Below, piece after piece: positions 1 to 64,000 of a stretch of DNA of 64,000 nucleotides. Each line of letters starts with the position of its first letter. Positions within the stretch are counted from its first letter, which is position 1. The position numbers and the translations under genes are program-made. The notes beneath the pieces were generated by a model. That model was given only the letters and a program-made list of their open reading frames with translations, had not been told where the DNA came from and ran no database searches. Source of the DNA: Nitrospinaceae bacterium (GTDB lineage: Bacteria; Nitrospinota; Nitrospinia; Nitrospinales; Nitrospinaceae); contig JAJDBJ010000047.1 in the NCBI GenBank assembly GCA_029261395.1, positions 1 through 64,000 of the forward strand, in the 5' to 3' direction.

Positions 1-3000
1 GACGGAGACGACTTTGGAGACGCCGCGCTCTTCCATGGTCACGCCGTACAGGGTGTCGGCGAAGGACATGGTTTTCTGGTTGTGGGTGATGATGATGAAC
101 TGGGTTTTGTCGGACATCTCTTTCAGCATTTCCTGAAAGCGGATGACGTTGGCCTCGTCGAGCGGTGCATCGACTTCGTCCAGCAGACAGAACGGGCTGG
201 GCCGGACTTTGAGGATGGCGAACATGAGCGCGATGGCGGTCATCGTTTTTTCACCGCCGGAAAGCAGGCTGATATTGTGCATGCTCTTGCCCATCGGGCT
301 GGCGGTGATATCAATCCCCGATTCCAGAATATTCTCCGGGTCGGTCAGGGTCAATTCCGCCTTGCCGCCCAGGAACAGCCGCGTGAAGTTATCCTTGAAA
401 TGCTCGTTCACCTGCTCGAAGGTTTCCTTGAACAGCTTGCGGGTGGTCTGGTCGATCTTCTCGATCGTCTCGTGCAAGGCGCGAATGGAGTCCGCCAGAT
501 CTTCCAACTGCTTCTGCAAAAAGTTATACCGCTCGCTGGCGACCTGATACTCGGACAGCGCCGCCAGGTTCACTTCTCCTAGCTTTGCGACTTTCTCCTT
601 CAACTGCCTCAATTCCTCGCTGACCGCCTCTTCGTCGACTTCGCCATCGTACTGGCTCAGCATTTCCTGCAGACTGACGTTGAAATCTTCGAACGCTTTT
701 TCTTCGATGTGGCTGATCTGGATTTTCACCTCGGAGCGTTTCAAGTCGACAGCGGAAACCGCCTCGGTCATCTCCTGTATCTGGTGACCCAGTTCGCGGC
801 TTTCGCGATCCTTGGCTTCCAGCATCTCTTCTTGTTCCTGCAGGCCCTCTTCCTCGCCAACCACTTCCTCGTCCAAGCGATCCTTCTCTCTCACCTTTTC
901 GAGGATACCTTGCTCGATCTCTACGATCGCTTTTTGGTTCTCTGCGATCCTTTCGGAGTTGACCCGGCTGTCTTCACTGCGTTGCCCGATGCGTTGGTTC
1001 AGGGTGGCTTCCTGCAAATCGAGGCGCTTGATTTCCAACCGCACATTGTCGCGTCGGCCTTTCATAGAAGCAATTTTGACATTCACTTCATTGATCCACC
1101 CGGCCATCACTTCGGTTTCCTGACGCTGATCCCGGAGGGTGAGGCGCAGGTCTTCAACCACCGCTTCGGTCTGTTCTTTTTCTTCCTCACCAACCCGGAT
1201 GTCGTGAGTCAGGGTATCAAACTCGCCCGTCAACTCTTCCAACTCGCTTGCGCCCGAGGACAATTCGTGTTCGAGGTGAGACTTCTTTTGCTCCAACCGT
1301 TGCAATTCTTTTTGGGCCTGCTCCAGATCGTTGCGGCATTGCCTTTGCTCGATGTCCACCTCATGCACCGACGCTCCAGCGGCCTGATGACTTTCTTCCA
1401 CCGCTGAAACTTCATTCTCTATGTTGCGGTTGGCTTCCTCAAGCTGTTCCAACTCCTTTTGAAGGCCCACCACCTGCACACCCAACTCTTCCATTTCGCG
1501 GGTCTGCGACAGCAGACCACCGGGATCTTCCCCGTTCCGACCGCCGGTAACCAGGCCCTGCCCGTCGATCACCTCGCCGTCGAGGGTCACCACCGTTCCC
1601 TCAAATTCGTCGTTTCCATGCAGTTTGAGAGCCGTTTCCAGATCACGCACCAGCACCACATTGTTCAGCAGATGATCAAATACCGTTTTATACTCTTCGC
1701 GAGTCTCCACCAGATCGGCCAGTTTGCCGACGACGCCCGTGTCTCCATTCAGATACACCGGCTTGAGGGAAATGGATTTGGGGTTCAGCGGGATGAACGA
1801 GCCGCGCCCGGATTGATGTTCGTTCATGTAACGAATGACACCCAAAGTATCCGAGTAGGAATTGACGATCATGCTCTGCAGTTTTTCGCCGAGTACCGCC
1901 TCCACCGCTTTTTCATATTCAGCGGGAGTCTGAATGACATCCACCACCACTTCGCGCAAACCGTCGGGCCGGGCAGTCTGGCTCATTAGAGATCGAACCC
2001 CCTGACCAAATCCTTCATACTGACTGCGCAATTCTTTCAGGGAACTCAACAGAGACGCCTTGGACAGATACGCCTCCTTGGCGACACGCGCCTTGGCCTC
2101 TCCATCCTTGAGTTGTCCTTTGCAGACGCTCAATTGCTCCTGAAGCTGGATCAGCTCTTGTCGGCGCGTTTCCAGGTCTTTTTCTTTTTGATCAAATTCG
2201 GATTGCGCTTCACCGACTGCGATTTGAACAGACTCCATCTGCTCACGCGTTTCTTCCAGCTCGCGGGTCAGCTTCTCTCCCTGCTCGTTGAGGTATTTGC
2301 GCCGGGATTCCAATTCCGTAAGGGAATTTTTCTTCTGGGACAGCTGATGCAATAACTCAAGGACCCGGCTTTCCCTATCTTGAAGCTCTTTTTCCAAAGT
2401 CCGCATCAACCCTCGGCTGTGCTCGCATTCCCGGGTTTTTTCCTGACACTCCAGTTCCTGCGTACTGATTTTTTCATCCGCATCTGCCAACTCATTGCGA
2501 TGCGTTTCCCGCTCCTCGCTGTGGGACCCGATTTCGCCCTGCATCTGCTCAATTTCCCGCGCCGCCGCTTCCTTATCCGATTCCGCCTGCTGGACCTGGG
2601 AATTTCTCAACTCGATATTGTGCTCACTCCGGCTGATCTCCGCTGTCAAATGATGCAGGGTTTCGCGCTTCTCGTTGAGGATGGCGGTCAACTCGTCGAT
2701 CTCAATTTTCATCCGGCTGACGTCGTTTTCCAGAGTCGACGACCGGGCGGCCCATTGTGTTTTCTGCTCCACCTTCTCGCGATACGCTTCTTCCAATTCG
2801 TCGAATTGTACTTTCAGGCCGCGGATTCTCTGCGAAAACAGGCCAAGCGACAACTCCTTGATCTCCCCCTGAAATTTCTTGTAGCGTTCCGCTTTGTTGG
2901 CCTGGCGTTTCAGGGAGTCCACCTGCCGCTCCAACTCATTGACGATGTCGGAAATACGGTCCAGGTTCTGGCCGGAGGCATCGAGCTTGCGCAGGGCTTC

Positions 3001-3540
3001 CGCCTTGCGGACCTTGAACTTCAACACACCGGCGGCTTCTTCAATCCAGATGCGGCGCTCTTCCGGCTTGGAGCTGATCATGTCCTGAATATGGCCCTGC
3101 TCGATGACCGTCAACACCTTGGGGCTGATGCCGATATCGAGAAACAGATCGGTGATGTCTTTCAGTCTGCAGGGAACTTTATTGATGTAAAACTCGCTGT
3201 CGCCGGAACGGTGGTAACAGCGGGTAACTTTGATCTCATCCGCCAGATTGGGAACACTGGCGACTCTGAGGCCTTTAGGCACATCGCTCAGGGTCATGGA
3301 GATTTCGGTGCGGTTGACCGGCTTGCGGCCTGAGGAGCCGTTGAAGATCAGATCGGTGATACGGGTGCCGCGCAGGGCTTTGGAGCTCTGTTCGCCAATG
3401 ATCCAGCGGATAGCGTCCGAGATATTACTCTTGCCACACCCGTTGGGGCCGACGACGGCGGTGAAACCGTTGGTGAAATCGAGGCGGGTAGTATCGACGA
3501 AGGATTTGAAACCGGCAAGTTCGAGCTGTTTGAGAATCAT
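1..3540 (-). CDS. smc: Chromosome segregation protein SMC (3' end just beyond window)
   Basis: Structural maintenance of chromosomes ATPase, the core of bacterial condensin. Translating the minus strand from the ATG at 3540 gives 1,180 codons with no stop before the edge. Visible in order: N-terminal head with Walker A GPNGCGKSN (residues about 32-40); long coiled coil; hinge region with conserved glycines around residues 500-680 (for example GVVGKLAD, VTGGRNG); second coiled coil; C-terminal head with ABC signature LLSGGEKT and Walker B FCLLDEVDAPLDEANV. The last residues seen, near GVSKVVSV, match the usual SMC terminus, so only a few residues are missing. No ScpA or ScpB partner lies in the window. 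The gene is not on the ORF list only because it runs off the edge. Confidence 0.97.
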   Translation of the reverse strand, partial: MILKQLELAGFKSFVDTTRLDFTNGFTAVVGPNGCGKSNISDAIRWIIGEQSSKALRGTRITDLIFNGSSGRKPVNRTEISMTLSDVPKGLRVASVPNLADEIKVTRCYHRSGDSEFYINKVPCRLKDITDLFLDIGISPKVLTVIEQGHIQDMISSKPEERRIWIEEAAGVLKFKVRKAEALRKLDASGQNLDRISDIVNELERQVDSLKRQANKAERYKKFQGEIKELSLGLFSQRIRGLKVQFDELEEAYREKVEQKTQWAARSSTLENDVSRMKIEIDELTAILNEKRETLHHLTAEISRSEHNIELRNSQVQQAESDKEAAAREIEQMQGEIGSHSEERETHRNELADADEKISTQELECQEKTRECEHSRGLMRTLEKELQDRESRVLELLHQLSQKKNSLTELESRRKYLNEQGEKLTRELEETREQMESVQIAVGEAQSEFDQKEKDLETRRQELIQLQEQLSVCKGQLKDGEAKARVAKEAYLSKASLLSSLKELRSQYEGFGQGVRSLMSQTARPDGLREVVVDVIQTPAEYEKAVEAVLGEKLQSMIVNSYSDTLGVIRYMNEHQSGRGSFIPLNPKSISLKPVYLNGDTGVVGKLADLVETREEYKTVFDHLLNNVVLVRDLETALKLHGNDEFEGTVVTLDGEVIDGQGLVTGGRNGEDPGGLLSQTREMEELGVQVVGLQKELEQLEEANRNIENEVSAVEESHQAAGASVHEVDIEQRQCRNDLEQAQKELQRLEQKKSHLEHELSSGASELEELTGEFDTLTHDIRVGEEEKEQTEAVVEDLRLTLRDQRQETEVMAGWINEVNVKIASMKGRRDNVRLEIKRLDLQEATLNQRIGQRSEDSRVNSERIAENQKAIVEIEQGILEKVREKDRLDEEVVGEEEGLQEQEEMLEAKDRESRELGHQIQEMTEAVSAVDLKRSEVKIQISHIEEKAFEDFNVSLQEMLSQYDGEVDEEAVSEELRQLKEKVAKLGEVNLAALSEYQVASERYNFLQKQLEDLADSIRALHETIEKIDQTTRKLFKETFEQVNEHFKDNFTRLFLGGKAELTLTDPENILESGIDITASPMGKSMHNISLLSGGEKTMTAIALMFAILKVRPSPFCLLDEVDAPLDEANVIRFQEMLKEMSDKTQFIIITHNQKTMSFADTLYGVTMEERGVSKVVSV

Positions 3541-3968
3541 TGGAACTCCAGAAGGCCTTTAAAAAAGAACCAGTTAAGGCATAGCGCTATTTCCCGCAGA
3601 TTATAACATCCCGCATGGCTTGTAAAGGGAATTTTATACAATTTATGGGGGTAAACCAGACTATAGTCCCCTACATATGGTGGTTTAGGGAAATAGACTG
3701 TTTTTGGGCAGGATCACGGGATAATATGTACCACAGGGGGGGAGCGCGGAGCACGCAGAGACCAGCGTGACGCCGGACCCAATTTGCTCCCCCTTCTCCG
3801 AAGGAGGCTGGGGGGCTTATTCTCTCTGCCTTTGTAATAAGGGACGGTTTATATTACTGGCCGAGGTACTCCGCTTTTGGATTCAATAGAAACCTTGCCT
3901 TCAAACATAATGAGAACTATAGTTCCTTATGGTGTCGTTTGATAACCAGCTTGGGGGCACACGGGACA
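3541..3968. other. Gene-free gap between smc and the antitoxin gene
   Basis: No credible coding sequence is seen. The stretch holds the smc 5' region, a CCAGCG-tga-CGCCGG hairpin at 3762-3776 of a dispersed type, a C-rich/G-rich pair near 3786-3816 resembling repeats elsewhere in the window, a partial GAGGTACTCCGC copy at 3863-3874, and a 12-base palindrome at 3914-3925. The toxin gene that normally precedes this antitoxin family is not detectable here. Confidence 0.6.
3914..3925. promoter_or_regulatory. Perfect palindrome upstream of antitoxin, possible operator
   Basis: GAACTATAGTTC is a perfect 12-base palindrome 43 bases before the ATG of the HigA-like gene. HigA antitoxins commonly repress their own promoter by binding such dyads, so an autoregulatory operator is a reasonable inference. 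No clear -35/-10 pair was fixed. Confidence 0.4.
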
Positions 3969-4280
3969 ATGCGTAAAATAAAAACACTCGACGAATTTGA
4001 AGCAAACTATTTCCGCAAGCATCCGGAGGAAATAGACGACTACTTTAAGATCATTTTTGATGAGTATGCTCAGGATGGAGATACCGGGGCTTTGCTTTCT
4101 TCTTTACGCGTTCTTGCTGGCGTGAAAGGGATTACCGCGCTGGCCAAAGAAACCGGCATGACCCGGAAGGGATTACAAAAGGCGCTTTCCCAACAGGGGA
4201 ATCCCCGGCTGGAAAATATCAACGCCATCATGCACGCCATGGGTTATCGTCTCGTCCCCGAAAAACTGGAGCCGCATTAA
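3969..4280 (+). CDS. HigA-type (XRE family) addiction-module antidote protein, orphan
   Basis: A 103-residue DNA-binding antitoxin of the 'probable addiction module antidote' family. Its N-terminus (TLDEFEANYF) is followed by an HTH: ALAKETGMTRKGLQKALS, then NPRLENINAIMHAMGYRL, the usual ending of this family. ATG 3969 is preferred over the upstream in-frame TTG at 3939 because MRKIKTLDEF is the typical beginning. The family is normally encoded just downstream of a RelE/HigB-like killer gene; none is visible in the 428 bases upstream nor in the following gene. It may be a solitary regulator or a relic of a module. A REP-like hairpin follows the stop at once. Confidence 0.85.
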   Translation: MRKIKTLDEFEANYFRKHPEEIDDYFKIIFDEYAQDGDTGALLSSLRVLAGVKGITALAKETGMTRKGLQKALSQQGNPRLENINAIMHAMGYRLVPEKLEPH

Positions 4281-4284
4281 TGTA

Positions 4285-4330
4285 GTCAAGAAGAGACTTG
4301 ACCCCTTTTTAGTCACTTGACCCCTTTTTT
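4285..4330. repeat. GTCAAG-AAGAGA-CTTGAC hairpin, REP-like repeat
   Basis: GTCAAG (4285-4290) and CTTGAC (4297-4302) pair around a six-base loop and are followed by CCCC and a T run, then a second ACTTGACCCC. The 21 bases 4285-4305 recur exactly in reverse complement at 54916-54936. Similar GGGGTCAAGTC words flank REP-associated or IS200-like transposases in other genomes (recalled, not searched). It could also end transcription of the antitoxin gene. Confidence 0.6.
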
Positions 4331-4434
4331 GGGCCTGGAGCAAACAAAAACTCTGAATTGCGCTCAACGATATTCTCGATGCCATTAACTGTTAGCAAGC
4401 TCCCTCTCCGGGGAGGAGCGAGGAGAAACGAAAT

Positions 4435-4788
4435 ATGAAATTTTACGGTTACAACAAGTGCGGTACTTGCAGAAAAGCGCAGAAGTTTCTGGACGGCAAA
4501 AAGGTGACGTACCAGTCGATCGACATCACGGAAACGCCGCCGCCCAAGACGGTGCTGAAAAAAGCCCTCAAGACGCGCGAGCTCAAAAAACTGTTCAACA
4601 CCAGCGGCGTCCAGTACAAGGAGCTCAACATCAAGGACAAGCTGAAGGGGATGACGGAGGCGCAGGCGCTCGACCTGTTGGCGTCCAACGGGCGACTGGT
4701 GAAGCGTCCTATTGCGGTCGACGGCGACCGCGTCACCGTCGGCTTCGATGAAGAGGAGTACAAACAGACGTGGGGTAAAAAGAAATAA
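4435..4788 (+). CDS. Spx/ArsC-family thioredoxin-fold protein
   Basis: A 117-residue protein of the ArsC/Spx/YffB superfamily. The N-terminus YGYNKCGTCRKAQKFL carries the CxxC motif at residues 10-13, and the C-terminal half (LLASNGRLVKRPIAVDG) shows the family's NGxLVKRPI signature with its arginine. Members reduce arsenate using glutathione or glutaredoxin, or act as redox regulators. Without the RNA polymerase context of Spx in Firmicutes, a reductase-like role is more likely, but the substrate is not shown. AGGAG lies just before the ATG. No ars operon is nearby. Confidence 0.88.
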   Translation: MKFYGYNKCGTCRKAQKFLDGKKVTYQSIDITETPPPKTVLKKALKTRELKKLFNTSGVQYKELNIKDKLKGMTEAQALDLLASNGRLVKRPIAVDGDRVTVGFDEEEYKQTWGKKK

Positions 4789-4819
4789 ATCGCCCGCCCG
4801 ATCCGGCAATACAGTCATT

Positions 4820-4950
4820 TCCCCCCTCCTTACCAAGGAGGGGATACAGGGGAGGTTATGATATCTCCTACCTTATTTTTTTAAGGTTTATTCTTTGAGC
4901 CGGTCAAAATCAACCCCACCTGTATCCTCCCCTTAGTAAGGGGAGGAATA
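4820..4950. repeat. Inverted pair of CCTCCTTA...AAGGAGG repeats
   Basis: The left arm near 4822-4857 contains CCCTCCTTACCAAGGAGGG followed by GATACAGGGGAGGTT. The right arm at 4911-4949 is its imperfect reverse complement (AACCCCACCTGTATCC, then CTCCCCTTAGTAAGGGGAG). Each arm is itself a hairpin. The 50-odd bases between are AT-rich. It looks like a short nonautonomous palindromic element; related words occur at 40565-40598 and near 55305. Confidence 0.65.
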
Positions 4951-4998
4951 TTTTTGTTACTGCAAAATGAAATGTCCCTTTAACTAAAAACCTGAACT

Positions 4999-5553
4999 AT
5001 GGATCTCAATTTACTATCCGAAAAATTGAAAACCAAGTACCCGCTACCGGACGCTCCGGTGCCGCTCAATGAGAAATCCTCAGCGGTGCTGGTGATTCTC
5101 TACCCCCGGCACCGCCAGCCGCATGTGCTGTTGATCCAGCGAGCTGAGCATCTGAACCGGCATGCCGGGGAGATCTCTTTTCCTGGCGGCTTCTATGAGC
5201 ACCAGGACGGCACCCTGCTCAACACCGCACTCCGTGAAACTAGGGAGGAGCTGAACCTGGAGTTACCGGCCTCTCAGGTAATCGGATTACTACCACAAGT
5301 TCAAACGCTTACGGGATTCACCATCTCCCCCTTCATCGCGATTCTCGATCAACTGCCTCCCTACCGCAGAAATCCGGACGAAGTCCAAAGCGTGCTGGAA
5401 ACTCCACTGCACCCCCTACTCTCCACTCATCACCGCGAAATGGGCTATCCTGTTGAAAAAAAAATGGTTGCCTACTGGCATTTCGAGCATCGTATTTGGG
5501 GGGCCACAGCCAAGGTCTTACACCGGATCAGAAGCTTGAATTTGGCGCACTAA
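4999..5553 (+). CDS. Nudix hydrolase, CoA pyrophosphatase (NudL/NUDT7) type
   Basis: A 184-residue Nudix protein. Residues about 37-60 (VLLIQRAEHLNRHAGEISFP) match the UPF0035 signature of CoA diphosphatases, which hydrolyse CoA to 3',5'-ADP and phosphopantetheine. The Nudix box follows as FPGGFYEHQDG then ALRETREELNL; the spacing between GG and RE equals that of E. coli NudL as I recall it, including Asp in place of the usual Glu. ATG 4999 begins MDLNLLSEKL. It stands alone between the repeat element and the TPR gene. Confidence 0.87.
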   Translation: MDLNLLSEKLKTKYPLPDAPVPLNEKSSAVLVILYPRHRQPHVLLIQRAEHLNRHAGEISFPGGFYEHQDGTLLNTALRETREELNLELPASQVIGLLPQVQTLTGFTISPFIAILDQLPPYRRNPDEVQSVLETPLHPLLSTHHREMGYPVEKKMVAYWHFEHRIWGATAKVLHRIRSLNLAH

Positions 5554-5714
5554 ACACCCTCTCCCGGACAAACGAATTCCTTTGAAACTTGCCTTCTAAG
5601 GCTCGCCTGCAGGGTGCGGGGTTTACAATCCTTTTACCGGGATTTATCCTGAAGACAATTAAGATTACTTTCCCTGATAATGTTACCCAATATTTTTGTA
5701 TGAGGAGACGAGGT

Positions 5715-7211
5715 ATGAAGAGGCCCTTGGCTTGGACCGCAACGACTATTTTCATCCTGGGCATCGCAGGCAATGCGACTGCTGGAAATCTCAATGCCCT
5801 GATATCGACTAATTACCTGGTGTCCGCTGACGCTACGGAAACCTACAACCAAGGTGTTGAGCAGGCCAGGGAAGGGAAATACAACCGGGCTGAGCGTTTG
5901 TTCGAAAAGGCCCTGCAGAAAGATCCCAAGCATGTCGGCGCTCTCAGTTACCTGAGCCAGGTGTATGCCAGCAAAGGGCAATACAGCAGTGCCATCACAA
6001 CGGCTAAAAAGACGTTGCAGCTGGATCCCAATAATGAAGGGGCGAACCAGACTCTGGCGCGGATTTATGAAACCCGGAGTTCCTGGAAACAAATGATCGC
6101 GCCTTTGAACACCCTGACCCAAAACTACGGGCACAACGCACGATACCATGCCAAACTGGGTGAAGCGCATTACCGGCTCAAACACTATAAAGATGCGTCG
6201 GGCCCCCTGCAACAGGCGGTCAATCTAAATTCTACAGACTATACGTCCGCCTATCGCCTGGGTGAAGTGCAGGCCCGCATGGGAAATTATGAGAACGCGG
6301 TGGGCTATCTGGAACAGTCCATGAGTTCCGCACCTTCCCGCACCGTGAAGTATTACAACTTGGGTCTGGTCTACGGTTATCTGAAACGTCATGACGACGC
6401 CATCCGCTATTTCGAGATGGCTATCAATGAGCAGCCGGGACTCGCTGAGGCTTACTACAATATCGGCGCCATGTATCAAAACTCCGATCAATTGCAATCG
6501 GCCATCGAGAATTATGAGAAGGCTTTGAAACTTGATTCAAATATTGAGATGGCCTCCACCAATCTGGAATATCTGAAGGGTTACCTGGAGCGCCAGCAAA
6601 AACAGCAGGAAGCCGCGGGTTCAATGACTCTGGAGCAAACCACCACACCGGAAGAAACATTCGAGCCGAATGCAGAAGAAGCTCCGGCCATTGAGGAAGC
6701 TCCGATGGAATCTTTTGATGCCGTTCAGGAAGAAACCCCAGTAGAAGAGTCTTTCGATACGGCTGAAGAAGCTCCAACCGAAGAACCTGTCATGGAGACC
6801 GCTGAGGAAGCTCCGATTCAGGAATCTTTCGATACAGCAGAGGAGGCTCCGGCTGAGGAAATTGCGACGGAGTCCTTTGATACTTTTCAGGAAGAAACTC
6901 CAGCCGAGGAGACAGTAGAGTCTTTCGATACGGCTGAGGAATCTTTTGATACCGCAGTGGAATCTGGTGTAGAATCATCATCAGACGGTTCGGAATCTCC
7001 CGAAGTGACCCCTGTGGGCACCATGGAAGAGAACCCGGAAGTCACACCGATCGGCACGTCCGAAGATTCGTTTGAAACGAGCACCGGCACTGAGTCCGGT
7101 AGCGAAAATACCGAGGCAACGGTTGAAGAACCGACTACCGAGGAGCCCTCAACCGAACCTGGTTTCGAAGATGCAGTCGATGCCAATGATTACTCGTTCA
7201 GAAACTTTTGA
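5715..7211 (+). CDS. Exported TPR protein with acidic repetitive tail
   Basis: A 498-residue protein of unknown role. The start at ATG 5715 is supported by AGGAG seven bases upstream and by a signal peptide (RPLAWTATTIFILGIAGNATA). Residues about 40-300 form around seven TPR units (for example AEAYYNIGAMYQNSDQLQSA). From about residue 310 the sequence is almost free of hydrophobic folds and rich in E, P, T and S, with the degenerate unit ESFDTAEEAPxEE recurring roughly seven times, encoded by an irregular minisatellite at about 6655-6960. Such tails are often disordered spacers or binding surfaces. pyrF follows after 10 bases, so co-transcription is likely. An upstream in-frame extension to 5589 lacks a ribosome site. 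Confidence 0.85.
   Translation: MKRPLAWTATTIFILGIAGNATAGNLNALISTNYLVSADATETYNQGVEQAREGKYNRAERLFEKALQKDPKHVGALSYLSQVYASKGQYSSAITTAKKTLQLDPNNEGANQTLARIYETRSSWKQMIAPLNTLTQNYGHNARYHAKLGEAHYRLKHYKDASGPLQQAVNLNSTDYTSAYRLGEVQARMGNYENAVGYLEQSMSSAPSRTVKYYNLGLVYGYLKRHDDAIRYFEMAINEQPGLAEAYYNIGAMYQNSDQLQSAIENYEKALKLDSNIEMASTNLEYLKGYLERQQKQQEAAGSMTLEQTTTPEETFEPNAEEAPAIEEAPMESFDAVQEETPVEESFDTAEEAPTEEPVMETAEEAPIQESFDTAEEAPAEEIATESFDTFQEETPAEETVESFDTAEESFDTAVESGVESSSDGSESPEVTPVGTMEENPEVTPIGTSEDSFETSTGTESGSENTEATVEEPTTEEPSTEPGFEDAVDANDYSFRNF
6655..6960 (+). repeat. Degenerate coding minisatellite in TPR-protein tail
   Basis: Units encoding SFDTAEEAPxEE and close variants recur in the 3' third of the TPR gene, at roughly 40-80 base spacing with many silent and replacement differences. 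The divergence implies an old expansion rather than a recent slippage array. Confidence 0.6.
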
Positions 7212-7221
7212 TGATTAAGAT

Positions 7222-7959
7222 ATGACTGGTCTCAAAGACCCAAAATCCCGCCTCATCTTTGCCTTGGACGTTCCAAGTCTGGATGAGGCGGTTTCTTTTG
7301 TCCAAAAGCTGGGCGGTTCCGTCGGCATGTTCAAAGTGGGATTGGAGCTATTCATCAAGGAAGGCCCTGCTGTTCTCACTGCCATCAGGGACCACAGCGA
7401 CGCCGAAATCTTTCTCGACCTCAAACTGCACGATATCCCCGCCACTGTTGAAAGAGCCGTTCAATCCGCCGCCGCCCACAACGTCCGTTTCCTGACCGTG
7501 CATTGCGCGGGAGGCGAGGCGATGCTGAAAGCCGCCGTCAACGGTGCCGGCAACTCCGGCTTGCAGATTCTGGGAGTCACCGTGCTCACCAACCTGGGAC
7601 CCGACGACCATCGAGAAGAGCTGGGTTACCGGAAAGATTTAACCTTGAAAGATCTGTCGGTCACCCGCTCCGGGATAGCCAAAACAGCAGGATGTGCCGG
7701 GGTGATCTGTTCCGGACTGGAGGTCGTTGCCATCCGCGAGAACTTTAACGATTTACTGACCGTGGTCCCCGGAATCCGCCAGAATAAAAATGGAATGGGC
7801 GGCGACGATCAGAAACGGGTGATAACTCCCAAGCGAGCCATCCAGGCCGGTGCCGACTATCTGGTGGTGGGGCGTCCCATTCGCGATGCGTCCGACCCCA
7901 AAGCGGCGGCGCAACGCATCGTGCAGGAAATTTCCGAAGCGCTCTCCGACACAAAATAG
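7222..7959 (+). CDS. pyrF: Orotidine-5'-phosphate decarboxylase
   Basis: Converts OMP to UMP, the last step of de novo pyrimidine synthesis, in the cytoplasm. The 245-residue length and TIM-barrel motifs are those of the bacterial type 1 family: LIFALDVPS at the N-terminus, the catalytic FLDLKLHDIPATV with the Asp-Lys-Asp network, TVHCAGG, VVPGIR, and the phosphate-binding ADYLVVGRPI near the end. It starts ten bases after the TPR gene and is followed by a DUF4149 gene after 41 bases. No other pyr gene is in the window. Confidence 0.97.
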   Translation: MTGLKDPKSRLIFALDVPSLDEAVSFVQKLGGSVGMFKVGLELFIKEGPAVLTAIRDHSDAEIFLDLKLHDIPATVERAVQSAAAHNVRFLTVHCAGGEAMLKAAVNGAGNSGLQILGVTVLTNLGPDDHREELGYRKDLTLKDLSVTRSGIAKTAGCAGVICSGLEVVAIRENFNDLLTVVPGIRQNKNGMGGDDQKRVITPKRAIQAGADYLVVGRPIRDASDPKAAAQRIVQEISEALSDTK

Positions 7960-8000
7960 TTCTACCCTCTCCCGACCTCCTTCGTTTATGATGGGCCGCT

Positions 8001-8453
8001 ATGGTCACCTTGATCCATTTCATACATTTGCTCAGTTTGGTTATGTGGATGGGGAGTATTATTTTTTTCTCCTTCTTCGCCGCGCCGGTGGTGTTTCGCC
8101 TGCTCGACCGGCAAAAGGCCGGTGAAGTGGTGGGCGCGATTTTTCCGAAATATTACGGCCTCGGTTATATTTGCAGTGTGCTGGCCGCCGCCACGCTGAT
8201 GCTCAGCCCGCGCGGGATGGAAGGTCCGCCTCTGATATTTCTCACCATCATGGCGGCTTGTACGTTTTATGCAGGACTGGTCATCAACCCGCAGGCACGG
8301 GCGCTCAAACAACAAATGCAGGAGCAACCGGAAACCCGCGAAACCCTGGAACCGCAATTCAAATCCCTGCATGGATGGTCGGTCCGTCTCAACGCCACCG
8401 TATTGATTTTCGGGCTGGGTCTGCTGTGGACCACTGCCATGCGCTTGATGTAA
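8001..8453 (+). CDS. DUF4149 (TMEM205-like) four-helix membrane protein
   Basis: A 150-residue integral membrane protein. Four hydrophobic segments are seen: about residues 3-28 (IHFIHLLSLVMWMGSIIFF), 50-68, 76-94 and 130-148. The opening H-x2-HLLSLVMWMGS and the central KYYGLGYI segment are typical of DUF4149. Its biochemical role is unknown in bacteria. The 41-base gap after pyrF and common direction suggest the same transcript. Confidence 0.8.
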   Translation: MVTLIHFIHLLSLVMWMGSIIFFSFFAAPVVFRLLDRQKAGEVVGAIFPKYYGLGYICSVLAAATLMLSPRGMEGPPLIFLTIMAACTFYAGLVINPQARALKQQMQEQPETRETLEPQFKSLHGWSVRLNATVLIFGLGLLWTTAMRLM

Positions 8454-8625
8454 TCCCCGCACCACCGATGAGTATGGCTCCCTCCAGCACAAAAAAAAAC
8501 GGCCCGCCAGCGTGACCGGCAAGGCCAGGCTCCTTCCCGGAGGGGGAGCTGGCTGACAGTTACCGGCAAACGAAAATCATTCGGGCGCAATTCAGGGTTT
8601 ATAGTTTTTCTCCGGGCAGGAGAGC

Positions 8626-9474
8626 TTACCAGAGCGGTCCCAAGGGTCCCCGCGGTTGGGGTGCTGGTGCCGGCGGCTCCTCTTCCTGAGGCAGGGTGTT
8701 TTGAGCCATCATCTTGGCTTGAGGTTCAAAACCGTACTTGGGATCATCCGTCCAGCCCATCCATGCCGATTTGTCGTACTCAGGCTTTTCCGGCGGCGCG
8801 ATCTGGTCCATGTACTGCAGGAACTTCTGGGATGATTCCGGTACGTTTTTAACTTTGCCGTCAATCATGATTTCTTCCGGCGTCAGTTTGGCATTGTAAT
8901 ATTCCTCGTTGAATCCCACATTCGCCTTGATGATGGTCCCTTTCAGCGACAAGCCACCGAAAACACCCCTACTGCGGGAATACGAATACGTGTCACCCTG
9001 CAGTAAAATATCGACACCCATCTCCGCATAGCGTCCTACCGGACCGGCGGCCACGGACATATCTCCGCCCAGAGTGAAGTTGTTGTTCAGAAGACCCTTG
9101 AGACCTTTCTCCGTCATGACGATTAAAATCAGATCCACCGACTGAGCTCCAAACTGCAAACCAAAACTGCCGCCCAAAGTGGTTATGAACGACGGTGGCC
9201 CCCACTGACCGGTTTTAGCGTTCCTGACCGTTGCGACTCCCTTGCCATACCGGGCACCAATCAGGAATCCTCCTTTCAGCATACTGGGAAATACGATGAC
9301 CGCTTGCGCTCTGGAGATCAGACCGGAGGGAATTCCCAAATCGGGCGCACTCATGATTTCTTCCACCACGGACTTGGCATTCTTCAACAGTTTCTGCTGG
9401 GTGGTTTCATCGGCGGCGTAGGCGTTGGAGGTGAAGAGGAACGCCAACACCAGAAAGGATGAGAGGATTTTCAT
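8626..9474 (-). CDS. Exported SYLF-domain (YSC84-like) lipid-binding protein
   Basis: A 282-residue protein with an N-terminal signal peptide (FLVLAFLFTSNAYA). The core matches the SYLF/YSC84 family: AQAVIVFPSMLKGGFLIGAR, then GKGVATVR, WGPPSFITTLGGSFGLQ and a glycine-rich LGGDMSVAAGPVGRYAE. Eukaryotic members bind phosphoinositides; bacterial periplasmic forms are poorly characterised, with presumed membrane-lipid binding. The last 25 residues are proline-rich (EEEPPAPAPQPRGP), which is unusual and may be a flexible tail. It is divergent from the helicase gene across a 349-base gap. Confidence 0.88.
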   Translation of the reverse strand: MKILSSFLVLAFLFTSNAYAADETTQQKLLKNAKSVVEEIMSAPDLGIPSGLISRAQAVIVFPSMLKGGFLIGARYGKGVATVRNAKTGQWGPPSFITTLGGSFGLQFGAQSVDLILIVMTEKGLKGLLNNNFTLGGDMSVAAGPVGRYAEMGVDILLQGDTYSYSRSRGVFGGLSLKGTIIKANVGFNEEYYNAKLTPEEIMIDGKVKNVPESSQKFLQYMDQIAPPEKPEYDKSAWMGWTDDPKYGFEPQAKMMAQNTLPQEEEPPAPAPQPRGPLGPLW

Positions 9475-9823
9475 GAGTGAGACTCCTTCGAATGAAAAGG
9501 TTGGGGGGCGGGCATTAACATATTGATTATTTTGGACTTACCTGACTAAAAAATTCTACAATAATCTTACAATGCCGAAATAGCGAATACAATCGATAAA
9601 TTTCATTTTTATTCACCTAACTCGCGTAACTTCAATCAGTTGAGCGGACCTTCGGGATCTTCCTGCGGGCAAACCCCTACAAAAAGCCTGTTAAATGGAA
9701 TAGGCAACGCTTAACGATTCACATTTCAAATCATACTCATAACGACAGGAATTTTTCGTCCCTGGGGTCCCTGAGTTAAATATACCTTTACGCACTCCTT
9801 ATTCCCACATACCATGCAAGGTT
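9475..9823. other. AT-rich divergent intergenic region
   Basis: This lies between the SYLF gene (leftward) and the helicase gene (rightward) and should hold both promoters. I could not fix a convincing -35/-10 pair for either. No coding sequence or repeat of the window's families is seen. Confidence 0.5.
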
Positions 9824-11806
9824 ATGGATGTCGCCAAAATCAAAACCTATTTTGATAACGGAGGGGTGCTTTCCCAAAAACTGGGCTCCTTCGAGTTCCG
9901 CCCTCAACAGTTGGAAATGGCCGAGGCAGTGGCCGCTTCTCTGGAGGAAGGCCATCACCTGATGATTGAAGCGGGCACCGGAACCGGCAAAAGCCTGGCC
10001 TACCTGATCCCAGCGGTCTTGTGGGCTATAAAAAATGAAACCCGCGTCATCGTATCGACCTACACCAAAACCCTGCAGGAACAGATCGTGAACCAGGATA
10101 TCCCGTTTCTGCGCGAGGTGCTGGGACTGCCGTTCAGATACTCACTCTGCCTGGGAAGCGAAAATTACCTGTCTCTGCGGCGGATGAAACGAGCCAGCCA
10201 AACCCACCTGTTCGGTAATGTGGAAGAGGACGAACAACTGAACGAAGTTTTTGATTGGGCCGGCCGTACGGAATCCGGTTTCCGCAACGATCTGCCGTTC
10301 GAGCCTTCACCTGCCGTCTGGGAAGAAGTCGGGCGGCAAAAAGATTTGTGCATGGGCAAACAGTGCGAAACTTTCAATTCGTGTTTTTATTTTAAAGAGC
10401 GTCGCAAATGGTTCGGGGCGCATATCCTGATCGTCAACCATCACCTGTTCTTTGCCAATGTGGCCAACAGCGGCGCGGTGCTTCCCCGTTACGACGCGGT
10501 TATTTTCGACGAAGCGCAGAACCTGGAAGAGGCGGCTACTTCATTTCTGGGACTGAACGTTTCCAACTCCGGCTTGATCTATTTTCTCGACCGTCTTTAC
10601 AATGCCAAAACAAAACGCGGCACGCTGGCGCGTTTGCGCGATGATCTGACGATCGAAATCCAGCAGAGGGTGAGCAGGGTCCGGATCGCGGTGGAGGGAT
10701 TTTTTGAAAACCTGTTCGACGAATTCGGACGCAAAGAACGCACCCTGCGATTTTACAGTCCGCCCACTTTAAGCAACACGCTGTTCATTCCTTTACAGGA
10801 TCTGCATGAAGCGTTGAAAGCTCTCGAACACCGCGTCACCTCGGAAGAAGAACAACTCGAAGTCTCTGCGGCGGCCACCCGCGTGTTTGAATTCAACAAT
10901 ACCATTTCCGCTCTCCTGAACCAGAACATGAAGGAGTATGTCTACTGGCTGGAGGTGACGCCTAAAAAACGGTTCACCCGCGCCACCCTGCGGGGAATGC
11001 CCATCAACATCAGTGAGGAGCTACGCGAACAGGTGTTCTCCAAAATTGACCGGGCAGTTCTGACCTCCGCCACCTTGACCACCAACCGTAGTTTTGATCA
11101 TATGAAAGAACGCCTCGGGTGTACGCCGAAAGAGGAATCGACGCTGGACTCGCCTTTCGATTATACCCGCCAGGCTCTGCTGTATCTGCCGCAGGACATG
11201 CCGGAGCCGGGGGCGGAAGTAGCCCAATACGTTGCCGCACTGGCCGACCGTACGCTGGAGCTGATTCAGGCCACCGGAGGAAAAACATTTGTTCTGTTCA
11301 CCAGCTACGACATTCTCAACCGTATGTATAAAATTCTCGATCCCAAGCTCCACCAGTACCAGATACTCAAACAGGGCGAAATGGCACCCAGCCGGATGAT
11401 CCAGCGGTTCAAGGAAAAACCTTCGGTTATCTTCGGCACCAATTCGTTCTGGCAGGGGGTGGATATCCCCGGCGATGCGCTGTCGAGTGTTATCATCACC
11501 AAACTGCCGTTCGATGTTCCGAGCGAGCCGCTGACGGAAGCGCGCATTGAGGATATGAAAAAACGCTCCATCAACCCCTTCAAGCATTACCAGATACCGA
11601 GGGCGATCATTCAACTGCGTCAGGGGTTCGGCCGACTGATTCGCAAGCGTACCGACAAGGGAGTGGTGGCGATTCTTGATTCGCGTCTGACCCAACGCAG
11701 TTACGGCAAGCAGTTTTTAAAATCGCTTCCCGAATGCGCACAAACGCAAAATCTGGAGGATGTGAAAAAGTTTCTTTCCGATCGAACGGTCGCACCTGAA
11801 CTATAA
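9824..11806 (+). CDS. DinG/XPD-family ATP-dependent DNA helicase
   Basis: A 660-residue superfamily 2 helicase acting 5'-3' on DNA structures and R-loops in the DinG group. Walker A is MIEAGTGTGKSLAYL (about residues 46-60); Walker B is VIFDEAQNLEE, a DEAH variant. Four cysteines in the order C (YSLCLGS), then CMGKQC and SCFYF, fit the 4Fe-4S cluster that these helicases need. C-terminal motifs include VLTSATL, FGTNSFWQGVDIPG and QGFGRLIRKRTDKG. It lacks the 3'-5' exonuclease domain of Firmicutes DinG. It converges on the SIR2-like/TPR gene with 41 bases between stops. Confidence 0.92.
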   Translation: MDVAKIKTYFDNGGVLSQKLGSFEFRPQQLEMAEAVAASLEEGHHLMIEAGTGTGKSLAYLIPAVLWAIKNETRVIVSTYTKTLQEQIVNQDIPFLREVLGLPFRYSLCLGSENYLSLRRMKRASQTHLFGNVEEDEQLNEVFDWAGRTESGFRNDLPFEPSPAVWEEVGRQKDLCMGKQCETFNSCFYFKERRKWFGAHILIVNHHLFFANVANSGAVLPRYDAVIFDEAQNLEEAATSFLGLNVSNSGLIYFLDRLYNAKTKRGTLARLRDDLTIEIQQRVSRVRIAVEGFFENLFDEFGRKERTLRFYSPPTLSNTLFIPLQDLHEALKALEHRVTSEEEQLEVSAAATRVFEFNNTISALLNQNMKEYVYWLEVTPKKRFTRATLRGMPINISEELREQVFSKIDRAVLTSATLTTNRSFDHMKERLGCTPKEESTLDSPFDYTRQALLYLPQDMPEPGAEVAQYVAALADRTLELIQATGGKTFVLFTSYDILNRMYKILDPKLHQYQILKQGEMAPSRMIQRFKEKPSVIFGTNSFWQGVDIPGDALSSVIITKLPFDVPSEPLTEARIEDMKKRSINPFKHYQIPRAIIQLRQGFGRLIRKRTDKGVVAILDSRLTQRSYGKQFLKSLPECAQTQNLEDVKKFLSDRTVAPEL

Positions 11807-11847
11807 GGATTAGAGCGGCAAGGGGATCGTTTGAATGGGGATGAGGG

Positions 11848-14799
11848 TTACGCGTTGGCGGGCTTGGTTGCCTCGCCGGGGGACGGAGCAGGCGCGCTAT
11901 TGTCGGCAGGCATGGCAATTTCCTTCTCAACTTTTTTCGGCTCTTCTTTCGGCTCCTCCACAACGGGCATCAGGTTTTTAAACCATTTGGATTCACGCAC
12001 CGAGGCAAACAGGCTTTCCTCACTGAGGACATCTGCTTCAGGAAGAACATTGTGTTCCTGGCACCGTTCCAGCCATTGACGGCAACCTGTTTCGTTCGCC
12101 AATTGGGCCTGGAGCCTCGCCATGTTATAACACCCGGCACCGGGTTGGTATTCCTCGGCTTTTTGAAGTACTCCCTTCGCTTCGGCCAACAAAGGATGCG
12201 CATCAATACCCCGCTTGCTTTTCGCCTGGGCAATCAAAGCTTCTCCCATCATGCTGAGGGCTTCGGGATTGTTCTCCTCAATCTCAATGGCGGCCTGAAA
12301 GGAATTTACCGCTTTATTCAGCAGGGAAGCGACCTTGTCTGGCTTTTCATCCTTGGATCGTTTCAACAGAATCGAGCCGTAATTACTCAAGGCAGTAGCA
12401 TCATTGGGATGAATTTTCAGGGCCTCCGAATATTTCTTTTCAGCCTGGTCATACAGGTCCTGTTCCGTACCATCTGACTTGAGAGTCGCCAACCGGAATA
12501 GTGCATTGCCCCACAACATGATGGCCCGACTGTAATCCGACTTGATCTTCAGGGCGCCTTGATATTTCTCAATAGAGGCCTGAACCAGATTTTCCGCTTC
12601 CTTGCCTTTTTTGAAGGTGGAAATACGGTAATAAATTTCACCCACCTGGGAAAGAACCTTATAGTTTTTGGGTTGTAACTTTATCAAGTCATGAAAATGG
12701 TCCACGGCTTTGGAGTACAGGGTCTCCGCATTGGATCCCTTATGATTGTTCGCCAATTCAAAGTACACGAGACCCAGGCGATTCAGGGTATCAATACTTT
12801 TTGGGGTTCGCTGGAGGGCTTTATTAAATTTTGATGCGGCATCCTTGAGCAAACCGATGGCTTCGTCACCGGATTTTTTCATCGCCATATTGTATTGCCC
12901 CACCGCCCAACGGTAATTCACGCGGGGCATGTCCGGCTTGAGATTTAAAACTTCCTGATATTTTTCGAATGCCTTGTTGAAAAACCGGTCAGACGCCGCA
13001 TCATTTTTCAATGTGGCGCGTTCCATCAAAACGTCGGCCCACCCGAAATGCGCTTCGGCCAGTGCGGCATCCACCTGTACCGCTTGCTGAAATTTTTCTT
13101 CAGCCATCATCAGAAAGCGATCGACGTCATCCCCTTTTTTGATTTTGGAAAGAATAAAGAGCGCTTGCCCCATTTCCACCATGGCTTCCTTGCGATCCGG
13201 GTTGCCATGCAAGGCGATTTTAAACATTTCCACCGCTTGGGTGTATCGTTGTACGGCTTCGGCCCCTCTCTTGCGGCGTCCTTGAGAAAGCAACACATGG
13301 CCCGCTCCATAAGCGGCCTCCGGATGATTGGGTTGGACACGGAGACCCTCTTGAAATTGTTTTGCGGCCGACTCGTACAGCTGATCCGATTCCGGGTCGG
13401 TTTTGGTGCCGGCCAATTCTGTAAGCACTATACCCAGCTCGTAACTGGCTTCAAAAAAATCGGGGTTCAATTCGATAGCCTGCTTGAATTGTTGAGCTCC
13501 CTGCTCCAGCAAATCGGTCGTATTTTCATCAGATTGAATTTTAGTCTGCTCGACCAACGACTGACCCAGTTTGAAATAAGCTTGAGCGGCATCCGGTCTG
13601 ATCTGAAGGGCCTTTTCATAATGAGACTGGGCCTCCTTTAGTTTTTCCAGGGCTTTTGGACCGAACAGTTTTTTAGCTTCTTCAACGGCAGAGTCTCCTT
13701 CCACCTGATAGGCCCAGTTCAACAGATGTCCCAACTGAACAGAAGGTGTCTCTTCAAATTGCGGGTGTTGCTCGATAATTTTCTTCGGATTCCCCGCCAT
13801 CAAACCAGTGCGCGCGACCTGAATGGCTTTCAATAAATCTGGATCATCCACCCCGCCTGCCGCCTCGTCATCGCCTCCAATATCGCGGCCCCGTTCCGGG
13901 CCTTCATACTGCTGGATGGCCGCTTTCGTCTGCTTGAGGGAAATATCCGCTATATTCAATCCGTCTTTTTGACCGGGTGCCGGGTAGTCAGCCACTTTAT
14001 TCAACCAGTGGCCTAAAAATGTAAACGGGTAACCGATGAGTTCGGGGATGCCGATCTTCATCATGCGAATCATAGTAACCAGAAAGGTGTCCGGATCATC
14101 GGAATGGGTGTAATGATTATTCGTCTTGGAAAAAACCTGTTCCTGAAGAAACCGCGCCGGAGTCTGGCTTCCCGAAAATACCCAAAGCAATCCTTTAGAA
14201 ATGTTGTCGAGCCAGGCGATCTGTTCGTAAACCGGATCCTCGGGATCGGGGTTATATCCCAGTACCAGCCAGGGACCACTGCGTCCCGCACTGGAAAACA
14301 CACTCTCCAGAGCATTGGGCGTCGCACCCAGAACCTGGCCGTTCAGATGAACGATCGACTTGGGAGGCATCAAATCCGACTTGGTGAGGGTTCCTACCGT
14401 ACAGTCATAAACGGCCGGAAACTCTCCCACTAAAGCACAGGCCCTCTCCAAAAGAGGGTCGTGGCAGGTGGTATATACCCGGCTCAAAAACCCCTCTTTC
14501 ATGAGCAGAGCGATACATAAATGCGCCCAACTGACTTTTGATTTTCGTAGATAAAAATTGAATATCTCGTATTTCTGAGTGATGGTCAATTCCGCCGCGC
14601 AATGTCGGAGGTCCTTGGCGCGAGCGTGTTCGTAGGCCTGAGGATAACTTTTTTTGATTGCCGCAACCCATTCAGCCGCTGTAGGCATCCCGGCACGCAG
14701 AGAGCACTCCTCGCCCATCAACAGGATAGCCCCGTTTTTCTCCATCTTGGATTCAAACAGGCGGTCGGCAAATTTATTTATGGAATCAGAATACTGCAT
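11848..14799 (-). CDS. SIR2-like Rossmann domain fused to long TPR array
   Basis: A 983-residue cytoplasmic protein. Residues about 15-235 resemble the SIR2-like domain of bacterial defence and STAND-type proteins: ILLMGEECSLRAGMP in place of GAGxSxxAGxP, VYTTCHDPLLERA in place of TTNYDxLLE, IVHLNGQV in place of xxLHG, and WLVLGYNPDPEDP in place of a GxS-type motif. By eye the catalytic Asn (position 112) is Cys and the catalytic His (position 153) is Asn, so NAD hydrolysis is doubtful. From about residue 370 to 900 there are some eleven TPR units of unusually long period, about 45-50 residues. The end is low-complexity (EEPKEEPKKVEKE, then proline/alanine). ATG 14799 is chosen over TTG 14814. 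The phenotype is unknown. Confidence 0.75.
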   Translation of the reverse strand: MQYSDSINKFADRLFESKMEKNGAILLMGEECSLRAGMPTAAEWVAAIKKSYPQAYEHARAKDLRHCAAELTITQKYEIFNFYLRKSKVSWAHLCIALLMKEGFLSRVYTTCHDPLLERACALVGEFPAVYDCTVGTLTKSDLMPPKSIVHLNGQVLGATPNALESVFSSAGRSGPWLVLGYNPDPEDPVYEQIAWLDNISKGLLWVFSGSQTPARFLQEQVFSKTNNHYTHSDDPDTFLVTMIRMMKIGIPELIGYPFTFLGHWLNKVADYPAPGQKDGLNIADISLKQTKAAIQQYEGPERGRDIGGDDEAAGGVDDPDLLKAIQVARTGLMAGNPKKIIEQHPQFEETPSVQLGHLLNWAYQVEGDSAVEEAKKLFGPKALEKLKEAQSHYEKALQIRPDAAQAYFKLGQSLVEQTKIQSDENTTDLLEQGAQQFKQAIELNPDFFEASYELGIVLTELAGTKTDPESDQLYESAAKQFQEGLRVQPNHPEAAYGAGHVLLSQGRRKRGAEAVQRYTQAVEMFKIALHGNPDRKEAMVEMGQALFILSKIKKGDDVDRFLMMAEEKFQQAVQVDAALAEAHFGWADVLMERATLKNDAASDRFFNKAFEKYQEVLNLKPDMPRVNYRWAVGQYNMAMKKSGDEAIGLLKDAASKFNKALQRTPKSIDTLNRLGLVYFELANNHKGSNAETLYSKAVDHFHDLIKLQPKNYKVLSQVGEIYYRISTFKKGKEAENLVQASIEKYQGALKIKSDYSRAIMLWGNALFRLATLKSDGTEQDLYDQAEKKYSEALKIHPNDATALSNYGSILLKRSKDEKPDKVASLLNKAVNSFQAAIEIEENNPEALSMMGEALIAQAKSKRGIDAHPLLAEAKGVLQKAEEYQPGAGCYNMARLQAQLANETGCRQWLERCQEHNVLPEADVLSEESLFASVRESKWFKNLMPVVEEPKEEPKKVEKEIAMPADNSAPAPSPGEATKPANA

Positions 14800-15441
14800 G
14801 AAACTCGAAAACAAGAACAGGGTTGATCAACTCTTCCTGAAACCTTTCAGAAAGCTTTATGCATTTTTGAACTCTGAAACACCCTTCTCCCAATGGACGC
14901 GCCAGGGAGAAAGTTCCAGATTTAGAGCGGCTCACATAGGGCCGATCCCCATTCGATTTTCTGAAGGAAACCTAGCTGTTGAAGGCTCTCAATCAGAATA
15001 ATTTACACTAACTTAGAATATTATTATGATAACAGGAGGGAGAATAATATCAAGCAGTTATATAGCGCTGAATGGCAGGCAAAGCCTTGATAATAGGGCA
15101 AGCAGAGGACTTGAGGCGTGTCCGCCCCTAAAGCCCTGTAAATTCAACCCTTCCGCCCTGTTCCTTTGAAATCCCCCTTCCGATAGCAAATCGAGCACTG
15201 GCCATTATTTGAATTCCAATGACGCGGCTTTTTTTGCAGGAATCTACGGTTCCTGAGAAATATCCCCCGATTCTCTGTAACCATTCGGGAAAATATCCAT
15301 CCAAACCCTAATGAAGAGTGATGGGGCCAAACCACAGGGCCTGCCTCTGGCCAAAGGACGTGGAACAAGGCTGGTTTGATCTTGCGTTTCAAGTATAATT
15401 AAGGGAAATTACCCCATACCCGGAAGGCCGATAGAATTGCT
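14800..15441. other. 642-base gap with one good -10 box
   Basis: No credible gene. Short open frames on both strands match no family. A perfect TATAAT sits at 15394-15399, 43 bases before the DUF2786-like ATG. Otherwise nothing recognisable. Confidence 0.5.
15394..15399 (+). promoter_or_regulatory. TATAAT -10 box for the DUF2786-like gene
   Basis: Perfect -10 hexamer. The best -35 candidate, TGGTTT at 15372-15377 with 16-base spacing, is weak, so this may rely on other contacts. Confidence 0.4.
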
Positions 15442-15807
15442 ATGCCACAGGATAAAATTCTCAAACTTCTGGAATTGACCAAATCCACCAACGATGCCGA
15501 AGCGCTGAATGCCATCCGCAAGGCCAACGACATCCGCGAGAAAGCCGGTCTGCAATGGGAGGATATATTCGCCAAAAGCATCACCACCTACAAGCCCGCC
15601 AACTTTCCGCCGATTTTCAACCGGCAACCGAGACAACCTCAGTTCTTGACCGTCGAAACCATGCTCCGCGAAATCCTGCGCCGCGACCTCAGCGACCTCC
15701 TGCGCACCAAAATCGAGCAACTGAAATATGTCTACGAGTGGACCCAGTCGCTAGACGGCGACGAAGTCAGCACCCTCATCAACACCTACAACCGCAACTG
15801 CGTCTAA
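15442..15807 (+). CDS. DUF2786-like small protein
   Basis: A 121-residue protein. The first 45 residues, DKILKLLELTKSTNDAEALN followed by AIRKANDIREKAGLQWED, resemble the DUF2786 motif (KIxKLLALAxSxNxxEAxxAxxKAxxLMxxxGL). The rest, including LREILRRDLSDLLRTKIEQL, appears helical with no known motif. Function is not known. It stands alone, followed after 71 bases by the DUF2007 pair. Confidence 0.6.
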   Translation: MPQDKILKLLELTKSTNDAEALNAIRKANDIREKAGLQWEDIFAKSITTYKPANFPPIFNRQPRQPQFLTVETMLREILRRDLSDLLRTKIEQLKYVYEWTQSLDGDEVSTLINTYNRNCV

Positions 15808-15878
15808 AAAGCAGTAGCATCTCTCTCATTAAACACCCCTGACTGGCCTTACAACCTCTAATGCTTTAAACTAAAACC

Positions 15879-16325
15879 ATGCAATCCAAATGGGTCACTA
15901 TCGCTTCGTTCAACATGCCGTACCAGGCTCATCTCGCGAAATCGCGTCTGGAGGCGGCGGACATTCCGGTCACCATCCGCGATGAACACCTCATCAGCAT
16001 GAATCAATTCTACTCCCCGGCGCTGGGCGGCGTGAAAATCCAGGTGCTGACCGCCAACATGAAAGAGGCGCAGGATATTCTCGACTCGGTACCCGACGTT
16101 GAACTGAAAGATGAAGAAGCGTTATCCGCCACGATGCCCGAAGAGCCCGGCCCACGTCCTGCGGAGTCGATCGAATGCCCGCACTGCGGCAGTGAAGGTT
16201 TTGCGGTGGAACTGCACTATCCGGTCGAACGGTTCCTCAACGGATTACTGCTGGGATTGCCCTACTTATGGATAGGACGCCCCCTGCATTGCCGCGCCTG
16301 CGACCACACTTTTCGCGCCCAGTAA
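15879..16325 (+). CDS. DUF2007 protein with C-terminal zinc ribbon (copy 1)
   Basis: A 148-residue protein. Residues 4-65 (VTIASFNMPYQAHLAKSRLE, then IPVTIRDE and VKIQVLTAN) are a DUF2007 'putative signal transducing' domain, a small ferredoxin-like fold. The C-terminal half has CPHCG and CRACD pairs spaced for a zinc ribbon. Role unknown. The following gene is a diverged tandem copy with the same two-part layout. Confidence 0.78.
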   Translation: MQSKWVTIASFNMPYQAHLAKSRLEAADIPVTIRDEHLISMNQFYSPALGGVKIQVLTANMKEAQDILDSVPDVELKDEEALSATMPEEPGPRPAESIECPHCGSEGFAVELHYPVERFLNGLLLGLPYLWIGRPLHCRACDHTFRAQ

Positions 16326-16368
16326 ACCCTCGCTTCACCCGCTGGCTTTTTTGTCATACACTGACGAC

Positions 16369-16824
16369 ATGAACAATCGATTCGTCACCATCGCCAGCTT
16401 TCATATGCCGCACGACGCCGAAGTGGCCGCGTCCTTCCTGGAGGAAAAAGGCATCCCGACCATGATTCGCGACGACAACACCAATCCCATGGGAGGAGGA
16501 ATGGTGGAAATCCGCCTGCAGGTGCCGGAACAGGAGGCCGATAACGCTCTCGATTTTTTGGATGCAATGATGGAGGAAGGAGTCGACCTGCTGGAAGATA
16601 TCGAAGAGAATTATGAAAATGAAACAACGAAAGAAACCGAGCCATCTTGGAAAGAGGCGGACACCGAAACGGTGGTCTGCCCGCGATGCCTCAGTATCAA
16701 CGCGCACAAAACCCTGCCCGGCCCGGTGCCCGGCTGGCTGAATGCCAGCCTGCTCGGAATTCCCGGCCTGTTCTTTCCCGCAAAACTCCAATGCCGGGGA
16801 TGCGGCGCTGTCTTCAAACGATAA
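16369..16824 (+). CDS. DUF2007 protein with C-terminal zinc ribbon (copy 2)
   Basis: A 151-residue paralogue of the preceding protein: FVTIASFHMPHDAEVAASFL, IPTMIRDDN, an acidic linker (EDIEENYENETTKE), then CPRC and CRGCG zinc-ribbon pairs. Both copies share a hydrophobic stretch before the last Cys pair (LNASLLGIPGLFF here, LNGLLLGLPYLWI in copy 1), which could be a short membrane-associated segment. ATG 16369 is chosen over the upstream TTG. Its stop lies four bases from the argJ stop on the other strand. Confidence 0.78.
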   Translation: MNNRFVTIASFHMPHDAEVAASFLEEKGIPTMIRDDNTNPMGGGMVEIRLQVPEQEADNALDFLDAMMEEGVDLLEDIEENYENETTKETEPSWKEADTETVVCPRCLSINAHKTLPGPVPGWLNASLLGIPGLFFPAKLQCRGCGAVFKR

Positions 16825-16828
16825 AATT

Positions 16829-18025
16829 TTATGTGGTGTATTCGGCGTTGATGCGGACGTAGTCGTAGGAGAGGTCGCAGGTGTAAGTCTCGGCGTAGGC
16901 CTTACCCATGTGCAGGCCGATGACGATTTCGATTTCTTTTTTCTTCATGGCTTTTTGAAGCGCGGACGCGGACACGCCTTTGACATGCTCGCCGTTTTTC
17001 ACCAGCGGTATGCCGTTCAGAATGACTTCCAGCTTTTCCGGTTTGATCGGTACTCCGGCACTGCCGACCGCAGAGATGATTCGCCCCCAGTTCGGGTCCT
17101 CGCCAAACAGTGCCGTCTTCACCAACAATGAATTCGCCAACCGCTTGCCGATCTGCTCCGCCTGCTTTGTTGTTTTCGTACCATTCACTTTGAAAGTGAC
17201 GAACTTGGTCGCGCCTTCACCGTCTTCCACAATTTTGAACGCCAGTGTTTTGCACACATGCGTCAGCGCGGTGACAAAATCTTTATAGGCCTTCGATCCC
17301 GCTTTCACCGGCGGGTTGCCCGCCTGGCCGTTGGCCAATAGCAGAACCATATCGTTGGTGCTGGTTTCGCCATCGACGGTGATGCAGTTGAAGGTCGGGT
17401 CGACTGCCGCCTTCAGTGCTTTCTGCAAGGTGCGTTTGTCGATTCGAATGTTACTGGCGAGGAACGCCAGCATGGTCGCCATGTTCGGCTGGATCATGCC
17501 TGAACCTTTGGAGATGCCGCCGATGACGATATCGCCATACTGCACGGCGCAGGTCTTGGATACCAGGTCGGTGGTCATGATGCCTTCGGCGGCGTGAGTC
17601 CATCCCATCGGCGATAGCTCATTTACCAACTGTGGAATACCCGCCTCGATTTTGTGCGCCGCCAGAGGAACGCTGATGACACCGGTCGATGCGGTCAGCA
17701 CCTCTCCCACCGGAATGCCCAGCGCCTTCGCGGTCGCCGCCACTACCGCCTGACAATCTTTCACACCCTGCGGTCCGGTGAAGGCGTTGGCGTTGCCGCT
17801 GTTCGCGATGATGGCGCGAATGGTCTTCGAGGCCTTGAGCGCTTTCCGGCTGATCGGCACCGTCGGCGATACCATTTGGTTTTGCGTGAACATCCCCGCC
17901 GCCACAGCCGGCACTTCGGAAACAATCAGGGTGAGATCTCTGACAGATTTTTTCTTGAGACCGCACGCCATGCCTCCGGCCAGGAAACCGGGCACCTGGA
18001 ATTTTTTCAACTCTTTCAATTTCAT
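16829..18025 (-). CDS. argJ: Bifunctional ornithine acetyltransferase / N-acetylglutamate synthase
   Basis: Recycles the acetyl group from N-acetylornithine to glutamate in arginine synthesis. The 398-residue precursor has the self-cleavage motif KGSGMIQPNMATMLAF, in which Thr becomes the N-terminal nucleophile of the beta chain. Other family motifs are PGFLAGGMACGLK, ANSGNANAFTG and FGEDPNWGRI. The start ATG is six bases after the argC stop, so the two form an operon. Whether it also makes N-acetylglutamate from acetyl-CoA is not decided by sequence alone. Confidence 0.96.
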   Translation of the reverse strand: MKLKELKKFQVPGFLAGGMACGLKKKSVRDLTLIVSEVPAVAAGMFTQNQMVSPTVPISRKALKASKTIRAIIANSGNANAFTGPQGVKDCQAVVAATAKALGIPVGEVLTASTGVISVPLAAHKIEAGIPQLVNELSPMGWTHAAEGIMTTDLVSKTCAVQYGDIVIGGISKGSGMIQPNMATMLAFLASNIRIDKRTLQKALKAAVDPTFNCITVDGETSTNDMVLLLANGQAGNPPVKAGSKAYKDFVTALTHVCKTLAFKIVEDGEGATKFVTFKVNGTKTTKQAEQIGKRLANSLLVKTALFGEDPNWGRIISAVGSAGVPIKPEKLEVILNGIPLVKNGEHVKGVSASALQKAMKKKEIEIVIGLHMGKAYAETYTCDLSYDYVRINAEYTT

Positions 18026-18031
18026 CTTCGG

Positions 18032-19069
18032 TTATGGAAACAGCGGAGGCGCGTCGAGACCCGTGGTCTCGTCGATCCCCAGCATGAGATTCATATTCTG
18101 GATCGCCTGACTGGAAGCGCCCTTCATCAAATTGTCAATCGCGCTGGTGACGATGGCGCGTTGGTTGCGCGTGTCCACTTGCACACCAATGTCGCAGAAA
18201 TTCGATCCGGCGACGTGCGCGGTGTTGGCGTACTGTCCCACTTCGAGCACCCGCACGAACCGCTCGTTTTTATAGAATTTCACAAAATGAGCGTGCAATG
18301 CGTCGCGGGTGACGTTCTTCTTCAAATTGACATAAGCCGTCGAGAGCATGCCGCGCGTCATCGGCATCAGGTGCGGCGAAAACGACACGGTGATGTCACT
18401 GCCCTCTAGCCCGCTCAACTCCTGCTCGATTTCCGGCGTGTGGCGGTGCTCACCCAAGCCATAGGCAGTGACCGATTCGTTGGCTTCGCAAAAATGCGTC
18501 GACTGTCTGAGTTTGCGCCCCGCTCCCGAGACCCCGGATTTCGAATCGATGATGATGGATTGCGCATCCGCCCAGTCCTGTTGCATGAATGGAGCCAGCG
18601 CCAGAATCGCACTGGTCGGGTAGCATCCCGGATTAGCCACCAACTGCGCCTGCTTGATTGTGTCCCGATGCAGTTCCGGTAATCCGTAAACCGCCTGCTT
18701 TATGATCTCTGGATTGAGGTGCGGCGTCTTGTACCAATCGGTATAAACCTTCGCATCGTGCAGTCGATAATCGGCACTGAGGTCGATGATCTTACATCCG
18801 CCCTTCAGTAACTCCGGCACGTTCTGCATCGAAGTGGTGTGCGGAAGAGCAAGGAACAACACATCGCAATTCGTCGCCAACTCCGGTGACAGTTTGACGA
18901 GCGTCTGGTCAACCCAGCCTTTCAACGACGGCGCAATGTCGGCGATATTTTTTCCGGCATGCGACTCGGCGGTGAGGGTAACGATTTCCACCTCGGGATG
19001 TTTCACCAGAAGGCGGAGCAGTTCGATACCCGTATACCCGGTCGCGCCGGCAATACTGATTTTTTTCAT
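18032..19069 (-). CDS. argC: N-acetyl-gamma-glutamyl-phosphate reductase
   Basis: NADPH-dependent reduction of N-acetylglutamyl phosphate to the semialdehyde, third step of arginine synthesis. Residues 5-16 show the nucleotide-binding GATGYTGIELLR; the catalytic cysteine lies in ANPGCYPTSAILAL (about residue 148); the C-terminus has GSNFCDIGV. The length of 345 residues is normal. It heads the argC-argJ pair and lies downstream of rplM-rpsI, an order known in several deltaproteobacterial-type genomes. Confidence 0.96.
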   Translation of the reverse strand: MKKISIAGATGYTGIELLRLLVKHPEVEIVTLTAESHAGKNIADIAPSLKGWVDQTLVKLSPELATNCDVLFLALPHTTSMQNVPELLKGGCKIIDLSADYRLHDAKVYTDWYKTPHLNPEIIKQAVYGLPELHRDTIKQAQLVANPGCYPTSAILALAPFMQQDWADAQSIIIDSKSGVSGAGRKLRQSTHFCEANESVTAYGLGEHRHTPEIEQELSGLEGSDITVSFSPHLMPMTRGMLSTAYVNLKKNVTRDALHAHFVKFYKNERFVRVLEVGQYANTAHVAGSNFCDIGVQVDTRNQRAIVTSAIDNLMKGASSQAIQNMNLMLGIDETTGLDAPPLFP

Positions 19070-19172
19070 AACAGATCCTTGCGCTATGGACTTCTACAAA
19101 AGAGAGCCATGCAGTCTGGCAAACGAAAAACGTCTACCAACAATCGTTAACGGAAATAGATTATACAGGGAG

Positions 19173-19196
19173 CGGAGTACCTCCGCAGGTAATTTT
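19173..19196. repeat. CGGAGTACCTCCG dispersed hairpin
   Basis: A 24-base word containing CGGAG-tac-CTCCG followed by CAGGTAATTTT. It recurs exactly in reverse complement at 55520-55543, and partly at 3863-3874. Confidence 0.65.
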
Positions 19197-19288
19197 AAGC
19201 GGGCCACGCCCACAAGGGATATCTTAGTCCTGTGGATGCGAAAGTAACTGTAGGGATTTTTTCCGCAACGGCCTTAGCCCAGCTGGGT

Positions 19289-19303
19289 CCAGCGGCACGC
19301 TGG
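19289..19303. repeat. CCAGCG-N3-CGCTGG dispersed hairpin
   Basis: Perfect six-base stem, three-base loop, just downstream of rpsI on the minus strand, with a T-run (AAAAAA on the sense strand) further on. Related hairpins, with differing stems, lie at 3762-3776 and 53172-53186. Confidence 0.5.
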
Positions 19304-19319
19304 CCGGCAGTAGCCTGGG

Positions 19320-19709
19320 TTAACGCTTGGAGAATTGAAAACGCTTACGGGCTCCGGCACGTCCGTATTTTTTACGTTCAACTTCGCGGGAATCGCGGGT
19401 GAGGAATCCAGCTTTTTTCAGAGGAGACCTGAGTTCGGGGTTGGATATGATCAGCGCTCGGGAAATACCCAATCGAAGCGCTCCGGCCTGGCCGGACAAT
19501 CCGCCGCCCAAAACGGTGGCTTTAATATCGAGAGACTTGAGGTTATCTGTGAGGACCAGTGGTTGATGCACGATCATATCAGCAGTTTTTCTACCAAAGT
19601 ACGAGCTGAGGTCTTTGCCATTGACGACGATGCTACCTTCGCCCGCCTGAAGCCATACTTTAGCCGTTGCTTCTTTTCTTCTGCCTGTTGCGTAATATCT
19701 ATCTTCCAC
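19320..19709 (-). CDS. rpsI: 30S ribosomal protein S9
   Basis: Small-subunit protein whose C-terminal tail reaches the P-site. The sequence shows [18 protein letters not shown] at the start, [19 protein letters not shown] in the middle and the basic end [18 protein letters not shown] choose GTG 19709 as start: it gives 129 residues, the family length, and GGAG lies eight bases upstream. The longer frame from TTG 19748 would add 13 residues not usual in S9. It follows rplM after a short gap. Confidence 0.95.
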
Positions 19710-19758
19710 TGAGTGCGCTCCATACCGGGGACTGCCCCGGTCCTTCAATTAGGGTTAC

Positions 19759-20187
19759 TTAAACGGAAACCACTTCCGGGCTTTGTCCGCCGTGAGGATG
19801 TTCTGCTTTTTCATAAATCCGGTAATTGTTCTTCAACGTGCGTCCCAACCGCGTCTTCGGCAACATGCCGTTGATCGCTTTCTCAAGCAGTTCGCGAGGG
19901 TTTCTCTCCATAATCTGTCTCGCGCTGGCGGATCGCAAATGCCCGATGTAACCGGTATGATGATGGTAAATTTTATTGCCCCACTTGTTCCCAGTCAGTT
20001 TGACCTGAGCGGCGTTGATGATAATAACATTATCGCCGGTGTCCATGTGAGGGGTGAAAATGGGTTTGGTCTTGCCACGGATAATCGCCGCCGCTTTGCT
20101 GGCAACCCGGCCTACTGCCTGGTCCGCCGCATCGATCACGACCCATTTTTTAACGATATCCTTCGTTTTAGCTGAAAACGTTTTCAT
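19759..20187 (-). CDS. rplM: 50S ribosomal protein L13
   Basis: Large-subunit assembly protein. Starting at ATG 20187 (MKTFSAKTKDIVKKWVVIDA) gives 142 residues, as usual. Motifs include GRVASKAAAIIRGK, DNVIIINA, the KIYHHHTGYIG segment, and MLPKTRLGR near the end. An upstream in-frame extension to 20256 lacks support. No strong Shine-Dalgarno is seen before 20187. rplM-rpsI form the standard pair. Confidence 0.96.
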   Translation of the reverse strand: MKTFSAKTKDIVKKWVVIDAADQAVGRVASKAAAIIRGKTKPIFTPHMDTGDNVIIINAAQVKLTGNKWGNKIYHHHTGYIGHLRSASARQIMERNPRELLEKAINGMLPKTRLGRTLKNNYRIYEKAEHPHGGQSPEVVSV

Positions 20188-20283
20188 AAAAAAAATCAGA
20201 CATTTATGTGAGGGTTTAAAGCCAGACATCATAGGAAATTCTGGCCCGTCTGTCAACAGGGAAAGCGACCTGTTTATGACTAT

Positions 20284-20311
20284 TTGTAAATTTGAGTTTC
20301 TTGATTATAAT
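20284..20311 (+). promoter_or_regulatory. Sigma-70-like promoter for shc
   Basis: TTGTAA (20284-20289) and TATAAT (20306-20311) with a 16-base spacer, about 105 bases before the shc ATG. The -10 is perfect, the -35 matches four of six. Confidence 0.5.
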
Positions 20312-20416
20312 GAGGGAAGATCGTTGATAGTTCAACCTCTATTACGACCACCACCCCGTCCCAGGACAATCCCGGACCGGAACCACAGCCATCCACACCG
20401 TTTTCCCAGGTGATTC

Positions 20417-22369
20417 ATGCCCGAGCAGAAGCCAGAAACCATTGAAAAACAAGCGTTATCCTCAGATACTTCGGTATCTCAGGCCAAAACCGGGTCGCCC
20501 ATGGATAGGGCGATTGACCGGACAAAGGATTACCTGCTCTCGCTCCAGCACCCGGACGGATACTGGGTCGCCGAGCTGGAATCGAACGCCACCATGATCG
20601 CCGAATATGTATTTTTCATGCATTTCATGGCGATCTGGGACCCGGAACGGGTGGCGAAATGCAAGGTGGCCCTGCTGAAAAGCCAGCAAGCGGACGGCGG
20701 ATGGCCCCTGTATTACGGGGCGACCAGCGATATCAGCACCACGGTGGAATCCTACGTCGCGCTCCGCATGGCGGGGATGGACCCCAACGCGCCGGAGATG
20801 GTCCGCGCTCTCAAATGTATTTTCACTCTGGGCGGAGTGCGCAAGGCCCGGGTCTTCACCAAAATTTTCCTGGCCATGCTGGGGCAAAGTTCGTGGGACG
20901 ACGTGCCCGCCATGCCGGTCGAAATCATCCTGCTCCCCAAAAGTTTCTACTTCAATATTTACGAGATGTCGAGCTGGTCGCGCGGCACGGTGGTGCCGCT
21001 GACCATCGTTGCCGCTCACCAACCGATATGGCCGCTGAAACCCCATCAATCCCCACGAGAGATATTTACCAGCGCCGACAAAGATTTGTCCGTCCAATCC
21101 AAAACAAGCGGCTGGAACTGGCCGAATTTTTTCATGTTCACCGACAAGGTACTCAAGTTCCTCGGCAAGTCCCCCATCAAACCGTTTCGCGGTTGGGCGC
21201 TGAGGCGGGCTTTGAAATGGACGCTTGATCATCAGGAGCCGGAAGGCGACTTCGCCGGTATCCAGCCGGCCATGCTCAATTCTATGATGGCGATGAAGCT
21301 GATGGGCTACGAAAACGATGATCCACTCATGGTCAAAGGCTACGAAGCCATCGACCGGTTCATCATCGACCGTGGCGACCACCTGACTTTCCAGGCCTGC
21401 GTCTCGCCGCTGTGGGACACGTCACTCTCCTGCAACGCGTTGATGGATGCCGGAGTGCCGGGCGATCACCCCGCCATCGTCAGGGCCGGAGAATGGATGC
21501 TGAGAAAACAGGTGACGCGTCCCGGTGACTGGATGGTGAAAAATCCGAACACCCCGCCCGGCGGATGGGCGTTCGAGTTTTTCAACGAGCCGTACCCGGA
21601 CTGCGACGACACGGCAGAAATTCTGATGGCGTTGGACCGCACTGCCATTGACGACACGGTATGGAAAGAGAAAGAGATGCAACGCGCCCTCACCTGGTTG
21701 TTCAGCATGCAGAGCAAAAACGGCGGATGGGCGGCATTCGATCAGGACAACGACCACGCACTGTTCAACGAAATTCCTTTCGCCGACCACGGTGCCATGC
21801 TCGACCCGCCAACGGTCGACGTGACTGGCCGCATCCTGTGGATGCTCGGACGCATCAATCACGACGTGAACGATCCGATGGTGCAGAGCGCGTTGGCGTT
21901 CATCAAGAGCGAGCAGGAGCCCGATGGGTGCTGGTTCGGACGCTGGGGAGTGAATTATATTTACGGAACGTGGCTGGTGCTGAGCGGTTTGCGGTCCATC
22001 GGCGAAGACCCGAGTCAGGCGTACATCCGCAAAGCCGCTGAGTGGTTGAAAGAACATCAAAACGAAGACGGCGGCTGGGGCGAAACCTGCCGGAGTTATG
22101 AACTGCCCAATCTGCGCGGCAAGGGTAAAAGCACGAACTCACAAACCGCCTGGGCGGTGATGGGACTGATCGAAGCCGATGCCGCCGAAAGCCCCGCCGC
22201 CAGGCGCGGCACTCAATACCTCGTGAAGCATCAGAAAGAAGACGGCAGTTGGTTCGAAAACGAATTCACCGGCACCGGTTTCCCCGTTCATTTTTATATC
22301 AAGTACCACCTGTACCAGGTCTTCTTCCCCCTCATGGCCCTCGCGCGGTATAGGAATAAAGTTAAATAA
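20417..22369 (+). CDS. shc: Squalene-hopene cyclase
   Basis: Cyclises squalene to hopene/diplopterol, making membrane hopanoids. The 650-residue length is normal. The protonating motif is PDCDDTAEILMAL (DXDD), around residue 400. QW repeats are seen as QQADGGWPLYYG, QSKNGGWAAFDQDN, QEPDGCWFGRWGVNYIYGTW and QNEDGGWGETC. The first 25 residues are polar and not conserved in type. It is a monotopic membrane enzyme. No hpn genes for hopanoid side chains or squalene synthesis lie in the window, so this gene is separated from its pathway. Its own promoter is likely at 20284-20311. Confidence 0.96.
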   Translation: MPEQKPETIEKQALSSDTSVSQAKTGSPMDRAIDRTKDYLLSLQHPDGYWVAELESNATMIAEYVFFMHFMAIWDPERVAKCKVALLKSQQADGGWPLYYGATSDISTTVESYVALRMAGMDPNAPEMVRALKCIFTLGGVRKARVFTKIFLAMLGQSSWDDVPAMPVEIILLPKSFYFNIYEMSSWSRGTVVPLTIVAAHQPIWPLKPHQSPREIFTSADKDLSVQSKTSGWNWPNFFMFTDKVLKFLGKSPIKPFRGWALRRALKWTLDHQEPEGDFAGIQPAMLNSMMAMKLMGYENDDPLMVKGYEAIDRFIIDRGDHLTFQACVSPLWDTSLSCNALMDAGVPGDHPAIVRAGEWMLRKQVTRPGDWMVKNPNTPPGGWAFEFFNEPYPDCDDTAEILMALDRTAIDDTVWKEKEMQRALTWLFSMQSKNGGWAAFDQDNDHALFNEIPFADHGAMLDPPTVDVTGRILWMLGRINHDVNDPMVQSALAFIKSEQEPDGCWFGRWGVNYIYGTWLVLSGLRSIGEDPSQAYIRKAAEWLKEHQNEDGGWGETCRSYELPNLRGKGKSTNSQTAWAVMGLIEADAAESPAARRGTQYLVKHQKEDGSWFENEFTGTGFPVHFYIKYHLYQVFFPLMALARYRNKVK

Positions 22370-22393
22370 TCACTCACAAGCAAATCCCCCCAG

Positions 22394-22411
22394 CCCCCTT
22401 CAAGAAGGGGG
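22394..22411. terminator. CCCCCTTC-GAAGGGGG hairpin after shc
   Basis: An eight-base perfect stem with a two-base loop 25 bases after the shc stop. It has no U-tract, so it may be a dispersed repeat rather than an intrinsic terminator; related C/G runs lie near 3786 and 55267. Confidence 0.4.
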
Positions 22412-22518
22412 AGACGGCTCATGCCTATAGAAAATACTTTCAAAATATTTGGATGCGAAACTAGCGACAGGAAGGCTCTAACGCGCCACGGCGAAATGGC
22501 CTCCAGGCATCAGCCTGG

Positions 22519-23091
22519 TCAATAATGCCGTAGCAATTCGACGGCGGAGCGGGTGCGGATGAGTTGTTCGGAAGCGGAGGCGATGACTTCGCCGCTGGCG
22601 ATATCCACCAGCGCGATGTGCACGTCGATGTTCGCGCCGATGTCGAGCAGTTTGCCCATCACCAACGCTTGGGCGTTCATCGCTTTACCCAGGCGCTGGA
22701 TTTCGTCACTGGTGAATTTGAAGGACGGTTTCAGGTCGAGCTGGTTCAGCGTATCCGCCACCTCGCCACGCTGGGCCACACGGAAGGTCTTGTTGCGCGT
22801 CATCGATTCCACCACCCGGTTGGACATGTATTGGCCGAGGATGGGCACTTTATCCTTATCGTCCACCAGATCCAGCACCACCACTTTGTTGATCTCGTAC
22901 TCCGCCACGTCGCGGGTGATGGTTTCCACCAGGTCGTCGGACTTGTCCTGGTAATACTCGGTATCGGTTTCCGGCTTGAACCATTTATCCCAGGTATGGG
23001 CCGGGTCGAACTTGATCTCACAACCGGCCAGGAGACTGACTGCGGCGCAAAGGGCGATGAACCGGATCGACTTGGATTTGAGAGTGGTCAT
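22519..23091 (-). CDS. Lipoprotein with FlgO/CsgG-like domain
   Basis: A 190-residue predicted outer-membrane or periplasmic lipoprotein: signal peptide ending in the lipobox LLAGC (Cys at about 24). The mature part, KVVVLDLVDDKDKVPILGQY, then SNRVVESMTRNKTFRVAQRG, and later QALVMGKLLDI and HIALVDIASGEVIASAS, fits the FlgO/CsgG/TolB-like fold, in which small alpha-beta domains often sit at the outer membrane. No flagellar or curli genes are near, so the symbol flgO is not applied. Function open. Confidence 0.72.
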   Translation of the reverse strand: MTTLKSKSIRFIALCAAVSLLAGCEIKFDPAHTWDKWFKPETDTEYYQDKSDDLVETITRDVAEYEINKVVVLDLVDDKDKVPILGQYMSNRVVESMTRNKTFRVAQRGEVADTLNQLDLKPSFKFTSDEIQRLGKAMNAQALVMGKLLDIGANIDVHIALVDIASGEVIASASEQLIRTRSAVELLRHY

Positions 23092-23546
23092 ACGCTGGGA
23101 ATTCCTTTTAAAGTATTGTTTTTTCTAAGATTATGCAAAACCCATACCGGAGTTGTCAAGCCCCCTCTGGCCGCCGGTCAAATCGCTCAACCTCTTATAT
23201 CCAATAGTGTTCGAGAGTTGCGCCCGCATCTGCCTTACTCAACGGCAGGGGGAAAACTTTGCCCCTCGGCTACCTTATTTTACCGGATGCGATTCATTTT
23301 TACTTATCGGCCCACATCGGCCCGGACTGAACTTTTTTCAACACTTTGAGTGCCCCGCCTATGGAGCAGGGTCTTTGTTTTTACGGTCTTGGAGTGGCGC
23401 AGAGCCGGCTTTTCCTGTAAAATTAAAAGATAATGAGACATTCGCTTTGGGACGGGGGAGCGCACTCTATAAAAGGGTGAGTTCTCTTGGCGGAATGTGA
23501 ATCGGACGCCGGGCGCACCCGACGGTCCTTCAAGTGAGGTAAGTAA
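23092..23546. other. 455-base gap with a possible structured leader
   Basis: Divergent region between the FlgO-like and DUF4124 genes. No gene is seen. Near its right end ACATTC (23438-23443) could pair with GAATGT (23493-23498), and a GGAC/CGGG-CGCA-CCCG/GTCC hairpin occupies 23504-23528, 18 bases before the DUF4124 start. I recognise no riboswitch family in it. Confidence 0.4.
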
Positions 23547-23870
23547 ATGCGAATTTTTATAATCACTGTGATCTGTCTGGCGCTGGCTTCACCGGCGTTT
23601 GCGGGTTTGTACAAGTGGACGGATAAGAACGGTAAAATTCATTTTTCCGACAGTCTCAAAGATGTACCGCTGGATCAGAGGAACAAGAAACACATCCAAA
23701 AAATGAAATCCAGCCGTGGAGGCAAGAGTAACCTCCCGTCGGCTACTGCTCCTGCCGCCGCTCCCGCACGGAAACATCTTGGAGCGAAAAAGGAAGGTTC
23801 CAAAAGTCCGGACGGTGGCGTTGACAAGCAAAAGGTGAACCACCTGCTGAGACTCAATCAAAAGCACTAA
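23547..23870 (+). CDS. Exported DUF4124 protein
   Basis: A 107-residue protein with a signal peptide (IITVICLALASPAFAG) followed at once by LYKWTDKNGKIHFSDSL, the DUF4124 signature (YKWxDxxGxxHFSDxP). The remainder is Lys/Ser/Ala-rich and probably unstructured. The role of the family is unknown; members are periplasmic or wall-associated. It precedes a lipoprotein gene on the same strand. Confidence 0.75.
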   Translation: MRIFIITVICLALASPAFAGLYKWTDKNGKIHFSDSLKDVPLDQRNKKHIQKMKSSRGGKSNLPSATAPAAAPARKHLGAKKEGSKSPDGGVDKQKVNHLLRLNQKH

Positions 23871-23968
23871 AGCCGTAACAAAAGGATAGGACGTTGGCGC
23901 ATCGAGGCATTCATGCCTGCTGGGCGCGGGTTCGTTTTCAATCAATCATTATGAGCAAAGGGTTTTGT

Positions 23969-24805
23969 ATGTTGAAAGCTGTGATGTGTGGGGGAATCGT
24001 TTTATTACTGTTGGCCGCTTGCGGTTCGGACCAATCGACGGAAGAACCTCTGCGCCTGCCGGAAAGGGAAAAGACCTGGGTCAAAACCGAGCAGGTGGAT
24101 ATCACCAAAGACGCCGCCCTGTCTCCGATGGATGCCCCGGCGATCAACATCCCCATCAATGATGATTTGCATGACACACTGATGAAGACGAGCGGACCCG
24201 CTCCAAAATCTCCCATTAAAGATGCCGCTTCCTGCCTGGCCCTGCTCAACCCTTTAGACAAAACACGCATGCTCGTGCAACGGGAAGGTGGCGCCTGGAG
24301 TATGTTCGAGCGGTCGGCGCTCATCAGACTTCATTCAAACAACGGGATGCAGATCGACAGCAACATGAACAAGCTGGTGTTCTCCTTGCGCCATTTATGC
24401 CGGACCGCCCAGGGTGTGCCTCAGAATGAGCTGGCCCTCAAGGTCAACGCGGTTATCGACCAAATGGGAAAAGAGAAGGCGCGTGAACATTATATCGATG
24501 TGGTGGGCGAAGCGCCGGCTGATGTCGATCTGTGGCTGAAGCATGCCGAATTCTCGCGAAAAAACGTGACGCGCAAGGTGCCTTATTCCGAAATTCAGGC
24601 GTTGATTCTGAAAACCCAACCGTTGATCGATCTCTATAAAAATTTATGGGACCGCAAAGTTGACGAGTCCAACAAAGACGCATTCCTGTCCGACAGCGTC
24701 ACCCTGCTGGCCGTCATCAACCATCGCCTGGCCAACGAGCCGCGCGTGGTGATGGCCATGAAAGAAGATACCGAAGCACCCCTCCAGCACCGCTGGGAAA
24801 TGTAG
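23969..24805 (+). CDS. Lipoprotein of unknown function
   Basis: A 278-residue lipoprotein. Starting at ATG 23969, with AAGGG eight bases upstream, gives the signal peptide MLKAVMCGGIVLLLLAAC with the lipid-bearing Cys at 18. The mature protein has a polar N-terminal stretch, then a helical region (MFERSALIRLHSNNGMQIDS, ALKVNAVIDQMGKEKAREHY). I recognise no domain. It is probably co-transcribed with the DUF4124 gene 98 bases upstream, and converges on ppa. Confidence 0.65.
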   Translation: MLKAVMCGGIVLLLLAACGSDQSTEEPLRLPEREKTWVKTEQVDITKDAALSPMDAPAINIPINDDLHDTLMKTSGPAPKSPIKDAASCLALLNPLDKTRMLVQREGGAWSMFERSALIRLHSNNGMQIDSNMNKLVFSLRHLCRTAQGVPQNELALKVNAVIDQMGKEKAREHYIDVVGEAPADVDLWLKHAEFSRKNVTRKVPYSEIQALILKTQPLIDLYKNLWDRKVDESNKDAFLSDSVTLLAVINHRLANEPRVVMAMKEDTEAPLQHRWEM

Positions 24806-24836
24806 TCGAACGCAGTTGTTTTAAACAAACACGCTT

Positions 24837-25391
24837 TTACTCAATCTTCCGTTGTTTTCTGTTCCCGAATTCTTTCTCGTAGAAGGCCATGGCGGCCATG
24901 ATGGCTTTGAAGGCGTCTATTTTACCGAAGAAATCTTCCACCACGACTTTTTTGTCCTCCAACTCCTTGTAATCCTCAAAGAACCGTTTTACTTCCATCA
25001 TCCGATGCGGCGGCAGTTCGCTCATCAATTCGTAATGCGAATATTCCGGATCATCGGCATGCACGGCAATGATCTTGTCGTCGGCCTCGCCGTGATCGAT
25101 CATCTTCATCAGGCCGATCGGTTTCGCTCGCATGATCGACAGAGGCGCCACGGGCTCCTGACCGAGCACCAGCACGTCAAGCGGGTCGTGGTCCTCGCAA
25201 TAGGTGCGGGGAATGAAACCGTAGTTGGCGGGGTACTGCACGGAGCTGTACAGGATACGGTCGACGCGGATCATACCGGTCGCCTTGTCCAGTTCGTATT
25301 TGGTCTTGGAGCCTTTAGGGACTTCGATGATGGCCGGAAATATTTCCGGCACATCATTGCCCAACTCCACATCATGCCAGGGACTTAACAT
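24837..25391 (-). CDS. ppa: Inorganic pyrophosphatase (family I)
   Basis: Soluble Mg-dependent hydrolysis of pyrophosphate to phosphate, pulling biosynthetic reactions forward. The 184 residues contain [30 protein letters not shown], the signature [11 protein letters not shown] with the metal-binding Asp residues, and KIIAV then [12 protein letters not shown]. It stands alone between a lipoprotein gene (convergent) and a repeat-rich gap. Confidence 0.95.
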
Positions 25392-25523
25392 AAATTGAAT
25401 CTCTCTAAAAGTTAATGACTAATAAAATTTTGACCGGGCAACAAGATAACCCGATTAAAAAAAGTTGTTTGATCGGTTGTTCATTTTATTGCCACCCTTA
25501 TGGGGCGGTTTTGAAAATCTAAA

Positions 25524-25612
25524 CACAGATTCTTCGCTAACGCTCAGAATGACAGAGAGATACAAATTGTCATTCTGAGGAGGCGGAGCCGACGAAGAAT
25601 CTATGTTTTAAA
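25524..25612. repeat. CTCAGAATGAC long imperfect palindrome (copy 1)
   Basis: Left arm CACAGATTCTTCGCTAACG then CTCAGAATGACA; right arm TGTCATTCTGAGG then CGACGAAGAATCTATG. Two further copies occur at 55125-55217 and 55360-55463. Such elements are seen in many unrelated bacterial genomes (recalled); they may be miniature mobile elements. Confidence 0.7.
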
Positions 25613-25617
25613 TTCAT

Positions 25618-25640
25618 GCCTCATGAATGAGGCAACTACA
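25618..25640. repeat. AACTACA-associated hairpin, stem GCCTC/GAGGC
   Basis: GCCTC-atgaat-GAGGC followed by AACTACA. One of five copies in the window with different but mostly complementary stems. Confidence 0.6.
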
Positions 25641-25706
25641 GTATCAAAAAACCGCTTATGCAAAGATCTCTTTTGCAAGGGAGAGGCGGCGAGCCACCAC
25701 AACGGA

Positions 25707-28124
25707 TTAGTTCAAGTGAGAGACGGAGGGACGGCGGCGTGTGGTACTCGTTTTGCGCGGCTTTGCGGTTTTTGAGGCGGCCTTCTTCGTTTTCTTGAGA
25801 CTGAACTTCTTCTTGAAACTGTGTTCGATCACTTCGTCCATCGATTCCACTGCAATGAAATTAATTTTCTTGCGAACATTTTCCGGAATTTCCGGCACAT
25901 CTTTTTCGTTGTCTTTCGGGATGATGATGTTTGTAATCTTCACGCGGTGCGCCGCCAGGGCTTTCTCCTTGAGTCCACCGATGGGCAGAACCTTGCCGGT
26001 CAGGGTCACTTCTCCCGTCATGGTGATATCCCGGCGGACCGGATTGCCTGTCAACGCGGAGATGATTGCGACGGCAATGGTGATGCCTGCCGAAGGTCCA
26101 TCTTTTGGGATAGCGCCTTCTGGAATGTGCATGTGAAGATCCACTTTCTGATAAAAGTTTTTGGGCAGGCCCAACTCCGCTGACCGCTGACGCACATAAC
26201 TGAGTGCGGCCTGGGCTGACTCTTTCATGACCTCACCCAGTTTCCCGGTCAATGAAACCTTGCCGGTACCGGGAGTGGTGATGACTTCGATGTTGAGCAG
26301 TTCACCGCCGAACTCGGTCCATGCCAATCCCGTGGCGACACCGACTTCCGATTCTTTCCGCTCCACGTCTTTCGAAAACTTGACGACACCCAGGAATTTA
26401 TTCAACACGGCGGGCTTTAAGTCGACGGATGTCTTCTTGCCCTTCTCAACCACCAGCGTTGCGGCTTTACGGCAGAGCGTACCGATTTCGCGTTCGAGAC
26501 TGCGCACCCCGGCCTCCCGCGTGTACCCCTGTATGACGGTCTGAAGAACGGTTTTGCCGATCTTCAGGTTGCGGGTGGTCAAGCCGTGTTCTTTTAATTT
26601 TTTGGGCACCAGAAATTTAGTGGCGATGGACAGCTTTTCTTCCTCGGTGTAACCGGCCAGGCGAATGACTTCCATGCGATCCTGCAGGGGCTGTGGGATG
26701 GTGTGCAGGACATTGGCGGTGCAAATGAACAACACCTGAGACAGATCGTAATCGACTTCGAGAAAATGATCATTGAAGGTGCTGTTCTGTTCCGGGTCGA
26801 GCACTTCCAGCAATGCTGAAGAAGGGTCGCCGCGGAAGTCCATGCTCATCTTGTCCACTTCATCGAGCAGGAACACCGGGTTGAGCGTTCCGGCTTTCTT
26901 CATTCCCTGGATAATTTTTCCAGGCAGAGCGCCGATGTAAGTGCGGCGGTGGCCTCTTATCTCCGCTTCATCGCGCACGCCGCCGAGAGAAATGCGGACG
27001 AACTTGCGTCCCGTGGCGCGGGCGACGGATTTCCCCAGGGAAGTTTTCCCCACACCGGGAGGACCCACCAGACACAGAATCGGGCCTTTCATGTTTTTGA
27101 CCAACTTCATCACGGCCAAATGCTCGACGATGCGTTCTTTGACTTTTTCCAGACCGTAGTGGTCGTCATCCAGAATTTTCATCGCCTTCTTCAAGTCGAT
27201 CTTGTCGGAACCGGCGCCTGCCTTCCAGGGCAAGTCGACCAACCAGTCGATGTAATTGCGAACAACCGTTGCTTCCGCAGACATGGGTTGCATGCCTTCG
27301 AGACGCCGCAATTCCTTTTCTGCCTTTTCGTTGACCTCTTTCGGCATCTTGGCTTTTTTAATTTTCGCCACCAACTCGTCGAGATCGGATTTGAACTCGT
27401 CGCGTTTGCCCAGCTCTTTCTGGATCGCCTTCATCTGTTCATTGAGATAAAATTCTTTCTGACTGCGCTCCATCTGCTTGCGCACGCGGCCATGCACCCG
27501 CTTTTCAATCTTGAGAATTTCCATTTCCGATTTCAGGCTGGTGATGATTTTATTCAGGCGGTCTTCGGGACTGAACGTATCCAGCATGTCCTGCTTTTCG
27601 TTGATTTGAAAAACCATGTAGGACGCAATGGTGTCGGCAAAGCGATTCGGCTCGGTGATATTCGAGATGGCGGTGATGGATTCGAGAGGAATTTTCTGGT
27701 TGAGCTTGGCGTACTGCTCGAACTGGCCTTCGATACTGCGCATCAGGGCCTTGAGTTCCGGCGTGACCTGAACGTTTTCATCAATGCGGGCGACTTCCAC
27801 TTCATAAAAATCGGAAGTATCCTCGAACCCGATGATGCGCCCTCTCTGCATGCCTTCGACCAGCACCTTCATGGTGCCATCGGTGAGCTTCAGGATTTGC
27901 AAAATATTTGCGAAGGTTCCCGTTTCGTAAATGTCGCCGGGTTTGGGATCGTTAGTGTTGGCATGGCGCTGGGCGGACAGGAAAACGCTTTTCTGTTCCG
28001 CCATGGCTTTTTCCAGCGCGCGGACGGATTTCTCCCTTCCTACAAACAAAGGAATGACCATGAAAGGGAATACCACGATATCCCGAAGCGGGACGAGAGG
28101 AAGCACCAGACGTTCTGCGCTCAT
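25707..28124 (-). CDS. lon: ATP-dependent protease La
   Basis: Hexameric AAA+ serine protease that degrades misfolded and regulatory proteins. The 805 residues show the N-terminal substrate domain (LVLPLVPLRDIVVFPFMVIP), Walker A GPPGVGKTSLGKS near residue 360, Walker B VFLLDEVDKM, and the proteolytic core PKDGPSAGITIA with the catalytic Ser, plus the Lys in GEVTLTGKVLPIGGLKEK. The last 30 residues are Lys/Arg/Thr-rich, an unremarkable tail. The start lies two bases after the clpX stop, so lon is the third gene of a clpP-clpX-lon run. Confidence 0.97.
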   Translation of the reverse strand: MSAERLVLPLVPLRDIVVFPFMVIPLFVGREKSVRALEKAMAEQKSVFLSAQRHANTNDPKPGDIYETGTFANILQILKLTDGTMKVLVEGMQRGRIIGFEDTSDFYEVEVARIDENVQVTPELKALMRSIEGQFEQYAKLNQKIPLESITAISNITEPNRFADTIASYMVFQINEKQDMLDTFSPEDRLNKIITSLKSEMEILKIEKRVHGRVRKQMERSQKEFYLNEQMKAIQKELGKRDEFKSDLDELVAKIKKAKMPKEVNEKAEKELRRLEGMQPMSAEATVVRNYIDWLVDLPWKAGAGSDKIDLKKAMKILDDDHYGLEKVKERIVEHLAVMKLVKNMKGPILCLVGPPGVGKTSLGKSVARATGRKFVRISLGGVRDEAEIRGHRRTYIGALPGKIIQGMKKAGTLNPVFLLDEVDKMSMDFRGDPSSALLEVLDPEQNSTFNDHFLEVDYDLSQVLFICTANVLHTIPQPLQDRMEVIRLAGYTEEEKLSIATKFLVPKKLKEHGLTTRNLKIGKTVLQTVIQGYTREAGVRSLEREIGTLCRKAATLVVEKGKKTSVDLKPAVLNKFLGVVKFSKDVERKESEVGVATGLAWTEFGGELLNIEVITTPGTGKVSLTGKLGEVMKESAQAALSYVRQRSAELGLPKNFYQKVDLHMHIPEGAIPKDGPSAGITIAVAIISALTGNPVRRDITMTGEVTLTGKVLPIGGLKEKALAAHRVKITNIIIPKDNEKDVPEIPENVRKKINFIAVESMDEVIEHSFKKKFSLKKTKKAASKTAKPRKTSTTRRRPSVSHLN

Positions 28125-28126
28125 GG

Positions 28127-29374
28127 TCAGCTCGCCTGTTGCTGGTTAGCGTATACCAAAAGCGGCTGTTCTTTCTTGCTGATGACTTCTTCGTTGATGA
28201 CGACTTCCTCGACATCTTCACTTGAAGGCAGGTCGTACATGATATCCAGCATGATATCTTCAAGAATGGACCTGAGACCCCGCGCTCCGGTTTTGCGCAG
28301 GAAGGCCTTTTCGGCAACCGCTTTGACGGCGCCGTCGGTGAATTTCAGTTTCACATTTTCAAACTCGAACAACTTCTTGTATTGCTTGACGAGTGCGTTC
28401 TTCGGTTCCGTCAACACTTTCACCAGTCCCTCCACGCTGAGCTCGCTCAAGGTGGCGGTAATGGAAAGGCGTCCGACAAATTCCGGGATGAGTCCGTATT
28501 TGAGCAGATCTTCCGGCTCCACCTGTGTCAGAACTTCAGATATATCCTTGGATTCCTTGGTAACCAGCTCCTGACCAAACCCGAGCATCTTTTTGCCGAT
28601 GCGATTACGGATGATTTTGTCGAGGCCAACGAAAGCACCGCCACAAATGAACAGGATGTTGGTGGTATTGACCTGCAGGAACTCCTGATGCGGGTGTTTG
28701 CGGCCACCTTGCGGAGGCACACTCGCTTGGGTGCCTTCGATGATTTTCAGCAAGGCTTGTTGCACACCCTCGCCAGACACATCGCGGGTGATCGACGGGT
28801 TTTCGGATTTTCTGCTGATCTTGTCGACTTCGTCGATATAGATAATGCCGCGCTCGGCCTTTTCCACATCGTAATCCGCCGCCTGTAACAGTTTGAGAAT
28901 GATGTTTTCAACATCCTCACCCACATAACCGGCTTCGGTCAGTGTGGTGGCATCAACGATGGTGAACGGCACGTCGAGAATTTTGGCCAGGGTTTGAGCC
29001 ATCAACGTTTTTCCGGAACCCGTGGGGCCGATCAACAGCACGTTACTTTTCTGCAGTTCAACATCATCCAGATCCACATTGGAATCGATGCGCTTGAAAT
29101 GGTTATGCACGGCAACGGACAAAATCTTTTTGCACCGTTCCTGGCTGATGATGTACTGATCGAGATGCTTGAAAATTTCCTTGGGTTTGAGCAGATGCTT
29201 GAAGTCTTCGCTCTTTTCCTGAGCCCACTCCTCCACCATGATCTCATTACACAGTTCGATACACTCGTCACAGATGTAGACCGTGGGTCCCGCGATCAGT
29301 TTTTTAACTTCCTCCTGGCTTTTGCCACAGAAGGAACAACGGTAATTTCCAGAAGTAGAACTTTTCTTAGCCAT
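28127..29374 (-). CDS. clpX: ATP-dependent Clp protease ATP-binding subunit ClpX
   Basis: AAA+ unfoldase feeding substrates to ClpP. Starting at ATG 29374, with GGAGGA upstream, gives 415 residues. The N-terminal zinc-binding domain has CSFCGKSQ and ICDECIELC; Walker A is [15 protein letters not shown]; Walker B is [11 protein letters not shown]; the pore loop GYVGEDVE and the ClpP-binding loop region near [15 protein letters not shown] are present. A TTG start four codons upstream is not needed. It lies between clpP and lon. Confidence 0.97.
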
Positions 29375-29423
29375 GCAGTCCTCCAATTGTGTTGGGATGT
29401 CCCATCCAATCGGTTGATAGGTT

Positions 29424-30083
29424 TTATTTTTTATCTTTCTTGTCTTTGCCTTTATCCTTGAGCGCTTCGACGCGGTTGGTGATCACATTATCGATGAGAC
29501 CGTATTCCTTGGCTTCCTCACCGGTCATGAAATTATCCCGTTCCGTATCCACGCGGACCTTGTCCTTGGGCTGACCGGTATGCTTGGCCATAATGTCATC
29601 CAGCCGCTCCCGAATCAGGGAAATTTCCTTGGCCTGAATCTGGATATCGGTACTTTGACCCTGAAATCCGCCGGACGGTTGATGAATCATGATCCGCGAA
29701 TTGGGCAGGGTATAGCGTTTCCCCTTGGCACCGGCGGTCAGTAACAGGGCACCCATGCTGGCCGCCTGACCCAGACAGATGGTCTGCACATCCGGCTTGA
29801 TGTACTGCATCGTATCATAAATCGCCAGGCCGGAAGAAACGTGTCCGCCGGGGCTGTTGATGTAGAGATAAATATCCTGATCCGGCTCGTCGGACTCCAA
29901 AAACAACAATTGCGCGATGATCAGGTTGGCCATATGGTCTTCCACCTGCGTGCCTATGAAAATAATGCGATCCTTCAGCAGGCGGGAATAAATATCGTAA
30001 GATCGTTCGCCGCGGCTGGTCTGCTCGACCACTATCGGCACCAGTTGGTTCGTTATCGTATTGTAATGCTCGCTACTTGTCAT
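29424..30083 (-). CDS. clpP: ATP-dependent Clp protease proteolytic subunit
   Basis: Tetradecameric serine protease partner of ClpX. The 219 residues contain the catalytic triad: Ser in [20 protein letters not shown], His in [10 protein letters not shown] and Asp in TERDNFM. The N-terminus [20 protein letters not shown] is typical. The C-terminus is a lysine/aspartate-rich tail. It follows tig by 125 bases and precedes clpX, the widespread tig-clpP-clpX order. Confidence 0.97.
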
Positions 30084-30208
30084 CTATTTGTTCGCTTTCT
30101 GTAAAGGATGGTTAGATCGGATGAGGCCTGTTCAACAACCCGGCATCATGCACCGGAAACAGGTGATAAGGCATGCCTGACTGACCAGTCATAAATTCGG
30201 TATCTTCA

Positions 30209-31546
30209 TTAATTATTGACTTCTAACTCACTTCTGTCAACCATTTCTTCGGTTACTTTTACCTTATCGATCAACTCGTCCAGCGTTTTCTCGCGTCGCA
30301 TCCGGGAATGCAATCTCAATAGGGCTCCCGACTCGGACCACTCTTTTTTCAGCTTCTTCAGATTGCTTCCCATCATCTGCGCAAAGGTGGTCATCTCCCG
30401 GTTGAGATCCTGCTCGCTGATTTCGGTATTGAAGTCGTCGGACAATTGCCCGATGACCAGTTCCTGCTGAAGAATCTTGATGGCGCCCTCACGGTGCTTC
30501 TTCTCATCTTCAGGAGTGATCGTGTCGACGGTTACGGCCCCTTCCGCCGCAGTGTCCACCGGATTGCCGGTGGGGGCCTGCTTCTCTTTATTCATCATGA
30601 AGGCGATCTGCTCCTTCACCAGCTTTTCCGGGATGTTGATGGGATTGGCCTCGCCCAGCTTCTCTTCCATTTCCTTGCGGGAGGCTTTTTTGGCCTGTGT
30701 ACGCTCGTAAGCCAATAAATCGTCACGGATGCCCTGGCGCATTTCCTCGACATTGTTATAGACCTTTTTCGGGTCGGCGGTCTGGGCAAATTCGTCGTTT
30801 AACTCCGGTAACTCTTTGATTTGAATACCTTTCAGGAGAACCTTGAACTCGACCTCCTTGCCGGCAATTTCCGCGTTGGGGTGGTCTTTGGGCATGGGAA
30901 GCTTGAAGGTGCGCTCGTCATCCAATTTCATGTCGGTGACCTGCTCGTCAAACCCCTCGACCAGATTCTTGGCTCCAATCTGGATAACGTAATCCTTGGC
31001 GGAACCCTCCGCGATGGGCTGTCCATCGACGGTGCACTCGAAATCAATTTTAATGAGGTCATCCTTCTGCGAAGCACGATCCGTCACCTGCGCCGTTGTC
31101 GACTTCTGCTGACGATAAGCATCGACCATTTTGTCGACATCTTCATCGGTGATTTTCGGGATTTTCAGGCTGACTTCCAAATCTTTGTAATCATTGATCT
31201 TTATAGCCGGCAGAACCTCGACGTTGGCCGTCACGGTGATGTCCGTGCCCTCTTCGGCATTGATCTCAACGACTGAGGGATCGCCCATCGCCCGCAATTT
31301 GTTGTCCTGAATGCCCTGAGCGATGCTGTCCGAGACCATCTGCGTCAGTACTTCCTGCTTGACCTCCGGTCCAAAACGCTTCTCCAGCATGGAGGTCGGC
31401 ACCTTGCCGGGGCGGAATCCAGGGACCTTCACCTCGCGGCCCAACTTCTGATAATAGGCATTGAGCTGGGACTTGTAATCACCCAGTGGAATTTCAATCG
31501 TTAGCTTGCGGTTGCAGGCGTCAATCTCCTCGACTTCACATTTCAT
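30209..31546 (-). CDS. tig: Trigger factor, ribosome-bound chaperone
   Basis: Peptidyl-prolyl isomerase chaperone at the ribosome exit tunnel. In 445 residues: N-terminal ribosome-binding domain with the signature VPGFRPGKVPTSMLEKRFG; FKBP-type domain around 155-245 (DDLIKIDFECTVDGQPIAEG, KEVEFKVLLKGI); then the helical C-terminal arms. The C-terminal domain has a somewhat unusual insertion near EKQAPTGNPVDTAAEGAV. It heads the tig-clpP-clpX-lon run and lies directly downstream of tRNA-Leu. Confidence 0.95.
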   Translation of the reverse strand: MKCEVEEIDACNRKLTIEIPLGDYKSQLNAYYQKLGREVKVPGFRPGKVPTSMLEKRFGPEVKQEVLTQMVSDSIAQGIQDNKLRAMGDPSVVEINAEEGTDITVTANVEVLPAIKINDYKDLEVSLKIPKITDEDVDKMVDAYRQQKSTTAQVTDRASQKDDLIKIDFECTVDGQPIAEGSAKDYVIQIGAKNLVEGFDEQVTDMKLDDERTFKLPMPKDHPNAEIAGKEVEFKVLLKGIQIKELPELNDEFAQTADPKKVYNNVEEMRQGIRDDLLAYERTQAKKASRKEMEEKLGEANPINIPEKLVKEQIAFMMNKEKQAPTGNPVDTAAEGAVTVDTITPEDEKKHREGAIKILQQELVIGQLSDDFNTEISEQDLNREMTTFAQMMGSNLKKLKKEWSESGALLRLHSRMRREKTLDELIDKVKVTEEMVDRSELEVNN

Positions 31547-31638
31547 AAGTATCTGTATTTTATAGAGTTAGAGTTCTAATGCGAATAGATGGTTCGAAAC
31601 CCCACGGTTGCCCACTGGTTCCCAAAGACATCACATTA

Positions 31639-31723
31639 TGGTACTGGGGGCGGGACTCGAACCCGCACACCTTGCGGTACTGGTTCCTAAAACCAGCGTG
31701 TATACCAATTCCACCACCCCAGC
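31639..31723 (-). tRNA. tRNA-Leu (UAG), CCA encoded
   Basis: The minus strand folds as a class II tRNA: acceptor GCTGGGG with CCCCAGT (one G-U pair), discriminator A, encoded CCA at 31639-31641. The anticodon stem CTGGT/ACCAG encloses the loop TTTAGGA, so the anticodon is TAG, reading CUA/CUN leucine. The long variable arm (TACCGCAAGGTGT type) and the T-arm GGGTTCGAGTCCC support leucine. Confidence 0.96.
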
Positions 31724-31740
31724 ATTGTCTTGTTTGGTGA

Positions 31741-31746
31741 ATTGTA
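31741..31746 (-). promoter_or_regulatory. Possible -10 box (TACAAT) for tRNA-Leu
   Basis: TACAAT on the minus strand 17 bases before the tRNA 5' end. No good -35 was found at standard spacing. Confidence 0.3.
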
Positions 31747-31844
31747 ACATAGAATTTACGGCAATTTTTCTACTGATGAAAGATTTGAGGAGGTCATCCC
31801 AAGCCTAGTCTTTCATGAGGGTATCCAGCATTTCGGGAATGACT

Positions 31845-32645
31845 TTACTTCTTTCTTGGTTTGATTTTGCGGTCGGCGGGGACAAGGCGGGTGAGCGGCG
31901 GATAATAGCCTTTGGGTACGGTGACGTTGGGATATATGCAGGACTCCTTGCCCAACAACACGGCCGGGGACAGCACGGCGTTGCATCCGACTTCGGCATA
32001 ATCGCCCAGCACTGCACCGAACTTGGAACGCCCGGTGTGGATTTCCTTGCCGTCCACTTCCATCAGGATGCGCGGAAACAGCATGTCCCGTTTGTCCGCA
32101 GGAGAACGGAACTCGAGGTTGGCGAGGCGCGACCCGGCCCCGAGGTTGACGTAACTGCCGATGATACTGTCGCCGATATAATTGAAATGTCCGACCTCGG
32201 TATGGTTCATGAGGATGCTGTTCTTGATTTCGGTGTTGTGGCCGATGACACAATGATCGCCCACCACCACATTGCCGCGCAGGTACGCGCCCTGGCGAAT
32301 CTCGCATCCCCTGCCGATGAGGGCCGGCCCTTTGATGATCGCCGACGGTTCCAACACGGTTCCCTTATCCAGAAAAATGCCTAGCGGTTCCAGAAGCACG
32401 GGCACTTCAATTTCCACCCACTTCTCGACGTAACACGCCGGCTCGTTCAAGCGGGACAAGGTGTCGTTCTTGGCCAGCATCAAGCCATCGAAGGCGGACA
32501 CCTTGCGGACATCCTGCAAACCGGCCACGGCGTCGCCCACGGATTGCTTCAGGGCATCCAGCGGTTGCCAGGGCGTTTCAATGCCTTCAAACCAATGCTT
32601 GTAGGTGAATTCGTCGAGATGGTCGTAAAAGCTTTTCAGGTCCAT
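31845..32645 (-). CDS. Left-handed beta-helix (hexapeptide) sugar-nucleotide-type acyl/uridylyl transferase-like protein
   Basis: A 266-residue protein. The N-terminal 80 residues have no known motif. From about residue 90 (GTVLEPSAIIKGPALIGRGC) the hexapeptide rhythm of a left-handed beta-helix runs on through VIGHNTEIKNSILMNHTEV and NYIGDSIIGSYVNLGAGSRL, as in the GlmU C-terminal domain; HTGRSKFGAVLGDYAEVGCN follows. There is no N-terminal nucleotidyltransferase domain. It may acetylate an amino sugar or another substrate. It lies 39 bases downstream of the phosphohexomutase gene, which suggests joint sugar-phosphate work. Confidence 0.78.
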   Translation of the reverse strand: MDLKSFYDHLDEFTYKHWFEGIETPWQPLDALKQSVGDAVAGLQDVRKVSAFDGLMLAKNDTLSRLNEPACYVEKWVEIEVPVLLEPLGIFLDKGTVLEPSAIIKGPALIGRGCEIRQGAYLRGNVVVGDHCVIGHNTEIKNSILMNHTEVGHFNYIGDSIIGSYVNLGAGSRLANLEFRSPADKRDMLFPRILMEVDGKEIHTGRSKFGAVLGDYAEVGCNAVLSPAVLLGKESCIYPNVTVPKGYYPPLTRLVPADRKIKPRKK

Positions 32646-32684
32646 TGCACAATGTCCGGAATACAGTTTTCAAAATACGCGCCA

Positions 32685-34754
32685 TCACTCCGGCGTACTG
32701 TCAATATACCACGATCCCAGGGGTGTCAGCCGCCAACCCTTTGCGGACGGTTGTACCAGTTTCTGTTTCGCCATTTCCATCAATACCCGCTGGGCCGAAC
32801 CGGCAACCTGGGTCTCCTGCAGAGGCTGGGACGCGATCTGGCTCAACAGGTCCAACTCGATTTTATAATGAGGGTTGTCCTGATTCTTGAGTGCGGCAAA
32901 CAGGATGCGCACCGCCTGCTCGCCGATCGCTTTTAATGCCGACGCATCGCCTTTGGCCCCGCGCAGATTGACGCTGATCTTGTTTTCGGTGCCGGAGTTG
33001 CGGACGAACACCCCGGCCTGACTCCCCTTCGGCGAAGTCAGAGCAATATAGAGCATGTCCTTGTCCTCCCGGAATGGCATCACCCGGCCCCGGTAACCGC
33101 GTTCGCGTCCGGCTTTCAAAATACATTTTCGAACCCGCCGCCAGATGGCGGAGCCGTTACCAAATTTTTCCTGATGGATGTAATAGACATAACGAGTGCC
33201 CTTGAACCCCGGAGCAAACGGTTTCTCCAAATGCGCATAATATTTGGCGACCGGTTTGCCTGCCAGAAGAAACTGGGATGCCGCAAACGTATTGAGCGCG
33301 CTTTTCAACCCGTTGCCGCAAAACACGGGCAGGCCTTCGTCCACCGCCCCTTCTTTCATCCATCCCAGCGTAATATTGTGACCGGTTTCTTCACTGCCCA
33401 CCGCGAAGGGGAAATCCCTGAATTCCCCATCACCGATGCGCGCCTGATCGATTTGCGCCTCCAGTTTCTGTAAGGCCGAAACATTCAACGATTCGGATTG
33501 TTTCAACCGCGCCAGCCTTTTTTTGAGGACCACAGCTTTGGCTCCCCTGAAGCCTTTCAACCGCGTTTCAATAATCAACAAAGCGATGCGCAGGAGCACC
33601 CATTTGTCGCCGACGGGAGACAACTGCGGTTTGAATCCCAAACGCTCCACGGCCCGCGAGGTATTGAGATCGCTTTCGACGGTATTGATATAAACCGCGC
33701 CTTTATATTTTCTGGGATCGCGCTTCATTAGGTATTCCGCCTGCAGGTAGGCTGTTTCGTCGCCACTCAACACCAGCAGACAGTCTTTATCGGGATGATA
33801 GTCCAGCCGGTAAAAACGGTCGCCGTCGGCATCGAACACTGCCCCGCTGAGGCGGAGTTTGCCCGTTCGTAATTTACTTTTATGTTTTCGGCCCAGCTCG
33901 AACAATTTCAGGATGGCCGGGTGTCGTGCAAAGAGACCGGAGCCTTTGACTGTCATGTCGCGGGAGATTATTTTATAACCTTCCAGATCGGCCACGCCGC
34001 TCCGTAGATTGACATCGCCGTTCAGACGGTTGTTCAGTTCGATGACCTTGCCGAATCCGGCTTTCTTAAATACTTCTGCGGCAATGCCGGTGAGCGAACC
34101 GCGTGCCGGGTCCACCACCAGGAGTATGTCCTGAAACGAGACCTCCCGGCTCCAGGAGTTCACCTCGTCCAGCGAAAAGCGCCGAAACAAATCCAGGGCT
34201 TCCTGCCTTTTGTCGATGCGTTTGCCTTTTAAGGGTTTACTGCGGATGGAGTCGAGAGACAACAGGGAGCCGGTTAGAGTGATATCGTTTTCCGGCAGGA
34301 GTTTCATCCCCCGGTAAGCGAGAAAGGTTTTGATTCCGTTCTGGTCCTTCGGATTGTGTGAGGCAGTGACCATAAAAGCGGCTCCAGCCTGCTTGTACAG
34401 CATGACCATCGGCACCAGAGGTGTCGGCACCACTCCCAGCACCAGGGCGTTTATTCCGGCTTTACGGATGCCTCGCACCACCGCCCCGGTGTATTTTCCC
34501 CGGGTATCGCGGGGGTCCCAGCCGACGACACAGGAATCGCCCCGCTTGAGTTGCCGGTCGCGGATCAACGAAATCACATGTGCGTAGACATAGCGCTCCA
34601 TGAACTCTTCGGTCATCACTCCCTGATCCAGAAAAGACTGGAGGGGGGACAGACCCTTGAGTGAAGGATCGGTGGACGGGCGCACTTCCCGACGAATACC
34701 ATCGGTGCCTTGCACACGGAATCGACGCGGGAGTGAAGGTTTTTTGGGAGTCAT
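32685..34754 (-). CDS. Oversized phosphohexomutase (PMM/PGM/GlmM superfamily)
   Basis: A 689-residue member of the alpha-D-phosphohexomutase superfamily, much longer than the usual 440-550. Seen in order: FRVQGTDGIRREV (residues 12-24); the phosphoserine loop VTASHNPKDQNGIK with Ser132; the Mg-binding loop FDADGDRFYRL; the sugar-binding GSEETGHNITLGW, with EE in the usual place; and a C-terminal phosphate loop RNSGTENKISVNLRG. The last 60 residues (LLSQIASQPLQETQVAGSAQ, VLMEMAKQKLVQP) look like a winged-helix-type appendage. The sugar specificity cannot be read off. It is followed by the beta-helix gene. Confidence 0.85.
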   Translation of the reverse strand: MTPKKPSLPRRFRVQGTDGIRREVRPSTDPSLKGLSPLQSFLDQGVMTEEFMERYVYAHVISLIRDRQLKRGDSCVVGWDPRDTRGKYTGAVVRGIRKAGINALVLGVVPTPLVPMVMLYKQAGAAFMVTASHNPKDQNGIKTFLAYRGMKLLPENDITLTGSLLSLDSIRSKPLKGKRIDKRQEALDLFRRFSLDEVNSWSREVSFQDILLVVDPARGSLTGIAAEVFKKAGFGKVIELNNRLNGDVNLRSGVADLEGYKIISRDMTVKGSGLFARHPAILKLFELGRKHKSKLRTGKLRLSGAVFDADGDRFYRLDYHPDKDCLLVLSGDETAYLQAEYLMKRDPRKYKGAVYINTVESDLNTSRAVERLGFKPQLSPVGDKWVLLRIALLIIETRLKGFRGAKAVVLKKRLARLKQSESLNVSALQKLEAQIDQARIGDGEFRDFPFAVGSEETGHNITLGWMKEGAVDEGLPVFCGNGLKSALNTFAASQFLLAGKPVAKYYAHLEKPFAPGFKGTRYVYYIHQEKFGNGSAIWRRVRKCILKAGRERGYRGRVMPFREDKDMLYIALTSPKGSQAGVFVRNSGTENKISVNLRGAKGDASALKAIGEQAVRILFAALKNQDNPHYKIELDLLSQIASQPLQETQVAGSAQRVLMEMAKQKLVQPSAKGWRLTPLGSWYIDSTPE

Positions 34755-34812
34755 GACTTCAAGTGAGCGATCAGGGAAGGATAAAGATCATCAGTTCTGG
34801 GATTGTAACATG

Positions 34813-34846
34813 AAAGGCCCGAACGGATAAACCGCCCGGGCCCTTC
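34813..34846 (-). terminator. GC-rich hairpin with T-rich tail
   Basis: On the minus strand AAGGGCCCG and GGCGG pair with CCG and CGGGCC, closing a loop TTTAT, followed by TTTC. It lies about 100 bases after the stop of the 116-residue gene and before the phosphohexomutase start. Confidence 0.5.
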
Positions 34847-34950
34847 AGACAGGCAATATTCGCCGGCCCTTATACAAGAAGTCACGGTGTGCTCTTCCGG
34901 CAAGGAATGGAATCACTCCTTGTAAAACCTTATGCGAAACGTCTGGTCTC

Positions 34951-35301
34951 TTAGTTTTTACTGAAACCGTACGCTCGAATCAATTGCTTGGAAAGAGGTC
35001 CTTTGGACAAATCCATATCATTATTGCCAGAAGGAACAGCGGAATCTTTCTCCAAAAACATTTCCATCGAATCTTCCGGGGTGTCGTCGTCTTCCGGCAT
35101 ATCCAGTTTTTGAGACTCGTCCAGTAATTTTTCAACCAGCTTTTTGCCGTCCAAAATATAATCATGTTGACAGAGGAAATCCAACATATTCATCTGCTTC
35201 AGAATTTTAAGACAATTACGAACGCTGTTCGAATTGATGATGGCACGATTGATCTCCAACCATAAAAATTCCGCCAGTTCTTTTTTATCGCGCTCTTTCA
35301 T
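34951..35301 (-). CDS. Small acidic-tail protein, member of an unrecognised paralogue pair (A)
   Basis: A 116-residue protein I do not recognise. Residues 1-70 (ELAEFLWLEINRAIINSNSV, then RNCLKILKQMNMLDFLCQHD) share a clear pattern with the protein at 36024-36350: E-W-EINRAII-S-VR-L-LD-LC-HD--LDGK-L--K-LDE. The C-terminal 45 residues are acidic and low-complexity (PEDDDTPEDSMEMFLE). ATG 35301 has GAGGTG six bases upstream, as in the paralogue. Both copies also share upstream sequence. No membrane or signal segment. It may be a small regulatory or adaptor protein. Confidence 0.65.
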   Translation of the reverse strand: MKERDKKELAEFLWLEINRAIINSNSVRNCLKILKQMNMLDFLCQHDYILDGKKLVEKLLDESQKLDMPEDDDTPEDSMEMFLEKDSAVPSGNNDMDLSKGPLSKQLIRAYGFSKN

Positions 35302-35364
35302 TTTCCACACCTCATCTCTTCCCAAATTCCAAGTCTCAAAATATCCGATCTCCTTTTATCAAAG

Positions 35365-35412
35365 TCAGTCTAAACGTTCGATATTACAGCAAAGTTGCCA
35401 TTATGTTACAAA
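35365..35412 (-). promoter_or_regulatory. Upstream motif shared by the small paralogues (A)
   Basis: TCAGT-TA-CGATATT-AAAG-TTATGT-ACAA (plus-strand order) is common to this site and 36405-36453, each 55-65 bases before the start of a paralogue. It may hold promoter or operator elements. Confidence 0.45.
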
Positions 35413-35543
35413 GTTGACACATTTAAGGTAAATGTAATTATTTTAGCAAAAAGAGATTGTTTCAGGCCCTGTTAAAAATAATCTGAATTGAGTGAATTCC
35501 ATCATCATTCCCTGGACGAAACCAGAACAAGCGGAAACTTTCG

Positions 35544-35735
35544 CTAGTGAAACTTCTTCTTCAACAATTCGACGGGACTTTCATATTGGTCGCAGGCGAC
35601 GACGGCCTCTTGCGAGTCCAGCTGGAAACCATTATTCAAAGTCACGTTCCGGCTGAGTATCGGCTCCGCGCCACAACTGCTTCTTTCATGCGTGCAAAAA
35701 TTACACATGTTTAATGTCTGTAATTTTTTTTTCAT
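35544..35735 (-). CDS. Cys-rich mini-protein
   Basis: A 63-residue frame on the same strand between the two paralogues. It has CNFC (residues 11-14), then Cys at about 21 and 48, and the basic ends KKKLQ and LKKKFH. Four cysteines in this size suggest a small zinc or disulphide protein, though the motif NMCNFCTHERSSCG is not a family I know. The start is an ATG with only a weak ribosome site (GGAAGC). Coding status is supported mainly by position and pattern. Confidence 0.45.
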   Translation of the reverse strand: MKKKLQTLNMCNFCTHERSSCGAEPILSRNVTLNNGFQLDSQEAVVACDQYESPVELLKKKFH

Positions 35736-36023
35736 CCGGCTTCCTTAAGCACCATAGTCGTAACTTGTTTTTTAAGGTTAAAGGCCCTCCCCCTTTTTGT
35801 AAATTATTAAAAGTGCCTTTGCGAAACATCCGAAATCCATTATTTCTTACCCTTTAAAATTCAATCATTAAGCGGGAGTTTGGCGACGAATGAGGGTTAA
35901 AATAAATTCTTATTCCGCGTCTAAAAAGACACTTCATATAAAGCGCGTCGGATGCAGGCGGGGATTGCCTGGCAGAGAATCAAAGGGAGGTTCTTTCAAG
36001 CAAACAAAAAACCTGCATGCCGG

Positions 36024-36350
36024 TTAATTGATCGAGAAGAATCCTTTTGGGAAGATATTACTTTTGACCGGCGAAAAAGACTGTCCCTTTTCCTCCAGAA
36101 ACATCTCCACAGAATTTTTAAGAGCTTCCTGCTGTTTATTCCCCGACTCATCCAACGGACTGGGTTCATCCAGCATTTTCTTGATCAACTGCTTACCATC
36201 CAGGAGAAAATCATGCTCACAGAGATAGTCCAGGATACCTTTCTCCTTCATGCAATTGAGGCTATCGCGAACCCTGCTCGAAGTGATGATGGCCCGGTTG
36301 ATTTCCATCCATAATTCTTGCGCCATCTCTTTTTTGCTTTGCTCATTCAT
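36024..36350 (-). CDS. Small acidic-tail protein, paralogue pair (B)
   Basis: A 108-residue paralogue of the protein at 34951-35301. Shared: AQELWMEINRAIITSSRVRD, then LNCMKEKGILDYLCEHDFLL and DGKQLIKKMLDE. The tail is again acidic (EALKNSVEMFLEEKG) but differs in sequence, so the N-terminal 65 residues form the conserved domain. ATG 36350 is preceded by GAGGTG at six bases, identical in design to copy A. Function unknown. Confidence 0.65.
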   Translation of the reverse strand: MNEQSKKEMAQELWMEINRAIITSSRVRDSLNCMKEKGILDYLCEHDFLLDGKQLIKKMLDEPSPLDESGNKQQEALKNSVEMFLEEKGQSFSPVKSNIFPKGFFSIN

Positions 36351-36404
36351 TGTCTGCACCTCTTTGAATGCCCAAATATTGTTATACCTTTTCTCTCTTA
36401 GGCA

Positions 36405-36453
36405 ATCAGTTTAGATAACCGATATTTCGAAAAGGTCATGGTTATGTCACAAC
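36405..36453 (-). promoter_or_regulatory. Upstream motif shared by the small paralogues (B)
   Basis: The second copy of the TCAGT...CGATATT...TTATGT.ACAA block. The conservation exceeds what is needed for a ribosome site alone. Confidence 0.45.
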
Positions 36454-36582
36454 ATTAAAACATTTTTGATTTTGAAGCAGACGGGTGAGGATTGAGGACG
36501 ATTGTCCCGGGGCAGGCTTGTCACAGAGGGGTTGCCGAAGCTTTCGCCTCTCAAAACGGGTAACCTACTGAAAATAGAAGGA

Positions 36583-37440
36583 CTATGCCGGGGCCTGCTG
36601 GCTCAATTGGAAGTTTTTTTCATATTCCGCATCTACGAGCGAGAGCCCGGTAAAAGGCGAGTCATCGCCTATTGTTTGAGCCAGGGACTCAAAGGGAGAC
36701 TCTTTCAACGGAAAGGTTTCCAGGGCGGCCTGATCGGGACTGATCTTATCGCGCCGCAGGAGGGACAGGGTCGCCGGATCAAGGTCGTACTGTTTCCTCG
36801 CTTGTTCCAGGGCGACCAGAGGCGCTTCGCCATCGGCCATGCGCTCCTTGACGAAATCTTCCACCTGCAGGACCCGCTCCATCAACCGGGTATGGGCGAA
36901 ATCGGGTTTGGACAGAATCATGAACTCCAGATGCGGCCAGTAGTTGTTGACGAAATCCTCGAAATTGACCTCGACCCCCTGGCTCAACTGAATATCGCGG
37001 GCGTGTGTGGGGTCTGCGCTCAACAGTTCATTGTAGACCTTCACAATATTGCGGGTGGCATCGTACAACACGGTCCAATGAAAGGTATTCCCCTTCTCAT
37101 AGGTGCGGAAGGAATCCATCGCCTTGATCAACATGACCAGCAGGGAGTGCATGTCCTCCATCTCCATGAACGACCCCGACCAGGGGAATTGCTGACGATA
37201 CCAATCCGGTATATCGGAGGGATAATCGTCGCGCATCGAGCCTTCCGGCTTCTGGTGGTCATTATCGATGTAGTTGAGGACATCGTCCAGCTCCTTGTAC
37301 GCCAGGTCCAGTCCTGCCCGGATGACCGTGTAGGGAAACAACTTGCGCTGGTACTCCATATATTCGCGCAACGCCGGATTGTCAGCCTCCCGCGCGTGTT
37401 TGTGGTCCCGTTCCCCAATGTCTTTCGAAAAAATCAGCAT
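36583..37440 (-). CDS. Hypothetical protein, mostly helical
   Basis: A 285-residue protein with no family I can name. ATG 37440 (MLIFSKDIGERDHKHAREAD) has AGGAAA upstream; an earlier in-frame start overlaps the CBS gene and is unlikely. Aromatic- and acid-rich helices (FPYTVIRAGLDLAYKELDDV, MHSLLVMLIKAMDSFRTYEK) suggest a soluble protein. It starts seven bases after the stop of the CBS gene, so the two are probably co-expressed and may be functionally linked. Confidence 0.6.
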   Translation of the reverse strand: MLIFSKDIGERDHKHAREADNPALREYMEYQRKLFPYTVIRAGLDLAYKELDDVLNYIDNDHQKPEGSMRDDYPSDIPDWYRQQFPWSGSFMEMEDMHSLLVMLIKAMDSFRTYEKGNTFHWTVLYDATRNIVKVYNELLSADPTHARDIQLSQGVEVNFEDFVNNYWPHLEFMILSKPDFAHTRLMERVLQVEDFVKERMADGEAPLVALEQARKQYDLDPATLSLLRRDKISPDQAALETFPLKESPFESLAQTIGDDSPFTGLSLVDAEYEKNFQLSQQAPA

Positions 37441-37447
37441 AAGTTTC

Positions 37448-37894
37448 CTATCGATCCAGGTTTTTGAACATTTTATCCACCTCGTGGGCCAGCTTGACAT
37501 AAGCGCGCAGAATATCGGTAGATGTGATCATCCCGACCAACTTACCCTTTTTCACCACCGGCAGACAGCCTATTTTACGTTTGGCCATAATAGCGGCGGC
37601 ATCGGCCGCCTGGTCGTCTGGACCGATGGTGGTGAGCCCGCGATTCATAATAGTGGCCACCCGCCGGGCATGGACAGTAAATTGAGTCCCGTCCACTTTT
37701 TCGGTGACAATTTTTTTGTGGGCACCCATGATTTTTTTCATATCCCGGTCGGAAATCACTCCCACCACCTTGCCTTTCTCCACCACCGGAACATGCCGAA
37801 TCGCCTCGAAGTTGAACAGATAAAACACCTTGTCCAGCATGTCCTCCGGCCCCACCGTGAACAGCTTCTTCGACATCAAGTCCTTAACTTTCAT
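37448..37894 (-). CDS. Stand-alone CBS-pair protein
   Basis: A 148-residue protein made of two CBS motifs: MKVKDLMSKKLFTVGPEDML then HVPVVEKGKVVGVISDRDM, and ATIMNRGLTTIGPDDQAADA then GCLPVVKKGKLVGMITSTDI. CBS pairs bind adenosine nucleotides such as AMP or ATP and act as energy or ligand sensors, often for a partner protein. The partner is not evident; the hypothetical gene seven bases downstream is the natural candidate. Confidence 0.88.
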   Translation of the reverse strand: MKVKDLMSKKLFTVGPEDMLDKVFYLFNFEAIRHVPVVEKGKVVGVISDRDMKKIMGAHKKIVTEKVDGTQFTVHARRVATIMNRGLTTIGPDDQAADAAAIMAKRKIGCLPVVKKGKLVGMITSTDILRAYVKLAHEVDKMFKNLDR

Positions 37895-37986
37895 TCCAGC
37901 CTCCTGTCAACGGCTCATCCTCCGTCGTTTTTGCAGTGGTCATCAGCTTTTTCCCGCTGAATCTGCACCTAGAACCCCTTTTGCGT

Positions 37987-39033
37987 TTACGACAACGTCT
38001 TTAAATCAATCACAAAGCGGTATTTCACATCGGACTTCTGCATCCGCTTGTAAGCGTCGTTGATCGCCTTCATGGCAATCACCTCGACATCAGAGGTGAT
38101 GTTGTGCTCACCGCAGAAATCGAGCATCTCTTGTGTTTCTTTGATACCGCCGATCAGCGAACCGGCAACCGTGCGGCGTCCAAACACCAATTGCGGGGTT
38201 TGAAAGGATTCAAATTCTCCAATCGCGCCGACGATGCACATGGTGGAATCGAATTTGAGCAAATTGATGTAGGGGTTGATATCATGCACAACGGGAATGG
38301 TGTTGAGCAGGAAGTCGAATTTCCCCGCCCATTGGGCCAGGGCACTCTCGTCTTTTGAAATCAGAACATCATCCGCGCCGAGCGCTTTGGCATCCTTGCC
38401 CTTTTCCGGCGAAGTGGTGATCATCACAACGCGGGCTCCCATCGCATGGGCAAATTTGATGCCCATATGCCCCAGACCGCCAAGGCCGATCACGCCGACC
38501 GTTTGACCGGCTTGAACCTTCCAGTGTTTCAGCGGGGAGTAAGTGGTGATGCCGGCACATAAAAGCGGTGCCGCTCCCGCCCCATCCAGATTTTCCGGAA
38601 CACGCAAAACATAATTTTGATCAACAACGATCCCTTTGGAATAGCCGCCAAAGGTGAAGCCACCGGGGTCGTCCGTTTCACTACCGTAAGTCATCTTAAA
38701 ACCATTCAGGCAATATTGTTCCAGATCCGCTTCACAAGCCTCGCAGCTGCGGCAGGAATCGACAAAACAGCCCACGCCCACGCGATCACCCTTTTTGAAG
38801 TTTTTGACCTTCGCGCCAACAGCGGTGACATCGCCGATGATTTCATGCCCCGGCACCAGCGGGTAGGCAGAGATTCCCCAATCGTTATTGACCATATGCA
38901 GATCACTGTGGCACACACCGCAATACGCAATATCGATCTGCACATCATCCGGTCCAACGGTGCGGCGTTTAATATCGAAATCATTTAACGGCGCTGCCTG
39001 CTTCTGTGCGGCATAAGCTTTCACGTCAGTCAT
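37987..39033 (-). CDS. Zinc-dependent alcohol dehydrogenase (YahK/cinnamyl-alcohol type)
   Basis: A 348-residue medium-chain dehydrogenase, probably NADPH-dependent reduction of aldehydes. Catalytic zinc ligands: Cys in YCGVCHSDLH, His-Glu in VPGHEIIG, and a later Cys in PLLCAGITTYSPL. Structural zinc: four cysteines in CRSCEACEADLEQYC. Nucleotide-binding VIGLGGLGHMGIKFA. The order of motifs fits the CAD/YahK subgroup, not class III formaldehyde dehydrogenases. No pathway neighbour identifies the substrate. Confidence 0.9.
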   Translation of the reverse strand: MTDVKAYAAQKQAAPLNDFDIKRRTVGPDDVQIDIAYCGVCHSDLHMVNNDWGISAYPLVPGHEIIGDVTAVGAKVKNFKKGDRVGVGCFVDSCRSCEACEADLEQYCLNGFKMTYGSETDDPGGFTFGGYSKGIVVDQNYVLRVPENLDGAGAAPLLCAGITTYSPLKHWKVQAGQTVGVIGLGGLGHMGIKFAHAMGARVVMITTSPEKGKDAKALGADDVLISKDESALAQWAGKFDFLLNTIPVVHDINPYINLLKFDSTMCIVGAIGEFESFQTPQLVFGRRTVAGSLIGGIKETQEMLDFCGEHNITSDVEVIAMKAINDAYKRMQKSDVKYRFVIDLKTLS

Positions 39034-39070
39034 GTTTTAGCCCTTTCTGTTGTCAACGGCGAGTCTCACG

Positions 39071-39523
39071 TCATTTCCCTTTAAAAGGATTGTTGAACTG
39101 CGACATCATTTTAAGGATGTTTTTCTTTTCCTCGTCACTCATGTTCGCAACGCGGTCTTTAACCTCCGCCAGTTGCTCCGGAGTCATCTTGTCCATCGCG
39201 TCCTTGGCCATGCCCGACAGATCACCCATTCCCGAAAGCTTGCTCCACCAGGACGGATCGTCTGAACTCTCGTTCGCAGTGGCCTGTTTGGCCTGTACCG
39301 CCTCCGCCGCTTGTTCCGGCGAGCGGAACACGATGTAATCCCCTTCCGTCGACCCGATAATGTTCTCCGCCTTCAAAGAATCGAGAACATCGGTCAGCGC
39401 GGTGCCGTTTTTCTTGCAACTGTCGTAGACCGGCTTGAACGGCAGACGCACCACCTTCCCCGGAAATCCGTTTTTGGTAATGGAATGCCTGATACTGTCT
39501 GTAACCGGGTTCGATGCGCTCAT
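39071..39523 (-). CDS. Hypothetical protein with methionine-rich helical tail
   Basis: A 150-residue protein I do not recognise. The N-terminal part (FPGKVVRLPFKPVYDSCKKN, GTALTDVLDSLKAENIIG) resembles a small winged or helical fold. The C-terminal part is helical and rich in Met, Asp and Lys (MDKMTPEQLAEVKDRVANM). GAGAAG lies five bases before ATG 39523. It is next to the alcohol dehydrogenase on the same strand with a 37-base gap. Confidence 0.6.
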   Translation of the reverse strand: MSASNPVTDSIRHSITKNGFPGKVVRLPFKPVYDSCKKNGTALTDVLDSLKAENIIGSTEGDYIVFRSPEQAAEAVQAKQATANESSDDPSWWSKLSGMGDLSGMAKDAMDKMTPEQLAEVKDRVANMSDEEKKNILKMMSQFNNPFKGK

Positions 39524-39793
39524 GGTCACTTCTCAAAAAGGTTTCGCCGATGATGGATGAAAGTATTCAGAATTTAAATTGATTGAGTTGATTCTAATAT
39601 AAACATCGGGCTCTCCCAAATAAAATCCGCCTTTTAGTGCGATTCACCCCTCTCTCACCATCATGCAGAACCTCCAAGTATGGCTCGCTTCCATGGATTT
39701 ATGCTAAAATCCTCTCATCCAATACGAAAATCAGGGTGTTTTATCGCTCAATCGCTAACTTAAATGGCCTGAGGGAACAGGCGGAGGCGGGAT

Positions 39794-40459
39794 ATGAAAA
39801 AGAAAATCGGAGTCGTGTTGTCGGGATGCGGCGTGTACGACGGCGCAGAGGTTCATGAATCGGTCATCACTCTTTTAGCCATCGACCGCGCAGGCGCGGA
39901 GGCGGTGTGCATGGCGCCCAACATCAACCAACTGCACGTCATCAACCACCTCACCGGTGAGGAAGCCAAAGGCGAAACACGCAACGTGCTGGTGGAGTCG
40001 GCACGCATCGCGCGCGGCGACATCAAAGACATCGCGGACGTGAAGGCAGACGATCTCGACGCTCTCATTTTCCCCGGCGGGTTCGGCGCGGCCAAGAACC
40101 TGTGCGACTTTGCGGTGAAGGGTGAAAACTGTGTGGTGCACCCGGAAGTGAAACGGCTGGTCAAGGAATTCGAAGCGAAGCAGAAACCGCAGGCGGTGTG
40201 TTGCATCGCACCGGCGATGATGGCGAAAATTTACGAGGACTCGGACGCGAACCCGACGTTGACCATCGGTAACGATGCCGACACCAGTTCCAAAATGGAG
40301 GCGATGGGAACCCATCATCAGAACGCAGTGGTGACTGAAGCGGTGGTGGACGCGCCCAACAGGATCGTCAGCACCCCGGCTTACATGCTGGGGCAAAGCA
40401 TCGGCGAAGTGGCTGAGGGTATCGATAAAGCGGTTAAGGAACTGGTGAAGATGATTTGA
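39794..40459 (+). CDS. elbB: ElbB-type glyoxalase (DJ-1/PfpI superfamily)
   Basis: A 221-residue member of the DJ-1/PfpI superfamily close to E. coli ElbB, reported to have glyoxalase activity and linked in older work to isoprenoid synthesis. Motifs: VVLSGCGVYDGAEVHESV at the start, LIFPGGFGAAKNL, and the nucleophile-elbow-like AVCCIAPAMMAKI with the reactive cysteine. A TGC-TAAAAT extended -10-like sequence lies at 39715-39720. It is a single-gene unit. Confidence 0.9.
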   Translation: MKKKIGVVLSGCGVYDGAEVHESVITLLAIDRAGAEAVCMAPNINQLHVINHLTGEEAKGETRNVLVESARIARGDIKDIADVKADDLDALIFPGGFGAAKNLCDFAVKGENCVVHPEVKRLVKEFEAKQKPQAVCCIAPAMMAKIYEDSDANPTLTIGNDADTSSKMEAMGTHHQNAVVTEAVVDAPNRIVSTPAYMLGQSIGEVAEGIDKAVKELVKMI

Positions 40460-40610
40460 CCAGGACCAAAAATTTGACAGGATAAAATTTACCGCAGAGG
40501 TCACGGAGGGCGCAGAGAAAACCCAATGGACCACAGATGAACACAGATAAACACGGATAAAACCTGCCCCTTATTCAAGGGGAGGATACAGTTGGGTTAG
40601 CTTTTAGAGT

Positions 40611-40632
40611 GTAGTTGCCCCATTTATGAGGC
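40611..40632. repeat. AACTACA-associated hairpin, stem GCCCC/GAGGC
   Basis: GTAGTT then GCCCC-atttat-GAGGC, one mismatch in the stem. Second of five copies; faces copy three 13 bases away. Confidence 0.6.
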
Positions 40633-40645
40633 GAATTTCAAAACC

Positions 40646-40668
40646 GCTCGATAAATCGAGCAACTACA
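40646..40668. repeat. AACTACA-associated hairpin, stem GCTCG/CGAGC
   Basis: GCTCG-ataaat-CGAGC followed by AACTACA. Together with 40611-40632 it makes an inverted pair of hairpins, here between elbB and hldE (convergent). Confidence 0.6.
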
Positions 40669-40727
40669 ACACAGGGAGGAATGATCTAGGTTTATCCTGT
40701 CTAAGGGTTTTTCTGGAGGGTGGTGGA

Positions 40728-42197
40728 TCAATTACCGCGGTTGGCCTGCAGGATTTTATCGACCGTGCGTGAGGTGGACAGGCCTTTGACGATGGGGATC
40801 AGCGCCACGCGCGCGCCGTAGCTTTCGACGATTTCACGTCCGACGACGTCTTCCAGTTTGTAGTCGTCGCCTTTCACCAACACATCGGGACGGATTTCGC
40901 GGATCAGGCTTTCGGGCGTTTCTTCATTGAAGATGGTGATGTAATCGACGTCCTGCAGGGCGGACAGGATATTGGCGCGCTCTGTCTGGGATTTGATCGG
41001 TCGCCCGTCGCCCTTGATGGCGCGGACCGATTCGTCGCTGTTGATCCCGAGGATCAGGATATCCCCCTGCTTTTTGGCCTGCTGTAAAAACTCGATGTGC
41101 CCGCCGTGAATCAAATCGAAACAACCGTTGGTGAACACGATCGACTTGCCGACGCTTTTCGCCAGACTCACGATTTGTTTGACTTCGTTCAACTCCAGCA
41201 CGGCGCTGGAGGTGCGTAGCATTTCCTCTTTCAGAAATTCGTTGATCTCGTCCAGCGTAACCACAGCGGTGCCGATTTTGCCGACGACGATACCTGCCGA
41301 CATGTTGGCCAGCCACGCGGCTTCTTCGTAACTGAAACCGCTGAACAGGGACATCCCAAACACACTGATGACGGTATCGCCCGCACCGGTCACGTCGTAC
41401 ACTTCCTTGGCCACGGTTGAGATTTCGAAGGGCTTGTCTTTCTTGTGATAAAAAATCATCCCATCCTTGCCGCGTGTGATGAGAATACCTTCCGACTTGG
41501 TCAGGGTGAGCAGGTACTCCGCCGCCCGGTCCAGATCTTCACGGCTGTTGATCTTGATGGGCGCGACCCGTTCCACTTCGCTCTGGTTGGGGGTGATGAC
41601 GGTAGCGCCATTGTACTTGTGAAAATCCGTCCCTTTGGGGTCCACCACCACCTGCTTCTTGGCGTTTTTGGCGCAGTGCATGATGGTGTGGGTGATTTTT
41701 TCCGTCAAAATGCCCTTGTGGTAGTCGGAACAGATCACGCCGTCCATTTCCGGAATGATGGCCTCGATGTATTGGATAAATTTGTTTTCGGTTTCGTCGG
41801 TGATGGGCCGGTTGTCTTCCTTGTCGATCCGTAGCACCTGCTGATTGTTGGCGATGACGCGCACCTTGGAGGTGGTGGGTCGATGCACGAACCGATAGAT
41901 GCCGTCGGTGTTAATGGACCGGTTCTTGATCAGCTCGAGCAATTTGTCGCCTTTTTCATCGCGCCCGATGCCACCGGCGAGATACACCTCGCAACCGAGG
42001 GCCACCAGATTGTTGGCAACGTTTGCGGCTCCGCCCAGAGACAGGTTTTCCGATTTGGATTCCAGCACCGGTACCGGCGCCTCAGGCGAAATGCGATTCA
42101 CCGTTCCCCAGATGTACTCGTCGAGAATCAGGTCACCCACCACCAAAACCTTGGGTCGTTTTTTATTGTCGAAAAAATGTTTGAACTTGGCTTTCAC
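40728..42197 (-). CDS. hldE: Bifunctional heptose-7-phosphate kinase / heptose-1-phosphate adenylyltransferase
   Basis: Makes ADP-D-glycero-beta-D-manno-heptose for the LPS inner core. The 489 residues contain a ribokinase-type N-terminal domain (VLVVGDLILDEYIWGTVNRI, and GAGDTVISVFGMSL with the catalytic Asp) and a cytidylyltransferase-fold C-terminal domain (VFTNGCFDLIHGGHIEFLQQ, the HxGH-type motif). The start is GTG directly after the gmhA stop codon, implying translational coupling. It ends the def-fmt-UXS-radC-gmhA-hldE run. Confidence 0.96.
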   Translation of the reverse strand: MKAKFKHFFDNKKRPKVLVVGDLILDEYIWGTVNRISPEAPVPVLESKSENLSLGGAANVANNLVALGCEVYLAGGIGRDEKGDKLLELIKNRSINTDGIYRFVHRPTTSKVRVIANNQQVLRIDKEDNRPITDETENKFIQYIEAIIPEMDGVICSDYHKGILTEKITHTIMHCAKNAKKQVVVDPKGTDFHKYNGATVITPNQSEVERVAPIKINSREDLDRAAEYLLTLTKSEGILITRGKDGMIFYHKKDKPFEISTVAKEVYDVTGAGDTVISVFGMSLFSGFSYEEAAWLANMSAGIVVGKIGTAVVTLDEINEFLKEEMLRTSSAVLELNEVKQIVSLAKSVGKSIVFTNGCFDLIHGGHIEFLQQAKKQGDILILGINSDESVRAIKGDGRPIKSQTERANILSALQDVDYITIFNEETPESLIREIRPDVLVKGDDYKLEDVVGREIVESYGARVALIPIVKGLSTSRTVDKILQANRGN

Positions 42198-42761
42198 TTA
42201 TTCAAATTCCTCGTCGAGGATTTCGCAGATGATATGCCCGATGGTGATATGCGCTTCCTGAATGCGGGCGGTATTTGAAGACGGGACCACGATGGCCAGA
42301 TCAACCTTGCCCTTTAATTTTCCGCCCTCATTGCCCAAAAGTCCAATGGTTTTAGCGCCTATTTCGCGAGCCTTATCGACCGCCCGGATGACGTTTTCCG
42401 AGTTTCCGCTGGTGCTGATGGCGATAACCACGTCTTCTTTTTTGGCCAAACCCTCCACCTGGCGCGAAAACACGGCATCGTACCCGTAATCGTTACCGAC
42501 ACAGGTCAGGATGGACGAGTCCACTGTCAGGGCGATTGCCGCGACTGGCCGACGTTCTTTCTTATAGCGGCCGATGAATTCGGCGGCGATGTGCTGGGCA
42601 TCGGCCGCGCTACCGCCATTGCCCATCAGCATCATTTTGCCACCATTTGCATAACTGGCCCGCGTCATGTTGACGGCTTCCAGAATTTTGTCCGCCAACG
42701 TATCCGCGACGGTTTTTTTTAACTCTGCGCTTTCATAAAGAAATTCTTTGATACGATCCAT
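42198..42761 (-). CDS. gmhA: Sedoheptulose-7-phosphate isomerase
   Basis: Converts sedoheptulose 7-phosphate to D-glycero-D-manno-heptose 7-phosphate, the first step of ADP-heptose synthesis. The 187-residue SIS-domain protein shows MLMGNGGSAADAQHIAAEFI and VVIAISTSGNSENVIRA, both typical phosphosugar-binding motifs, and the metal-binding His region near IQEAHITIGHIICE. The stop codon abuts the hldE GTG. radC lies directly upstream. Confidence 0.96.
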   Translation of the reverse strand: MDRIKEFLYESAELKKTVADTLADKILEAVNMTRASYANGGKMMLMGNGGSAADAQHIAAEFIGRYKKERRPVAAIALTVDSSILTCVGNDYGYDAVFSRQVEGLAKKEDVVIAISTSGNSENVIRAVDKAREIGAKTIGLLGNEGGKLKGKVDLAIVVPSSNTARIQEAHITIGHIICEILDEEFE

Positions 42762-42763
42762 AT

Positions 42764-43462
42764 TTAAATCATCCCTTCGTCTGCAAAACTGTAAAATTCC
42801 GTTCCACCGATTATAATGTGGTCCAATAATTTGATCCCGATAATTTCTCCGGCCTTACTCACCCGATGCGTGATTTCGATATCCGCCTGACTGGGGGACG
42901 GGTCACCACTGGGATGGTTGTGAACCAGAACAATCCTGCTCGCCGATTCCTTGATCGCGGGGATCATCACTTCCCTCGGATGCACAATGCTGGAATTGAC
43001 ACTGCCTTCTGATATAACAAAATCGTTGATGATTTTAAGTTTGTTGTCCAGCAAGGCGACTTTGACGACTTCCTTTCTAAGGTTTTTCATGAAGGGCGAA
43101 AAGTATTCCACGAATGCCCGGCTGGTAGTCATCCTGTCTGTATTGCCGGACCGGATGGAGGCCATCCGCTTGCCCACCTCCAACGCCGCCTTGATCTGAG
43201 AGGCCTTCGCCAACCCAATCCCTTTTACCTTGCAGAGCTCATGAATCGAAGCGCGGTCCAGATCACTCAGATTCCCAAACACCTTGAGAAGGTCGCGGCA
43301 GATATCAACGGCACTTTTGTTAGCGCCGCTGGCTCCCGAACCGATCAGAATGGCCAGCAATTGAGCATCAGAAAGCGAGTCTCCTCCAAGCTTGGCCAAC
43401 CGTTCGCGGGGACGTTCATCTTCGGGCCAATGCTTGATTGAAGAAGCGTCTTCTTTTCCCAT
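42764..43462 (-). CDS. radC: RadC/JAMM-domain protein
   Basis: A 232-residue RadC protein. N-terminal helix-hairpin-helix (HELCKVKGIGLAKASQIKA) and C-terminal JAMM-type metal-binding motif VLVHNHPSGDPSPSQADIEI with E upstream. The name is historical; a DNA-repair role is not supported by later work and function remains open. It lies within the LPS-heptose run, with stop two bases before gmhA, which is a location of convenience rather than a functional link. Confidence 0.95.
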   Translation of the reverse strand: MGKEDASSIKHWPEDERPRERLAKLGGDSLSDAQLLAILIGSGASGANKSAVDICRDLLKVFGNLSDLDRASIHELCKVKGIGLAKASQIKAALEVGKRMASIRSGNTDRMTTSRAFVEYFSPFMKNLRKEVVKVALLDNKLKIINDFVISEGSVNSSIVHPREVMIPAIKESASRIVLVHNHPSGDPSPSQADIEITHRVSKAGEIIGIKLLDHIIIGGTEFYSFADEGMI

Positions 43463-43466
43463 AAGC

Positions 43467-44417
43467 TCACGGTTCGGTTTTGTGTGCGTCGATGTGCTTT
43501 CGGAAATAGTCCAATGTATCCCGCAATCCTTCTTCCAACTTGACCTTCGGTTCCCAGTCCAACAGTTTCCGCGCCTGGCTGATGTCCGGTTGCCTCACTT
43601 TGGGATCATCCTCGGGCAACGGCTTGAAAACAATCTTACTCCGGCTCCCGGTCACTTGCAAAATTTTCTCCGCCATCTCAAGCAAGGTCATTTCAATGGG
43701 ATTCCCTATATTGACCGGATTCGTATGCCCGGATTTCAGAAGCCGGATGAAGCCATCAATGAGATCGGACACATAGCAGAAACTACGGGTCTGTGAACCG
43801 TCGCCATACACGGTGAGATCCTCCCCCTTCAACGCTTGATAAAGAAAATTGGGGATGGCGCGTCCGTCGTTGATCGCCATGCGCGGTCCGTAGGTATTAA
43901 AAATACGGACGATGCGGGTATCGACCCCGTGGGTGCGATGATAGGCCATGGTCATGGCTTCGGAAAAACGTTTGGGCTCGTCGTACACACTGCGCGGCCC
44001 GATGGGATTGACGTTGCCCCAGTACGTCTCCTGCTGTGGGTGCTCCAACGGGTCGCCGTACACCTCCGAAGTGGAGGCCATGAAGAACACCGCCCCTTTT
44101 TCGCGGGCCAACTCCAACGCGTTGTAAGTGCCAAACGATCCCACCTTGAGCGTTTCTACCGGGTGAGCGTAGTAGTCCACAGGACTGGCGGGAGACGCCA
44201 GATTCATGACGTGATCCAGTTTGCCCGCCACCGTGAACGGTTGTGAGATATCCTGGTTCACAAAATGAAACCGGTCGCTCTGGATATGGGCGATGTTGTC
44301 CATGCTCCCGGTGATCAGGTTATCCATGCAAATCACTTCATGGCCTGCGTTCAACAGAGTGTCGCACAAATGCGAACCCAGAAATCCTGCGCCCCCTGTC
44401 ACCAATGTTCTTTCCAT
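43467..44417 (-). CDS. UDP-glucuronate decarboxylase-like NAD-dependent epimerase
   Basis: A 316-residue extended short-chain dehydrogenase close to UDP-xylose synthase. The Rossmann motif [13 protein letters not shown] opens the protein; the catalytic pair is [10 protein letters not shown] (YxxxK), with Ser in [24 protein letters not shown] and [18 protein letters not shown] are typical of UXS. It likely makes UDP-xylose or a related sugar for polysaccharide or LPS. Neighbours fmt and radC suggest only shared transcription. Confidence 0.9.
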
Positions 44418-44433
44418 TTATTGCCTGCCTCTT

Positions 44434-45381
44434 CTAAGCGGAAACTTCGGAAACGTCAAACCGCTCGCCGGGTTCCACCGGGTGCCCCTGCAAATAACTT
44501 TTGACGGCCATCTTTTTTTTACCTTCCGGTTGAATTTCGGTCACGATGATCCTGTCTTTCAAGGTCCCGACTTCAATTCCATAATCGGACACACGCATCA
44601 CCACACCCGGCGCATCATCTTTTGTTCCGGGTCCGGTTTCGACTTTGCAGAAACGCAGACGCTTGCCCTTTAAAAATCCAAACGCCCCCGGCCAGGGTTC
44701 CATGCCACGGACCCGGTTTCGAATGGTTTCCGCTTCCTGATCCCAATGCAGGCAACCGTCTTCTTTTTTGAGTTTGGGTGCGTAAGTCGACTCGGCATCG
44801 TTTTGGGAAATGAACGTCAACGGGCCTTTTTCCAATTGGTCGACCGTCTCCAGGGCCAAGGCCCCGCCCGCTTCTGATAATTTATCGTGAAGGTGTTGAG
44901 CGGTATCGTCATTTTCAATCGCAACTTTTTTCATGAGCAGGATATCGCCGGTATCCAGTCCCTTGTCCATTCTCATGGTGGTGACACCCGATTCCTTATC
45001 GCCGTTGATGATAGCCCAGTTGATCGGCGCCGCTCCCCGGTATTTGGGTAGCAGGGACGCATGAATGTTCATGCAAAAATGCTTTGGCAATGATAAAAGG
45101 TTTTCCCGCAGGATCTGACCGTAGGCAATCACCACAATCAGATCGGGTTGCAACTCTGCCAGTTCCGCAACAAACTCAGGTGCGCTGGCCTTCTCGGGTT
45201 GATACACCTTAATCCCCTGCTCCAAAGCATACCGCTTCACCGGGGAGGCCTGCATTTCCTGTCCACGTCCTTTGGGCCGATCCGGCTGAGTCACCACGGC
45301 TAGAATAGAATGTTGGGAAGTGTGAAGTTTCTTCAGAGTCGGCACGGCAAAGTCCGGGGTACCCATGAAAACAAGATTCAT
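44434..45381 (-). CDS. fmt: Methionyl-tRNA formyltransferase
   Basis: Formylates initiator Met-tRNA using 10-formyl-THF. The 315 residues begin [17 protein letters not shown]; the catalytic region has [20 protein letters not shown] with the conserved Asn-His and SLLP loop, and [12 protein letters not shown]. Its ATG overlaps the def stop by four bases, so def-fmt are translationally coupled. It is the standard partner of def. Confidence 0.97.
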
Positions 45382-45890
45382 TCCTGCGTCTCTTTCAATA
45401 TTTTTTTAAATTTCCGCTTCAACATGTCGCGCTTGATCTTGCCCAGCATATCCCAGAACAACTTGCCTTCGAGGTGATCCATTTCATGCTGGAATGCGCG
45501 TGCCATGAAACCCTCCACTTCCATACGGACATCCTTGCCGTTCAGGTCCACGCCTTTGACTTCCACCCGTTGGAATCGTTTGACGTCGGCATAGACCTCG
45601 GGAATACTCAAACAACCCTCTTGTCCCGTTTGTTCTTCCTCTGAGGCGGTGATGACGGGGTTGACGATGATGAGAGGTTCATGCTTTTCTTCTTTAAACC
45701 CCAGATCCACGACGATCAATCGTGAAGCAATACCCACCTGATTGGCGGCCAGACCCACTCCCGACGCGGCATACATGGTTTCGATCATATCCTCAGACAA
45801 AGTCACAAGACCCTCATTGATATTCTGGATCAAGTCGCACTTTTTACGCAGGACAGGGTCGAGACAATTCTTGATGGTTAAAACAGACAT
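45378..45890 (-). CDS. def: Peptide deformylase
   Basis: Removes the formyl group from nascent proteins; a metal enzyme. The three motifs are seen: GVGLAANQVGI (motif 1), EEQTGQEGCLSIPEV (motif 2, with the Cys ligand) and FMARAFQHEMDHLEGKLFWD (motif 3, HExxH). ATG 45890 (MSVLTIKN) gives 170 residues and fits the usual N-terminus; an ATG at 45923 would add 11 residues with a closer ribosome site (GGAGAG), and cannot be excluded. It heads the six-gene run. Confidence 0.95.
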   Translation of the reverse strand: MSVLTIKNCLDPVLRKKCDLIQNINEGLVTLSEDMIETMYAASGVGLAANQVGIASRLIVVDLGFKEEKHEPLIIVNPVITASEEEQTGQEGCLSIPEVYADVKRFQRVEVKGVDLNGKDVRMEVEGFMARAFQHEMDHLEGKLFWDMLGKIKRDMLKRKFKKILKETQE

Positions 45891-46073
45891 GAAAATCCGA
45901 GGCACTCTGATCGGGCCCAACATCTCTCCAACGGGGCCCGAGGGACCGGGACTCCTGCTGAACAGACTGCGGCTCGAAAAATTAGTATCACTGTAACTCG
46001 TCTATTATAAGGCATTTAATGCAGGAGATCAGCAATAAGCAGGAAAAACATGAAGGAAATCCGGCTTTTGTTT

Positions 46074-48161
46074 TTAACCCGGTAGGGCGGCGGGATTCGC
46101 CTTCTTGATCGGTAGTAAAATGGTAAAGGTGGTTCCGCGTCCCGGCAGGCTGTCGACCAGAATCTCCCCCCTATGTTTTTTGATAATCCCATAGGTCACC
46201 GAAAGCCCCAGACCCGTGCCTTTGACACCGGGCTTGGTGGTGAAGAACGGGTCAAAAATATTCTTCATTATTTGGGTGGAAATTCCCGCTCCGGTGTCTC
46301 TGATTTGAATCTGCGCATTGCCGTTCTTGGTCGATGTGGTAATGGTCACCCTGCCCCCACCTTCGGGGATCGCCTCTTCGGCGTTTTGTAAAATATTTAA
46401 AATAACCTGCATGAACTGGTCCGGAACGGCTTGAATACTTGGCATGTCCGCTGCATATTCTTTGACCAGATGGATACCGCGCATACCGAATCTCTCATGA
46501 ATCAAAAGAATCATGTCGTCGATGGACTCATGAATATCAATCCATTCTTTTTCATCCGTCGACGGGCTGTGAAAATCGAGAACTTTCCGGATCAGCATCG
46601 CTACCCGGTCACACTCCTGTATCGCTAATCTAACAAAACGAGTGTCGTTTTCTTCCATTGGGACCCGCCTCAATATTTTTTCAAGAACATTGCGTATACC
46701 AAAAATAGGATTGTTGAACTCATGGGCCATGGAAGCCGCCATCTTGCCGGTGGCGGATAATTTTTCGGCGTGTAGCAGTTGCAAATGAGTCGATTCCAGA
46801 TCGGCCGTCCTTTGCATGACCAGTTCTTCGAGGTGGTGACGATGTCCGGCTAGTTCTTCTTCTGTCTTTTTCTTTTCGGTGATGTCTTGAACGATGCCTA
46901 CAAAAACCGGAAAGACCTCGGTTTGCGACAACTGGATCCGGGTTTCGATCGGATAAAAGGTTCCGTCTTTACGCTGGTGACGGGTCTGGAAAGTCACCAG
47001 ATCACCGGTACCGTAGCGGAGCGGCTTAAGAAGCGTTTCAAAATCCTTTAGGGAGAGATCGGGCTTCAGATCTACCGGTGTTAAGGACTGCAGTTCGTCC
47101 AGCGTATAACCCAGATTCTCCTGGGCTCCCCGGTTGACTTGAACAAATTTGAGAGTTTTTGCATCGAACAAATAAATTTCATTGGAGGATTCGTCCAGCA
47201 CTCGACCAAATCGGACCGATTGCGTGTAAGCGCTCTCCGCTTCAGTCGCCGCCGCGGATAGAATCAGCGTCATGATCGTCAGGACCAGCAGGTACGATTG
47301 CAACAAGGCAAGCGATTCGTCTAAAGGCCCCAGGGTGAACGGTCCTCTTCCTGCCATCGTTCCCCAGACAGCTGTTGAGGAAACCATCAGGATCGCAATC
47401 ACGGTTCCGGGATGGCCAAAGCGGTATGCGGCCCAGACGAGGCACGGAGCCAGCAGGTAAACCAAGGGGTAATGACTGTATTGCAACCAATCCCCAAACA
47501 CCATCTGGCTGGTAATGTAAAACAATAATAATAAAATACTGACTTCAATCCTGCGGGCGGGGGTCCATCTAAAACTTAAAGGCTGACGAAACACAAAAAA
47601 CAGAGGGGCAACCAGAAGAACCCCCATAACATCTCCCAGCCACCAAGTAACCCCTTCTTGAACAAGTTTCTCCGATGGCAGATGACCGCCCCAATTGAGA
47701 ATAGTCATGCTCATTAAGGCGCTGACGATACATCCCACACCCGCCACAAGAAATATGAAAATCAGGGTATCTTTGATCCGATTCAATGGAGTGGATGAAT
47801 TGACAAATCGGTTAAACAGAAAGGCACCCACAAGCGCCTGGGTGACGGCCGCCAGGGCCATTCCGGAACTGGTCAACATCATGGTAAAAACCGGCACATC
47901 CACAGAAGGAGCCACATAGTTCATGAACCAGGCATTGAATGCCAGGGCCCCCAAAAAAACTCCCGGCCATAGCCGAGCCCCGCAACAGATAACTCCCCCC
48001 AGCGCCACCCCGGCCGCGAGATAAATGGGCAAACTAAAGCCATCCGGCAGGCCCACGGTACTGATACTCCAAGCCGTAATAAAATACATTCCGGCCAGCG
48101 CGATTATTTTCAACCCTTGATTTTGAGCGGTCATAGGTGAATCTACCGTATCAGATAACAT
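46074..48161 (-). CDS. MASE1-PAS sensor histidine kinase
   Basis: Membrane histidine kinase without a receiver domain. The N-terminal 280 residues hold about eight transmembrane helices with the MASE1 look (GFSLPIYLAAGVALGGVICC, LVYLLAPCLVWAAYRF). A PAS domain follows (IYLFDAKTLKFVQVNRGAQE, then MARK PAC-like TFYPIETRIQLSQ). Kinase core: phospho-acceptor MAHEFNNPIFGIRN, N-box NILQNAEEAI, G1 IRDTGAGI and GTGLGLSVTYGI. The start is uncertain: GTG 48299 and ATG 48161 or 48134 are all possible and none has a clear ribosome site. It is divergent from the cyclase operon, 300 bases apart. Confidence 0.88.
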   Translation of the reverse strand: MLSDTVDSPMTAQNQGLKIIALAGMYFITAWSISTVGLPDGFSLPIYLAAGVALGGVICCGARLWPGVFLGALAFNAWFMNYVAPSVDVPVFTMMLTSSGMALAAVTQALVGAFLFNRFVNSSTPLNRIKDTLIFIFLVAGVGCIVSALMSMTILNWGGHLPSEKLVQEGVTWWLGDVMGVLLVAPLFFVFRQPLSFRWTPARRIEVSILLLLFYITSQMVFGDWLQYSHYPLVYLLAPCLVWAAYRFGHPGTVIAILMVSSTAVWGTMAGRGPFTLGPLDESLALLQSYLLVLTIMTLILSAAATEAESAYTQSVRFGRVLDESSNEIYLFDAKTLKFVQVNRGAQENLGYTLDELQSLTPVDLKPDLSLKDFETLLKPLRYGTGDLVTFQTRHQRKDGTFYPIETRIQLSQTEVFPVFVGIVQDITEKKKTEEELAGHRHHLEELVMQRTADLESTHLQLLHAEKLSATGKMAASMAHEFNNPIFGIRNVLEKILRRVPMEENDTRFVRLAIQECDRVAMLIRKVLDFHSPSTDEKEWIDIHESIDDMILLIHERFGMRGIHLVKEYAADMPSIQAVPDQFMQVILNILQNAEEAIPEGGGRVTITTSTKNGNAQIQIRDTGAGISTQIMKNIFDPFFTTKPGVKGTGLGLSVTYGIIKKHRGEILVDSLPGRGTTFTILLPIKKANPAALPG

Positions 48162-48461
48162 TGCTTCGAATAACTGTCTTGTTTTCCCTTGAGTATAAGG
48201 CCCACCTTGACGCGACTCCAGACCTTTTTCCATGGTTCGGGATAGCCTTTTCACCCTTGATTTTAGAGGACCTCCAAAGATAGACTGCCTCCAATTCACC
48301 TAAAATCAACGAAATCCTCCAAATCCGTGAAGAATCAAAGGGTTTCATTTGGGAATCGTCACCGGAAACTTTTCGGTTTCATTTATCAAAAGACGTCCTT
48401 TGAGTTAGAATGGAATGTACCTTACCCACGTAATTTCAGTACTATAAAAGGATTTCAGGAC

Positions 48462-50252
48462 ATGCAGTCGGAGCCACTGGTTTGCCAGGCGCGCGAGCTA
48501 TTAAAAAAGGGCGATTTTGTCGGGGTCTATGATGTGGCCTACAAGGCCCTCGAAGACCAGGGTAGCGTCGACCCGATTTTGGCTCATTTGGCTGTCCTCA
48601 GTCTGGCCAGAAGTGGTGCTACGACCCAGGCGGAACATTTGTACCGAAAAGTGAAAGACGTACTGCCTCCCACTGAGGACAATCTTTCTCTGGAAGCGCG
48701 ACTGTACAAAGATCAGTTTTTAAAAGCCAGGGATCTAAAAATCAAAGCGTCGTTGGGGAAAAAAGCCCGGGACCTTTATCTTGAAGCGTATCGGATTAAC
48801 AATAATTACTATCCCGCCATCAATGCCGCAACTCTGTCATTGATCATTGGCGATACCACTGCCTGCCATCAATTGGCAAAGGAAGTTTTGAAACTGTGCG
48901 ACCAAAGTTCTTCCACCCATGGCGATGAGGATTATTATCTCGACGTGACACGCGCCGAAGCGAATCTTCTTTTGGGAAAAGAGGATGAAATCGCCTCGGT
49001 TTTATCTCACGCCTATATGGATCGCTATCATGATTATGGTCAACTGAGCACCACCTGGAAACAATTATCCCTGATCTGCGAGCATCGGGGAATCTCCACC
49101 GGTTGCATCCAGGCCATCCAGCCTCCCACGGTGATTGCTTTTATGGGGCAAACCATTCATGGCATGGGAAAATCTCCCGGCATCGATCCTGCGGATGAAG
49201 AGATGCTCCGCAAACAGATTCGCAACCTGCTGGAAAAACATAAAATCAAAATCGCCTTTGGGGCGCTGGCGTGTGGCGCCGATTTAATGGTTGCTGAGGA
49301 AATATTGAAACAAAACGGAGAATTGAACGTGATTTTGCCGTTCTCCCGGGAAGAATTCAAACGCACCTCGGTCTCACCGGCAGGCCCGGCCTGGGAGGAA
49401 CGATTTGACCGGGCGCTGGAACGTGCCGCCTCGTTTTATGAAATCGTGGAGGACGCCTACACCGGTTACGACTTGCTGTACGAAGCGTGTTCCCTGCAGA
49501 TCATGGGACTGGCGTATCTGCGATCGCAAACTCTGGGGTCGCAGGCTTACCAGGTGGCGTTGTGGAACGGCCAGCCATCCGCCAGCCCCGGAGGCACCGC
49601 CGCCGCCATGCAACGCTGGGAAGCTTTGGGGCAAAAGAACCTGATCATCCCGGTGCCGGAACCCCGTTCCAAAGGGGTGGCTCCGTTACCGGTAGCTTCA
49701 TCCCAAAAAATTGAGCTGAAGCGCCACATGAAGGCCATGATTTTTGCCGATGTGAAAGGCTACAGCAACCTTAAGGAAAAACAACTGCCGCAGTTCATTT
49801 CCCGGTGGTTCCACCATCTGGAACAAATTTTTAACAACCATTCCGGAACAATTTTGTTCGCCAATACGTGGGGAGACGCGATTTATCTGGTCATGGATTC
49901 CGTGACTTCCGCCGCCCGGGTTTCGCTGGAGCTGACCCGGATCTTCTCCGACCAGGAACTGGCCGAACTGGGGTTACCGGAGGACCTGGGGTTACGGGTC
50001 GCAACGCATGTGGGACCGATTTTTGAGGGGTATAATCCCCTCACTTGTAAAAAAGAATATTTCGGGACGCATGTCAACAAAACCGCCCGGCTGGAGCCCT
50101 GCACTCCGGTGGGATCGGTCTATGTGACGGAACCCTTTGCCGCACTGATTTCCATTGAGGCGGCCGGGGTTTATCGGTGTGAGTACGTGGGCAACCACCC
50201 CCTGCCCAAAAATTTTGGAAGAATCCGTATGTATCACCTTGGAGAAAATTGA
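48462..50252 (+). CDS. TPR/SLOG-like/class III nucleotidyl cyclase
   Basis: A 596-residue cytoplasmic three-part protein. Residues 1-215 are helical with TPR-like repeats, recalling TPR-S/DUF4071 regions of bacterial signalling proteins. Residues 220-400 are a Rossmann-type segment (PPTVIAFMGQTIHGMGKSPG, FGALACGADLMVAEEIL) of SLOG-like aspect. Residues 420-596 are a class III cyclase: metal Asp in FADVKGYS (430) and TWGDAIYL (472), transition-state Asn539 and Arg543 in HVNKTARLEP. The purine-selecting Lys and Asp appear replaced by Asn468 and Glu532, so the product may not be cAMP or cGMP. ATG 48462 is chosen; an upstream extension reaches 48327. It heads the operon with the next two genes. 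Confidence 0.78.
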   Translation: MQSEPLVCQARELLKKGDFVGVYDVAYKALEDQGSVDPILAHLAVLSLARSGATTQAEHLYRKVKDVLPPTEDNLSLEARLYKDQFLKARDLKIKASLGKKARDLYLEAYRINNNYYPAINAATLSLIIGDTTACHQLAKEVLKLCDQSSSTHGDEDYYLDVTRAEANLLLGKEDEIASVLSHAYMDRYHDYGQLSTTWKQLSLICEHRGISTGCIQAIQPPTVIAFMGQTIHGMGKSPGIDPADEEMLRKQIRNLLEKHKIKIAFGALACGADLMVAEEILKQNGELNVILPFSREEFKRTSVSPAGPAWEERFDRALERAASFYEIVEDAYTGYDLLYEACSLQIMGLAYLRSQTLGSQAYQVALWNGQPSASPGGTAAAMQRWEALGQKNLIIPVPEPRSKGVAPLPVASSQKIELKRHMKAMIFADVKGYSNLKEKQLPQFISRWFHHLEQIFNNHSGTILFANTWGDAIYLVMDSVTSAARVSLELTRIFSDQELAELGLPEDLGLRVATHVGPIFEGYNPLTCKKEYFGTHVNKTARLEPCTPVGSVYVTEPFAALISIEAAGVYRCEYVGNHPLPKNFGRIRMYHLGEN

Positions 50253-50253
50253 A

Positions 50254-51948
50254 ATGGCACGACCGCAGTTGATTTATTTATGGGCGCTGGCTCTGGTTTG
50301 GTGTGTGGTGTTTCCTGGCACCGCGGCTTCCCAACAAAGAACTCCCATCCAGTTTTTGTCGGTGGCTCCGGATGCAGATACCAAGCTGGCCGACCAGAAG
50401 CTTCTGGATTATTTGCGTCACAAAGTTCCCGTGACCTTTGAAACGCAGGAAATGGGATATGAATCGTCGATCCAAACCCTGATGAACTGGGATCCTGAAA
50501 AGCAGGGGCCGTTGTTGGCCCGGGTCACGCCTTACGCCTTTGTCGTCGCGGAAATGCTGGGGGCGAATATGGAAATTGTGGGGACGTATTTAAATAAAAG
50601 TTCCAATAGCGTTACCGGTGACAGCTACCTCGTCGTTCACAAAGATTTCGGCTATGAAACAACCGAAGCCCTGGAAGATTTTTCCCGCCACCTGGGCAAC
50701 CCGGAAGCGCAGACAAAAGACTTCATCGAAATCCTAAAGCAGAGGGAAACGCCTGCACGTTTCGTCTATCACAGCAAGTTCAGCACCTCGAGTCATTTTC
50801 TGCCTTCTTTATACTTCAAGAAACGAGGCATCTTTTCCCTGTTCACCCAACCTAAAGGCAAACAGAAATTCATCATGATTCACAGCCTGGAGCCGGATGG
50901 GATTGCCAGTTCTTCCGAGTTGATCCCTATCATCAAAGGTCGGCAGGCAGATTTCGCGGCCGTGCGCGGCGGTGTCAAAATCAAGTTCGAAACCGATCCC
51001 GATCTCAAGTTCATCCAACTGCCTTACTCGCCGCCCAATGACCTCTTGGTGATGGTCAAACCGTTTAACAAACTCATCGGGCAGATCAAGGACCAGATTC
51101 TCGAAACCATCCGCAAGATGGAGGCGACCGACATCGGTGAAGGAGACATATTGAAGTGGGAAGATTTCAACGCCAGCCCCAAGGCGCGGAAGTCTCTGTC
51201 CAACTTGCGTTCCCTGGCTCAAACCACGCCTCACCCTGTGGTGATCAACGTTCGTAAATCTCAAAAGGAAAACTCCGGAATCGATGAAAAACATCTGGAG
51301 GCGGCCCGCCAGGCGGTGCGGTTTTCCGGAACCGAAATGGTGCTCTTCGATGAAGACTACCACAGCGCGTTTGACGTGCTCTGGACGCTGGAAACCTGGC
51401 ATGACCAGTCGATCCTGCTGACCAGTACCATCATGGATTCGGGCCTGACCCAGGAATTCTCAGTCAGCTATCGCATCGGAGATATGCAAAACCTGGCATC
51501 GCGCATCAGCCGGGTAATCGACTATAAAATGCACCGCATCCGTTATGTCTGGCCGTTCGATGACGAAACCGCCCGGGTTCTGCGGGATGTCGATTTTCAA
51601 ATTCCCGTGGGCCAACAACTGAAGGTTCAAAAAATCACGTGGAGTGATTTCAATACCAACGAGTACACGGTGGACACGCCTTTCGACGTGGAAGTTACCC
51701 ACTCGGATTTTTATTCATTCCAACTGAAGGGCAAGGGCTTCCCGCAAATGGAAGATGGCAAGTTCGGGTTCGAGCCTTTGAGCAATGTCGCCTACCGGGT
51801 GTTTCTGGAGCGAACCCCCGACGCCGGGGAGGCCTACAAACTGACCACCAAAATTTTGATCGGGTTGTTTGGACTGGCCGCCTTGTTCACTTTGGTCGAG
51901 GTGATCATTAAACCTAAAACGCCCGACCGTCATAAAGAAAAATCATGA
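50254..51948 (+). CDS. Membrane-anchored periplasmic PBP-like protein
   Basis: A 564-residue exported protein. Signal peptide LIYLWALALVWCVVFPGTAA; a single C-terminal helix (ILIGLFGLAALFTLVEVII) then basic residues, so it is anchored with the bulk outside. Residues about 30-260 resemble a type 2 substrate-binding (PhnD-like) domain: TPYAFVVAEMLGANMEIVGT, SYLVVHKD, VYHSKFSTSSHFLPSLYFKK, and FAAVRGGVKIKF. A second region, residues about 290-530, has no known motif. It starts one base after the cyclase stop, and its stop overlaps the TIR start. It is likely the sensor part of a signalling unit. Confidence 0.65.
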   Translation: MARPQLIYLWALALVWCVVFPGTAASQQRTPIQFLSVAPDADTKLADQKLLDYLRHKVPVTFETQEMGYESSIQTLMNWDPEKQGPLLARVTPYAFVVAEMLGANMEIVGTYLNKSSNSVTGDSYLVVHKDFGYETTEALEDFSRHLGNPEAQTKDFIEILKQRETPARFVYHSKFSTSSHFLPSLYFKKRGIFSLFTQPKGKQKFIMIHSLEPDGIASSSELIPIIKGRQADFAAVRGGVKIKFETDPDLKFIQLPYSPPNDLLVMVKPFNKLIGQIKDQILETIRKMEATDIGEGDILKWEDFNASPKARKSLSNLRSLAQTTPHPVVINVRKSQKENSGIDEKHLEAARQAVRFSGTEMVLFDEDYHSAFDVLWTLETWHDQSILLTSTIMDSGLTQEFSVSYRIGDMQNLASRISRVIDYKMHRIRYVWPFDDETARVLRDVDFQIPVGQQLKVQKITWSDFNTNEYTVDTPFDVEVTHSDFYSFQLKGKGFPQMEDGKFGFEPLSNVAYRVFLERTPDAGEAYKLTTKILIGLFGLAALFTLVEVIIKPKTPDRHKEKS

Positions 51949-53126
51949 GTCATCGTATTTTAAATAATCGTCTGGGATTGATCTTCATCCTGCTCACGGT
52001 GTTCACCGTGAACTATATCCAGACCCAGATGAAGTCGAGCCTGAATAACCCGGCGCATTATGAAACGGGTTATGAAATCGCCCAGGCGTTTATGGAATTG
52101 GAAGGGAATCTGGATTTCTCGCAGTTTGAGGGACTCGGTGAAGGGGCGGCGGCGGCTCATTCCATTTCCTACTACATTTTATGCCCCGTGTTGTTGCTGG
52201 CAGTGATTGGCGGCCTGCTGTTCCGCAGAGAGATCACACCTTTCCGCGTGATGACCCTCGGGCTCGCCATCAGTTATGTGATCGCCCTGTGCTTCTTTAT
52301 TTTTTTCCCGGTTCCAGAACGCTGGGCGTTTCCGCCAGCCAACGCCACATTGCTCTCCGATATTGTGTCCACCGGATGGATTGAATCGTACCGGTCGTTC
52401 CGTGCGTTGGACAACGCTTTTCCCAGTCTCTTCGCGGCTTTTACTCTGGTGATGATTTTTGTCTGCTACCGTTACCGGTTCAAATTCAAGAACCCCATTT
52501 GCCTGCTGGGCATCATGGTGATTCTGTCTTCGTTCACCCTGGGTATTCACTGGGTGCCGGATCTGCTCATGGGCGGATTCGTCGGCATCTTCAGCGCTTC
52601 TGTCGCCGTTTTGTGGGATCACCGCATTGTGGACAAAATCAAAAAGGTGCAACCGGAACTGGCAACCCAGGGCTCCGCGGTCATGGGAATCAAACTGCCG
52701 GTGAAAAAAACGACCTTCATCAGTTATCGCAGGGAGACCGGCTCCATCATGGCGCGTATCGTTCAATCGGAATTAAAAAAACGGGGACACCTGTCCTTTC
52801 TGGATGTCGACGATCTCGGGCCGAAACAGTTTGGGGAACGGTTACTGCGGGAAATCGAATCAGTCCCCAACTTCGTGGTGGTCTTGTCGCCCGGCTCGAT
52901 GGACCGGTGCCAGGCGCACGACGACTGGTTGCGCAGGGAAATCTCCCATGCCATCACCACCCACCGGAACATCGTCCCGCTCATGGTCGATGAATTCCAA
53001 TACCCGCCCAAGGAAAAGATTCCAGACGAGCTTGAAGAACTCCTGCACCACAACGGCGTCAATTATTCCCACGAATACTTCGCCGCCACCTTTGACAAAC
53101 TCGCCGACTTTCTACAAAAAACATAG
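51945..53126 (+). CDS. PAP2-like membrane domain fused to C-terminal TIR
   Basis: A 393-residue protein. Residues 1-225 have about six transmembrane helices with PAP2/IPC-synthase-like features: FFPVPERWAF, DNAFPSLFAAF and SFTLGIHWVPDLLMGG. The active-site PSxH His is Phe (PSLF) and SR is SS, so phosphatase activity is doubtful. Residues 257-393 are a TIR domain: TTFISYRRETGSIMARIVQS, FLDVDDLGPKQFGERLLREI, VVVLSPGSMDRC, DDWLRREISHAI, with Glu332 at the place of the NADase glutamate. ATG overlaps the previous stop (ATGA). It is the presumed effector of the operon. Confidence 0.85.
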   Translation: MSHRILNNRLGLIFILLTVFTVNYIQTQMKSSLNNPAHYETGYEIAQAFMELEGNLDFSQFEGLGEGAAAAHSISYYILCPVLLLAVIGGLLFRREITPFRVMTLGLAISYVIALCFFIFFPVPERWAFPPANATLLSDIVSTGWIESYRSFRALDNAFPSLFAAFTLVMIFVCYRYRFKFKNPICLLGIMVILSSFTLGIHWVPDLLMGGFVGIFSASVAVLWDHRIVDKIKKVQPELATQGSAVMGIKLPVKKTTFISYRRETGSIMARIVQSELKKRGHLSFLDVDDLGPKQFGERLLREIESVPNFVVVLSPGSMDRCQAHDDWLRREISHAITTHRNIVPLMVDEFQYPPKEKIPDELEELLHHNGVNYSHEYFAATFDKLADFLQKT

Positions 53127-53143
53127 CGAAGAACCTCCACTGG

Positions 53144-53186
53144 CCGGGCAAGGCCCGGAGCAAAATTGGACCCAGTGCCACGCTGG
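53144..53186. repeat. Two hairpins after the TIR gene
   Basis: CCGGGC-aag-GCCCGG at 53144-53158, then CCAGTG-cca-CGCTGG at 53172-53186, the latter of the CCAGCG family. The first may serve as a terminator, though it has no U-tract. Confidence 0.5.
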
Positions 53187-53377
53187 CCTCAAGGATTGGC
53201 TCTTTTTAAGAGGCGGGGACTACTGAATAGGTTTTATAACTCTTTGCGAATAAAGAAATTATTGAGATCAGGTTTTTTAAGATGCCCCCAAAGTTGTCCC
53301 CAGAAATATATTATGGAAATCGCTTTTCTCTTACAATTGATGGATCAACCTTACGTTGTGGGCGATGGACACCGCTT

Positions 53378-54463
53378 TTAATTAAGGAGTTCTATTAACG
53401 GTCTAAATATATAAATTTTTGTGTTACCCAATCTAAAAGAAGCCTCCTCTATTACTCCCTTATCTTTAAATAACCGAATAAGTCTGTTAGCAGTAACATA
53501 AGTCCCTTTTGTATAAAACATCAATTGAGAGATCGTAAAATAGGGTTTCTCAAATATAAATTCTATAAATGGGACTAAATAAGGTGATTTTGTAACTTTA
53601 AATATTTGTCTTGTATGGTCAAAAAGTTGATATATCTGATCGATTAAATTTTGTGTTGCCTCCGCTTGGGTTTTAACCCCTCTAAAGAAAAATGCTAACC
53701 AGGCATCATATTCCCCAGTCTTATCCACTGTATGTAGATGGTCTATATATTCATCTCTGTTTTCATCAAAGAATCCGCTTAAATAGAGAATCGGAGATGA
53801 AAGTTTGTTTTCATTATAAAGAATTAGGGGCACAAGAAGTCTTCCCAATCTTCCGTTTCCGTCATTAAATGGATGGACAGCCTCAAACTGATAATGAGCA
53901 AGACCTGCTTTAATAAGAGGTATTTCTGGATTTTCTTTTATATATTTTATCAAGTCATCCATGTAGCTTTGAACTAACAAGAACTCTGGAGGTATATAAC
54001 TGGCTTTTTCAACCGGGTCTCCAGGTTTGCCTATATAAACTAAGTCTTCTCTATATTGCCCAAGAGAACCCTTATGCCTAACACCCCTTAGTAATATTGC
54101 ATGTAAAGAATTTATTAAATTATGACTGATTTTCCTGCCTTCTTGGAGTTCTTGCATAGCATGTTTTACAGCACTCCTATAATTTGAGACTTGGGCTGAA
54201 TCTGCGCTTTCTGGTTTTCCCCCAGCTTCGTAAAGAAAAACATCTGAGATGGTGCTGATAGTTCCTTCAATTCTGGAGCTAACAGTTGCTTCTTTTGCGG
54301 ACAGTGGTGAAATTAGAAGTGAGGGGTTCTGCAATTTTCTTTGAGACCCTTCCAGAAGTCCCAATGCATATGTGGCTTCATCAAGCTCCCTCCTAAATTT
54401 ATTTGAATCTAAATCTATTTCTTGGGAACCTAAAAATTTTGGATTGTGGTGTTTTATTAGCAT
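53378..54463 (-). CDS. Fic-domain protein with N-terminal inhibitory helix and C-terminal wHTH
   Basis: A 361-residue Fic enzyme, which usually transfers AMP from ATP to a target Tyr/Ser/Thr. Active motif: AVHPFNDGNGRLGRLLVPLI, intact HPFxxGNGR. The N-terminal inhibitory helix motif (S/T)xxxE(G/N) is VSSRIEGTIS, so this is class II and self-inhibited. The C-terminus (FTISQLMFYTKGTYVTANRL) looks like a winged-helix DNA-binding domain. The gene is much more AT-rich than its neighbours, a sign of recent acquisition. Two palindromes upstream fit autoregulation. There is no FicA-like small antitoxin beside it. Confidence 0.92.
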   Translation of the reverse strand: MLIKHHNPKFLGSQEIDLDSNKFRRELDEATYALGLLEGSQRKLQNPSLLISPLSAKEATVSSRIEGTISTISDVFLYEAGGKPESADSAQVSNYRSAVKHAMQELQEGRKISHNLINSLHAILLRGVRHKGSLGQYREDLVYIGKPGDPVEKASYIPPEFLLVQSYMDDLIKYIKENPEIPLIKAGLAHYQFEAVHPFNDGNGRLGRLLVPLILYNENKLSSPILYLSGFFDENRDEYIDHLHTVDKTGEYDAWLAFFFRGVKTQAEATQNLIDQIYQLFDHTRQIFKVTKSPYLVPFIEFIFEKPYFTISQLMFYTKGTYVTANRLIRLFKDKGVIEEASFRLGNTKIYIFRPLIELLN

Positions 54464-54476
54464 AGTATTTCTTCTT

Positions 54477-54516
54477 AAACTATTTATCAGAATATTGATA
54501 TTCTGATAAATAGTTT
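54477..54516. promoter_or_regulatory. 40-base palindrome 14 bases before fic, likely operator
   Basis: Two 19-base perfectly complementary arms (AAACTATTTATCAGAATAT and its complement) flank a TG spacer. It lies between the promoter region and the ribosome site of fic. The core ATCAGAATAT-N2-ATATTCTGAT recurs at 54605-54632. Confidence 0.7.
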
Positions 54517-54604
54517 GGATTATTACATATTTCCTATATAGCTACGTATACAATATATGGGGTAACTAAATGATTTCACACCACATATTGATCTAATAAA
54601 TCAT

Positions 54605-54632
54605 TATATCAGAATAATGATATTCTGATATA
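54605..54632. promoter_or_regulatory. Second fic-upstream palindrome
   Basis: TATATCAGAATA-atga-TATTCTGATATA, two perfect 12-base arms. Shares the ATCAGAATA core with the site at 54477-54516, 109 bases closer to fic. Two sites suggest cooperative binding, probably by the wHTH of Fic itself or by a lost partner. Confidence 0.65.
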
Positions 54633-54915
54633 TAAAATTAAAAGGAATATAACATCTGATAAGTTTAATAACTATAAGAATTTAAAGAGGTATTCTATTG
54701 GTTAAATTTTTGTCTTGTTGTATACAGTAGCTATTTGGACCAACAATTCCCGCAAGGCCGTAAAGCTATAAGCTCAGATTTCATCCCTTCCCGAAAAAAG
54801 CCCCCAGAATTACTAAGGTGACCACCTTCGATCACCTGTAGAGGTTAATATTCTCTTCCTTATTGATCAATCAATCTGGATATTTGATTGGCACATCTCA
54901 CGGAGGGCAGAAAGA

Positions 54916-54936
54916 GGGGTCAAGTCTCTTCTTGAC
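54916..54936. repeat. GGGGTCAAGTCTCTTCTTGAC repeat (copy 2)
   Basis: Exact 21-base reverse-complement match to 4285-4305. No transposase is near either copy in this window. Confidence 0.65.
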
Positions 54937-55088
54937 ACCATAACGATTTCGGTTTTCCGCGTTCCTTTTCCATCTTGAAAGCCGGCCCTAGCCTTGAGAC
55001 CGATACAGGCAGCAACTTCTTCTCTATCAGGTTAATGCCCATGAGGGCGTTAAGAAATTGAATTTCCAGAGGAGGGAGTCTATGTTTT

Positions 55089-55110
55089 GTAGTTGCTCGG
55101 TTTATCGAGC
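55089..55110. repeat. AACTACA-associated hairpin, stem GCTCG/CGAGC (copy 4)
   Basis: GTAGTT then GCTCG-gtttat-CGAGC. Reverse-complement relative of 40646-40668. Confidence 0.6.
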
Positions 55111-55124
55111 GGTTTAGAATGATT

Positions 55125-55217
55125 AAAACACAGATTCTTCGCTAACGCTCAGAATGACAAAGAGCCAGGTATTGTCATCCTGAGGAGCCATGGGTGACGA
55201 AGGATCTATGTTTTTAA
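55125..55217. repeat. CTCAGAATGAC palindrome (copy 2)
   Basis: Arms CACAGATTCTTCGCTAACG/CTCAGAATGACA and ATTGTCATCCTGAGG/GACGAAGGATCTATG. Same arms as 25524-25612 with point differences, but a different centre. Confidence 0.7.
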
Positions 55218-55223
55218 ATGACA

Positions 55224-55246
55224 GCCCCATGAATGGGGCAACTACA
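55224..55246. repeat. AACTACA-associated hairpin, stem GCCCC/GGGGC (copy 5)
   Basis: GCCCC-atgaat-GGGGC followed by AACTACA; fully complementary, with a stem differing from the other copies on both sides. Confidence 0.6.
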
Positions 55247-55359
55247 AAAACAGAAGGAAGAAGCCCCCCGGCCCCCTTCGGAGAAGAGGGAGAAAATCAA
55301 CCACCCCTAACCCCTCCTTGAATAGGAGCCTTTGCGTAAGTACGGTTATCAGGAAAACC

Positions 55360-55463
55360 TAGATCCTTCGCTGGCGCTCAGGATGACAAATTGGGTGTAT
55401 CTTGTCATTCTGAGGACCGAAGTAGCCTGTCCTGAGCTTGTCGAAGGAAAGAATCTGGGTTTT
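55360..55463. repeat. CTCAGAATGAC palindrome (copy 3)
   Basis: Left arm AGATCCTTCGCTGGCGCTCA then GGATGACA; right arm TTGTCATTCTGAGG then a longer tail CTGTCCTGAGCTTGTCGAAGG before AAAGAATCTGGG. The tail is an insertion relative to the other copies. Confidence 0.65.
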
Positions 55464-55519
55464 AATACCCTAAGCCGGAGCTGATTTTGTTAAGGCGTTG
55501 AGGTGTGACCGGAACTTTA

Positions 55520-55543
55520 AAAATTACCTGCGGAGGTACTCCG
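55520..55543. repeat. CGGAGTACCTCCG dispersed hairpin (copy 2)
   Basis: Exact reverse complement of 19173-19196 over 24 bases. Confidence 0.65.
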
Positions 55544-55560
55544 CCGATGAATAGAGGCCG

Positions 55561-56220
55561 CTATTCCTCGTTCACTTCGCACTCGTATTCGCTGTCGTTG
55601 AGCCAGTTGATTTTCATGTAGGCGGGGAGTTGGGTGGTGGTATCGATGATTGCCGAACGGAGTTGTTCGCAGGACAAGTTTTCCGCCCCGCGCAGGTCGG
55701 CTCCTTTTAAATTCGCGCCGGTGAGGTCCGCCGACTGCAGTTTGGCGCCCTGTAAAATGGTTTTGGACAAATCGGCACCGGCAAAATTGCCCTCCATCAA
55801 AGTCGACGCGTGCCCTATATCCGCACCGGTGAAGTTGGCCCCTGCCGCATTCACCTCGGAAAAATCCACCTTGGCCAGGTTGGCTTCGAGAAAACAGGCC
55901 TTGCTGATATCGGCATCGAAAAAATTAGCGCCGCCCAGATTGGCGCGGGTGAGATCAGTCTCCATCAAGTCGGCCTGAGAGAAAACCGTACCGACTAAAA
56001 GCGCGCCCTCCAGGTTGGCTCCGCACAAATCGACATAGGACATATCCACCCCGCACAAATCCACGCGGGGTAAATGCATGCGGGCCATCGAAGGCAGACT
56101 GAGCCGATGCTTCAACAGCTTCAAAATGGCTTCCGCCTTTTTCAAAACGGTGTCCGCTTCTGTATGCTCTCTGTGATCTTCGAGGAAAGCCACCAGGGTC
56201 TCTTCTGAAAAATCAGTCAT
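55561..56220 (-). CDS. Pentapeptide-repeat protein
   Basis: A 219-residue cytoplasmic protein. From about residue 45 there are some twenty A(D/N)LXX pentapeptides, for example VDLCGVDMSYVDLCGANLEG and ADLMETDLTRANLGGANF, forming a right-handed quadrilateral beta-helix. The N-terminal 45 and C-terminal 35 residues are not repeats. Some pentapeptide proteins mimic DNA and shield gyrase, but most have no known role, and nothing here indicates one. ATG 56220 (MTDFSEET) is preferred, with GGGA upstream. Confidence 0.88.
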   Translation of the reverse strand: MTDFSEETLVAFLEDHREHTEADTVLKKAEAILKLLKHRLSLPSMARMHLPRVDLCGVDMSYVDLCGANLEGALLVGTVFSQADLMETDLTRANLGGANFFDADISKACFLEANLAKVDFSEVNAAGANFTGADIGHASTLMEGNFAGADLSKTILQGAKLQSADLTGANLKGADLRGAENLSCEQLRSAIIDTTTQLPAYMKINWLNDSEYECEVNEE

Positions 56221-56327
56221 CGGTATTCCCTTCAAATCCGTGGGTGAGTTCGACAAAAAGGGTATCAAAACCTGGGAGGGAATGGAATTAAATCCGTATT
56301 AATTTTGATCGCTTTTTGCAAATCACA

Positions 56328-57299
56328 TCAGAGAGTCAGATGCTTGCCGGGAATGAGGTACTGGTTGACGTAATCGTTGACGGCGTCTTCCAGGGAGAGT
56401 GTGGGGGAGATATATCCTGCGTTCCGGATTTTGTCCATCTCCGCGCAGGTGTGGTATTGATACTGGTCCCGTATGGATGCGGGCATCTCGATGTATTCGA
56501 TCACCGGCTCGCGGTTCATCGCGCCGAAGAGCGCCGCCGCCAGATCGTTCCAGCACCGCGCCTGCCCGGACCCCACGTTGAACAGTCCGTTGATCTCCGG
56601 GTGATCGTGAAAAAACAGGGTCATCGCCACCGCATCCTCAACATAAATAAAATCCCGCACCTGTTCGCCATCGCCATACTCCTTGCGATAGGATTTGAAC
56701 AGTCGCATCTTGCCGGTATCGCGAATCTGCTCGTACCCTTTCAGCACCATACTGCGCATGTCTTCCTTATGGTACTCGTTGGGTCCAAAAACGTTAAAAT
56801 ACTTGAGGCCCACCATCCGACTCAACACCCCTTCCTGCTGAGCCCACACATCGAAATCCTGTTTGCTCTGTCCGTACGGGTTGAGGGGTTTTAATGTTGC
56901 CAGACGGGAAACGTCATCCGAATACCCTTGCTGGCCATCGCCATAGCTGGCCGCGCTGGAAGCGTAGATGAACCGGATATCCCGCTCCAGACAAAACCGC
57001 GCCAAATGTTGAGTGAACTGAAAATTATTGCGGGTGAGAAAGTCGATGTCCGTTTCGGTGGTGGAGGAGCAGGCACCGAGGTGGAACAGGGTGTCCATTC
57101 CTTCCACAGACCCGGCGAGCACCTGCTCGAGAAAGGGTTCCGGGTTGACGAGGCGTGAAAATTTCAGGGCGGCCAGATTGTTCGTCTTCTCTGGATGATC
57201 CTCAACGTCGACGACACAAATATCGGTGCATCCGCGCCGGTTGAGGGCATGCACGAGCGCACTGCCTATAAAACCTGCGCCGCCGGTTACGACGATCAT
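56328..57299 (-). CDS. hldD: ADP-L-glycero-D-manno-heptose 6-epimerase
   Basis: Last step of ADP-heptose synthesis for LPS. The 323 residues open with MIVVTGGAGFIGSALVHAL, have FHLGACSSTTETD, the catalytic YASSAASYGDGQQGYSDD region with Ser, PLNPYGQSKQDFDVW with YxxxK, and LKYFNVFGPNEYHK. All match the HldD subfamily. It is about 14 kb from gmhA-hldE, so the pathway is split between two sites. Confidence 0.95.
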   Translation of the reverse strand: MIVVTGGAGFIGSALVHALNRRGCTDICVVDVEDHPEKTNNLAALKFSRLVNPEPFLEQVLAGSVEGMDTLFHLGACSSTTETDIDFLTRNNFQFTQHLARFCLERDIRFIYASSAASYGDGQQGYSDDVSRLATLKPLNPYGQSKQDFDVWAQQEGVLSRMVGLKYFNVFGPNEYHKEDMRSMVLKGYEQIRDTGKMRLFKSYRKEYGDGEQVRDFIYVEDAVAMTLFFHDHPEINGLFNVGSGQARCWNDLAAALFGAMNREPVIEYIEMPASIRDQYQYHTCAEMDKIRNAGYISPTLSLEDAVNDYVNQYLIPGKHLTL

Positions 57300-57317
57300 G
57301 ACAACTCCGGGGAAAAA

Positions 57318-58562
57318 TTAGAAGATAAAGCTTGATCCTTTTGTTTCCTTCGTTTCCCGGTGCATACTTTTCCAATCAAAACCGGGGAGAAGAGGCCGGG
57401 GCTTCTGGACCGAATGTTTGGATAATTTTTTGAGGACTTCAACACGGTCATTGCCTTCGGGGTGGGTGGAGAGATAGTTTGTCCATTCTGGGAGTGTTAT
57501 ACCTTCCTTATCCGTCTTTTTGGAATCCTTTTCTACAGAATCTTTTTTCTCAGGGTCTGCCGTCTTCTTATCTTTTTTCATCGAGTTCAGTTGACGGTGC
57601 TGTTCTTCCTCCAGCTTCTCAAACACCCGGATCATTCCCTGCGGATCAACGTGGGTCGCCAGCATCATCTTCATCCCTTCGGAATCTGCCTGGGATTCCA
57701 GTTGTCGACTGTAACGCAAATGCTCCAAAACACTGCCGGCTTGTAAAATCACATTGGTCATGGAATCCGAGTTGCCGGAAATAATCATCCCAAATAAATG
57801 GATCGCCTCGGACCGGATGATATTGCGTGTGGAGTGCCGTTTCAACACGTGCTGAAATTCATGAGCCAGCACTCCCGCCAACTCTTCCGGAGTTTCCGTT
57901 GCGTTGATGAGTCCCTGAAACACCACAATGGTACCACCCGGCAAAGCCATGGCGTTGACCATTTTAGACGGATGGACATGAATTCGAAAATGATAAGGTT
58001 GATCCGGAACCGCTGTCAGCAATCGTTTGGAAATGGCATCCAGGGCCTTGCGCACCTGAGGATCGGGCTCCTTGATAGAATCCTTGAACAGCATCTGAAA
58101 ATAATCCTGCCCCAACTTCTCTTCCCATGTTGTCGGGATTTTGTCGGCAACCGCATTGGTCATCGCCGGAATGGCATAGACCCAAATCGCAAAAATTAAG
58201 GGGGGAATAACGACCAGCGCCAGAATCATCAATACATATCTTAAGGATCTTTTGTGAGGCTGATTCCATATATTGCCCAGAGCACCCGGCGCTATTCGGT
58301 GCGCTTCATGAAGAAAACCCGGATCTTCGATCACGATGGCTTCAGGAACGATATCGGGATTGGAAGTGGAGCGCTCCAGACGAACCGGGCCTGTCGAATT
58401 AGTCCTGGATAATTGCAGGGAGGTATAGGGCCATTGAATCTGATGGCCGTCGGGAAAATACAGCACCAATTGCTGAGCGGTCAGGCGGAGCTTGACTGGA
58501 TACTTATTAGCGCTTTTGCCGTCATAAAAGGTACCCGAGAACTCGGATGGGGTGGCATTCAT
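57318..58562 (-). CDS. Membrane-bound M48 family metalloprotease
   Basis: A 414-residue zinc protease. A transmembrane helix (YVLMILALVVIPPLIFAIWV) lies near residue 110; the catalytic HExxH is in GVLAHEFQHVLKRHSTRNII, with the downstream Glu in QLESQADSEGMKMM. The first 95 residues form a cytoplasmic domain like that seen before the M48 domain of some homologues (TFYDGKSANKYPVKLRLT). A Lys/Asp-rich insert near residues 345-370 is unusual. It lies 30 bases downstream of the DUF898 gene, so the two are probably co-transcribed; this pairing is often seen in proteobacteria (recalled). Confidence 0.9.
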   Translation of the reverse strand: MNATPSEFSGTFYDGKSANKYPVKLRLTAQQLVLYFPDGHQIQWPYTSLQLSRTNSTGPVRLERSTSNPDIVPEAIVIEDPGFLHEAHRIAPGALGNIWNQPHKRSLRYVLMILALVVIPPLIFAIWVYAIPAMTNAVADKIPTTWEEKLGQDYFQMLFKDSIKEPDPQVRKALDAISKRLLTAVPDQPYHFRIHVHPSKMVNAMALPGGTIVVFQGLINATETPEELAGVLAHEFQHVLKRHSTRNIIRSEAIHLFGMIISGNSDSMTNVILQAGSVLEHLRYSRQLESQADSEGMKMMLATHVDPQGMIRVFEKLEEEQHRQLNSMKKDKKTADPEKKDSVEKDSKKTDKEGITLPEWTNYLSTHPEGNDRVEVLKKLSKHSVQKPRPLLPGFDWKSMHRETKETKGSSFIF

Positions 58563-58592
58563 ACTCTATCAGAAGGCTGGAAGCCAAACCGG

Positions 58593-59993
58593 TTAGAGTC
58601 CAATGTCGATGTCCATATCAAAACCATCGGCGGCTCCTTCGCCCAGGGCACTGCTCTTTTGCGCTTCCTGAACGATCTGTGATAATTGCATGTTGCCATG
58701 TACTGTCAGATGTTTTGCCAAAAATTTTCGGTATCGTATGATTACGAACGGAAGGGCAAGGAACGCCGTGAATGTGAGGAGCAATAGATTGGTGATGTTC
58801 AATAAAAACCATTGGCCTCCGGTAGCATCATACTTGAAAGTTCCTCCGGCAAATTGGGTTTTGGACCAATTATACCGGTCCAGATATGCAGAATAGTACA
58901 TGTAGCCGATAATTAAAGGAATCCATATCACAGGAAGAAACAGCTTTAACGCTAACTCGAGGTTAGCCTGCCCTTCAGAAATTCCCGGCATCAGAAGCGG
59001 CAATGCAAACGGAAGCCCTATGGACGCCACAAACAATAAATTTATTAACAGAAAAGCTTTGAGTATGTCTTTGCCTTCGCCATTATACTCGAAGGCCTGG
59101 TTGCCGAAGTGCGCGTTACTTTTCCAGAATTTCTGTTTTTGAACGGTGAAATACGGCCAGTACAAGCCCAGGGTCAAAAATGTAAACAGGTAACCTTTGA
59201 TATAAAGCCACAGGGCGCTTTTACGCTTTCCTCGAAAAGAAAGCCGGATACCCCGCCAGGCCGTTCGCGACAACCGGTACCGCATAGCGCCCACCATGAT
59301 AACCGGCAATAAAGATACAATTAGATAGGAAGTTCCTATTTCCGCATACAGCTGGGCTTCTGCACCCCAAGCCTGACCCAATGCATAAGAAGCGCCATTG
59401 AGCAAAGCCAGTATCAAACCAAAAATCACGGCTCCCTTAAACAGTTCGCCACCGGTGCCGTGATAATAAAACCGGTCCCCGGCGAAGGAGGATTGCTCCC
59501 ATAAATAGCGCCGGACTTTTGTTTTGCCCCAAAAATAATAAATACCCAGAGTGAAGATGGTCAAAATCCAGTTGATGAACATGATTTTGAACAACCCGCC
59601 ACCGGTACCGTGAAAGCCAACCGTTAATCCTTTTTGAGGAGTCTGCGGAACTGCTGGAGCTGAAACTTCGTCGGCGGATTCAAAGCTGGTTTCCGTGTCG
59701 GTCTCTTCAAAGGGCGGCTCCTCTTCCAAGGTGGCGATTCCAGCGATCGGGTCGACCGCTTGCTGTTGGCCGGAACGCTCGACCTGAAAACCGATACCCG
59801 TAAGATAATTTTCCGCGACAGCCGCCTGCTGATCGGAGACTTCTTTCGGAGTCTGCCAAATCTGCCCTTTGGAAATCTTCTCTAAAATGGCAGAAGCCTG
59901 ACCGGGAGCCATACGAAACATCAACGCCAGTTTTTTAGCAGCCGCGTCCTGGTCATCGCCAGCAAAATCACTCAGAGTAAGAAAACAGCTCAT
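58593..59993 (-). CDS. DUF898 (YjgN-like) membrane protein with extra N-terminal domain
   Basis: A 466-residue protein. The C-terminal 340 residues are DUF898: FHGTGGGLFKIMFINWILTI then FTLGIYYFWGKTKVRRYLWE, repeated as YHGTGGELFKGAVIFGL and FEYNGEGKDILKAF; about eight transmembrane helices. The N-terminal 80 residues (MSCFLTLSDFAGDDQDAAAK, RMAPGQASAILEKI, WQTPKEVSDQQAAVAENYL) are shared with the small protein encoded just upstream at 60053-60385. I know no name for this domain. Between them is an acidic linker. Confidence 0.85.
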   Translation of the reverse strand: MSCFLTLSDFAGDDQDAAAKKLALMFRMAPGQASAILEKISKGQIWQTPKEVSDQQAAVAENYLTGIGFQVERSGQQQAVDPIAGIATLEEEPPFEETDTETSFESADEVSAPAVPQTPQKGLTVGFHGTGGGLFKIMFINWILTIFTLGIYYFWGKTKVRRYLWEQSSFAGDRFYYHGTGGELFKGAVIFGLILALLNGASYALGQAWGAEAQLYAEIGTSYLIVSLLPVIMVGAMRYRLSRTAWRGIRLSFRGKRKSALWLYIKGYLFTFLTLGLYWPYFTVQKQKFWKSNAHFGNQAFEYNGEGKDILKAFLLINLLFVASIGLPFALPLLMPGISEGQANLELALKLFLPVIWIPLIIGYMYYSAYLDRYNWSKTQFAGGTFKYDATGGQWFLLNITNLLLLTFTAFLALPFVIIRYRKFLAKHLTVHGNMQLSQIVQEAQKSSALGEGAADGFDMDIDIGL

Positions 59994-60052
59994 AATTGAA
60001 ACCCAACTTGAAAGAAATTAATAGAAATCCCCCAATCAGACAACCCACGCGT

Positions 60053-60385
60053 TTAACGTTTTTTCTTGAACAGGTTTTTAATCTTACCGAATAAACCCGG
60101 TTTGCTCCCGTTGAAGTTTTCCGTAGGCATGCCCAGGCCCATACCGTCATCCGACATCACAGGAATGCTTTCCACCTCAAACCCCAGACTCTGCAGGTAG
60201 GGCTCCGCAACCTGGGATTGACGATCAGAAACCTGATGATCGAACTGCCAGGGATTGCCGTTGGCCAGGTTATCAACAACAACATCCGCTTCCTCTGGAT
60301 CCATACGGAATATGCGGGCCATTTTTTCGGTGGCATGTATTTGATCGTCGCCTGCCCAACTATTAATCATTAAGAAACAACTCAT
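60053..60385 (-). CDS. Small protein with the unnamed 'MSCFL' domain
   Basis: A 110-residue protein. Residues 1-75 match the N-terminus of the following DUF898 protein: MSCFLMINSWAGDDQIHATE, FRMDPEEADVVVDNLANG, WQFDHQVSDRQSQVAEPYL, then GFEVE. The rest is a linker and a basic tail (GLFGKIKNLFKKKR). GGAGG lies four bases before the ATG. The short form may regulate or pair with the longer one. No function is known to me. Confidence 0.7.
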   Translation of the reverse strand: MSCFLMINSWAGDDQIHATEKMARIFRMDPEEADVVVDNLANGNPWQFDHQVSDRQSQVAEPYLQSLGFEVESIPVMSDDGMGLGMPTENFNGSKPGLFGKIKNLFKKKR

Positions 60386-60566
60386 GGCGCCTCCAAGTGC
60401 TTACAGTTATGGTTAATGTGTTAAGTCTAAATAGTATCACTGATAATCCTTAATATTTAAAGTAAATATTTTAGCCCACAAATGATTGTTTTATATGATT
60501 TTCAAGCGCTGGGGCCGTCTGGCTTACCGGAAGGCCAAGGAGTCTGCCAGGAATCGGAAGGAGGGT

Positions 60567-61451
60567 CTAATAAAAGTCGTAGGCCATTTGCTGTTGGGTC
60601 CAACCCAGAAAGCCGTCCTGAAGGGGGTCCCCGGTAAATTTGTCGGCATTTTGCACCCATGTCTCGGGAGCATCCCAATTATCCCCAAAATGGTACAGGT
60701 ACATCTTGTTCCGGACTTCCCTGGGCAGTGTCATCAGTTCCTGGTAGGAAGCATGCACTCCACCCTGAAACAACTGGCAATCATGAAACATCACCTCCGC
60801 TTCCTCGCTGAAACGCTCCGGATATTCCCGGTCAAACATGGTGTCGCCGGAAATCCATACCTTTTTGTTGATAAACACCCCTGAGCACCATTGGGATTCA
60901 TCGACATTTAGAGCGCTGTCCGGAAAATGACGGGTTCGTGAAATCAACAACTCGATCGGACCGTATCGCATCATCCAGCATTTCCGGCCACAATCCTCGA
61001 TCGGACTTGGCCGGAGAATATCAAAGAAATCGGTGATTTGGAGAGACCGGCCCTGATTGACTTCACAGTATTCCGCGCCGCCCGACAAACTTTTACTCCA
61101 CAGCAGATCCTGGTAATCCCGCAGAATAATCAGCTTCGGTTGACGCGGGGGTTGGTTGTACCGGTTCATCAGCATTATTTCCTCAAAACCACCGATGTGG
61201 TCGGCATGACTGTGGGTCGGAAAATAGCAATTCACATCCCGCACGCTCAAACCGATATCATTCAGTGCCAGAGGCCCCTGGGTACCGCAATCAATCAGCA
61301 CATGATGGTCCCCCTGAATCACCAGGATGTTGGATTGCCGCCGCTTTTTGGCAAAGGCAGACCCCACGCCGATAAAAATCACGCGCAAATGGCCGTCCGT
61401 CGTCAAGGAAAGAGGTTTCCCCTGCTCGCATATTTTGTTAACTTCGTACAT
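60567..61451 (-). CDS. Metallo-beta-lactamase fold hydrolase
   Basis: A 294-residue MBL-fold enzyme. Zinc motif CYFPTHSHADHIGGFEEIML (HxHxDH). Earlier residues include VIQGDHHVLIDCGTQGPLAL; later MFHDCQLFQGGVHASYQELM supplies an Asp and His. This resembles the RNase Z/phosphodiesterase-like hydrolase group, with no RNase J or glyoxalase features. Start ATG 61451; the upstream TTG is not needed. It is monocistronic. Substrate unknown. Confidence 0.85.
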   Translation of the reverse strand: MYEVNKICEQGKPLSLTTDGHLRVIFIGVGSAFAKKRRQSNILVIQGDHHVLIDCGTQGPLALNDIGLSVRDVNCYFPTHSHADHIGGFEEIMLMNRYNQPPRQPKLIILRDYQDLLWSKSLSGGAEYCEVNQGRSLQITDFFDILRPSPIEDCGRKCWMMRYGPIELLISRTRHFPDSALNVDESQWCSGVFINKKVWISGDTMFDREYPERFSEEAEVMFHDCQLFQGGVHASYQELMTLPREVRNKMYLYHFGDNWDAPETWVQNADKFTGDPLQDGFLGWTQQQMAYDFY

Positions 61452-61704
61452 AGACAAATGGCCTGTTGATGAATTTTCAGCTAGGGTTCAAATGACGGGA
61501 TGTTTTATACCTTTTTACAATTAGAAACGATTCAATTAAAATACGCTACAAAAAAATCACTGTATTAAAAATCAAGGCGTTACGAAAAAGGAGGCTCTTT
61601 CAGCTCTTCCTGAAAAACTACTGTAAAACCCTTAACGAAACGGTCTTGTCGGTATTTTTTCCGACCCCAACAGAGAACAACAATTTACCCTTGGACTTAT
61701 ACTT

Positions 61705-62592
61705 ATGAAACCTACTTTAAATTTATTGAGCAAAACCAAAGCTGAATTAACAGCGATAGCCCGGCGAAAAAAAATTCCGGTGACGTCTGGAATGCTCAAG
61801 GATGATTTGATCAAAGCCATCAAAAAGGGTCTGCGAAAAATCGAAACGCAAAAAAAATCCAAAACAGCCGCCGTAAAAACTCGCAAAAAGACCCCGGCTA
61901 CCAAAACAGCCAAAAAAACTTTAAAAAAGAAAAGTTCAAAACCACCCAAATCCAAAACTGCGAAACAACCCAAATCCCCGGCCCGCACCCCAACCACCGC
62001 CAAGCGAATTAAAACCCCGGTTAAAAAGACCGCCCTCAGAAAAAGTCCTGCAAAAGGGAACGCAAAAAAAACTCCCGTTAAAAAGTCTGTCTCGCGCAAA
62101 CCCAAAACGATCCTCTCTCCAAAAACAATTAAAAGGCAGGAACTCCCTAAATCCGTGGGAACCCCGTCAGATCTACCCGAACGCTATAACGATCATCGTC
62201 TGGTGGTGCTGGCACGCGATCCCAACTGGGCCTATGCCTACTGGGATCTTGATGCGGCACGAGTGCGGGATCTGCTCAGCAAAACAGGCCAATCTCCTGA
62301 CAAGGCCCGCTGGGTATTGCGGGTGTTTTCCGCCGGGCTCACCCCGGCAGAAGACACGGGACATTTTTTTGATATCAACGTCGATGTGAAAACCGGAAGT
62401 TACTATCTGGACCTTTCACGTCCCGGTGGGCGGTTCATTGTGGAAATCGGTGTGATCGATTCTTCCGGCATGTTCCGGACCACCGCCCAATCGAATCCCG
62501 TCATTCTCCCTGTCGACCAACCCTCGGAAACCATCGCGCCAGTGGGAACGGCTCCTGCGAGAGTGTCGGACTCTTCGGACGGATCTCAATAA
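61705..62592 (+). CDS. Rho-N/histone-H1-like/DUF4912 fusion protein
   Basis: A 295-residue protein of three parts. Residues 1-45 (LLSKTKAELTAIARRKKIPV) look like a Rho N-terminal/SAP-type domain. Residues about 48-145 are dominated by Lys, Pro, Thr and Ala in H1-like (KTPVKKS, KTAKKTL) blocks. Residues 150-275 are DUF4912 (LPERYNDHRLVVLARDPNWA, YAYWDLD, VDVKTGSYYLDLSRPGGRF), a beta-sandwich-like domain often found near GH57 glucan enzymes. The GH57 gene follows after one base. It may bind glucan, DNA or both. Confidence 0.82.
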   Translation: MKPTLNLLSKTKAELTAIARRKKIPVTSGMLKDDLIKAIKKGLRKIETQKKSKTAAVKTRKKTPATKTAKKTLKKKSSKPPKSKTAKQPKSPARTPTTAKRIKTPVKKTALRKSPAKGNAKKTPVKKSVSRKPKTILSPKTIKRQELPKSVGTPSDLPERYNDHRLVVLARDPNWAYAYWDLDAARVRDLLSKTGQSPDKARWVLRVFSAGLTPAEDTGHFFDINVDVKTGSYYLDLSRPGGRFIVEIGVIDSSGMFRTTAQSNPVILPVDQPSETIAPVGTAPARVSDSSDGSQ

Positions 62593-62593
62593 T

Positions 62594-64000
62594 ATGCCAC
62601 AAGGTTATCTGTCGCTGGTCCTGCATGCTCACCTGCCCTTTGTCCGGCACCCCGAGCATGAGAATTTTCTGGAGGAGGATTGGCTGTTCCAGGCCATCAC
62701 CGAGACCTACATTCCCCTCATTCAAGTGTTCCATGGACTGGTGCAGGATGGCGTGCCCTTCAAATTAACGATGTCCTTGACACCGACCCTGTTGTCGATG
62801 TTGAGCGACGACCTGCTTCAACAACGTTACGTGCGGTTCCTCGACCTCTCATTGGAACTCGCCAAAAAGGAAATCATACGCACCCGCAACCAGCCTGAGA
62901 TTCAGCCGCTGGCCCAGATGTATTTTGACAAACTGAGTGAATCGCGGGAACTGTTCGTCGACCGTTACCAACACAACCTCGTGCAGGCTTTCAAGGACTT
63001 GATGGAAGCGGGGCACCTGGAGATCATCACCTGTGGAGCCACCCACGGCTACCTGCCGCTGATGAATGGGGTCCCCAACGCGGTGCGTGCTCAAATTCAG
63101 GTCGCAGTACAAACGCATGAACGGTTCCTGGGCGTCAAACCTTCCGGCATCTGGCTTCCGGAATGCGCTTACCAACCGGGCATCGAAACTTATCTGGCGG
63201 AAGCGGGACTCGAATATTTTTTTCTGGATACCCACGGACTGCTGAATGCCGATCCGCGACCCCAGTACGGCGTCCATACCCCCATCTTCTGTTCCAACGG
63301 CGTGGCCGCCTTCGGACGCGATGCGGAATCGTCCAAACAAGTGTGGAGCTCTGAAGAAGGGTATCCCGGCGATTTCGAATACCGGGAATTTTATCGCGAT
63401 ATCGGGTACGACCTCGATCACGATTATATCCGACCCTACATCGCGGCGACTGGCGAACGCAAAATGACCGGCTTCAAGTACCACCGCATCACAGGGGCAA
63501 CCGATCACAAGGAACCGTATCGACCGCAACACGCGCGGAGCAAAACGGCGACCCATGCCGGACACTTCCTGTTCAACCGCCAGCGACAAATCAACCTTCT
63601 GGCGGAATCGATGGATCGCCCCCCTCTCGTGGTCGCCCCGTACGATGCGGAACTGTTCGGTCACTGGTGGTACGAAGGCCCCGACTGGCTCAACTTTTTT
63701 ATACGCAAAATCGCCTTGGATCAGGAAGTGGTCGCATTGACCACTCCCGCAGACTATTTGAAACAATTTCCAATAAATCCCTGCGCCACGCCTTCCGCTT
63801 CCAGCTGGGGCTACAACGGATATCACGAACACTGGTTGAGCGACAAGAACGATTGGGTCTATCGCCACCTGAATAAAGCGGCAGAACGCATGGTGGAGCT
63901 GGCGCAACACTATCCGGAGGCCTCCGGACTGGAGGAACGCGCCCTCAACCAGGCGGCGCGGGAACTGTTGCTGGCGCAGGCGAGCGACTGGGCGTTCATC
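62594..64000 (+). CDS. GH57 1,4-alpha-glucan branching enzyme (3' end outside window)
   Basis: Open from ATG 62594 (MPQGYLSLVLHAHLPFVRHP) to the right edge, 469 codons, no stop. GH57 motifs: LVLHAHLPFV, the nucleophile Glu190 in GIWLPECAYQPG and the acid/base Asp351 in VAPYDAELFGHWWYEGP, close to the positions reported for archaeal GH57 branching enzymes. It should introduce alpha-1,6 branches into glycogen-like glucans. The C-terminal DUF1957-type region begins near the edge. It is coupled to the DUF4912 gene one base upstream. Confidence 0.92.
   Translation, partial: MPQGYLSLVLHAHLPFVRHPEHENFLEEDWLFQAITETYIPLIQVFHGLVQDGVPFKLTMSLTPTLLSMLSDDLLQQRYVRFLDLSLELAKKEIIRTRNQPEIQPLAQMYFDKLSESRELFVDRYQHNLVQAFKDLMEAGHLEIITCGATHGYLPLMNGVPNAVRAQIQVAVQTHERFLGVKPSGIWLPECAYQPGIETYLAEAGLEYFFLDTHGLLNADPRPQYGVHTPIFCSNGVAAFGRDAESSKQVWSSEEGYPGDFEYREFYRDIGYDLDHDYIRPYIAATGERKMTGFKYHRITGATDHKEPYRPQHARSKTATHAGHFLFNRQRQINLLAESMDRPPLVVAPYDAELFGHWWYEGPDWLNFFIRKIALDQEVVALTTPADYLKQFPINPCATPSASSWGYNGYHEHWLSDKNDWVYRHLNKAAERMVELAQHYPEASGLEERALNQAARELLLAQASDWAFI

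Follow-up and report, generated by a model that had tools for sequence, protein, structure and literature searches.

Stepwise loss of the Asn-His dyad in a SIR2-TPR protein of Nitrospinota that is probably kept as a scaffold

Sirtuins are generally described by three motifs, GAGxS, TTNxD and xLHG. Of the SIR2 proteins compared here, ThsA of Thoeris carries a C-terminal SLOG domain. For SPARSA, the excerpts drawn on from the structure paper state that changing N142 or H186 to alanine abolishes NADase activity, and that G25/A26 contact the pyrophosphate through their main chain (PMC10781750). In excerpts of two papers on DSR2, N133 and H171 play the same part as the SPARSA dyad (PMC10981675, PMC11263360), and in those of the first of them the His mutant still binds NAD (PMC10981675). 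Here we describe a protein of the same fold, encoded in the window (the whole stretch of 64,000 nucleotides that was analysed, from a 2.9 Mb Nitrospinaceae genome), in which both residues of the dyad have been replaced.

The gene is a minus-strand open reading frame (11848-14799, ATG at 14799) with orthologues in related genomes, and its product of 983 aa (P0001) runs from an N-terminal SIR2-fold domain through a linker and eleven full TPR units to a cap. All of the following segments lie on the minus strand. The SIR2-fold domain takes up residues 1-262 (14014-14799) and the linker residues 263-353 (13741-14013), with a low-confidence stretch at about residues 310-320 in the full-length model; the helical TPR array covers residues 354-899 (12103-13740). 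A conserved C-terminal cap, seen in alignment A4 (residues 900-945, NETGCRQWLE...SVRESKWFK; 11965-12102), matches NF047558 below that model's cut-off and is followed by a predicted disordered tail with pLDDT under 50 (residues 946-983; 11851-11964). In the full-length model (pLDDT 86.9, pTM 0.56) the repeats form a regular helical array.

The initial annotation had taken the N-terminal domain for a SIR2 relative with three altered motifs, and these were found as placed: GEECS replacing GAGxS (residues 29-33; 14701-14715), TTCHD replacing TTNxD (residues 110-114; 14458-14472) and HLNG replacing HLHG (residues 151-154; 14338-14349). The window protein itself has no PF13289 or PF02146 match in Pfam at E up to 10; its first 300 residues gave nothing convincing there, TPR-type repeats being the sole matches of the whole protein, and phmmer with the SIR2 domain returned no match among solved structures. 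PADLOC reported short, weak matches to pAgo-associated SIR2 models, covering part of the domain. An AlphaFold2 model of the domain (mean pLDDT 82, pTM 0.81), compared using VIA-align, has its best structural match in the SPARSA SIR2 (Z 21.9 over 249 residues) and also matches DSR2 (Z 17.4), BcThsA (17.1) and eukaryotic sirtuins (~17). A profile of the canonical orthologues matches the SPARSA SIR2 at 1.8e-13, and window columns 112 and 153 fall on SPARSA N142 and H186 by a correspondence counted along the printed profile alignment. The Pfam scan covered three orthologues from outside the window's family, of which two exceeded the SIR2_2 cut-off (PF13289, 24.5 bits; L036 34.2 and L041 26.0 bits) and the third the SIR2 cut-off (PF02146, 24 bits; L034 27.2 bits). 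Because orthologues of other families keep the motifs and pass the Pfam cut-offs, the window domain is itself homologous to SIR2, with a score of its own that has sunk below detection. As judged from its modelled SIR2 fold and the canonical motifs in matching orthologue columns, its motif likeness to SIR2 is no chance resemblance. Assignment to another Rossmann family had been named beforehand as the result that would count against this identification; that candidate is rejected, as the leading fold and profile matches are all SIR2. Elsewhere in the organism's own genome no SIR2_2 partner over threshold was found, and one SIR2-family (PF02146) gene lies on contig C80.

In the columns of the window's motifs, orthologues from other families read GAGCS, GSGCS or GGGCS, TTNFD, TTNYD or TVNFD (one TTSYD), and HLHG or YLHG. 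Among the ten genomes outside the window's family (f1), the His and a GAG, GSG or GGG are present in all ten and the Asn in nine, the one without it being L042, which has Ser. Within f1, the His153 position holds Asn or Lys in 12/12 genomes, divided in the window's genus into four with Asn and four with Lys. The Asn112 position is kept in all four genomes of two sister genera; the window's genus has Cys there in seven genomes and Ser in the eighth. The substitutions are thus fixed, as comparison with orthologues had been proposed to establish, with the His gone throughout the family and the Asn throughout the genus. At the third residue of GAG, 8/8 genus members have Glu, one sister genus has Gly and the second has Ala or Glu; position 30 is Glu, Asp or Tyr in the window's genus. 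The GYxG loop has changed to GYxPD or GYxPE; in the window, GYNPDPED replaces GYxGxxD in this second ribose/phosphate loop (residues 181-188; 14236-14259, minus strand). The pocket residues Gly29, Asp114 and Tyr182 have for the most part persisted in the genus, and Cys32 is invariant. The window protein therefore has none of three features of a SIR2 NADase: no GAGxS loop (GEECS), no catalytic Asn (Cys112) and no catalytic His (Asn153). Canonical Asn and His in shifted positions, which the initial annotation had raised against its own reading, were found in no orthologue of the alignment, and a shifted pair is rejected.

The window's family forms one clade (support 100/100); inside it, support is weak (78/75) for the order in which the two sister genera branch off. 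On this tree, loss of the His takes one change and loss of the Asn two, one in the window's genus and one in L042. Decay was stepwise, since the sister genera keep the Asn while the His is lost family-wide. The Ser at the catalytic Asn position of L042 (4361-7327) stands beside an Asn in its congener, a loss independent of the family's. L024 and L045 were left out of the tree and the full alignment, and L028 entered the alignments without its first residues. In this last, a member of the genus, some 20 codons are followed by an in-frame stop and directly by an ATG (2415-2504), which marks either a shortened form or an assembly error; in another, L080, a low-coverage assembly, the frame breaks near residue 263 (~2044-2078).

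For the SIR2 part, eight pairs from the window's genus give Nei-Gojobori dN/dS values of 0.08-0.19, two from sister genus g2 give 0.12 and 0.13, and two canonical pairs 0.12 and 0.16; the estimates are rough wherever dS exceeds 1, as it does in some. The decayed SIR2 domain is a fold maintained under purifying selection and no dead weight. Conservation of the pocket was assessed at fourteen NAD-contact positions, taken from excerpts of the SPARSA structure paper as the one source and mapped via the profile alignment. In eight canonical orthologues these positions exceed the remainder of the domain in conservation, at a marginal level (0.78 vs 0.64, p 0.044); neither the genus (0.78 vs 0.85) nor the family (0.64 vs 0.70) shows such an excess. 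Of 47 columns without variation in the canonical set, those in the motifs showed no excess of loss over the remainder (3/8 vs 12/39, Fisher p 0.70), so drift has affected the whole domain and not the active site alone. The canonical set of both tests excludes L042, which has Ser at the Asn position; L039, with a run of undetermined residues, is absent from the dN/dS estimates, alignments A1-A5 and the pocket test.

The usual length of a TPR unit is 34 residues. The initial annotation had counted eleven units of 45-50 residues and saw in them a hint of a distinct repeat class. The count stands, with eleven full two-helix units at residues 381-863 and a shortened twelfth reaching residue 899, but the length does not: self-similarity of the window protein peaks at lags 44, 88 and 132, giving a period of exactly 44 residues, and a peak at 44 recurs in six of six proteins tested. 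PF13414 matches the window protein in nine stretches (E 1e-40), and the array shows both the TPR profile and the helix pairs expected of TPRs. As the consensus TPR crystal structure superposes in full (272/272 target residues on 352 model residues, Z 22.5, rmsd 2.6), these are ordinary TPRs with longer helices, and the distinct class is rejected. With 30.3 bits, the match to the TPR-S 'sensor' profile PF20308 exceeds the cut-off of 27.6, in overlap with the generic TPR signal. A second TPR protein of the window (5589-7211, 540 aa), with units of ordinary length, adjoins an OMP decarboxylase gene.

A protein search over 61 genomes found SIR2-TPR matches in 23, and a profile search over 77 genomes of the phylum found matches in 29, with 22 genomes at E of 1e-100 or better. 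The gene is present in 12/12 genomes of the window's family and in ten genomes of families f2 and f4; several f2 genera are without it. One f2 genome, L045, encodes a shorter SIR2 and TPR protein with canonical motifs (6172-8103, 644 aa), whose best matches among defence models are pAgo-associated SIR2. Searches of phage records (50,697), of plasmid records (72,556) and, with a canonical orthologue as query, of viral contigs gave no SIR2-TPR match. The protein is best read as a chromosomal, vertically inherited Nitrospinota protein.

The neighbourhood links decayed and canonical forms. Convergent to the window's gene is that of a dinG-type helicase (9824-11806, plus strand), an arrangement that recurs in ten genomes (the window and nine others), three of them outside f1: the fully canonical L034 and L036, and L042, which carries Ser in place of the Asn; in L036 one ORF lies between the two genes. 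Since decayed and His-keeping orthologues have this locus in common, they are not unrelated paralogues. On its other side, the SIR2-TPR gene lies directly downstream of a gene for a CDP-alcohol phosphotransferase of ~430 aa in 12 of 21 testable genomes, in three families (read from coordinates; the contig of a 22nd ends there), and in G008 it overlaps that gene's stop codon. This neighbour has a C-terminal CDP-alcohol phosphatidyltransferase domain (PF01066) and is often preceded by a second such gene; tandem proteins of this kind were noted upstream of SIR2-TPR in L034, L036, L040, L032, L033, L035 and L043. Its best NCBIfam matches, far under their cut-offs, are inositol-phosphate cytidylyltransferase/phosphotransferase and archaetidylinositol phosphate synthase, and its N-terminal part we take by eye to be nucleotidyltransferase-like, without the usual glycine-rich loop. 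In the window, the corresponding site is an intergenic gap directly upstream of SIR2-TPR (14800-15441), and a search of it found no phosphotransferase remnant. In the window's genus, the gene is absent from this site in five of eight members (the window among them), with flanking genes in place; two retain it, and in one the contig ends. The two that keep it are already without Asn and His, so catalytic decay preceded its deletion. Ten flanking window genes were scanned and no Argonaute was found; the window also encodes two adjacent DUF2007 proteins (15879-16824) whose C-terminus is cysteine-rich and, by eye, zinc-ribbon-like.

We consider it probable, at roughly 0.7, that the protein is a pseudo-sirtuin, vertically inherited in Nitrospinota and kept as a TPR scaffold, which no longer hydrolyses NAD. 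A pseudoenzyme is most likely because the domain keeps its fold and stays under purifying selection, and both the loss of NADase activity and the scaffold role are the most likely interpretation of these findings. In its ancestor, a long TPR superhelix would have borne a SIR2 domain with the active site intact; the catalytic His went first, in the window's family, and in the window's genus the Asn went next, as did the final Gly of GAG. The dyad-less SIR2 module with its altered phosphate loop most likely acts as a folded module for oligomer contacts or partner binding and, together with the TPR superhelix, probably holds protein partners. The degenerate scaffold of the initial annotation thus survives as the best reading, and the NAD sensing suggested with it is weakened. 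A sensor whose pocket bound NAD or ADP-ribose without splitting it and signalled to the TPR arm is possible because the DSR2 His mutant, in the excerpts cited above, binds NAD, and the retained SIR2 fold, the mostly kept Tyr182, Gly29 and Asp114 and the PF20308 score agree with it. However, the residues matching the SPARSA pyrophosphate site G25/A26 are here Gly-Glu, followed by a Glu fixed in the genus, GYxG has been altered, and the pocket positions have lost their extra conservation, and we regard such a sensor as unlikely. A role as accessory to the CDP-alcohol phosphotransferase pathway encoded alongside in relatives, itself compatible with a scaffold, is suggested by the recurrent adjacency and the stop-codon overlap; it is nonetheless doubtful, in that most of the window's genus keeps SIR2-TPR without the upstream gene and many genomes have the phosphotransferase without SIR2-TPR.

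The fold of SPARSA, DSR2 and ThsA and the nearest profiles, those of pAgo-associated SIR2 defence models, would fit a former anti-phage abortive-infection gene decaying after domestication. Against such an origin, which we hold to be quite improbable, the gene is present throughout the family, often at a common locus, its dN/dS is low, phosphotransferases are frequent neighbours, and the phage, plasmid and viral-contig collections searched contain no match; the phosphotransferase setting and this absence disfavour a mobile defence gene. Less likely again is that in the window's genus the emptied pocket became a redox or metal switch that sets the shape of the TPR arm, formed by Cys112, which from sequence and homologous structures would lie near the Cys32 loop, and the new acidic residues at 30 and 31; if so, a sirtuin pocket would have been turned into a new regulatory site. 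The unrecognised active variant considered at the outset, in which other residues took over catalysis, could appeal to purifying selection on the SIR2 domain and to the prevalence of Cys112 in the genus. It is very improbable indeed, because closely related species differ in the replacing residues (Asn or Lys at the His position, Cys or Ser at the Asn position, Glu, Asp or Tyr at position 30), and the alignment holds no shifted pair.

These orthologues form a natural gradation, in part at a single locus: some have both Asn and His, others the Asn alone and others neither residue, and purifying selection acts on every stage. With canonical, intermediate and decayed members side by side, roles of SIR2 beyond NAD splitting become testable, in proteins that share their fold with the NADases of phage defence. 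The component parts are known; stepwise dyad loss in an orthologous series of SIR2_2-type domains was not found in the searches made of the open-licence literature and is apparently new, and searches of the same literature for pseudo-sirtuins, for TPR-S with Sir2 in conflict systems and for di-myo-inositol phosphate in Nitrospina likewise found none.

Compared with known systems, the TPR superhelix resembles those of OGT and of consensus TPRs (Z ~22), from which it differs in its 44-residue units, the extra length lying in longer helices. The noncanonical human sirtuins FAM118A/B, which match the canonical-orthologue profile weakly, have, according to excerpts of their description, a SIR2_2-type domain without a zinc module, as here, but keep His and Asn and process NAD (PMC12700824), whereas the window protein is without both residues. 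DSR2 and ThsA likewise have the SIR2 fold (Z ~17) and join an N-terminal SIR2 to a C-terminal sensing part; that part is HEAT repeats in the excerpts on DSR2 and SLOG in ThsA but TPRs in the window protein, whose dyad is lost and whose setting is not one of defence. Finally, the SIR2-APAZ protein of Geobacter SPARSA (PDB 8y80/8jl0) has the SIR2 fold in common with the window protein, which, unlike it, has neither an APAZ domain nor an Argonaute partner and carries Cys and Asn in place of N142 and H186.

Follow-up and report, generated by a model that had tools for sequence, protein, structure and literature searches.

Which nucleotide does a class III cyclase with unusual base-selecting residues use, and what is such an enzyme for? 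The question is raised by the first of three consecutive genes in a 64,000 nt stretch of Nitrospinaceae DNA, called the window here. An earlier note on this sequence had drawn attention to residues Asn468 and Glu532 of the cyclase. In our analysis the surroundings of the enzyme outrank these residues in interest: one operon (Table 1) combines a SARM1-type TIR domain with a divergent cyclase that bears an ASK1-type TPR sensor, which suggests a bacterial pathway that starts with an NAD-derived signal and ends with a cyclic nucleotide.

The cyclase and its base pocket

The mechanical open reading frame of gene 1 (48327..50252, + strand) opens at a GTG at position 48327. The gene itself probably starts at residue 46 of this frame, an ATG at 48462: most relatives align only from residues 37-49 onwards, and several of them have in-frame stops just upstream. 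Residue numbers (N468, E532 etc.) count from this Met, and with this numbering both residues named in the earlier note are exact. Residues 470-627 of the mechanical frame score 32.9 bits with PF00211, above the cut-off, and the domain has the class III features of both metal Asp (D430 and D472) and the transition-state Arg; the Asn/Arg pair is N539/R543. In our judgement, gene 1 quite probably encodes an active cyclase. PADLOC, whose library may lack PycC models, gave no cyclase-family match for gene 1.

Table 1 Positions of the operon features and of two PycC-like cyclases used for comparison (window coordinates unless a locus is given)
Feature	Position	Strand	Remark
Gene 1, soluble, TPR-S + Rossmann/SLOG-like + class III nucleotidyl cyclase	48462..50252	+	596 aa
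TPR-S (PF20308) / MAP3K_TRAF_bd (PF13281)	48564..48839	+	53 bits / 25.1 bits (cut-off 24.1)
Middle alpha/beta domain, strands and helices alternating like those of SLOG/Rossmann folds	49128..49652	+	by eye, predicted secondary structure
Class III cyclase catalytic domain of gene 1	49734..50207	+	PF00211
D430, first metal Asp	49749..49751	+	
N-T-W-G-D motif: N468 (Lys position), W470 (-2), D472	49863..49877	+	
N468, Lys position, inside FANTWGD	49863-49865	+	
D472, second metal Asp	49875-49877	+	
E532, Asp position, inside KKEYFGTHVN	50055..50057	+	
N539, transition-state Asn	50076..50078	+	Thr in L006, L008, L019
R543, transition-state Arg	50088..50090	+	family-invariant
Gene 2, N-terminal signal-like helix + large periplasmic domain + one C-terminal TM helix	50254..51948	+	
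Gene 3, PAP2-like membrane domain + C-terminal TIR	51945..53126	+	start overlaps gene 2 stop
PAP2_3-like membrane part of gene 3	52161..52598	+	
TIR domain of gene 3, SARM1-type	52716..53069	+	PDB profile E 2e-41
E332, TIR catalytic Glu of gene 3	52938..52940	+	aligned with SARM1 catalytic Glu
PycC-like cyclase of G301, Y/D/R signature, adjoins PycTM-type gene	L195 4248-4958	+	
PycC-like cyclase of a Lactococcus lactis plasmid, F/R/Q of CTP-using clade E, adjoins PycTM-type gene	L182 2736-4010	+	

The gene 1 family was aligned with 91 background class III domains, a set skewed to high-scoring PF00211 members. The Lys position is occupied in this background by K (85), E (3), Q (2) or M (1) and never by N. 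By contrast, 11 of 12 relatives picked by overall similarity carry N there, all of them within N-T-W-G-D, including genes from Rhizobium and from a Priestia plasmid; the exception, from Caballeronia, carries E and is one of the three E of the background. Trp is found two residues ahead of the second metal Asp in 18/18 NTWGD domains, which is partly a result of motif-based selection, as these 18 include relatives retrieved by the motif itself. The Asp position, defined as the residue 7 ahead of the VN Asn, is T in 64 background domains, D in 17, S in 6, G in 2, R in 1 and K in 1. The earlier statement that adenylate cyclases have Asp at this site is therefore too simple. Within the family this position is E in the window's Nitrospina-like genus and in g3 and D in the sister genus g2, and further out it is N in G013, T in Rhizobium and A in others. 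On these alignments, Asn468 and Trp470 are the mark of the family and Glu532 is a local choice that is unconserved past close relatives.

With its N/E pair, gene 1 departs both from the canonical adenylyl cyclase pair (Lys with Asp or Thr) and from the guanylyl cyclase pair (Glu with a Cys-type residue), as had been noticed before. Since N and W are family-wide and the pair lies outside both patterns, the base pocket of gene 1 is altered. Both other PF00211 matches in the host genome are of the canonical K type. A pattern search for NTWGD returned a handful of extra cyclase genes next to several chance matches; most of these rare relatives are Nitrospinota cyclases with pentapeptide repeats, a type in which the motif also occurs in one other genome. 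The unusual base-selecting residues belong to a small, deeply conserved bacterial family of cyclic-nucleotide enzymes. In the NTWGD cyclases of L092, L093, L095 and L096 the pentapeptide-like repeats are fused within the same protein.

The earlier note had left room for pyrimidine or altered specificity. The base-selecting residues published for pyrimidine cyclases are Y50/D94/R97 in BcPycC, F60/K104/F109 in AnPycC and F100/R142/Q144 in EaPycC (PMC11224242). Counted from the metal ligands, these residues lie at -2 of the first metal Asp and at -4, -2, +1 and +3 of the second; we derived the offsets from the numbers of the metal residues, with the matching L195 sequence as the guide for BcPycC. 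Two real PycC-PycTM pairs reproduce the published residues, namely that of G301 (L195), where Y...YDGDR gives the Y/D/R of BcPycC, and that of the Lactococcus plasmid (L182), where F...RIQGD gives the F/R/Q of EaPycC. Gene 1 has F/N/W/A at the corresponding positions, which agrees with none of Y/D/R, F/K/F and F/R/Q, and a profile of its family did not match either of these two PycC proteins. A pyrimidine specificity deduced from the residues was rejected for lack of support, given this mismatch with the published residues and with the two loci.

A close parallel to the pocket comes from Rv1900c (PDB 1YBT), which in the alignment reads vNTAGD, with Asn at the Lys site, D as its partner and His in place of the catalytic Asn. 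The N/D pair is shared with the sister genus g2, and the residue at -2 differs, being A in Rv1900c and W in gene 1. Rv1900c is an adenylyl cyclase with His for Asn and the purported maker of both cAMP and cGMP (PMC4886424). AlphaFold models of the gene 1 cyclase, built from shallow alignments, were of low confidence (pLDDT 68 and 63), and with these models Foldseek ranked the guanylyl cyclase Cya2, the adenylyl cyclase CyaB, AnPycC and Rv1900c as all similar. Without a PycC signature, with the Asn of Rv1900c and with weak models, we take a purine as the default substrate of gene 1, ATP being the likeliest; that the product is a purine cyclic nucleotide is, in our judgement, fairly probable. 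The altered pocket is thus upheld by the atypical pair and the family-wide N and W, and the special room seen for pyrimidines finds no support, given the missing signature and Rv1900c.

The operon in the Nitrospinaceae

The N-terminal part of gene 1 matches TPR-S (PF20308) with 53.3 bits against a curated cut-off of 27.6, over residues 80-171 of the mechanical frame, and its match to the MAP3K TRAF-binding family PF13281 barely exceeds the cut-off. A profile of this region matches the TPR structure of ASK1 (MAP3K5; 5ULM) with E 6e-4, amid mostly designed repeat proteins. TPR-S was reportedly predicted by Burroughs and Aravind in 2020 to be a sensor of NAD-derived signals that is also built into ASK1. 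The middle domain looks SLOG-like by eye, its strands and helices following one another in the low-confidence model as in a Rossmann fold; Pfam gave no SLOG match in this region, and none was among the listed fold matches.

Gene 2 begins two bases past the last base of the gene 1 stop codon. Its TM helix lies at about residues 530-554, and its large domain has a weak match, below the cut-off, to substrate-binding proteins of the phosphonate-binding PhnD type; sequence searches of PDB and NCBIfam returned no relatives. The TIR domain of gene 3 is 42% identical to that of human SARM1 across 133 aligned residues, and the best PDB entry outside SARM1/TIR-1 was matched by the TIR profile at only 1e-3. 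The catalytic E332 is invariant in 8/8 genomes, and gene 3 is the sole TIR_2 match of the genome. Judged from these sequence features, the TIR domain is very probably an NADase. Whereas g2 and g3 have PSVH at the PAP2 motif PSxH (52431-52433), the window's genus has PSLF, PSLS or PSLP; as the His is missing there, PAP2 catalysis has probably been lost in the window's genus while the TIR domain was kept intact. Pfam found no CNBD in gene 3, which is thus devoid of the receptor domain of PycTIR, and no PycTM was found in a search of the genome; six open reading frames with a CNBD are located elsewhere in it.

The order of cyclase, putative periplasmic sensor and PAP2-TIR is the same in the 8/8 Nitrospinaceae loci compared, including g2 with its different flanks. 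PAP2-TIR was present in 12/12 Nitrospinaceae genomes versus 0/78 others, and the gene 1 cyclase in 11/12, the genome without it being 70% complete; the set is single copy, save for a second copy of the cyclase in G006. As to carriage by phages, none of 50,697 phage records gave a match and IMG/VR yielded weak generic cyclases only. The three genes are a core, vertically inherited set, unlike a typical mobile defence locus, and their vertical, near-universal presence in one family sets them apart from most anti-phage systems. We consider a functional link between genes 1 and 3 to be highly probable.

Downstream of the operon, a Fic-domain gene (53378-54463, - strand) sits between it and a pentapeptide-repeat gene (55561-56268, - strand), which is kept beside the operon in several relatives. 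The Fic-domain gene was probably inserted, since it is missing at the same place in G001 and G005.

Relatives in other bacteria

The nearest full-length relative of gene 1 beyond the Nitrospinaceae, in G013, is 30% identical, and no TIR gene was found within about 8 kb of it. Co-location with TIR genes outside the family was seen in five loci that were found by chance, in genomes for which there is no background TIR rate. TIR genes lie within about 6 kb of the cyclase relative on plasmids of Caballeronia, Priestia and Tolypothrix, with the cyclase domain of the short Tolypothrix gene represented by its C-terminal half alone. In Novosphingobium a gene encoding TIR, TM and TPR parts precedes that of a TPR-S protein, beyond which a gene for a Crp-type CNBD regulator is found, and in G315 the gene for a TIR-TM protein, recognised by eye, is located upstream of a TPR-S gene on the same strand. 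G315 was the sole strong new match examined from a survey with PF20308; this survey returned many proteins at 25-35 bits that are probably generic TPRs, and it was not used for a statistic of TIR co-occurrence.

An independent case of a membrane TIR adjoining TPR-S is L229 (85-4469, - strand), where, in an unrelated genome, the TPR-S gene is next to a gene whose product shows, by eye, TIR, TM and propeller-like parts. On a Priestia aryabhattai plasmid (L029, NZ_CP128553.1), an NTWGD/TPR-S cyclase, a PycTM effector, a TIR gene and a RyR-domain gene occur together, and this may be a Pycsar-like locus with a cyclase other than PycC. The NTWGD/TPR-S gene is the sole cyclase of this locus and the PycTM-type effector is encoded three genes upstream; as such two-TM effectors also match CBASS effector models, the effector leaves the messenger unfixed. 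An NTWGD cyclase on a Rhizobium plasmid (L027 8001-9071, + strand) has a NUDIX domain as its fusion partner, and another NUDIX gene lies directly after it; this suggests a link to nucleotide or ADP-ribose turnover.

Direction of signalling and comparison with known systems

We propose, with a probability of about 0.45, that the operon is a signalling unit linked to the membrane and that the cyclase provides its output, the product of the TIR domain acting through TPR-S on the cyclase. Gene 2 would sense a periplasmic signal, upon which the PAP2-anchored SARM1-type TIR of gene 3 would cleave NAD+ to an ADP-ribose-type nucleotide. Binding of this product to TPR-S of gene 1, perhaps also to the SLOG-like part, would switch the cyclase on, and a 3',5'-cyclic nucleotide, most likely cAMP, would be made via the divergent pocket of N468, W470 and E or D at 532. 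The cyclic nucleotide may then act on the CNBD proteins encoded elsewhere in the genome.

A class III cyclase gene adjoining a TIR gene resembles Pycsar. In the Pycsar TIR effector, however, a CNBD serves to bind what the cyclase makes (PMC11224242), whereas gene 3 has none and TPR-S resides on gene 1; the flow is hence likely to be the opposite. That it runs from TIR to cyclase, the reverse of Pycsar, is the direction towards which our judgement leans. On two tested sequence features, the PycC pocket signature and a CNBD or PycTM effector, the operon appears to fall outside Pycsar. We have filed it among the TPR-S/TIR signalling systems. With the TPR-S sensor systems reported by Burroughs and Aravind 2020, to whose work PMC8195603 refers, it shares TPR-S near TIR genes and a cyclic-nucleotide cyclase as output. 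Its additions, which are constant throughout one family, are a SARM1-type TIR anchored by PAP2 and a periplasmic membrane protein that resembles substrate-binding proteins.

Alternatively, gene 1 could be an ordinary adenylyl cyclase with a harmless change of Lys to Asn that is regulated through its TPR domain, the TIR neighbour being functionally separate. The Asn of the known adenylyl cyclase Rv1900c, an alpha/beta-hydrolase fusion that is not known to lie in a TIR operon, is consistent with this, as are the D for E in g2 and the CNBD proteins of the genome. The order with gene 2 and PAP2-TIR is, however, fixed family-wide despite changing flanks, and in unrelated loci, too, TIR genes occur in the vicinity of genes for TPR-S proteins or NTWGD-type cyclases. 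We regard this explanation as rather unlikely, albeit the most serious of the alternatives.

Also unlikely, and placed next, is a stronger form of the proposed relay, namely that the operon constitutes a bacterial SARM1-ASK1 axis in which TPR-S directly reads an NAD-derived messenger made by the TIR and turns on the cyclase, whose N-W pocket yields a non-standard or relaxed cyclic nucleotide. Like the animal TIR-1/SARM1–NSY-1/ASK1 axis, the operon has a SARM1-type TIR and an ASK1-type TPR domain, but the output there is a MAP3 kinase and here a cyclase, with the bacterial flow only inferred; in animals, the way in which TIR-1/SARM1 switches on the NSY-1/ASK1 pathway was described as unclear (PMC8923663). 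If true, it would be a two-step nucleotide relay with a direction opposite to that of Pycsar.

A third explanation is that the cyclase domain binds nucleotides and regulates, and catalyses little or nothing. The catalytic Asn is replaced by Thr in three relatives (Table 1) and by Ser or Val in remoter ones, and the Novosphingobium relative, a TPR-S protein, has no cyclase match in Pfam and a C-terminal region that looks degenerate by eye; from the variation at E532 and N539 it is possible that some family members have lost or changed catalysis. All NTWGD domains nevertheless keep both metal Asp and the Arg invariant, and the Asn is also missing in Rv1900c (His) and in the active adenylyl cyclase Ma1120, which has Ala there (PMC4215837). 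We consider a regulator of this kind improbable.

Least probable is a Pycsar-like flow, in which the cyclase would make cUMP, cCMP or another odd cyclic nucleotide and, activated by it, the TIR protein would deplete NAD+ to stop growth on infection: the joint operon, the atypical base-selecting residues and the Priestia plasmid locus fit it, but gene 3 has no CNBD match, the genome has no PycTM, gene 1 has neither the PycC signature nor a profile relation to real PycC proteins, and the operon is a vertically kept core set rather than a mobile defence locus.

Since the ASK1-type TPR domain sits here on an enzyme that can be measured and is paired with a SARM1-type TIR, the operon offers a direct test of whether TPR-S reads the TIR product. 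Beyond this operon, NTWGD marks a class III cyclase family with members beside defence-type effectors in other bacteria. The SARM1-like bacterial TIR, with its 42% identity and other TIRs in the PDB far behind, is useful for studying the origin of SARM1. Another SARM1-like TIR gene, in Paraburkholderia (L181 5800-6624, + strand), lies downstream of a gene that by eye is VgrG-like, and its product is possibly a type VI secretion effector acting between bacteria.
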